IMG/VR virus record: IMGVR_UViG_3300032607_001281
Coordinates: 1-25,874 of that record
Direction: 5' to 3' (one strand)
Origin: a virus
Length of the DNA stretch: 25,874 nucleotides
Below, piece after piece: positions 1-25,874 of the stretch (within the stretch, counting starts at the first letter, position 1; every line of letters begins with the position of its first letter). Under the pieces are notes generated by a model. The model was given only the letters and a program-made list of their open reading frames with translations. It had not been told where the DNA came from and did no database searches. Both the position numbers and the translations under genes were made by a program.

Positions 1-48
1 CCTCCATTCCCACCTCCATTCCCACCTCCATTCCCACCTCCATTCCCA
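1..48 (+). repeat. 12-bp tandem repeat, four copies
   Basis: Four identical copies of CCTCCATTCCCA run from the window edge, followed by a partial copy (CCTG). The unit is a multiple of three, so copy-number change would lengthen or shorten the PPFP stalk without breaking the reading frame. More copies may lie upstream of the window. Confidence 0.95.
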
Positions 49-174
49 CCTGTATTTGGTTGTACAGTCGGTGATTATTATTTCTCTCCAAACCACCCTA
101 ATTGTGGAACTGGAACTGGCGTAATTTATTGTACTGGACAAGTATATGAATTTGTTGGTTGTACTGGCACATAG
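1..174 (+). CDS. C-terminal part of a Pro/Phe-repeat, Cys-containing protein (5' end outside window)
   Basis: Frame 1 is open from the first base to the TAG at 172-174, giving the last 57 residues of a protein that starts upstream. The first 17 residues are a PPFP repeat encoded by a 12-base tandem DNA repeat. The rest is a compact tail with four cysteines and motifs such as GDYYFSPNHPNC and VIYCTGQVYEFVGC, which look like a real folded domain rather than noise. I do not recognise the family. In a phage late region a proline-rich stalk with a small terminal domain fits a surface or fibre protein, but that is inference. It sits directly before the modification cassette, and its prolines are conceivable substrates for the hydroxylases encoded downstream. 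Confidence 0.7.
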   Translation, partial: PPFPPPFPPPFPPPFPPVFGCTVGDYYFSPNHPNCGTGTGVIYCTGQVYEFVGCTGT

Positions 175-187
175 AATATGCTATACT
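159..187 (+). promoter_or_regulatory. Putative promoter with extended -10 before the 206 gene
   Basis: TTGTAC at 159-164 and TATACT at 182-187 are separated by 17 bases, and TG at 179-180 gives an extended -10 (TGCTATACT). Transcription would start near 194, leaving a short leader that holds the ribosome site AAAGGGAG just before the ATG at 206. The -35 lies inside the end of the preceding gene. No transcript evidence is available. Confidence 0.45.
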
Positions 188-205
188 TTTAAAAAGGGAG
201 TCTGT

Positions 206-448
206 ATGTCTGACAATGTTTGGAAAAATATTAAAGATAGTTTATTTGAAAAAGATGGCGTTAAACCTTGGGATATTTTAGACTCTAATAAAGCTAAAGT
301 AGATAAAGAAACACACAAAGAAAGATATTTGTCTTGCCTTTCTTGTTCAGAGTTTATAAATGAAACAAAAATTTGCAAACAGTGTGGGTGTTTTATGAAA
401 ATTAAAACAAAATTAGCAGAGGCATCATGTCCACTAGGAAAATGGTAA
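206..448 (+). CDS. Small Cys-cluster protein, 80 aa
   Basis: The ATG at 206 is chosen over an upstream in-frame ATG at 146 because AAAGGGAG lies 5-12 bases before it and the upstream codons overlap the previous gene. The protein is charged at its N-terminus and has a C-terminal cysteine cluster: CLSC near residues 44-47, CKQCGC near 57-62 and a final Cys in SCPLGKW. This spacing suggests a small metal-binding (zinc or iron) knuckle. I associate short proteins ending in CKxCGCFM...CPxGKW with phage genomes (possibly the DUF6171 type; the name is from memory and uncertain). Function unknown. It is one base away from the first sulfotransferase-like gene, so the two are probably co-translated. 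Confidence 0.85.
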   Translation: MSDNVWKNIKDSLFEKDGVKPWDILDSNKAKVDKETHKERYLSCLSCSEFINETKICKQCGCFMKIKTKLAEASCPLGKW

Positions 449-449
449 A

Positions 450-1229
450 ATGACAAGTAGACTATATTTTTTACACATACCTAAAACTGGCGGCATAAAC
501 ATAATAGGAAAAATTAAAGTTAATTCTGCAATAGTCCCTCTTGTAGGATTTAGTGATTCTTCAACTGAAGAATTTAATTCTTCAAGTTTTATAGCAGGTC
601 ATTTTGGAAGAACACCAATAACTAAAAATTCAGATATTTCAGTTGCATGTATAGTTAGAGATCCCATACAAAGATCTGTTAGTAATTTTATTCACTCATA
701 CATTGCTGCTCCACAAAATGTTAAAGACAATGAAGCATATAAAGCAATAGACACAATGTTAGATAAGTTAAGGTATTACTTATTTCAAGATCCATACTAT
801 TCAACAGTTAAAAATATACAGTCTAAGTCAATTTTTAATAATATGACAAACAAAGCATTTGAAAATTTATTTAAAAATAAAGACTTCAATATAATTGAAA
901 AAAATAACAATATTTGGTATTTAGAAGATAATGTTTTTGTTTTAGAAGATGTAATAAATATCATAGACTCATTTGATATAGTTGGAACAACAGACAATCA
1001 TGAAATGTTTTATAATAAAATTAAAGACTGGTTTTTGCATAATTTAGATGTTGAGTTTAACAATATAGATTACCCAAATATTCCATCTGAAATAATAGAT
1101 AAAAACTCAAACAGGCATACAACCCAATCTCTAATTGATTTACTTACAGAAACAGAAAAACAAAAGATTTTAGATGATAACAGTATTGACTTTGCTCTTT
1201 ATAATTATATAAAATCTAAAAATGAATAG
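450..1229 (+). CDS. Sulfotransferase-like protein, copy 1 (259 aa)
   Basis: Residues 9-15 read HIPKTGG, the 5'-phosphosulfate-binding loop typical of Sulfotransfer_2-type enzymes, which move sulfate from PAPS to a hydroxyl of a sugar or protein. The second signature, RDPIQRSVSNF at residues 70-80, matches the 3'-phosphate-binding motif (Arg and Ser). The length suits a compact family member. The first motif has Ile-Asn where most relatives have Thr-Ser after the GG, which may alter activity. There is no signal peptide or membrane segment, so it would act in the infected cell's cytoplasm. It follows the Cys-cluster gene by one base and overlaps its own paralogue by eight bases. The acceptor is unknown; virion fibre proteins or host glycans are possible. 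Codon use is very AT-rich. Confidence 0.78.
   Translation: MTSRLYFLHIPKTGGINIIGKIKVNSAIVPLVGFSDSSTEEFNSSSFIAGHFGRTPITKNSDISVACIVRDPIQRSVSNFIHSYIAAPQNVKDNEAYKAIDTMLDKLRYYLFQDPYYSTVKNIQSKSIFNNMTNKAFENLFKNKDFNIIEKNNNIWYLEDNVFVLEDVINIIDSFDIVGTTDNHEMFYNKIKDWFLHNLDVEFNNIDYPNIPSEIIDKNSNRHTTQSLIDLLTETEKQKILDDNSIDFALYNYIKSKNE
463..493 (+). repeat. 31-bp direct repeat, copy A (catalytic loop of sulfotransferase copy 1)
   Basis: Identical base for base to 1232-1262. It encodes YFLHIPKTGG in the first sulfotransferase-like gene. Confidence 0.9.
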
Positions 1230-1977
1230 CTTATATTTTTTACACATACCTAAAACTGGCGGTACCTCAATTATGGCAAATGTTGTAATAAACGTTGGAA
1301 CTGAAAACTTAAATATGTTGTTAAATCCAGGACCACCTTTTAATAAAGATCTGTCAGAATACAATTATATTCAAGCACACTTAGGAACATATCCCATTAA
1401 CAAAATAAGCAATTTGTCTGTTGCATGCATGCTTAGAAATCCAGTTGATAGGTCAATTAGCAATTTCCTTTGGATATACGAAAGGTTGTTAAAGGATAAT
1501 AAAAAATATTTAAACTATTTAGAAATAGTAGACAAGCTAAAATACTACCTTTTTGAAGATGACTTTTATTTTGAACACAACAACATTCAAACAAGATTTA
1601 TTTGCAATGAATCAAACGGTATTGTTTTTGAAAAAAACATTGACTATAAAAACTGGTCAAAAAATTGGTGTTTAAAAAATACAGATACTACTTTTGAATT
1701 TGCAAAAAAACAAATAGACTCTTTTGATATTGTTGGAACATTAGATAACTTTAATTATTTTAATAATAAAATAGAAAAATGGTTTTTAAATAACCACAAC
1801 ATTAGTTTTTTAAAAAAATCTAATATAAAAATATTAGAGTCAAATCTAGACAATATGTATACTACGGAATATTTAAAATCTTTATTAACAAAAAAAGATA
1901 TAAATAATATAATTAATAACAATGCTTTAGATTTTCAATTATATAGTTATGTAAAGGAAAAAAATGAAAACACTTAA
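1222..1977 (+). CDS. Sulfotransferase-like protein, copy 2 (251 aa)
   Basis: A paralogue of the gene just upstream. It has HIPKTGGTS at residues 8-16, the more canonical PAPS-binding loop, and RNPVDRSISNF at 72-82, with Asn in place of the usual Asp. The two proteins share further blocks such as KLRYYLF/KLKYYLF and IDSFDIVGT. The ATG lies inside the end of copy 1 (ATGAATAG, 8-base overlap) and has no good ribosome site of its own, which points to translational coupling. The first 31 bases around the catalytic loop are identical in DNA to copy 1 although the rest has diverged. Predicted cytoplasmic; the acceptor is unknown. Confidence 0.8.
   Translation: MNSLYFLHIPKTGGTSIMANVVINVGTENLNMLLNPGPPFNKDLSEYNYIQAHLGTYPINKISNLSVACMLRNPVDRSISNFLWIYERLLKDNKKYLNYLEIVDKLKYYLFEDDFYFEHNNIQTRFICNESNGIVFEKNIDYKNWSKNWCLKNTDTTFEFAKKQIDSFDIVGTLDNFNYFNNKIEKWFLNNHNISFLKKSNIKILESNLDNMYTTEYLKSLLTKKDINNIINNNALDFQLYSYVKEKNENT
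1232..1262 (+). repeat. 31-bp direct repeat, copy B (catalytic loop of sulfotransferase copy 2)
   Basis: Identical to 463-493, in the same reading frame, encoding the same ten residues of the PAPS-binding loop in the second paralogue. Synonymous positions are also unchanged. Confidence 0.9.
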
Positions 1978-2404
1978 TGCTAAATTTTCAATAGATAATG
2001 AAACTGTTTTTGTAATTCCGTTTGTTGATAAAGAAAATCTTACCTATCAGGTCTATTTACAAAATCCTGATATAGTAGATGTTAATCATTTTATTTTTGA
2101 AGCAAAAGCTGGAGATTATTGGGACAAAGAAACTGCACTGTTAATACCAAATTACATAAAAAGAAATAAAAAAATAGAGCTAAAATCAGAAGAGCAAAAA
2201 CAAAACTGGCATCATTTTGCTTATATTGATAAAGACGGAAACGTTTTGCTAAGACAGTCTTGGTTAAATGATGGCTCAGATCGTCAAAATTATATTATTT
2301 CTGTTTTTAAAAACAATCCAGATATTACTGTTGAAGAAGCTGAAGATGATTTTTATGATGATGAAGAATTAGAAAAGATGAGTAGATATAATGCAAAATC
2401 ATAA
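1964..2404 (+). CDS. Hypothetical acidic protein, 146 aa
   Basis: I do not recognise a family. The N-terminal two thirds look beta-rich, with alternating hydrophobic residues, and include NWHHFAYIDKDGNVLLRQSW near residues 100-119. The C-terminus is strongly acidic (EEAEDDFYDDEELEKM). It starts 14 bases inside the end of the second sulfotransferase gene and its end is overlapped 14 bases by the first oxygenase gene, so it is held in the middle of one translationally coupled string. That position suggests a role in the same modification process, for instance a partner or acceptor protein, but nothing in the sequence proves it. Confidence 0.75.
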   Translation: MKTLNAKFSIDNETVFVIPFVDKENLTYQVYLQNPDIVDVNHFIFEAKAGDYWDKETALLIPNYIKRNKKIELKSEEQKQNWHHFAYIDKDGNVLLRQSWLNDGSDRQNYIISVFKNNPDITVEEAEDDFYDDEELEKMSRYNAKS

Positions 2405-3005
2405 ACACTCTATTATTCCATCTGGATATTATGGCAATTCAAGCAATAATATTGTAGTTATTAAAAATTTTATAAATTCAGAAGATTTAAAAAAAATTCA
2501 AAATTTCTGTATCAACTTAAATGAGTTTTTACCTATTCCAGGAGACAATTGGCACAATCGTGTTTGTAATAATTCTATTATAACAAAACTTGATATGGAG
2601 ATATCAAAGATTTTACATACATATCAATCAAAACATAAAAAAATAATTGAAGATTTTTTTAATGTAGAACTTAGAGGTAATATTCCTAATATTGTTATTT
2701 GGAGAACTGGTGATATCCAATTACCTCATGCTGACAAAGAAAATTTAGATGGATCTGGAAACCCATATCCTGAAAATGATATTGCTTCTCTGATATACTT
2801 AAATGAAGAGTATTCTGGAGGAGAGATATATTTTCCAATACAAGGCCTGGAGCTAAAAATAAATGCAGGAGATGCAGTTTTTTTCCCAGGAGATAGGCAT
2901 TACCAACACGGAGTTAAGGAAATAACAAAAGGAAAAAGATTTACCTGCCCAGCATTTTGGAATGTATTGGTAAACCATAGAGAATCTAATAACAAAAATA
3001 CATAA
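2391..3005 (+). CDS. 2OG-Fe(II) oxygenase, prolyl-4-hydroxylase-like (204 aa), copy 1
   Basis: The C-terminal half has the P4H double-stranded beta-helix pattern: iron ligands H113 and D115 (PHAD), conserved LIYLNEEYSGGEIYFP at 134-149, AGDAVFFPG at 159-167, third iron ligand H173 (YQHGV), and R183 (GKRFT) for 2-oxoglutarate. All expected catalytic residues are present. Such enzymes hydroxylate prolines or other side chains using O2 and 2-oxoglutarate; they are frequent in large environmental phages, where substrates are mostly unknown. No signal peptide is seen, so it should be cytoplasmic. It overlaps the preceding gene by 14 bases. It aligns over its whole length with the oxygenase at 3831-4418, so the two are paralogues. 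Confidence 0.9.
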   Translation: MQNHKHSIIPSGYYGNSSNNIVVIKNFINSEDLKKIQNFCINLNEFLPIPGDNWHNRVCNNSIITKLDMEISKILHTYQSKHKKIIEDFFNVELRGNIPNIVIWRTGDIQLPHADKENLDGSGNPYPENDIASLIYLNEEYSGGEIYFPIQGLELKINAGDAVFFPGDRHYQHGVKEITKGKRFTCPAFWNVLVNHRESNNKNT

Positions 3006-3020
3006 AAAGGAGACATAAAA

Positions 3021-3692
3021 ATGAACATTAATGAAATTAAAATTGAAAATCCAGCTAATGGTGTATACATTTATAAAAATACTCTTAACAAGGAGTTAGA
3101 TCTAGTCAGCAGGCTAGAAAAAGTAATGGAAGACAATAACGGCACAGGTGATTGGCTTAAATGGTCTGAAGCACAAGTAGGAGATTATCAAACAATGAAA
3201 GATTATCGTGACTGTGTAGACTTTAAAGTAAGAAAAATTGATTTTGAGTGGAGAAAAAATTACAATCTAACTAGTCTAAAGTCTGTCTATGATGACATTG
3301 ATGTTAGACTTCAAGAATGCATAAAGCACTACTGCTCAATGTATAATATTACCATGAAATATCAAGAAGCCGTTAACTTTGTTAGATATGGTAAAGGTCA
3401 GCACTTTGGGGTACATGCTGATCATGGATTTAGCTATGTATGTACTGTTTCAAGTGTTATGTATTTAAATGATAACTATTCTGGGGGAGGATTATATTTT
3501 CCATATTTAAATTATACATATACTCCAGAAGAAGGAGACATTGTTTTATTCCCTTCAACTTTTATATATTCTCATGCTGCATTACCAGTTGAAGAAGGAA
3601 TTAAATATGCTGCAGTAACAATGTTTGACTATAATGACAGAGTTCATGGCAATAATGAAATCTTAAAAAATAGACCTACACAAGATGTCTAA
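3021..3692 (+). CDS. 2OG-Fe(II) oxygenase, divergent P4H-like (223 aa), copy 2
   Basis: A good ribosome site (AAAAGGAGA) precedes the ATG at 3021. The catalytic core is H132 and D134 (VHADH), SVMYLNDNYSGGGLYFP at 145-161, EGDIVLFPS at 171-179, H185 (YSH), and K195 (GIKYA) at the place where the two neighbouring paralogues have Arg. Lys at this position is normal in animal collagen prolyl-4-hydroxylases, so the enzyme may still be active. The N-terminal half is unlike the other two oxygenases, which suggests a different substrate or a separate origin. The last eight bases overlap a 48-residue gene. Confidence 0.88.
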   Translation: MNINEIKIENPANGVYIYKNTLNKELDLVSRLEKVMEDNNGTGDWLKWSEAQVGDYQTMKDYRDCVDFKVRKIDFEWRKNYNLTSLKSVYDDIDVRLQECIKHYCSMYNITMKYQEAVNFVRYGKGQHFGVHADHGFSYVCTVSSVMYLNDNYSGGGLYFPYLNYTYTPEEGDIVLFPSTFIYSHAALPVEEGIKYAAVTMFDYNDRVHGNNEILKNRPTQDV

Positions 3693-3831
3693 TATAGAAG
3701 AAATTGCACAAGTTATGCAATCAAAAGGCTATTGTGAAAAATCATCCTATCGATGGATATGTTATGTGCTGGCTTCAATGGTTGATGAGTCTGTATTTAA
3801 TAATGTTGAGAAAATAGCAAAGGAACAGTAA
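3685..3831 (+). CDS. Small hypothetical protein, 48 aa
   Basis: The ATG at 3685 lies in the end of the second oxygenase gene (8-base overlap) and the TAA at 3829-3831 shares its last A with the ATG of the third oxygenase (TAATG). Filling the gap exactly with start/stop overlaps at both ends is strong evidence that this is a real gene, although it is short. The product begins MSNIEEIAQVMQSKGYCEKS and has two cysteines and a helical look; YRWICYVLASMVDES near residues 22-36 could be an amphipathic helix. No family recognised. Confidence 0.65.
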   Translation: MSNIEEIAQVMQSKGYCEKSSYRWICYVLASMVDESVFNNVEKIAKEQ

Positions 3832-4418
3832 TGGCAAAAAAGGGACTAAAGAAAAACGTTGTTATTATAGAAAATTTTATTTCAAAAGAAGACTGCAAGG
3901 TTATATTAGACGCACTCGATTATGGCATTGTTTGGGTATCTTATAGTCTAGAAGGAATTCCAGACAAAGTGTCTAAAAACCTTCATGAAAAAGTAGAAGC
4001 GTTTAATATTTTAAAAAATGCAACCGATAGACTACAAAATGAAATAGAGATGCATTTTGGCAGACCATTAGAGGAGGGGTTCCCAGGAGTTAGAGCCTGG
4101 AGCGTTGGCGATTATCAACCACTTCATGCAGATGGAGAAGACCCACATGGCGAACCAAATGAATCTTACATAGTAGACTATGGATCAGTTATATACTTAA
4201 ATGACGATTATGAAGGTGGAGAGATTTTCTTTCCAGACCAAGGAATTGACCTAAAGCCAAAAGCTGGCACAGTTGTGTTTTTTCCTTCAAACAACATGTT
4301 TGTCCATGGGGTTAGAGAAATAAAGAGCGGAACTAGGTACACCGCCCCATCTTTTTGGGTGCCTACAAAGTATAAAATCTTTAAGCAACATATTTTAAAA
4401 GGCCATAATTCTATATAA
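3831..4418 (+). CDS. 2OG-Fe(II) oxygenase, prolyl-4-hydroxylase-like (195 aa), copy 3
   Basis: Iron ligands H99 and D101 (LHAD), SVIYLNDDYEGGEIFFP at 119-135, AGTVVFFPS at 145-153, third ligand H159 (FVHGV) and R169 (GTRYT) for 2-oxoglutarate are all in place. It shares many identical blocks with the 2391-3005 product (QGxxL, HGVxEI, PxFW), so the pair arose by duplication. The start is fixed by the TAATG overlap with the 48-residue gene. It is the last gene of the AT-rich cassette and is followed by a promoter-like region and the first fibre gene. Confidence 0.9.
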   Translation: MAKKGLKKNVVIIENFISKEDCKVILDALDYGIVWVSYSLEGIPDKVSKNLHEKVEAFNILKNATDRLQNEIEMHFGRPLEEGFPGVRAWSVGDYQPLHADGEDPHGEPNESYIVDYGSVIYLNDDYEGGEIFFPDQGIDLKPKAGTVVFFPSNNMFVHGVREIKSGTRYTAPSFWVPTKYKIFKQHILKGHNSI

Positions 4419-4439
4419 TAGTTTTTATATATACTAAGG

Positions 4440-4458
4440 TATAATTAGGGAAGAGGTG
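4440..4458 (+). promoter_or_regulatory. -10 box and ribosome site opening the fibre region
   Basis: A perfect TATAAT lies at 4440-4445, followed by GAAGAGGTG at 4450-4458 and the ATG at 4466. No convincing -35 is found 16-18 bases upstream; that stretch is an AT-rich run. The short leader and start context closely resemble those of the gene at 14495. This likely marks the change from the modification cassette to the adhesin genes. Confidence 0.5.
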
Positions 4459-4465
4459 TAAACAA

Positions 4466-6232
4466 ATGGCAACAAATTTCCCAGCGTCCCTGGACGTTCT
4501 AATTAACCCTCAACCTAATGATTCGGTTGAGGTAGTTCCCCATGCCGCCCAACATGCAAATGCTAACGATGCTATTGAAGCATTAGAGTCTAAGGTCGGT
4601 GCTAATAACTCTACCGACACAAACTCCCTAGACTACAAGGTCAAAATACTTGAAACCAATATCCTAGATATTGAAGAGGTAGAAGATCTTGTCGGCGGCT
4701 TGCTTACCACTGGAACTCATAGCAATATTACAGTAGCATATGATGATGTTGCTAGAAAAATAAATTTAACTGCTACCTATGACGATGAAGAGGTCATGGA
4801 TGCAATCGCTACTTCTTTGACAGCAGGCAACGGAATAACAAAAACATATGACGATGTTGCAAATACAATAACCTTAGCCGTAGACACCTCCGTTATGGCA
4901 GATAAGACATACGTAAATACTGCAATATCTAATCTTGTAGATGCAGCGCCAGGTCTACTAGACACTCTAAATGAAATTGCGGCAGCAATCGGAGACGATG
5001 CAAATTTTGCAACAACAATAACATCCGCTCTGGCAACAAAGCTAAATATTACAACAGCCGCAAGCACATACCTTTCAATAGCAGATGCCCCAGAAACTAT
5101 ATCAGATGCAGCAGGAGCAATGTTTGCACATGCAGGGCACACAAACGTAGTTGCAACTTATGACGACACAACCAACAAAGTAAATCTTTCAGTAATTGCT
5201 CAGTTAACACAAGAGCAAGCTCAGGATTATATTGCCCCTCTTTTTGTACATAATCTAAATCCAAATATTACTGCAACCTACGATGATGTTGCAAATAAGT
5301 TAATCCTAGAAACAATAATCCCTCCATCTAAAGCCATTATGTCAGCTTCTGCGCCAGCAAGCCCAGCAGACGGACAGTTTTGGCTAGATACGGATGAATT
5401 TAGAAGCGGCACCACTAGAGCGCTTAAGGTATGGAATGCGTTATCTACAACCTGGGAATATGTAAGCTCAGACCTTTCTTTATCAACTACAAATACTTGG
5501 ACTTCAAAGAATACATATACAAACGGTATTATTATTGGTTTAGATGCCGCACCAACCGCTCCAGTACACGGCCAGATATACTATAATAAAATTCTTAACA
5601 AGCTAAATGTTTGGGACGGTTTATTATGGAAAGAAGTTTCTGGTTCTGGAGGAGGCGGAGGAGGACTAACATTAATTCCAACAGATGCTTCTGCCCCAGC
5701 TAGCACATTCTTTGTAGGTTTAATCGAGCCACCATTAGGAGCAACAACCCTTGGAGACCTTTGGATAGATGTTGACGATGATGCAGGAGCAACAGAATTT
5801 ATTTTTGCGGGACCAGAAGCTCCAGCAAATTATAATACAGACACTCTTTGGATCGATACTGATGAGCCAATTACAGAATTAATCTACAGTGCAAATGAGC
5901 CAGCAAACCCATCTTACGCAGGAGAACTTTGGATAGACTTAGATGATACTGCAGGACAAGCTATTATCTCTTCTTTGACCCCTCCAGCCCCCGCAGAAAC
6001 AGATTTATGGATAGACCTAGCAAATGAAGAGGGATACCTAGAGTATAAAGACCTATTTAAAAATGGAGCAGCAACGGTTCAAGCTTTTGTAAATTTGCCT
6101 AGTGCCACTTTGTATCCAGGGGCAATCATATATGTAGTTTTAGAAAAAACAATATACGTTTCTATCGATAATCAATGGAAAAAGATGTACCCAAACTCCG
6201 ATTCAGAAGTTCTTTCTTGGATAGGATTTTGA
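4466..6232 (+). CDS. Repeat-rich tail fibre protein (588 aa)
   Basis: The N-terminus (FPASLDVLINPQPNDS, then HAAQHANANDAIEALESKVG at residues 26-45) is the opening I associate with virion attachment of many phage fibres. Four YDD-type repeats (YDDVANKLIL and variants) lie at about residues 91, 128, 231 and 271. Residues 157-190 (VDAAPGLLDTLNEIAAAIGD and onward) are the classic helical fibre-shaft segment. A second set of repeats, GQFWLDTD / DLWIDVD / LWIDTDEP / ELWIDLD / DLWIDLA, occupies about 303-517, with a glycine-rich hinge (SGSGGGGGG) at 392-400 between. The short C-terminal domain may be the tip. This is a trimer-type fibre built from linear modules. It has its own promoter-like region. 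Confidence 0.85.
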   Translation: MATNFPASLDVLINPQPNDSVEVVPHAAQHANANDAIEALESKVGANNSTDTNSLDYKVKILETNILDIEEVEDLVGGLLTTGTHSNITVAYDDVARKINLTATYDDEEVMDAIATSLTAGNGITKTYDDVANTITLAVDTSVMADKTYVNTAISNLVDAAPGLLDTLNEIAAAIGDDANFATTITSALATKLNITTAASTYLSIADAPETISDAAGAMFAHAGHTNVVATYDDTTNKVNLSVIAQLTQEQAQDYIAPLFVHNLNPNITATYDDVANKLILETIIPPSKAIMSASAPASPADGQFWLDTDEFRSGTTRALKVWNALSTTWEYVSSDLSLSTTNTWTSKNTYTNGIIIGLDAAPTAPVHGQIYYNKILNKLNVWDGLLWKEVSGSGGGGGGLTLIPTDASAPASTFFVGLIEPPLGATTLGDLWIDVDDDAGATEFIFAGPEAPANYNTDTLWIDTDEPITELIYSANEPANPSYAGELWIDLDDTAGQAIISSLTPPAPAETDLWIDLANEEGYLEYKDLFKNGAATVQAFVNLPSATLYPGAIIYVVLEKTIYVSIDNQWKKMYPNSDSEVLSWIGF

Positions 6233-6244
6233 ACAAACTTATAG

Positions 6245-6262
6245 TATAATAACAAATGGAGG
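6245..6262 (+). promoter_or_regulatory. -10 box and ribosome site before the collagen-like gene
   Basis: TATAAT at 6245-6250 lies 13 bases after the stop of the preceding fibre gene; GGAGG at 6258-6262 is the ribosome site for the ATG at 6272. No good -35 is visible at the right distance. Confidence 0.45.
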
Positions 6263-6271
6263 AATTATAAT

Positions 6272-6892
6272 ATGTCATTAAAACGTTGGAATGGTACGGC
6301 TTGGGTTGTAGTAGCAGGATCACGCCCAGGCGCACAAGGCCCTCAAGGACTTCCAGGAGCCGCAGCAACTATTTCTGTTGGCACAGTAACAACACTTCCA
6401 TCAGGATCAACACCAACTGTTGTAAATAGCGGAACATCCTCAGCAACAGTATTAAATTTTAGTCTCCCAACTGGAACTCAAGGTCCAGCGGGTGCAGCGG
6501 GATCAACGGGTCCACAAGGAACGGCAGGACAAAGAGGTTCATATAACTTTACTGGACTTGCAGATCCAACAGCACAAAACCCAGCAAGTAAATTAGGACT
6601 AGATAATTATTTAAATACAACAACAGGCGATTGGTTTCAATATAATTCAACCTCATCGACATGGACATTACAAGGAAATATTAGAGGCTCACAAGGCTTA
6701 CAGGGATTAACTGGATCAACAGGTGCAGTTGGACCTTCTGGTAATGAACTGGCTAATGATATACTTAAGGAAACAACGGTAGCCAGGGTAGACGCAATGC
6801 TAAACCTTGGTCTATATTATCCAAAGTATACAAGTACTTTAACTCAGACCGAGCTAAACAGTAAATTTGCAGCAACAAGTTATTTATTTTAG
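6272..6892 (+). CDS. Collagen-like fibre protein (206 aa)
   Basis: Three blocks of Gly-X-Y triplets are present: residues 20-29 (GAQGPQGLPG), 68-89 (seven triplets, starting GTQGPAGAAG) and 139-157 (six triplets, starting GSQGLQGLTG). They are separated by short beta-rich segments such as NTTTGDWFQYNSTSSTWTLQ. This layout is common in phage fibres, where triplet blocks form a triple-helical stalk. The N-terminus (MSLKRWNGTAWVVV) is a typical start for such proteins. Proline occupies X in several triplets (GPQ, GPA, GPS) and Y in only one (GLP), which matters for whether the upstream hydroxylases could act on it. GGAGG precedes the start. Confidence 0.88.
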   Translation: MSLKRWNGTAWVVVAGSRPGAQGPQGLPGAAATISVGTVTTLPSGSTPTVVNSGTSSATVLNFSLPTGTQGPAGAAGSTGPQGTAGQRGSYNFTGLADPTAQNPASKLGLDNYLNTTTGDWFQYNSTSSTWTLQGNIRGSQGLQGLTGSTGAVGPSGNELANDILKETTVARVDAMLNLGLYYPKYTSTLTQTELNSKFAATSYLF

Positions 6893-6902
6893 GAGAATAT
6901 AA

Positions 6903-9900
6903 ATGTCAAGAAGACAAATAGAACACGCATACTACGTATTTAATCCAGGAGCCAATACGATTACTATTCCAAGAATAGTAAGACAAGACCGATTAATGCT
7001 CATTACAAATACCACTCAAGGTAAAGTAATCTATAACTTCTCCGACACCAACCTAGGCGCAGTTTCTTTTGCAGTTGACAATGAAGTTGGATACGAGCCA
7101 AAAACAATAATTACCCTTAAGTATAATTGTTCAACAATGGCTGCTACGGATTCACTTGCAATTATTGTTGATGAGCCAGCAGAAACAGTAACATTTACAG
7201 AACCACTTATGGATGCAGTAAATAAACTAAGAGTTTCTCCACCACAATCTTTAATGGATACAGACTTTGAATATGGTATTCAAAGCTCTAAGTGGGAAGC
7301 CCTGGTTTTAACATCAAATTATCCATCATTCTTTTCTAGAGCAACAGGCGGAAACTCATTTGACGTAGTCAGCGTAACTGGAGACGGTGTATCACCAAGA
7401 TCTACAGTAACCGTAGTAGTTTCTAGCCCAGCAACAGAACTACTTGCAGGAGATGTTGTTTCACTTCAAGACACAAAGAACCCTTTAGCTGAAGGAACTT
7501 TTCCAGTTGAAATAGTAAGCGCAGATGGTTTTACATTTACATATCTAGCAAACGGAATTGTCAGTGGATCAATTGCTGACGGAAGCCTTACATCAGTTAC
7601 TGGTGGAGGAATTTATGATAACGCACACATTCCAGGCGGAAGCGATGCTATCGGACTTCAAGGATGGTCTGCCCAATCAGACGGAGCAGCACAATCTACA
7701 ATCACAATTACAACAAGCACGGCTCACGGACTTCTTCCAGGAACTCCAATCCTAATCGGAAGCCAAAACCCAAGTTGCTCAATCAAGGGATCTTGGCGTA
7801 TATTTAACGTTTCAGCTCCAAATCAAATGAAATTTAGGATGGATTCTCAAGTTGCTAACCCAGTTATTACAACTGGAGTAGGACTTTATGCAAAGCCAAA
7901 TGGATATGTACAGCACAGACCACACGATGGCGGAGTTATTCTTTCAACAACAGACAACGTCTGTGGAGTAAGAGTTATTCGTCAAACACGTCGTGCCTTT
8001 AGATATCAGTCAGGAAAGTCAATTCAGTTCTCAACTGGTGTAAAGTTTACCCCAACCTTTGACGTAGATCAGATATCAGTAGCTGGAGTTTTGATCGGAA
8101 ATCAGGCTGTAACTGTCCGTACAATTCAAGACCACGGAATGCAACCAGGCGCAAGGATTAAGGTAGACGGAGTTCTTACAGCAGGATCATATAACCCATG
8201 GAACGGCAAGTTTACAGTTACACAGGTTTTAGGAACAAATGAGTTCCAGTACGTGATGCCACTTACACAAAACTTAACTGCTACAGATCAATTCCCAGGA
8301 GGAGTTGATGTTTCGGTTACTGTTTACAAATGGGAGGGTGCTGCAACAAGAACTGGTATGTTCAATGACCAAAACGGATTCTTCCTTGAATTTGATGGCA
8401 CATACTTATATGCAGTTAGAAGATTTACCAAGAAAGATCTATTCGGTAAAGTTGCTGCAACTAAGTTCTCAAACACCATTACGGGAATAAATACAAGATT
8501 TAGAAAACAATTACTAGTTGGAGATCAGATTGTAATTAAGGGAGCAAATTATACAATTTCTGAAATTGCATCAGATACTAATCTAAAGGTTACACCAGCA
8601 TATAAGGGAGACTCTGTAGCAAACTCTTCTTATGTACTAACTCAAGAAATTCGAGTTCCTCAAACTGAATGGAATGTAGACAAGCTTGACGGAAAAGGTC
8701 CTTCAGGGTATACGCTAGACCCTTCATTAATGCAGATGGCCTATATCGACTACACCTGGTATGGTGCAGGATTTATTAGATTTGGTTTTAGAGGCACAGA
8801 AGGAAATATTGTTTATTGCCACAAGATGCCTAACAATAACAGAAATACAGAAGCTTACATGCGATCTGGAAACCTTCCAGCAAGATATGAAGCAATCAAC
8901 TCACCGTTCTTTAGTACAAAACTAAAGGCGGGATCTTCAGGAATAGTTGGATCAGCACTAGCCCCAACAATGATTGTTATGTATGTTGATAGCGTTAAGT
9001 TTTGGCCATCATCAGGATTCTTGGTAATAAAAGACGCAAGCAATTTTGAGATTTGTTCTTACACAATTACTAATACAAATTATAATGAAATTGCACAAGG
9101 TTATCCTGTTAATATAAACAGAAGACAACCAATGGTTTCTTATCTACAAGGTACAGCAATAACTCTTTCTGGGTCATCAAATAATGCCACATACCTTCCA
9201 GATAATACTATTACAAACGGAACAGGAATTGCACAAGTTTCTGTTCAAACAATTACAAATACATGTGCTCCAGTAATTAGCCACTGGGGTTCATCAGTTA
9301 TCATGGACGGTAAGTTTGATGATGATAAGAACTTTATCTTTACCGCTGGTATGCAGAGATTTGTAAACGTTTCAGGTTCTGGCGAAGTTATTGCAAAAAT
9401 TGCTTCAAAGTCTGCCACAGCAGGAGTTGCAACAGTAACAACTGCCGCACCTCATAACTTGCAGGTAGGATATCCAGTTGTAGTTTCTGATGTAAAAACT
9501 GTAGCGTCAATAACAAGTATTCAAAGAACTTCTGCATCTAATATAAGAATTACTACTCAAGGTTCTCACAATTTTGTTCTTGGACAAAATGTAACAATAT
9601 CAAACTCAGTTCTTTCTAGAAATCTTCAAAATGGTCAAATTTCTACTGGCGCAGTAACTACTGTTTTAAATGGAGCTAGGGACATAACTGCAGTACCAGC
9701 ATCAAACCAATTCGATGTAACACTTGTTGGAGTTTACGGATACACTGCTCAAGCACAAACATCTTCAATTGCTACTGAACTTACAACATTTAATGGCACA
9801 TACACAGCAAGCGCAGTAACAAGCAATACAATTCAATACACTATCCCATTTGGAACAACAATTCCAGTTAGCATTGTTACTCCACAAGGATCTGTTTCTC

Positions 9901-10463
9901 AAAGCTTTGGTACAAAGGCAGTTGCAAGACCACTTCTATCAATTAGAATTGCGCCATCTGCTGATAATGGAATCGGACGAAATTACGGAAAAAGAGAAAC
10001 ATTAAACACTATGCAGTTGGCACTTAGCTCGCTAGGTATTCTTGCTCAAGGAGCTTTCCTAATTCAGGGTATTTACAACCCTTCATCTTTCCCTACTGGA
10101 GTATCTCTACCAACAGATTGGGAAAGTATTAGAGTACCTGGTGGATCATTATCTCAGGTTATTTATCATGACAATACTGGAATAACTGGATCTACTATAA
10201 CTAACCCTCTAACAACAATTAGAGGTGGAGACCAGGCGTTTGCCTTCTACACCGACGGTACTGGTGGTACAAACTATTCAGCAACTACCTTTGATTTATC
10301 AAAGGTTAAAGACCTCGGAACATCAATTCTTTCTGGAGATGGAAACTACAAAGCCCCAGGATTCCCAAATGGTCCAGATATTTTAACAATCGTTGCAACA
10401 AACCTAGGATTAACATCTGGAGACATTTCAGCTCGTTTATCTTGGACAGAAGCTCAGGCATAA
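6903..10463 (+). CDS. Large virion structural / tail-fibre-associated protein (1186 aa)
   Basis: The largest gene here. Ribosome site AGGAGA precedes the ATG. Residues 1-90 form a small beta domain. Residues 110-131 (RVSPPQSLMDTDFEYGIQ...), 358-379 (the RQTRRAFRYQSG region) and 611-662 (DYTWYGAGFIRF ... NTEAYMRSGNLPARYE) match blocks I associate with large fibre/baseplate-type structural proteins of environmental tailed phages, especially marine ones. Between them are repeated beta modules around an AHG/DHG/PHN/SHN core followed by LxxG and a V/I-rich strand, at about residues 274, 410, 849 and 887. These look like stacked Ig-like or gene-conversion-prone repeats. No enzymatic motif is seen. 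It may be the platform on which the following adhesins sit; that is inference. Confidence 0.78.
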   Translation: MSRRQIEHAYYVFNPGANTITIPRIVRQDRLMLITNTTQGKVIYNFSDTNLGAVSFAVDNEVGYEPKTIITLKYNCSTMAATDSLAIIVDEPAETVTFTEPLMDAVNKLRVSPPQSLMDTDFEYGIQSSKWEALVLTSNYPSFFSRATGGNSFDVVSVTGDGVSPRSTVTVVVSSPATELLAGDVVSLQDTKNPLAEGTFPVEIVSADGFTFTYLANGIVSGSIADGSLTSVTGGGIYDNAHIPGGSDAIGLQGWSAQSDGAAQSTITITTSTAHGLLPGTPILIGSQNPSCSIKGSWRIFNVSAPNQMKFRMDSQVANPVITTGVGLYAKPNGYVQHRPHDGGVILSTTDNVCGVRVIRQTRRAFRYQSGKSIQFSTGVKFTPTFDVDQISVAGVLIGNQAVTVRTIQDHGMQPGARIKVDGVLTAGSYNPWNGKFTVTQVLGTNEFQYVMPLTQNLTATDQFPGGVDVSVTVYKWEGAATRTGMFNDQNGFFLEFDGTYLYAVRRFTKKDLFGKVAATKFSNTITGINTRFRKQLLVGDQIVIKGANYTISEIASDTNLKVTPAYKGDSVANSSYVLTQEIRVPQTEWNVDKLDGKGPSGYTLDPSLMQMAYIDYTWYGAGFIRFGFRGTEGNIVYCHKMPNNNRNTEAYMRSGNLPARYEAINSPFFSTKLKAGSSGIVGSALAPTMIVMYVDSVKFWPSSGFLVIKDASNFEICSYTITNTNYNEIAQGYPVNINRRQPMVSYLQGTAITLSGSSNNATYLPDNTITNGTGIAQVSVQTITNTCAPVISHWGSSVIMDGKFDDDKNFIFTAGMQRFVNVSGSGEVIAKIASKSATAGVATVTTAAPHNLQVGYPVVVSDVKTVASITSIQRTSASNIRITTQGSHNFVLGQNVTISNSVLSRNLQNGQISTGAVTTVLNGARDITAVPASNQFDVTLVGVYGYTAQAQTSSIATELTTFNGTYTASAVTSNTIQYTIPFGTTIPVSIVTPQGSVSQSFGTKAVARPLLSIRIAPSADNGIGRNYGKRETLNTMQLALSSLGILAQGAFLIQGIYNPSSFPTGVSLPTDWESIRVPGGSLSQVIYHDNTGITGSTITNPLTTIRGGDQAFAFYTDGTGGTNYSATTFDLSKVKDLGTSILSGDGNYKAPGFPNGPDILTIVATNLGLTSGDISARLSWTEAQA

Positions 10464-10475
10464 AGGGAGTATAAA

Positions 10476-13145
10476 ATGGCAGCACCAGATCTTCCAATTA
10501 TTGGCACCGCTACAAAAACAGGATCCACAACAGCAACTGTTGCATTTGCGGCACCACTAGTTGATGGCGGGTCCACAATTACTGGCTACACTGCTTTATC
10601 AAACCCTGGTAGTATATCTGCTTCATCAACAACATCCCCAATTACAGTTACAGGATTACAACCTGGAACAAATTATACTTTTACAGTAACAGCTACTAAC
10701 GGCGATGGAACCTCTGGCCCTTCTTCTCCAAGCAATAGCATAACAACAGATTCTACTGCACCAGATGCCCCAACAATTGGTATTGCTACAAAAACAGGAA
10801 CATCGACAGCCACTATTGCGTTTTCAGCACCAGTATCTAATGGTGGATCACCAGTTGCTATCTACACGGCCACATCTTTACCTAGTGGTGTTACTGTTAC
10901 GGGAACATCTTCACCTATTACCCTTACTGGATTAACTTCCGCAACAGCGTACACATTTACCGTAACTGCAACAAACTCTATAGGTACTTCTAGTCCATCA
11001 CAAGCAAGTAATAGCGTAACTACAGATTATATAAATCCTAATTCCCCTGGTGCCCCAACAATTAACACAGCCACAAAAACGGGCTCAACAACAGCAACTG
11101 TTGCATACACTGCGCCAGCTTCAGATGGCGGATACGCAATTACCAGTTACACTGCTTCATCAACTCCTGGCGGTATTACTGGAACTCTTTCCCAAGCAGG
11201 AAGCGGAACAATTTCTATCACAGGACTGACACCTGGAACAGACTACACCTTTATAGTCTTTGCAACTAACTCACAAGGCGATGGTACTAACTCATCTGCA
11301 AGTACTACAATAAATACAGATGCCGCAGCACCTTCTGCACCAACAATTGGCACAGCCACAAAAACGGGCTCAACAACAGCAACTGTTGCATTTACTCCAC
11401 CAACTCAAAATAACGGAGCAGCAGTAACTGGTTACACAGTTACATCAACCCCTGGTGGCAATACGGCTACTGGATCATCGTCTCCAATTAATATTACAGG
11501 ATTAACTCCTTCAACTGCATATACATTTACAGTAACGGCAACAAACTCGGCGGGAACCTCTGTTGCTTCTGCACCAAGTAATCAAATTACATCAGACGCC
11601 ACAGTTCCTGACGCACCAACGGTTGGTACAGCCGTAAAACTAACGTCAACAACAGCACGGATTGCATTTACACCACCAGCTTCAACTGGGGGAGCATCTA
11701 TTTCTAGCTACACAGTTACATCAACTCCTGGAAACATTGTTGCTTCAGGATCAGCATCTCCTATTACGGTTCTAGGATTGACACCTGCAACTGCCTACAC
11801 TTTCAAAGTAGTAGCAACTAACTTTGTTGGAAATGGTGCACAATCTGCTGCAAGTAATAGCATAACTACAGACGCTACAGACGTATATGTACCTGGAGCT
11901 CCAACAATAGGCACTGGTACAAAAACTGGCTCAACAACAGCAACTGTTGCATTTACCGCACCAGTATCAAATGGCGGAGCAGCAATAATTGGTTATATTG
12001 GTACAGCAACACAAACTGGAGCAACACCTCCTGCTGGCATTATTGCTTCATCTACAACATCACCAATTACTTTTACAGGATTAATCCCTGCAACTCATTA
12101 CACATTTAAAGTAGCAGCAGTTAACTCAGTTGGAACTGGCCCTCAGTCTGCTGAAAGTAATATTATAAATACAGACACAGCACCACCTGGAGCACCAACA
12201 GTCGGAGTCGCCGCAAAGACAGGCGCTACCTCTGCAACACTTACATTTACTCCCCCAACCGTAACTAATGGCCAGACAGTAACTGGATACACGGTATCAT
12301 CGACCCCACTTGGTGGCTCAGGTGCGGGAGCTACTTCACCAATTCTTATTACAGGTCTTACTCCAGCCACAGCCTATACCTTTAAAATTAGAGCCATCAC
12401 TAGTTCTTCTGAAGGCGAGCAGTCAATTTCAAGTAATATTATTACAACCGATTTTGGATCCTCAGCTAATTATGCTACATTGTCAAATCAAATTGAGACA
12501 ATTAAAACAAAAATTAATGCTTTAACATCTACATCTTTAAACGCAGAGCAAATATTGTATGTTTCAAAATCTTTAATGATTTTATCTGAAGCACTTGGCG
12601 TAGAAGATGTTGTAGAAGCTACTGCAAATGCAATTGATAGAATTGATGACGCAGGCGCAGCAGCAATTACACTTGTTAGCGGAACGGCAAATGGAGTAGC
12701 AGTATCAAGCTTATCAAGTAAGTACACTACGCTACAAGCAACATATGATAACATTAACCCTAGAGTTACTTCTCTAGAAGGCGTAATTACAAACCAAGAA
12801 TCAAACATTGCAACAGCATCAGCATTAGCAGCAAGCGCTGGATATAATCCATGGTCAGTTGTAACTGCAAGCAAGCTTTTAGTTAATAGAGACAGAGTTT
12901 TTATTAATACTCCTACTGGTCAAGGCGGAGTAGGCGGACTAACTTTAACTCTTCCAGCAGGACCTGGAATAGGTGCTGTTGTAGAAATAGTAGATATCTC
13001 TGGAAATGCTTCAACAAACTTCTTTACTATAGCTAGAAACGGTGAATTAATTCAAGGCGCAGCAGAAGACCTTATCTTCAACGTAAACAATAAAGCTATG
13101 AAATTAATATATTCAAATACTGCAAAGGGATGGAGAATCGCATAA
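10476..13145 (+). CDS. Tail fibre with seven fibronectin type III repeats (889 aa)
   Basis: AAAGGGAG precedes the ATG at 10476. Residues 1-660 are seven FnIII-like domains of about 90 residues, each opening APxxPTIGTATKTGSTTAT, carrying GYT, ITxTGLTPATAYTF and ending SNxITTD. FnIII arrays are common spacer or carbohydrate-binding modules in phage tail proteins. Residues about 666-725 form a helical module (IETIKTKINALTS...LGVEDVVEAT) that recurs as the main part of the separate gene at 14495. The C-terminal hundred residues (DRVFINTP, LTLTLPAGPG, IARNG, AEDL, GWRIA) are the fold often seen at the tip of phage fibres. So the order is array, coil, tip. It overlaps the next gene by one base (TAATG). 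Confidence 0.88.
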   Translation: MAAPDLPIIGTATKTGSTTATVAFAAPLVDGGSTITGYTALSNPGSISASSTTSPITVTGLQPGTNYTFTVTATNGDGTSGPSSPSNSITTDSTAPDAPTIGIATKTGTSTATIAFSAPVSNGGSPVAIYTATSLPSGVTVTGTSSPITLTGLTSATAYTFTVTATNSIGTSSPSQASNSVTTDYINPNSPGAPTINTATKTGSTTATVAYTAPASDGGYAITSYTASSTPGGITGTLSQAGSGTISITGLTPGTDYTFIVFATNSQGDGTNSSASTTINTDAAAPSAPTIGTATKTGSTTATVAFTPPTQNNGAAVTGYTVTSTPGGNTATGSSSPINITGLTPSTAYTFTVTATNSAGTSVASAPSNQITSDATVPDAPTVGTAVKLTSTTARIAFTPPASTGGASISSYTVTSTPGNIVASGSASPITVLGLTPATAYTFKVVATNFVGNGAQSAASNSITTDATDVYVPGAPTIGTGTKTGSTTATVAFTAPVSNGGAAIIGYIGTATQTGATPPAGIIASSTTSPITFTGLIPATHYTFKVAAVNSVGTGPQSAESNIINTDTAPPGAPTVGVAAKTGATSATLTFTPPTVTNGQTVTGYTVSSTPLGGSGAGATSPILITGLTPATAYTFKIRAITSSSEGEQSISSNIITTDFGSSANYATLSNQIETIKTKINALTSTSLNAEQILYVSKSLMILSEALGVEDVVEATANAIDRIDDAGAAAITLVSGTANGVAVSSLSSKYTTLQATYDNINPRVTSLEGVITNQESNIATASALAASAGYNPWSVVTASKLLVNRDRVFINTPTGQGGVGGLTLTLPAGPGIGAVVEIVDISGNASTNFFTIARNGELIQGAAEDLIFNVNNKAMKLIYSNTAKGWRIA
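11066..11106 (+). repeat. 41-bp repeat in FnIII domain 3
   Basis: Identical over 41 bases to 11351-11391 in FnIII domain 4; shorter near-identical stretches occur in domains 1 and 6 (near 10516 and 11930). The identity includes synonymous sites, which points to recent duplication or recombination among domains. Confidence 0.85.
11351..11391 (+). repeat. 41-bp repeat in FnIII domain 4
   Basis: Second copy of the segment at 11066-11106, in the same reading frame. Confidence 0.85.
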
Positions 13146-14080
13146 TGGCATCATTAGACTCGCTTTTAACATTATCATCGGGACTTAAGGCTTCTGATTT
13201 AGCAACAATTGGAGTAACTGGTGCAGCACTTGGAATTACACCTACATCACTTGGAGTTAAAACTGGAATAGATAACGAATTCACAGAAGTAACAGATGGC
13301 TCAAGATTTCCATACCACATCCCTACCCTTTATACAATTAATAATAGAAACCCTACTTGGTCTGGTGCATGGAGCTCTGGTGACGGCTGGGGAGCGTACT
13401 ACAACTATTTAAACTCTCCTAATGATACTGAAAGAAATTTTCATATGGCACTGGGACGCCACAATAGACAAAACACAACCTCATATTCTTCTTTAGAAAA
13501 TCGTGCACACTGTGTGATGCAATTTGCAAGAGGGAACGTGGTTGGTGGAGGGCAAGTCCATAATATTATGGAAGATTCTGGATATCAAGGATTTTCAATG
13601 AGATCTATGTTTATTAGAAACTTTCATCCAACTTTATCTAAAACAATTACACTTTACGGTTGGTACTCAAACTACTGGGCACAAGGCTATGAGGGCTCAG
13701 CAATGTATTATGGAATTCCAACTGGTGGTGGAAAGTTATACTCCCAAGCTACAGGCATGACCTGGACAACTATGAATAACCGTTCTGGTGGAAACTCTAA
13801 CTACACATGGAGCGGAACTATGACAATTCCAGCACAAACAACAGCATTCTTTTGCCAGACAGCAACATACTATTGGTGGCAGGGTGGATACGGTGGTAAG
13901 GCTCTAGAGGTAAATAAACTTTATGATCTTAACACTACATTTTCAGATAAATGGATTCAGCCAGATATGAGAATGACTATGACAGCAATGAACTATGCAG
14001 ACCTAGACGATACAGCATATAACGGAGTTTCATCCTTCCGACTCTGGAACAGATGTGCAACACTTTATGGAGACAGATAA
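13145..14080 (+). CDS. Putative receptor-binding protein 1, aromatic-rich (311 aa)
   Basis: The start at 13145 is preferred to the in-frame ATG at 13130 because it forms a TAATG overlap with the upstream stop and has GGATGGAG about 9 bases upstream. A short N-terminal helical or low-complexity segment (residues 1-45) probably attaches to the virion. The rest is very rich in Trp, Tyr, Gly, Asn and Ser (TWSGAWSSGDGWGAYYNY, YYWWQGGYGGK), a composition typical of beta-rich carbohydrate-binding fibre tips. Unlike the two larger aromatic-rich proteins downstream it lacks their SSQNY(D/E)ESR and TWDNNW blocks, so I treat it as a separate type. It is followed with a TAATG overlap by a fibre-assembly chaperone-like gene, which supports its role as a fibre. 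Confidence 0.68.
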   Translation: MASLDSLLTLSSGLKASDLATIGVTGAALGITPTSLGVKTGIDNEFTEVTDGSRFPYHIPTLYTINNRNPTWSGAWSSGDGWGAYYNYLNSPNDTERNFHMALGRHNRQNTTSYSSLENRAHCVMQFARGNVVGGGQVHNIMEDSGYQGFSMRSMFIRNFHPTLSKTITLYGWYSNYWAQGYEGSAMYYGIPTGGGKLYSQATGMTWTTMNNRSGGNSNYTWSGTMTIPAQTTAFFCQTATYYWWQGGYGGKALEVNKLYDLNTTFSDKWIQPDMRMTMTAMNYADLDDTAYNGVSSFRLWNRCATLYGDR

Positions 14081-14457
14081 TGTATTATATTCAATTTGAC
14101 GAAAACGGAATTCAAGAACAAACAACAATTGCTGAAGAGTCCCCAGGACAGGATTGGCACGTGATTCCTTCTAACAACGACGGAAAATTTTATAAGTTGT
14201 TAAATGAAGTTCCAGTTGCAATGACGGAAAAAGAATTAGAGGATTATCGATTTGGCCTAAAAAGAACTTGGGTTATTCAAGATGCAAGAAATAAAAGAGA
14301 TCGAGCTCTAATCGAATCGGACTGGACGCAATTAGCTACATCTCCATTATCTGATGCAAAAAAGACGGAGTGGGAAACCTATAGACAAGCACTAAGAGAC
14401 CTTCCAGATAATATATCTGAAGACCTAACCTATACCCTTCCAGAGGTACCAGTATAA
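14080..14457 (+). CDS. Tail fibre assembly chaperone-like protein (125 aa)
   Basis: The start at 14080 overlaps the upstream stop (TAATG), with TGGAGA about 8 bases before; an earlier in-frame ATG at 14053 lies inside the previous gene. Residues 70-109 (ARNKRDRALIESDWTQLATS, then PLSDAKKTEWETYRQALRDL) match the C-terminal helical signature of phage tail assembly chaperones of the PF16778 type (RN..L..SDWTQ...PL...K..W..YRQ.LRD.P). Such proteins help fold or attach the fibre encoded just upstream, here the aromatic-rich protein. Cytoplasmic, probably not in the mature virion. Confidence 0.85.
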   Translation: MYYIQFDENGIQEQTTIAEESPGQDWHVIPSNNDGKFYKLLNEVPVAMTEKELEDYRFGLKRTWVIQDARNKRDRALIESDWTQLATSPLSDAKKTEWETYRQALRDLPDNISEDLTYTLPEVPV

Positions 14458-14466
14458 TGAGTTTTA

Positions 14467-14487
14467 TGATACAATATTCTAGAGGAG
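14467..14487 (+). promoter_or_regulatory. Extended -10 and ribosome site before the 14495 gene
   Basis: TGATACAAT at 14467-14475 is an extended -10; AGAGGAG at 14481-14487 is the ribosome site. A TATAAT also occurs at 14453-14458 across the preceding stop codon. The bases from the ribosome site into the first codons strongly resemble those at 4452-4473, differing at only a few positions. Confidence 0.45.
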
Positions 14488-14494
14488 TAAACAA

Positions 14495-14818
14495 ATGACA
14501 ACACTTACCGCACAAATTGAGCTAGCAAAGACAAAGATTAACGCTTTGTCTGCGTCTACACTTACAACACAAGACATCGTATTCTTGGCTAAATCCCTCG
14601 AATCCCTTGGATCACTCCTGGGAGTTAACGACATTGTGGCAGTAACAAATACAAAAATTTCAGAGATCACAAATGCATCTAGCGGACAGGTTACAACAAT
14701 AACTAACGCAGGATCTTCTCAGGTAAATGCTGTGGTTACTTCTGGAAATCAACAAATCGCATTAGTAAATGCAGCAGTAGATAACTATAATCTATTCGTA
14801 AACATGGGAGTAATATAA
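14495..14818 (+). CDS. Small helical fibre-module protein (107 aa)
   Basis: Residues 3-56 (LTAQIELAKTKINALSASTL, then IVFLAKSLESLGSLLGVNDI) are a paralogue of the helical segment in the FnIII fibre at about residues 666-725. Residues 57-100 are repetitive (ITNASSGQVTTITNAGSSQV, then VTSGNQQIALVNAAVDNYN), consistent with a trimeric coiled coil. It looks like a stand-alone shaft or connector segment. It has its own promoter-like element and AGAGGAG ribosome site, and is followed one base later by a small beta-rich protein. Function not established. Confidence 0.72.
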   Translation: MTTLTAQIELAKTKINALSASTLTTQDIVFLAKSLESLGSLLGVNDIVAVTNTKISEITNASSGQVTTITNAGSSQVNAVVTSGNQQIALVNAAVDNYNLFVNMGVI

Positions 14819-14819
14819 A

Positions 14820-15137
14820 ATGGCACAAATTAGTTTACCAGCAAGACTTTTCGGAGGAAGCGTTTCAGTAACTGAGGCTCAGGTTTACACCGTCCCAGCA
14901 GGGGAGACAGATGTTATTACATCTATTACCCTATGTAACACTACCGACGTAGCACAACAGGCAAGCGCAAAATTCGCAGGCATTTTCTTTTTTAAGAATA
15001 TTGACCTAGCACCTCGTCAAATCACAGTTATAGATGTTAAGCAGGTTCTAAATGCAGGAGATGCAATTATTCTCAGTGCAGGTAACGCAACCTCTGTAAC
15101 AGCATTTATCTCTGGCGTAAAAATAACAGTAATTTAA
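14820..15137 (+). CDS. Small beta-rich tail-associated protein, copy 1 (105 aa)
   Basis: GGGAG in the end of the previous gene serves as ribosome site. The product is almost all beta-strand pattern: VYTVPAGETDVITSITLCNT, a middle IDLAPRQITVIDVKQVL, and the end NAGDAIILSAGNATSVTAFI followed by SGVKITV. The end has the same layout as the gene at 20002 (VNPGDRIFAQAS...LTISGVEVV), so the two are probably distant paralogues. In shape these resemble small beta-sandwich virion accessory or adhesin proteins. No enzyme motif. Confidence 0.72.
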   Translation: MAQISLPARLFGGSVSVTEAQVYTVPAGETDVITSITLCNTTDVAQQASAKFAGIFFFKNIDLAPRQITVIDVKQVLNAGDAIILSAGNATSVTAFISGVKITVI

Positions 15138-15163
15138 TTAAAGATATTTAGGAGAAATAAAAA

Positions 15164-16672
15164 ATGGCAGTTGCAAATACAGTTACGCAAATTGTTCTAC
15201 CTGGTCTAGACAAGGTAGTGCAGGATCAAACAACAGCAGCCCTAGCGGTAAACGACACCGTTGCTGCAATTCTTACGAATCTTGCAAGCCAGGGAAGCGT
15301 TACAGCTTTAAACACAGCAATTGCAGATGCAAATGCCGTGGTTACAGAACTTCCTTCAGCTAACCCTTTGCCAACATTTGCAACATATTCATGCCGAGAT
15401 AATAGACCATTTTGGAATATTTATAACAGCAATATGCGACCTCTTGATGCAGGAAGTCAGCACACAGACTCAGAGCTATGGGCACCCTGGACTGGAAACA
15501 ACTATACAAACGAACGATTTAACTCAAGCGGTTGGACATCTTATTGGAGTCAAGCAACACCATATCAACAGGCAGACGGTCACTGGATGATGAGACTAAA
15601 TGCTGGTAATAGAACTTACACTGCAATTCACTCTGATGTATCTCCTTCTTACATGCCCTACTATGGAGTAGTTATTGGTAAAACAGGAATACGACAAAAC
15701 TTTTCTTTATTTTCACAAAATGAAACATTAAGAATTTGTGAGCGTGGGATCCATCAGGGATTTTATGAAAATCTAAACCTAAATAACACTACCTACTCTA
15801 CTTGGGTAAGCGGTACTTCTTACGGTTCAGCTGGATACAACGATAGAACAAGAACACTTGTAGTGGTAGCCGCAAAAGACGGATCTAATAACTACAGAAT
15901 GCACATATGGAAGAATACAGGAACCGATAGATCTTTAAATAGCGACAATTACTATCCAGGAACCCTTGCTGCTTTTATGAGAGAAGCAAAGACAGGCCTT
16001 CTTGACGCAGGGCAGGGTGCGGGAGTTCCTAGCTATGCATTTTATGACTTTCAATGGCAGGCTAACTCTTCTCAAAACTATGATGAGTCAAGATATCGTA
16101 TGCGTGTTATACCTGGAGATAATGGCATCATTGGAATGGCTAGAATGGTTCCATCAAACGTAACTAACTATGCAGTGTATAATCCATCAACTCAGCAATT
16201 AACAACATCTTTTAACACAATCGGATTAACAACCTCATACGGAATAGAACAGGGTAACAGATACGGAATGAGACACAACATTACTTGGGACAACAACTGG
16301 GTAGCAGCGTACAACGCATACTATTATTACGGCTCAGGAATGAATGTTTATTTTATTGATACAAGGGATCCTAGAAATTATTTTATTGGTCAGGCAGGAA
16401 ACAGCGAGAATGGATGCCAGCTAGTTCCATATCAACAAGATAAGTTTTTGTTTAATAACTCTAGACACAATGTTGATAACGATTATGGTCTAGCGCTTTA
16501 TGTTATTGAACCTGAAGCTGCTTTGTTAGGAAGAACTACAAGCGGAACTATAGCTAATGGCGGCACCTTGGGTTTGCAGAATAACCGACAAGGTGGTAAA
16601 TTTGACACAGATTACACAAGCACCAATTTCCCAGGGCTCCAATCAATGGCGCACTGGACAAGAAGAGTATAA
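15164..16672 (+). CDS. Putative receptor-binding protein 2 (502 aa), paralogue of 17428-18972
   Basis: TTAGGAGAA precedes the ATG. Residues 1-66 are an Ala/Val-rich helical attachment segment (IVLPGLDKVVQD...). From NPLPTF at 67-72 to the end it aligns with the 17428 gene: shared blocks include RTRTLVVV/ARTSTLAVL, YRMHIWKNT/YRLHVWKNT, SSQNYDESR/SSQNYEESR near residue 298, VPSNVTNYA/VPSNVTRYA, TTSYGIEQG/TTSYGVEQG, TWDNNWVAAY/TWDNNWFAAY and a closing DTDYTSTNFP/DTRYQSTNYP. The repeated short beta motifs spaced through the protein suggest a propeller-like or beta-helical adhesin; this is inference. The central 130 residues differ most between the two, as expected if that part contacts the receptor. 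Confidence 0.72.
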   Translation: MAVANTVTQIVLPGLDKVVQDQTTAALAVNDTVAAILTNLASQGSVTALNTAIADANAVVTELPSANPLPTFATYSCRDNRPFWNIYNSNMRPLDAGSQHTDSELWAPWTGNNYTNERFNSSGWTSYWSQATPYQQADGHWMMRLNAGNRTYTAIHSDVSPSYMPYYGVVIGKTGIRQNFSLFSQNETLRICERGIHQGFYENLNLNNTTYSTWVSGTSYGSAGYNDRTRTLVVVAAKDGSNNYRMHIWKNTGTDRSLNSDNYYPGTLAAFMREAKTGLLDAGQGAGVPSYAFYDFQWQANSSQNYDESRYRMRVIPGDNGIIGMARMVPSNVTNYAVYNPSTQQLTTSFNTIGLTTSYGIEQGNRYGMRHNITWDNNWVAAYNAYYYYGSGMNVYFIDTRDPRNYFIGQAGNSENGCQLVPYQQDKFLFNNSRHNVDNDYGLALYVIEPEAALLGRTTSGTIANGGTLGLQNNRQGGKFDTDYTSTNFPGLQSMAHWTRRV

Positions 16673-16685
16673 GGGGAGAAAAAAA

Positions 16686-16970
16686 ATGAAAGTTATTTTT
16701 AATCACGGAGTAGTAGAGTTTCATGAAAACGGAGACTATGAGACAGACATTGTCACATCTTTGCCTCATAGATTAGATGTTGTTGACGGAGTTGTTGTTG
16801 ACAAATATCCAGGAAAAACAGATAATGAAGTAAAAATTGCAGACCACGAAAAGGCCGCTGCTGAATTAGCAAAGCGTAAAGATGAGTGGAACAAGTTGTC
16901 AGACGAAGAGAAAAAGAACGTAGAGCGCCCAGAAGATTTGCCTGAGCTAGATCTACCAGAAGAGGAATAA
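16686..16970 (+). CDS. Small acidic accessory protein following receptor-binding protein 2 (94 aa)
   Basis: The ATG at 16686 is chosen because AAGGGGAG lies 8-15 bases upstream; a longer in-frame reading from 16557 would overlap the preceding gene for over 100 bases. The N-terminal 45 residues look beta-rich (MKVIFNHGVVEFHENGDYET), the C-terminal half is charged and helical (DHEKAAAELAKRKDEWNKLS), ending in an acidic tail. Position directly after an adhesin gene and a charged helical C-terminus resemble fibre-assembly chaperones, but no family signature is evident. Confidence 0.72.
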   Translation: MKVIFNHGVVEFHENGDYETDIVTSLPHRLDVVDGVVVDKYPGKTDNEVKIADHEKAAAELAKRKDEWNKLSDEEKKNVERPEDLPELDLPEEE

Positions 16971-16971
16971 C

Positions 16972-17409
16972 ATGCCAATTACACAGACCCCCCAATCAGT
17001 AGTTCCAGCACTTTGGACTTACACATACCTTCAAGCTCCAATCAATGGACAAGGCAATCCATACTTTAATATCCCAGCTCAATTCTTAGACCTTGGAACC
17101 AAATCAAGCGGAGTCCTTACATTAAACCTAGCAGCTTCAAATGTTTTTAAAGTAATTGCTGGTGGAAATTTTACAGTAGCTTTTTCAAATATTGCGGCTA
17201 CAGCAAGCGTAGCACAATTTTGGCAAATGGAGATAAAGACTGGCGGAAGTTATACTATCAATTGGCCAGCAGGAATTGTATGGGATGGTGGCGGTGCTTC
17301 AAACATTCAGCCAGTGCTATCATTAGATACAACAGTTTTAAATTTTTACACCAGAAATAATGGAACAACAATCTTCGGATCATACGCATTCTCAGATTTG
17401 AAAATCTAA
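16972..17409 (+). CDS. Fibre-tip-like beta protein (145 aa)
   Basis: Starts one base after the previous stop, with AGAGGAA upstream. The pattern LDLGTKSSGVLTLNLAASNV, then NFTVAFSN, WQMEIKTGGSYTINWPAGIV, VLNFYTRNNGTTIFGSYAF is the beta-sandwich tip seen at the C-terminus of many fibres and in small stand-alone tail proteins of aquatic phages (WPA.V.W.GG ... F.T.NGTT..G). It may be an exchangeable tip or a virion decoration. Confidence 0.75.
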   Translation: MPITQTPQSVVPALWTYTYLQAPINGQGNPYFNIPAQFLDLGTKSSGVLTLNLAASNVFKVIAGGNFTVAFSNIAATASVAQFWQMEIKTGGSYTINWPAGIVWDGGGASNIQPVLSLDTTVLNFYTRNNGTTIFGSYAFSDLKI

Positions 17410-17427
17410 CATAAATAGGAGAAAAAA

Positions 17428-18972
17428 GTGGCAATATCAACAATATCATCAAACAGCACTTCAATAGCATTACCAGATTTAGACGTATCAATCTTTAACA
17501 ACCTAAACGCTGGATTAAATACAAGCCCTCAGATGCTTTCTATACTTTTGTCATCTTCATCATCATTAAGCCTGAACGATTCTATTGCACAAGTAGCTTT
17601 AATTGATGATAACATTAAGAATAATGCCCTTACAAAAAACCCTCTCCCTACTTTTGGAGTTTACACCAATAGAGCTAACGAACCAGCATTTGTTACCTAC
17701 AGCAGCAACATGCAGCCTATGTACGGCGGATATTTAAGAGATGATGGCGAAGCTCAAGATTGGCAGGATAGAAGCTGGAGATATACAAATACTTCACAAG
17801 ATGCAAGAGGAACTGGACACTCTTCAGTAAAAGGAACTTGCTATCAACAAGATGAGGGCAACTGGTCGGTTCAACTTCCAGGACATGCGCCTGCTTCAGG
17901 ATCCGACGCACAGTTTATGCACGGAACTTGGCCGTGGTGGATTGTAAACCATTGGCCATTTTTTGGAACAGTAATTCAAAAATCAGGAGTTCGTCCAAGA
18001 AATTCAATTTATTACAGAAACTCTCAGATAGGAATGTATCCTAGAGGCGGCACTGCTCCACTAGAACTAGTCGGCATGAGCGCAACGTACGCTGACTGGT
18101 CTAATTATAATCAAGGATACACAGGTATTTCTTACAACGCTAGAACCAGCACTTTAGCGGTTCTAGAAAATAGAGATAACTCAAATAACTATAGACTTCA
18201 CGTATGGAAAAATACTGCTATAGATTTAGATCCAACTAATTATACAGCTGGAACTATGCACAGATTTTTGCTAGCGGCAAAAACTGCTGGAACACCAACA
18301 GCATTAACTCAAGCAGCCTACTACTACTACAATGATTTTCAGTGGCAGCAAGACAGCTCACAAAACTATGAAGAGTCAAGAAGAAAAGCATACATTGTTA
18401 TGGGAGATAATAACTTAGTTGGAATAGCACGATTTGTTCCTTCAAACGTAACTCGCTATGCAACATTTGCTCCAAACTTTGCAACAACTTCTGGAACTTT
18501 AACAACATTAAACGGCCAGTCGCACACAACTTCATACGGAGTTGAACAAGGACTTTACTATGGAATGCGCTATATGCAGACTTGGGATAATAACTGGTTT
18601 GCAGCGTATGCGCCATATTACGCATATCAATCAGGATGGTGCGGTCTTTTCTTTAATACACAAGATCCTTCAAAGTATTACACTTCTAGATGGGCAAGCA
18701 CATCTTGGGGCGCACAGATTGTTCCCTTTAAGAAAGATAAATTTATTTGGCATGCAGGAGAATCTAACGCAGATGGAACTGTTGGTATGAGACTTTATGT
18801 TGTTGATCCAGGTGGACTAGCAAAATATGGAGTTGACTCTAATGGAACAGCACAAGCAAATGGTTCAACTATTGATCTATTTAAGTCTACCTTTACATAT
18901 TCTTTTGATACAAGATATCAGTCTACAAATTATCCAACAATTGTTCCAATGGCTGAATGGTCACACGGCTAA
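17428..18972 (+). CDS. Putative receptor-binding protein 3 (514 aa), paralogue of 15164-16672
   Basis: GTG start at 17428, supported by ATAGGAGAA just upstream. A Ser/Leu-rich N-terminal segment (residues 1-70) corresponds to the attachment region of its paralogue; the adhesin part starts at NPLPTF (71-76). Shared blocks with the 15164 gene run over the whole remaining length, while the region after NPLPTF (about residues 80-190, Trp-rich: TWPWWIVNHWPFFGTVIQ) is largely unrelated. Both genes are intact, so this is duplication with divergence rather than decay. It is followed directly by a small accessory gene, as with the other two receptor-binding candidates. Confidence 0.72.
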   Translation: MAISTISSNSTSIALPDLDVSIFNNLNAGLNTSPQMLSILLSSSSSLSLNDSIAQVALIDDNIKNNALTKNPLPTFGVYTNRANEPAFVTYSSNMQPMYGGYLRDDGEAQDWQDRSWRYTNTSQDARGTGHSSVKGTCYQQDEGNWSVQLPGHAPASGSDAQFMHGTWPWWIVNHWPFFGTVIQKSGVRPRNSIYYRNSQIGMYPRGGTAPLELVGMSATYADWSNYNQGYTGISYNARTSTLAVLENRDNSNNYRLHVWKNTAIDLDPTNYTAGTMHRFLLAAKTAGTPTALTQAAYYYYNDFQWQQDSSQNYEESRRKAYIVMGDNNLVGIARFVPSNVTRYATFAPNFATTSGTLTTLNGQSHTTSYGVEQGLYYGMRYMQTWDNNWFAAYAPYYAYQSGWCGLFFNTQDPSKYYTSRWASTSWGAQIVPFKKDKFIWHAGESNADGTVGMRLYVVDPGGLAKYGVDSNGTAQANGSTIDLFKSTFTYSFDTRYQSTNYPTIVPMAEWSHG

Positions 18973-18973
18973 A

Positions 18974-19270
18974 ATGTACTATGCGATTCTTGATTCAGAA
19001 ACCGTAAAGAGATCTGGAACTCTTAATACATTATTTCCAAATGCTTCTTTCCCTCTTTCAGGTCCTAATGAAGACTTCAAAGAAGAAAATGATTTGGTTG
19101 AAGTTTTAGAGTATCTGGAGCATGACTCCGCAAAGCAGAAAATGATATTCTGTGACCCATATTTCCTAGATGGATCTGTATACAGAGTTGAGCTTGTAGA
19201 TTTTACTGCACAAGAAATAAAGTCAAACAAGGCTGCTATTAAAGAATTTGAATCCTTACAGGGGGCGTAA
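18974..19270 (+). CDS. Small accessory protein following receptor-binding protein 3 (98 aa)
   Basis: The start at 18974 (one base after the preceding stop) is chosen because longer in-frame readings overlap the adhesin gene in a wrong frame. No clear ribosome site is present, so it is likely translated by coupling. The product (MYYAILDSETVKRSGTLNTL...) opens like the chaperone at 14080 (MYYIQFDENG) and ends in a helical segment (FTAQEIKSNKAAIKEFESLQ). The opening, size and position suggest a fibre accessory or assembly protein; no family is certain. Confidence 0.72.
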   Translation: MYYAILDSETVKRSGTLNTLFPNASFPLSGPNEDFKEENDLVEVLEYLEHDSAKQKMIFCDPYFLDGSVYRVELVDFTAQEIKSNKAAIKEFESLQGA

Positions 19271-19992
19271 TGTTAGAGTCACAAAGATCGCTATTTAAAA
19301 GATCAAGATACAGCCAATTTGGCTTACAGCTATGGCTAGACGGCACAGCCGTAGACAACTTTGAAATAACTCCCGTTACAAACAAATGCTACTTGGCAAA
19401 AGAGAGATCTCAATACTTAAGAAACTTTGTGCAGGCAACTACAACAAATCAACCTACTTATGTATTAGCAGCAATTAACTCACTGCCAGCGCTAAGATTT
19501 GACGGCGTAAATCAATTTATGACATTCTCAGATCCAACATTATCGTGGCTTGCAAATTCATCTTTTACGCTTTTCTACGTTGCAACTAAAACAGCAAAGA
19601 CTACTACGTCATTTGTTATAGGCGGACAAGGAACTGCAACAAGATCAAACCTAGCATCGGGATACACCATTCCAACATCATCTAGAGCGGTATTTGGAAA
19701 TGATGATATCAATGCTATTGTTCCAGCAGTAACCCCTGGTCAGCCAGAACTTTATGCTATAAGATATGATAACTTAAACAATAGAAGAGAAGTTAGAAGA
19801 AATGGTATTACTGTTGCCCTTGGAGCTTCAGACGGAGCCCCTTCTAATATGACAGGTCAAGCAATTGGGCGTTACCTATCTACATACGGCCAGTTCGACC
19901 TAGGAGAAATTCTTATTTATAACAGAGCCGTAAGTGACTATGAAATCGGTCAAGTTGAAAGAGACCTTATTTCTAAGTGGACAATCGTCTAA
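19270..19992 (+). CDS. Concanavalin A/LamG-like domain tail protein (240 aa)
   Basis: Starts by TAATG overlap with the preceding gene, after AGGGGGCG. Typical lectin-fold blocks are LQLWLDGTAVDNFE near residues 19-32, LPALRFDGVNQFMTF near 72-86, SFTLFYVAT near 98-106, and the closing GEILIYNRAVSDYEIGQVER at about 212-231 followed by DLISKW. These are the hallmarks of LamG-type (concanavalin-like) domains in phage and bacterial surface proteins, which usually bind carbohydrate. The domain fills almost the whole protein, so it may be an accessory adhesin attached to the fibre. Confidence 0.82.
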   Translation: MLESQRSLFKRSRYSQFGLQLWLDGTAVDNFEITPVTNKCYLAKERSQYLRNFVQATTTNQPTYVLAAINSLPALRFDGVNQFMTFSDPTLSWLANSSFTLFYVATKTAKTTTSFVIGGQGTATRSNLASGYTIPTSSRAVFGNDDINAIVPAVTPGQPELYAIRYDNLNNRREVRRNGITVALGASDGAPSNMTGQAIGRYLSTYGQFDLGEILIYNRAVSDYEIGQVERDLISKWTIV

Positions 19993-20001
19993 GGAGACAA
20001 A

Positions 20002-20334
20002 ATGGCATATGTCCCAGAAAGATTTGTTGGCCCTTTAATACTAAGCCAGCTAGCAACAACCCCTCTTAAAACTTTTGCTAATAAAGCAATCCTAAAAAAC
20101 ATTATTGTTTCAAATATTTATAACGGAACATTGATCTACTCTATCTACGTAGCACCAGCTGGTGAAGATGCCCAGAACTATAACAAGGTATTTCCAGATC
20201 TTACAGCACCAGATAAATCTATTACTTCTCACGATGTTACAATAGTCGTAAATCCAGGAGATAGAATTTTTGCTCAGGCTAGTATCCCAGGCGGTATCCT
20301 TCTCACCATATCTGGCGTAGAAGTTGTTTCTTAA
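20002..20334 (+). CDS. Small beta-rich tail-associated protein, copy 2 (110 aa)
   Basis: AAGGAGAC gives a strong ribosome site. A beta-rich protein with ILKNIIVSNIYNGTLIYSIY in the middle and VTIVVNPGDRIFAQASIPGG at the end, finishing LTISGVEVVS. The terminal layout (NxGD, short strands, ISGV) parallels the gene at 14820. Probably a small virion component; function unknown. Confidence 0.72.
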   Translation: MAYVPERFVGPLILSQLATTPLKTFANKAILKNIIVSNIYNGTLIYSIYVAPAGEDAQNYNKVFPDLTAPDKSITSHDVTIVVNPGDRIFAQASIPGGILLTISGVEVVS

Positions 20335-20357
20335 ATACTGCTTTTTAAATGTAGTAT
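20335..20357. promoter_or_regulatory. Inverted repeat between stop and -10 box
   Basis: ATACTGC (20335-20341) and GTAGTAT (20351-20357) form a 7-bp stem with one G-U pair and a 9-base loop. It begins right after the stop of the 20002 gene and its right arm enters the -10 box of the next gene. It could be an operator or a weak hairpin; there is no following T-run in the + direction, so a terminator is unlikely. Confidence 0.35.
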
Positions 20358-20360
20358 AAT
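20355..20360 (+). promoter_or_regulatory. -10 box of a probable leaderless promoter
   Basis: A perfect TATAAT ends six bases before the ATG at 20367. No Shine-Dalgarno sequence is present. If used, transcription would begin at or next to the ATG. The -35 region (TTAAAT at 18-base spacing) is weak. Confidence 0.45.
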
Positions 20361-20366
20361 AGAATT

Positions 20367-22106
20367 ATGAGCTATCAACTAAAGGTAATTAAAGACTATC
20401 CAATTGCACTTCTGCCATTAGATGAGTCTTCTGGAACCACCGCTATAGATATATCAGGATGTGGAAATTCAGGAACATATGTTGGCGGACTTCAATCAAA
20501 TATTCTTCCATTAATTCCAGGTGGCATTTCAGGAAATTTAATCAGCTCTATCAAATCAATTATTCTTTCTACAACAAAAGATTTTTATGGCTCAACAGTA
20601 AGTGGAGGATTTGCTAATAAATATACATCACAAAACAACTTCTCATTAGAGGCTTGGGTATATCCTAAAATTAGCAGTACGGCAAGAACAATTTTAATAG
20701 CAGATAATACGGCGGGAATTGGAATATATTATGAGGCGGGATCATTAGTATTTAAGCTTCAAGATCAAGAGCTATATTACACATTAAATAACACCAATAA
20801 GGTAATGCATATTGTGGCCACATATTCCCAATCTAGCATGTCTTTATTTGTAGATGGATATAACGTTGCCACTAAATCAATCACAGGTTTTAAGTTTACA
20901 AATGAATCCCTAGCCCTATCAATTGGCCCAGCTACCTCAACAGACTACTTTGTAGTAGATGCTCCAGCCATATATCGTGAGGCACTTACATCAGAAACAA
21001 TCAGAGAGCATTTTATTGCTGGCACATTTCATGTAAATCCCATTCAGTTTATTAGAACTGACGGAGGCAAGCTATTCCAGCTAAATGATGAATTTATTAA
21101 GCCCGTGTACCGATACTCTTTGACTGAATTAAAAAACTATGTAAATGATGATGTCTATTATGAGAAGACAAATCAAGCCCTTACTTTTTACAAGACAGAT
21201 ACTGCCATAGCAAAATCTGTTGAAATTAATGAAATTATAAACATCCCTACAGACATGGGTGCTACAACCTCCAAGATCTATTGGAAGGCGGACAAAAATA
21301 TAACAGTTCAATCTAGCATAGATGGAACCAATTACTCTATGTGTGAAAATGGTAAGTCTCTGCCTAATTATAATAAGTCAGCACCAATAACAACAAACAA
21401 TGTATTCCTTAGAATCACAATGTCTACAGCAGATGCTTCTAAATACCTTCCAAAATTATCTTCAGTTAAACTAGACTTTTATTCCTCAATCGATGCCTAT
21501 TCAGAAAATTCTGGATATTATGCCACATCTACATCCGACTATTCCCTCGGATCATTTAGCTATCCACCGCTTTTAAGACATAAGAATAATGGCCTTCAGA
21601 CAAAGGCAGGTGCAGGATTTAACATACCCGTAAAAGACTCTGTAAGCACCATAGAGATGTTTTTTACACCTTCTGACCTTACGGCTAGTGCCCTATTTGA
21701 TGTGCCCTCAGAGGGCCCATACACGGCTTCCAAATACTCTTGGACAAATAGCGGGACCATAACAAAGACTAATATTTCAAAGATATATGTAAATGGGGTA
21801 GATCGGACAAGTCAGACAAATATATCAAATGTATTCCTGGCAGATAATCTACATCATGTTGTATTAGTTCTAACACAACCTTGTTCAGGTATATTAAAAT
21901 TTAATTACACGGGCGCAGGAGGCCCATCCAGCCTATATAAAAATATTGCTATATACGATTATCAAATGTCTGAGGCTTTGGCTACGGAACATTATGGGTC
22001 TTATATTGCCCGACCAAATGCTTCAGTGTCGGATACGTCCATGACGTTGACAGATTCTGCCCCAAAGGCATACAACAGCGACTGGTTAGTCATACAAACT
22101 ATTTAA
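20367..22106 (+). CDS. LamG/concanavalin-like adhesin (579 aa)
   Basis: Residues about 10-225 form a Laminin_G_3-type domain: YPIALLPLDESSGTTAIDIS, then NFSLEAWVYP near 92-101, MHIVATYSQSSMSLFVDGYN near 146-165, and a closing YREALTSETIREHF. A middle beta-rich region (about 230-390) follows. A second, more diverged LamG-like unit seems to occupy the C-terminal part (STIEMFFTPSDL, LHHVVLVLTQPCSG, IAIYDYQMSEALATEHYGSY). Such double lectin modules suggest carbohydrate binding at the virion surface. It is the last adhesin before the head genes. It lacks a ribosome site and may be translated from a leaderless mRNA. Confidence 0.82.
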   Translation: MSYQLKVIKDYPIALLPLDESSGTTAIDISGCGNSGTYVGGLQSNILPLIPGGISGNLISSIKSIILSTTKDFYGSTVSGGFANKYTSQNNFSLEAWVYPKISSTARTILIADNTAGIGIYYEAGSLVFKLQDQELYYTLNNTNKVMHIVATYSQSSMSLFVDGYNVATKSITGFKFTNESLALSIGPATSTDYFVVDAPAIYREALTSETIREHFIAGTFHVNPIQFIRTDGGKLFQLNDEFIKPVYRYSLTELKNYVNDDVYYEKTNQALTFYKTDTAIAKSVEINEIINIPTDMGATTSKIYWKADKNITVQSSIDGTNYSMCENGKSLPNYNKSAPITTNNVFLRITMSTADASKYLPKLSSVKLDFYSSIDAYSENSGYYATSTSDYSLGSFSYPPLLRHKNNGLQTKAGAGFNIPVKDSVSTIEMFFTPSDLTASALFDVPSEGPYTASKYSWTNSGTITKTNISKIYVNGVDRTSQTNISNVFLADNLHHVVLVLTQPCSGILKFNYTGAGGPSSLYKNIAIYDYQMSEALATEHYGSYIARPNASVSDTSMTLTDSAPKAYNSDWLVIQTI

Positions 22107-22129
22107 TTTTGTCACATTGGTTGACAAAA
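22107..22129. promoter_or_regulatory. 8-bp perfect inverted repeat overlapping a consensus -35 (possible operator)
   Basis: TTTTGTCA (22107-22114) and TGACAAAA (22122-22129) are perfect inverted copies around a 7-base centre. The right arm contains most of TTGACA at 22121-22126. Lying in the longest non-coding gap, just before the head genes, it fits a regulator site better than a terminator because no T-run follows it. Confidence 0.5.
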
Positions 22130-22160
22130 GCTGGACTTGAGTAGACAATAATGGTAAAAT
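22121..22160 (+). promoter_or_regulatory. Promoter(s) for the head gene block
   Basis: Two overlapping readings are possible. TTGACA (22121-22126) is followed 17 bases later by GACAAT (22144-22149). TGGACT (22132-22137) is followed 17 bases later by TAAAAT (22155-22160) with an extended TGG before it. The second would start transcription about where the ATG at 22169 lies, giving a leaderless mRNA; no Shine-Dalgarno is seen before that ATG. Confidence 0.55.
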
Positions 22161-22168
22161 AAAGTCAT

Positions 22169-22510
22169 ATGGATATCAACAAGACAAGAAGCAAAATTCT
22201 TGAAGAAGAATCAACACTAGGCATATATGTCTGGGAAATGCCAGACGGCAGATGGATCGGGGATGATGATGGCAACTTTCTTTCAATCACGTCCAAAAAA
22301 GGAAATAGAACCAACATCGATGCTTTGGCTAGAGAAGTTCGCACGTTCGGCATATACGAAGGCGGGCCTAAATTTCTTTCCGCTAGAAGGAAAATTAATG
22401 ATGAAGAATTTGAGCACCAAAAGCAAAGACTCGACTGGGGACTAGTTCCTGACCCATTTGATATTGGTAACTATAAGGACGAAATGAAAAAACTAAAGGG
22501 GCTAAGATGA
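22169..22510 (+). CDS. Hypothetical protein preceding the portal gene (113 aa)
   Basis: Small charged protein with LGIYVWEMPDGRWIGDDDGN near residues 17-36, a helical middle (NIDALAREVRTFGI), and a C-terminal stretch RLDWGLVPDPFDIGNYKDEM. No family recognised with certainty. The stop overlaps the portal ATG (ATGA), so the two are translationally coupled, and it occupies the place where a terminase gene often sits. A role in packaging, portal assembly or head-neck connection is a guess from position. The ATG has no ribosome site and lies eight bases from a -10 box. Confidence 0.75.
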   Translation: MDINKTRSKILEEESTLGIYVWEMPDGRWIGDDDGNFLSITSKKGNRTNIDALAREVRTFGIYEGGPKFLSARRKINDEEFEHQKQRLDWGLVPDPFDIGNYKDEMKKLKGLR

Positions 22511-24090
22511 GCGCAGAATTTCTTGATGAAGATAACTCAGAAAACATAATTAATATTTCAAACAACGCGGACTGGTTTTCGCTAGAAAAAAATGAGATAA
22601 CAAACGACCCATTTTCAGCAGGCCTAGAAGATTTGAAAAAAGTAAGAGGGCTAGGGGCTTCGTTTAAGCGTAAAATTAACAGAGAGTTTTCTAAGTCATT
22701 TACAGGCAGAGAAGAAACTGGAACACAGCAAAACCTATTAGCACAAGCAATCACTGGCTATGCAATGTTTGACTTAGTAGAGCCTCCATACAACCTAGAA
22801 TATCTTTCAAAGGTATACGAGATTTCAACATACAACTATGCTGCAATTAATGCTAAGGTTGCAAACATTGTTGGGCTAGGATATGATTTTATAGAAACAA
22901 AGAAAACAAACGATGCTATTGATTCCCTTACAGATGATAAGTCTCTTGAAAGAGCACGTAGAAAGCTAAGCAAATTAAGACAAGATTTGCACTCATGGCT
23001 TGATACAACAAACGATGAAGATACCTTTACTCAAACATTAATTAAGGTATTCACAGACTACGAAGCAACTGGAAATGGCTACATTGAAATAGGCAGAACA
23101 ACTGCTGGAAACATTGGATACATTGGGCACATCCCAGCAAAGACCATGCGTGTGCGTAGACTTAGGGACGGCTTTATTCAATTGCTTTACGGAAAAGTAG
23201 TATACTTTAACAACTTTGGGGATTCGGAAACAGAGAATCCAATTGCTGGACAAGAAGATCGCCCAAATGAAATTATTCATTTAAAGAAGTATACCCCAAT
23301 GAACAACTACTACGGAGTTGCAGATATTATTGCAGCCCAGGTTTCTTTGGCAGGTAACGAATTATCTGGAAGATATAATCTTGATTACTTTGAGAACAAA
23401 GCGGTCCCAAGATATATTATTACAGTAAAGGGAGCAAAGCTTTCTCCAGAGTCAGAGCGTAAATTGCTTGAGTTTTTCCAAGTTGGATTAAAGGGAAAGA
23501 ATCACAGATCCTTGTATATTCCACTTCCAGGGGATACCCCAGACTCAAAAACCGAATTTAAAATGGAGCCTGTTGAGGCAAATCCACAGGAGTCTTCATT
23601 TAATGTTTATCGCAAATCAAATAGAGATGAAATCCTATTGGCCCACCGTGTCCCAATTAATAAAATTGGAACCCCAGAAGGAGTTAATTTAGCAGTAGCA
23701 AGAGATGCAGATAAAACATTTAAAGAGCAGGTTTGCCGACCAGCACAAATGATTTTAGAAAAAAAATTAAATAAAATATTTGAGGAAAAGACAGATGCAT
23801 TAACCCTTAAATTTAATGAATTAACTCTTACTGACGAAGACACCCAGTCTAAGATTGACGAAAGATATTTAAGAATGCAAGTAATTACCCCTAATGAAGT
23901 TAGAATTAGAAAGGGTATGATCCCTCTTGATGGCGGGGACGAAGTAGTAGATTTAAAGGGTCAAGACGCCGCAGAGCAGACAGCCCAAGCTGGAAATACC
24001 AGACAAAGATCCCAAGACCGACAGGCAGCCTCCCCAGATAAATCTGGAGAAGGAAGAAATGCCAAGGGCGATGGAAGACAGGTTGACTAA
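22507..24090 (+). CDS. Phage portal protein (527 aa)
   Basis: The portal is the dodecameric ring at one capsid vertex through which DNA is packaged and ejected. The sequence follows the Phage_portal (PBSX-type) pattern: YNYAAINAKVANIVGLGYDF at about 109-128, a helical clamp region, TFTQTLIKVFTDYEATGNGY then IEIGRT near 180, IGHIPAKTMRVRR near 209, EIIHLKKYTPMNNYYGVADI (about 255-274), and FENKAVPRYIITVKGAKLSP near 300. Length is normal for the family. The C-terminus is a charged, Gln/Gly/Arg-rich tail (about the last 45 residues). It begins four bases inside the previous gene (ATGA) with AAGGGG upstream. The protease and capsid genes follow in the usual order. Confidence 0.93.
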   Translation: MSAEFLDEDNSENIINISNNADWFSLEKNEITNDPFSAGLEDLKKVRGLGASFKRKINREFSKSFTGREETGTQQNLLAQAITGYAMFDLVEPPYNLEYLSKVYEISTYNYAAINAKVANIVGLGYDFIETKKTNDAIDSLTDDKSLERARRKLSKLRQDLHSWLDTTNDEDTFTQTLIKVFTDYEATGNGYIEIGRTTAGNIGYIGHIPAKTMRVRRLRDGFIQLLYGKVVYFNNFGDSETENPIAGQEDRPNEIIHLKKYTPMNNYYGVADIIAAQVSLAGNELSGRYNLDYFENKAVPRYIITVKGAKLSPESERKLLEFFQVGLKGKNHRSLYIPLPGDTPDSKTEFKMEPVEANPQESSFNVYRKSNRDEILLAHRVPINKIGTPEGVNLAVARDADKTFKEQVCRPAQMILEKKLNKIFEEKTDALTLKFNELTLTDEDTQSKIDERYLRMQVITPNEVRIRKGMIPLDGGDEVVDLKGQDAAEQTAQAGNTRQRSQDRQAASPDKSGEGRNAKGDGRQVD

Positions 24091-24107
24091 CTCTACTCAA
24101 CTGTTAT

Positions 24108-24136
24108 TTGCCTTTTTATCTATAAGTCGCTAAAAT
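24108..24136 (+). promoter_or_regulatory. Promoter for the protease/scaffold/capsid genes, probably leaderless
   Basis: TTGCCT at 24108-24113 and TAAAAT at 24131-24136 are separated by exactly 17 bases. The -10 ends seven bases before the ATG at 24144, and there is no Shine-Dalgarno, so the mRNA would start at the initiation codon. The 53-base gap shows no other structure. Confidence 0.55.
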
Positions 24137-24143
24137 TAAGCAT

Positions 24144-25481
24144 ATGAACATTGAAAAGTCTTTATGGACTAGCCATGGCAACGACATTAACTTGTCTGTA
24201 CCTTTCACTAAAGTTAACCGTGAAAAGAGAACGGTTTCTGGGTTTGCAACACTAGACAATATTGACCAGACAAATGACGTTGTAACAGCAGAAGCAAGCG
24301 TAAAAGCATTTGAAAGTTTCCGTGGGAACATTCGTGAAATGCACGGATCTCTTGCAGTTGGAAAGATGGTTTCTTTCAAGCCAGAAACTTTTTACGACCC
24401 AGCAACTAAAGAGTTTTATAACGGAGTTTATGTAACAGCATACATTTCAAAAGGCGCACAGGATACATGGGAAAAAGTTCTAGACGGAACCCTCTCTGGA
24501 TTCTCAATCGGCGGAAAGATTAATGAGTCAGATAACGAAGTTAACAAGGCGAACGGTAAGACCGTAAGATTTATTAAGGATTACGATTTGATTGAATTAT
24601 CAATTGTAGATTCTCCAGCAAATGAGCTTTGCAATGTTCTATCTATTCAAAAGGTAAATGGCCAATTGATATTTAAAGGAATTGCAACTGAAGTAGTAAC
24701 AGAAAATATTTTTTACTGTGAAGACAGTAACTCTGTTTTTATCTCAACAGAGAAAACATATGACTCACCAGTATCTGGTAAGCCAGCACAACTAATTGGT
24801 TGGGTTGAGAGTTCAGATGTCAATAAAGCAAAAGAGATTGATAAGATTCTTGATGCGTACAAGCACTCAAGATTTACGTTGCCTGAAACACAAACAATTG
24901 CAAAACAGGCAAACGCAGAAGGAGGTAATAAAATGTCAGAAAATACAGAAAACGTAGTTGCTGAAGACGTTGCAGTAGATGCAGCAGTTGAAGTAGCCGT
25001 TGAAGAGACAGCAGTTGTTGCAGAAGATGCAGCTCCAGTTGAGGCTCCTGCAGAAAATGCAGTAGCAGAAGACGTTCCTGCCGAGACTCTGGAAAAAGCA
25101 GCCGAAGTATCAGAAGATAAGGTTGATGAACCTGATTTTGCGAAGATGTTAGGCGATCTAAAAGGCTTTTTCTCAGAAACTCTAAATAAGGCATCAGAAG
25201 CAAATGCAGCACAGGTAACAACAATCCAAGAGACTGTTGAAACTTTCAGCAAGAGCGTAGATGCTAGAATTTCAGAGTTGGCAGAACAACACACAGCACT
25301 TTCAAGCGCTGTAAATAACATCAAGAGCACGATTGATGGTGTACAAAAGCGTGTCGACGCAGTAGAATCAGAGACTGCAATTAAGAAGTCTTCAGATCTT
25401 GGCCGATCAGAAGAAGTAACAATCAGAAAATCTAAATGGAACGGTTCTTTCCTCGGTTCCGTAAACGAAATATTCAACTAA
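24144..25481 (+). CDS. Prohead protease (XkdF/S78-type) fused to scaffold-like domain (445 aa)
   Basis: Residues about 20-170 match the phage prohead serine protease fold: VNREKRTVSGFATLDNIDQT, His67 in REMHGS, GVYVTAYISKGAQDTWEKVL, the active-site Ser121 in LSGFSIGG, and ELSIVDSPAN at 151-160. The XkdF (Peptidase_S78_2) version is the best match. Residues 171-262 form a small extra domain of unknown role. From 264 on the protein changes to an acidic Ala/Glu/Val-rich linker, then a long helical, coiled-coil region (about 345-420) typical of scaffolds, ending in a basic patch and FLGSVNEIFN. Length is about twice a bare protease. The scaffold part has its own strong internal start (24933). It would cleave scaffold and capsid delta regions during maturation. 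Confidence 0.88.
   Translation: MNIEKSLWTSHGNDINLSVPFTKVNREKRTVSGFATLDNIDQTNDVVTAEASVKAFESFRGNIREMHGSLAVGKMVSFKPETFYDPATKEFYNGVYVTAYISKGAQDTWEKVLDGTLSGFSIGGKINESDNEVNKANGKTVRFIKDYDLIELSIVDSPANELCNVLSIQKVNGQLIFKGIATEVVTENIFYCEDSNSVFISTEKTYDSPVSGKPAQLIGWVESSDVNKAKEIDKILDAYKHSRFTLPETQTIAKQANAEGGNKMSENTENVVAEDVAVDAAVEVAVEETAVVAEDAAPVEAPAENAVAEDVPAETLEKAAEVSEDKVDEPDFAKMLGDLKGFFSETLNKASEANAAQVTTIQETVETFSKSVDARISELAEQHTALSSAVNNIKSTIDGVQKRVDAVESETAIKKSSDLGRSEEVTIRKSKWNGSFLGSVNEIFN
24919..24926 (+). promoter_or_regulatory. Strong internal ribosome binding site for a nested scaffold
   Basis: AAGGAGGT is a near-perfect Shine-Dalgarno sequence, six bases before the in-frame ATG at 24933. It is the best ribosome site in the window, while the parent gene's own ATG has none. 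Confidence 0.7.
24933..25481 (+). CDS. Nested capsid scaffold protein (182 aa), in frame within the protease gene
   Basis: The ATG at 24933 is codon 264 of the protease gene, in the same frame, directly after AAGGAGGT. The product starts MSENTENVVAEDVAVDAAVE: about 75 acidic Ala/Val/Glu residues, then the helical coiled-coil region (LKGFFSETLNKASEANAAQV, SVDARISELAEQHTALSSAV) and a C-terminal basic segment (TIRKSKWNG) that could touch the capsid protein. Arrangement and composition match the lambda C/Nu3 principle, where scaffold is made from an internal start in the protease gene. The internal start falls exactly at the domain boundary. Not proven without proteomics. Confidence 0.68.
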   Translation: MSENTENVVAEDVAVDAAVEVAVEETAVVAEDAAPVEAPAENAVAEDVPAETLEKAAEVSEDKVDEPDFAKMLGDLKGFFSETLNKASEANAAQVTTIQETVETFSKSVDARISELAEQHTALSSAVNNIKSTIDGVQKRVDAVESETAIKKSSDLGRSEEVTIRKSKWNGSFLGSVNEIFN

Positions 25482-25496
25482 GGTAGGTATAAAATA

Positions 25497-25874
25497 ATGA
25501 GCAATGAAACATTAGAAAAGGCCGTAGCAGCTGGTACTCAGGTATCAACAGGATTCGGTTCAACAACTGGTGGAGCAGGAGTACACGTAGCGTCAGAAAA
25601 TGGCAACGGTGGACTTCTTAACCCAGAACAGTCTGCTCGCTTCCTTGATTATATGTTCGACGCAACCGTTATCGGTAAGGTCGCACGTACAGTTCGTATG
25701 AAGTCAGACACAGCCGAGATTGACCGTATGTCCGTTGGTGAGAAGCTTATGAAGCTTGCATCAGAGGCAGACAACACCGCAGCAAACAGTGGTGTAACTT
25801 TCTCAAAAATCTCTTTAACAACAAAGAAACTCCGCATGGACTGGGAACTTTCAACAGAGTCTCTAGAAGATAAC
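25497..25874 (+). CDS. Major capsid protein, HK97-fold, N-terminal part (3' end outside window)
   Basis: AAGGTAGGT lies about 9 bases before the ATG at 25497; the frame is open for 126 codons to the window edge. After a short N-terminal arm (Gly/Ser/Thr-rich, residues 12-40, a likely delta or arm segment), GGLLNPEQSARFLDYMFDAT and VIGKVARTVRMKSDTAEIDR followed by LTTKKLRMDWELSTESLED show the N-arm and E-loop-like pattern of phage capsid proteins. Its position directly after protease and scaffold supports this. Codon use differs from its neighbours, with many CGT/CGC, AAC, GAC and GGT codons, as expected for the most abundant virion protein. Confidence 0.88.
   Translation, partial: MSNETLEKAVAAGTQVSTGFGSTTGGAGVHVASENGNGGLLNPEQSARFLDYMFDATVIGKVARTVRMKSDTAEIDRMSVGEKLMKLASEADNTAANSGVTFSKISLTTKKLRMDWELSTESLEDN

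Follow-up and report, generated by a model that had tools for sequence, protein, structure and literature searches.

Two genes of an uncultured phage, paralogues A and B, encode real, intact and ancient paralogues that we take, with a probability of roughly 65%, to be host-binding tail-tip adhesins of one family, specialised copies of an old duplication that have both been kept. They lie in the 25,874-base virus record IMGVR_UViG_3300032607_001281 of IMG/VR, the whole of which is referred to here as the window. A (15164..16672, + strand) has an ATG start and encodes 502 residues, and B (17428..18972, + strand) has a GTG start and encodes 514 residues. Both products are predicted to consist of N-terminal helices followed by a beta-propeller and are putative host-binding tail proteins.

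Paralogy and predicted fold of A and B

As the original prediction had it, both reading frames are uninterrupted up to their stop codons, and a plausible ribosome-binding site, kept across relatives, precedes each start (TTTAGGAGAAATAAAAAATG and AATAGGAGAAAAAAGTG). The proposed divergence of two paralogues was also borne out, with A and B sharing 39% identity (E 1.6e-89) and giving a local alignment score of 809, where the highest of 200 shuffles reached 85, and the common sequence blocks that had been named, NPLPTF among them, are present in both. Identity is 47 to 67% in most 20-residue blocks across residues 241 to 400, 18 to 36% at residues 81 to 160 and 11 to 29% at residues 1 to 60. The N-terminal segments had been described as strongly different, which the last of these values supports; they are not unrelated, however, since a T-x-I-x-LP-x-LD motif and three predicted helices are common to both. 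This motif reappears as TxQIxxPGxE in diverged relatives. The paralogues contain no long near-identical block, so that a recent gene conversion is unsupported.

The fold had not been recognised from the sequence, and AlphaFold2 models built from 41 (A) and 96 (B) aligned sequences predict a beta-propeller for both proteins (pLDDT 76 and pTM 0.79 for A, pLDDT 86 and pTM 0.82 for B). In both models, three N-terminal helices are followed by repeated units of three to four strands and by a C-terminal strand that probably closes the ring, in line with the four-stranded antiparallel blades of a propeller. The helices, a putative stem or attachment segment, are predicted at low confidence and span residues 15-61 of A (15206..15346, + strand; pLDDT about 45-58) and residues 18-67 of B (17479..17628, + strand; pLDDT about 55-74). 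Searching for this segment as a module in other tail proteins gave a single weak match (E 0.008). The predicted propeller domain occupies residues 67-502 of A (15362..16669, + strand) and residues 73-514 of B (17644..18969, + strand).

Foldseek returned propeller matches with E as low as 2.5e-5, and nearly all of the top 50 structural re-alignments (VIA-align) for each model were to propellers, with Z from 7 to 9.5. The best match of A reached Z 9.5 over 274 residues (rmsd 5.8) and that of B Z 8.7 over 276 residues (rmsd 6.5), and the matches listed include a lactonizing enzyme, WD40 proteins, PLL/PHL lectins, sialidases, prolyl oligopeptidases and carotenoid oxygenases. The propeller class is well supported by these models, with no known subfamily singled out. 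Solved structures match loosely (TM 0.2-0.3, rmsd 5-7), and profile self-comparison for internal blade repeats found one marginal pair only. With no close solved structure and almost no sequence repeat, the blade number and the ligand site are uncertain; on our reading of the strand order in the models, the divergent propeller probably has six blades.

Propellers also occur as enzymes and scaffolds, and A and B could cleave glycans, as depolymerases of the sialidase or glycosidase kind, instead of only binding them. The structural matches include neuraminidases and GH43-type propellers, the near-invariant positions include several Arg, Asp, Glu and Tyr residues, and phage endosialidases are propellers on a stem (PMC4901313). 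The endosialidase endoNF (PDB 3GVJ), whose propeller sits on a phage adhesin, matches A at Z 7.9 over 250 residues with an rmsd of 7.0 but is catalytic and longer. An enzymatic role nevertheless appears improbable, given that the sialidase Asp-box (S-x-D-x-G-x-x-W type) had no match in A or B, that no Pfam family was found for either at E up to 1, and that the structural matches are spread across all propeller families without a preference for enzymes. Among the best matches of B are the sugar-binding Photorhabdus PLL/PHL lectins (Z 8.4, 270 residues, rmsd 6.4), which share the propeller fold but are not phage proteins, with sequence identities of 4-6% in the top matches.

The architecture predicted for A and B, a helical stem followed by a beta-propeller, recalls that of the Staphylococcus phage phi11 receptor-binding protein Gp45 (PDB 5EFV), which acts in host adsorption and has a five-bladed propeller with a cavity that might accommodate GlcNAc (PMC4901313). 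Gp45 probably differs from A and B in its blade number, and it has C-terminal tower domains, which are absent from both of our models; in each, about 10 residues at most separate the final propeller strand from the C-terminus, leaving no room for a tower. The Foldseek match of 5EFV to B was weak (E 1.1e-3, probability 0.21).

An unannotated family in a conserved tail cassette

With A or B as query, we found no match in Pfam, PHROGs or annotated phages, and a PDB sequence search with B as the only query also gave none. IMG/VR yielded 37 and then 67 overlapping loci, with 100 distinct matching sequences. A first scan of bacterial genomes returned no relative; the larger family alignment as query found a more distant copy in two bacterial assemblies, a Rhodoferax MAG (L109) and Tepidimonas thermarum (L110), with 34% identity over residues 67-511. 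Gp52 of the Acidithiobacillus phage AcaML1, annotated as "hypothetical protein", is a remote member of the family on the basis of significant profile similarity (E 3.4e-15; hhalign probability 96.7%) and of its gene neighbourhood, although the sequence match is limited to about residues 224-446 of the family, a part of the propeller. A limited literature search found no paper describing this propeller family, whose members are unannotated propellers within an already known functional class, that of propeller receptor-binding proteins such as that of phi11.

Among the window's relatives, the propeller gene belongs to a four-gene cassette that encodes, in order, a 107-110-aa stalk-like protein (phrog_16274), a 105-aa beta protein (phrog_1276), the propeller and a 90-105-aa acidic protein, the gene for the last coming straight after the propeller or after a second propeller. 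In the window, the first two are a 107-aa stalk-like protein (14495..14818, + strand) and a 105-aa beta protein (14820..15137, + strand), whose positional counterpart in AcaML1, gp51, is annotated "tail fiber-like". Directly 3' of A is the gene for a 94-aa acidic protein with a PGKTDxEV motif (16686..16970, + strand), for which we would guess an accessory or assembly role, and directly 3' of B is that for a 98-aa acidic protein (18974..19270, + strand). The longest frame of both acidic ORFs begins inside the propeller gene, and the ATG just past the propeller stop is the likelier start; the two are possibly dedicated assembly partners. In the window's clade, a gene for a 145-aa protein that resembles the C-terminal parts of tail fibre proteins (phrog_7760, phrog_5596) stands between A and B (16972..17409, + strand). 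The stalk-like protein also occurs as a domain of an 889-aa tail protein (10476-13145; E 5e-11), so that the tail cluster contains this attachment module more than once. A 110-aa beta protein (20002-20334) matches phrog_1276 as the 105-aa protein does; the two, which have different adhesin-like genes as neighbours, are perhaps paralogues that have diverged.

The same four genes are found in the two bacterial assemblies (the Burkholderiales elements), flanked by a DUF4815 protein and by tail sheath and tube genes, and in AcaML1, where gp50-gp53 follow the order seen in the window. The cassette is thus conserved across very different phages. The two bacterial copies differ from A and B in lacking the N-terminal helices, in being single and in having sheath and tube genes alongside, and the Burkholderiales-type stalk protein that precedes the propeller is longer (186 aa); AcaML1 likewise has one propeller gene and carries sheath and tube genes. 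The stalk and beta proteins of one version are linked to those of the other by common PHROG matches, by position and by one weak direct match, between AcaML1 gp50 and the window's stalk protein (E 2.4e-4). These features point to an exchangeable tail-adhesin module.

A location at the tail tip is suggested by the tail proteins encoded upstream of A and B in the window and by the DUF4815, sheath and tube genes that adjoin the cassette in the Burkholderiales elements and AcaML1. These same neighbours argue against the alternative that A and B decorate the capsid as fibres and help the head to adhere to cells or surfaces. Such a head location would fit the LamG-like proteins and then the portal and head protease genes that come 3' of the A/B cluster, as well as the weak matches of genes near A and B to "head and packaging" virion families; we regard it as improbable. 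Two of the genes that follow B encode further adhesin-like proteins (19270-19992 and 20367-22106), the second of them a 579-aa protein with a LamG-type (Laminin_G_3) domain whose homologues, annotated "hypothetical protein", lie directly upstream of the portal gene in Streptomyces phages.

The nearest annotated relatives of the window's portal and protease are those of Streptomyces phages, with Rhodococcus phages more distant; identity to annotated phages reaches 59% for the portal and 44.5% for the protease, and two of these annotated relatives, inspected closely, are Stanwilliamsviridae. WhiB, which serves as an actinophage marker elsewhere (PMC6802176), is encoded in two 108-kb relatives of the window phage, and the host of the window phage itself is therefore probably an actinobacterium. 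A search of 11 longer relatives of the window turned up no sheath gene, in keeping with a non-contractile tail, and a contractile tail in the window's own relatives was rejected on these records. The structural cluster is mosaic, since a 1186-aa virion protein (6903-10463) is most like Synechococcus phage proteins and the portal and protease are Streptomyces-phage-like. The window also carries likely sulfotransferase and 2OG-Fe(II) oxygenase genes (1222-1977 and 3021-3692).

History and divergence of the pair

Wherever the record of a relative in the window's clade spans the two loci, A and B are both present. In a quick tree, in which deep branches are not firmly resolved, the A-type and B-type sequences of this clade and its relatives (L057-L067) form two groups that repeat one order of phages, and A-A and B-B distances across 22 genomes are correlated with a Mantel r of 0.98, a value reached in 0 of 5000 permutations. 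The mirrored groups indicate one duplication before this diversity, after which both copies were kept. Since any two genes inherited vertically should give mirrored trees, the pattern speaks for joint retention and not for interaction. In a second phage clade (L024, L029, L035 and others), two adjacent copies group with each other and apart from A and B with 100% support, suggesting either an independent duplication or homogenisation long ago. Three copies are present in some members (L038, L099, L106), and one record has three in tandem.

The retention of both copies since an ancient duplication suggests that each does a different job. That job could be a share in one structure, with A and B as two subunits of a heteromeric tail-tip complex that are both required in each infection, for example one anchoring and the other binding. 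Strict co-retention in all clade records that span both genes, the similar overall constraint on the two, the directly adjacent propeller genes of the second clade and the strong difference between the N-terminal stems, as expected for different docking sites, would all agree with such a complex. A lone propeller gene suffices in the Burkholderiales elements and AcaML1, however, and one record has three, so we consider a heteromer possible but unlikely. The idea at the core of the original prediction, two specialised receptor binders, is plausible; the branched tails and two receptors that it also proposed would be conjecture.

The original prediction also pointed to about 100 residues after NPLPTF as a variable, Trp-rich region. 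In the models, this stretch is mostly an insert that follows the third strand of blade 1 and precedes blade 2, at residues 99-168 of A (15458..15667, + strand) and, as its counterpart, residues 103-180 of B (17734..17967, + strand), and it is the main paralogue-specific segment. It is indeed rich in tryptophan, with 6 of the 12 Trp of A in residues 73-172 and 7 of the 17 Trp of B in residues 77-184. Its variability held between the paralogues but not among orthologues, where identity in the segment is 77-85% for A and mostly 86-90% for B, with 74% at its end. The overall dN/dS values of 0.18 and 0.19 for the two paralogues show purifying selection, and no 40-codon window exceeds 0.35, which contradicts the diversifying selection that had been proposed for the region. 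With its orthologues conserved (dN/dS about 0.2), the insert is not hypervariable. A diversity-generating-type reverse transcriptase was not found in the 11 longer relatives, whose records may be incomplete, and the insert was accordingly set aside as a target of a diversity-generating retroelement. The stretches that evolve faster among orthologues lie mostly outside the insert, at residues 41-60, 201-220 and 461-480 of A and at residues 41-60, 161-220, 401-420 and 461-480 of B.

Paralogue-diagnostic sites are enriched in residues 99-168 of A, with 22 diagnostic to 14 shared sites compared to 68 to 116 in the remaining propeller (Fisher p 0.009, a modest value given that the insert is one of several regions open to choice). 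Taken with the orthologue conservation of the insert, this enrichment is the signature of old specialisation and not of ongoing diversification. Adsorption genes often vary fast and A and B do not, which counts against reading them as adhesins.

Proposed role of the pair

In the adhesin reading that we favour, a short N-terminal helical stem would dock on the tail through the 107-aa stalk-like and 105-aa beta proteins, and the beta-propeller would make contact with the host surface, a cell-wall glycan being the likeliest target. The glycan ligand is suggested by analogy, from the fold and the genomic context, and two specificities or roles are likewise what we infer for the pair, which may act as alternatives, one after the other or in a mixed complex. 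A single ancestral gene would have been duplicated ahead of the diversification of the window's phage clade, its copies would have specialised mainly in the Trp-rich blade 1/2 insert and the N-terminal stem, and both have been held under purifying selection.

A bolder and rather doubtful extension is that the cassette moves as a module between sheath-less phages of Actinobacteria and phages of Proteobacteria that have a sheath, and that A and B have become, in one lineage, an obligate two-lock entry pair, with A engaging a first, reversible receptor and B a second, or with both in a mixed complex.

For a family of about 100 sequences from uncultured phages that public libraries do not recognise, the analysis provides a predicted fold together with a likely role, and it points to a gene cassette that probably sets the host range of these phages. 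Ancient paired adhesins under purifying selection would contrast with the usual fast-varying tail fibres, and they raise the question of whether two adhesins are kept for two receptors or because both are needed for entry.
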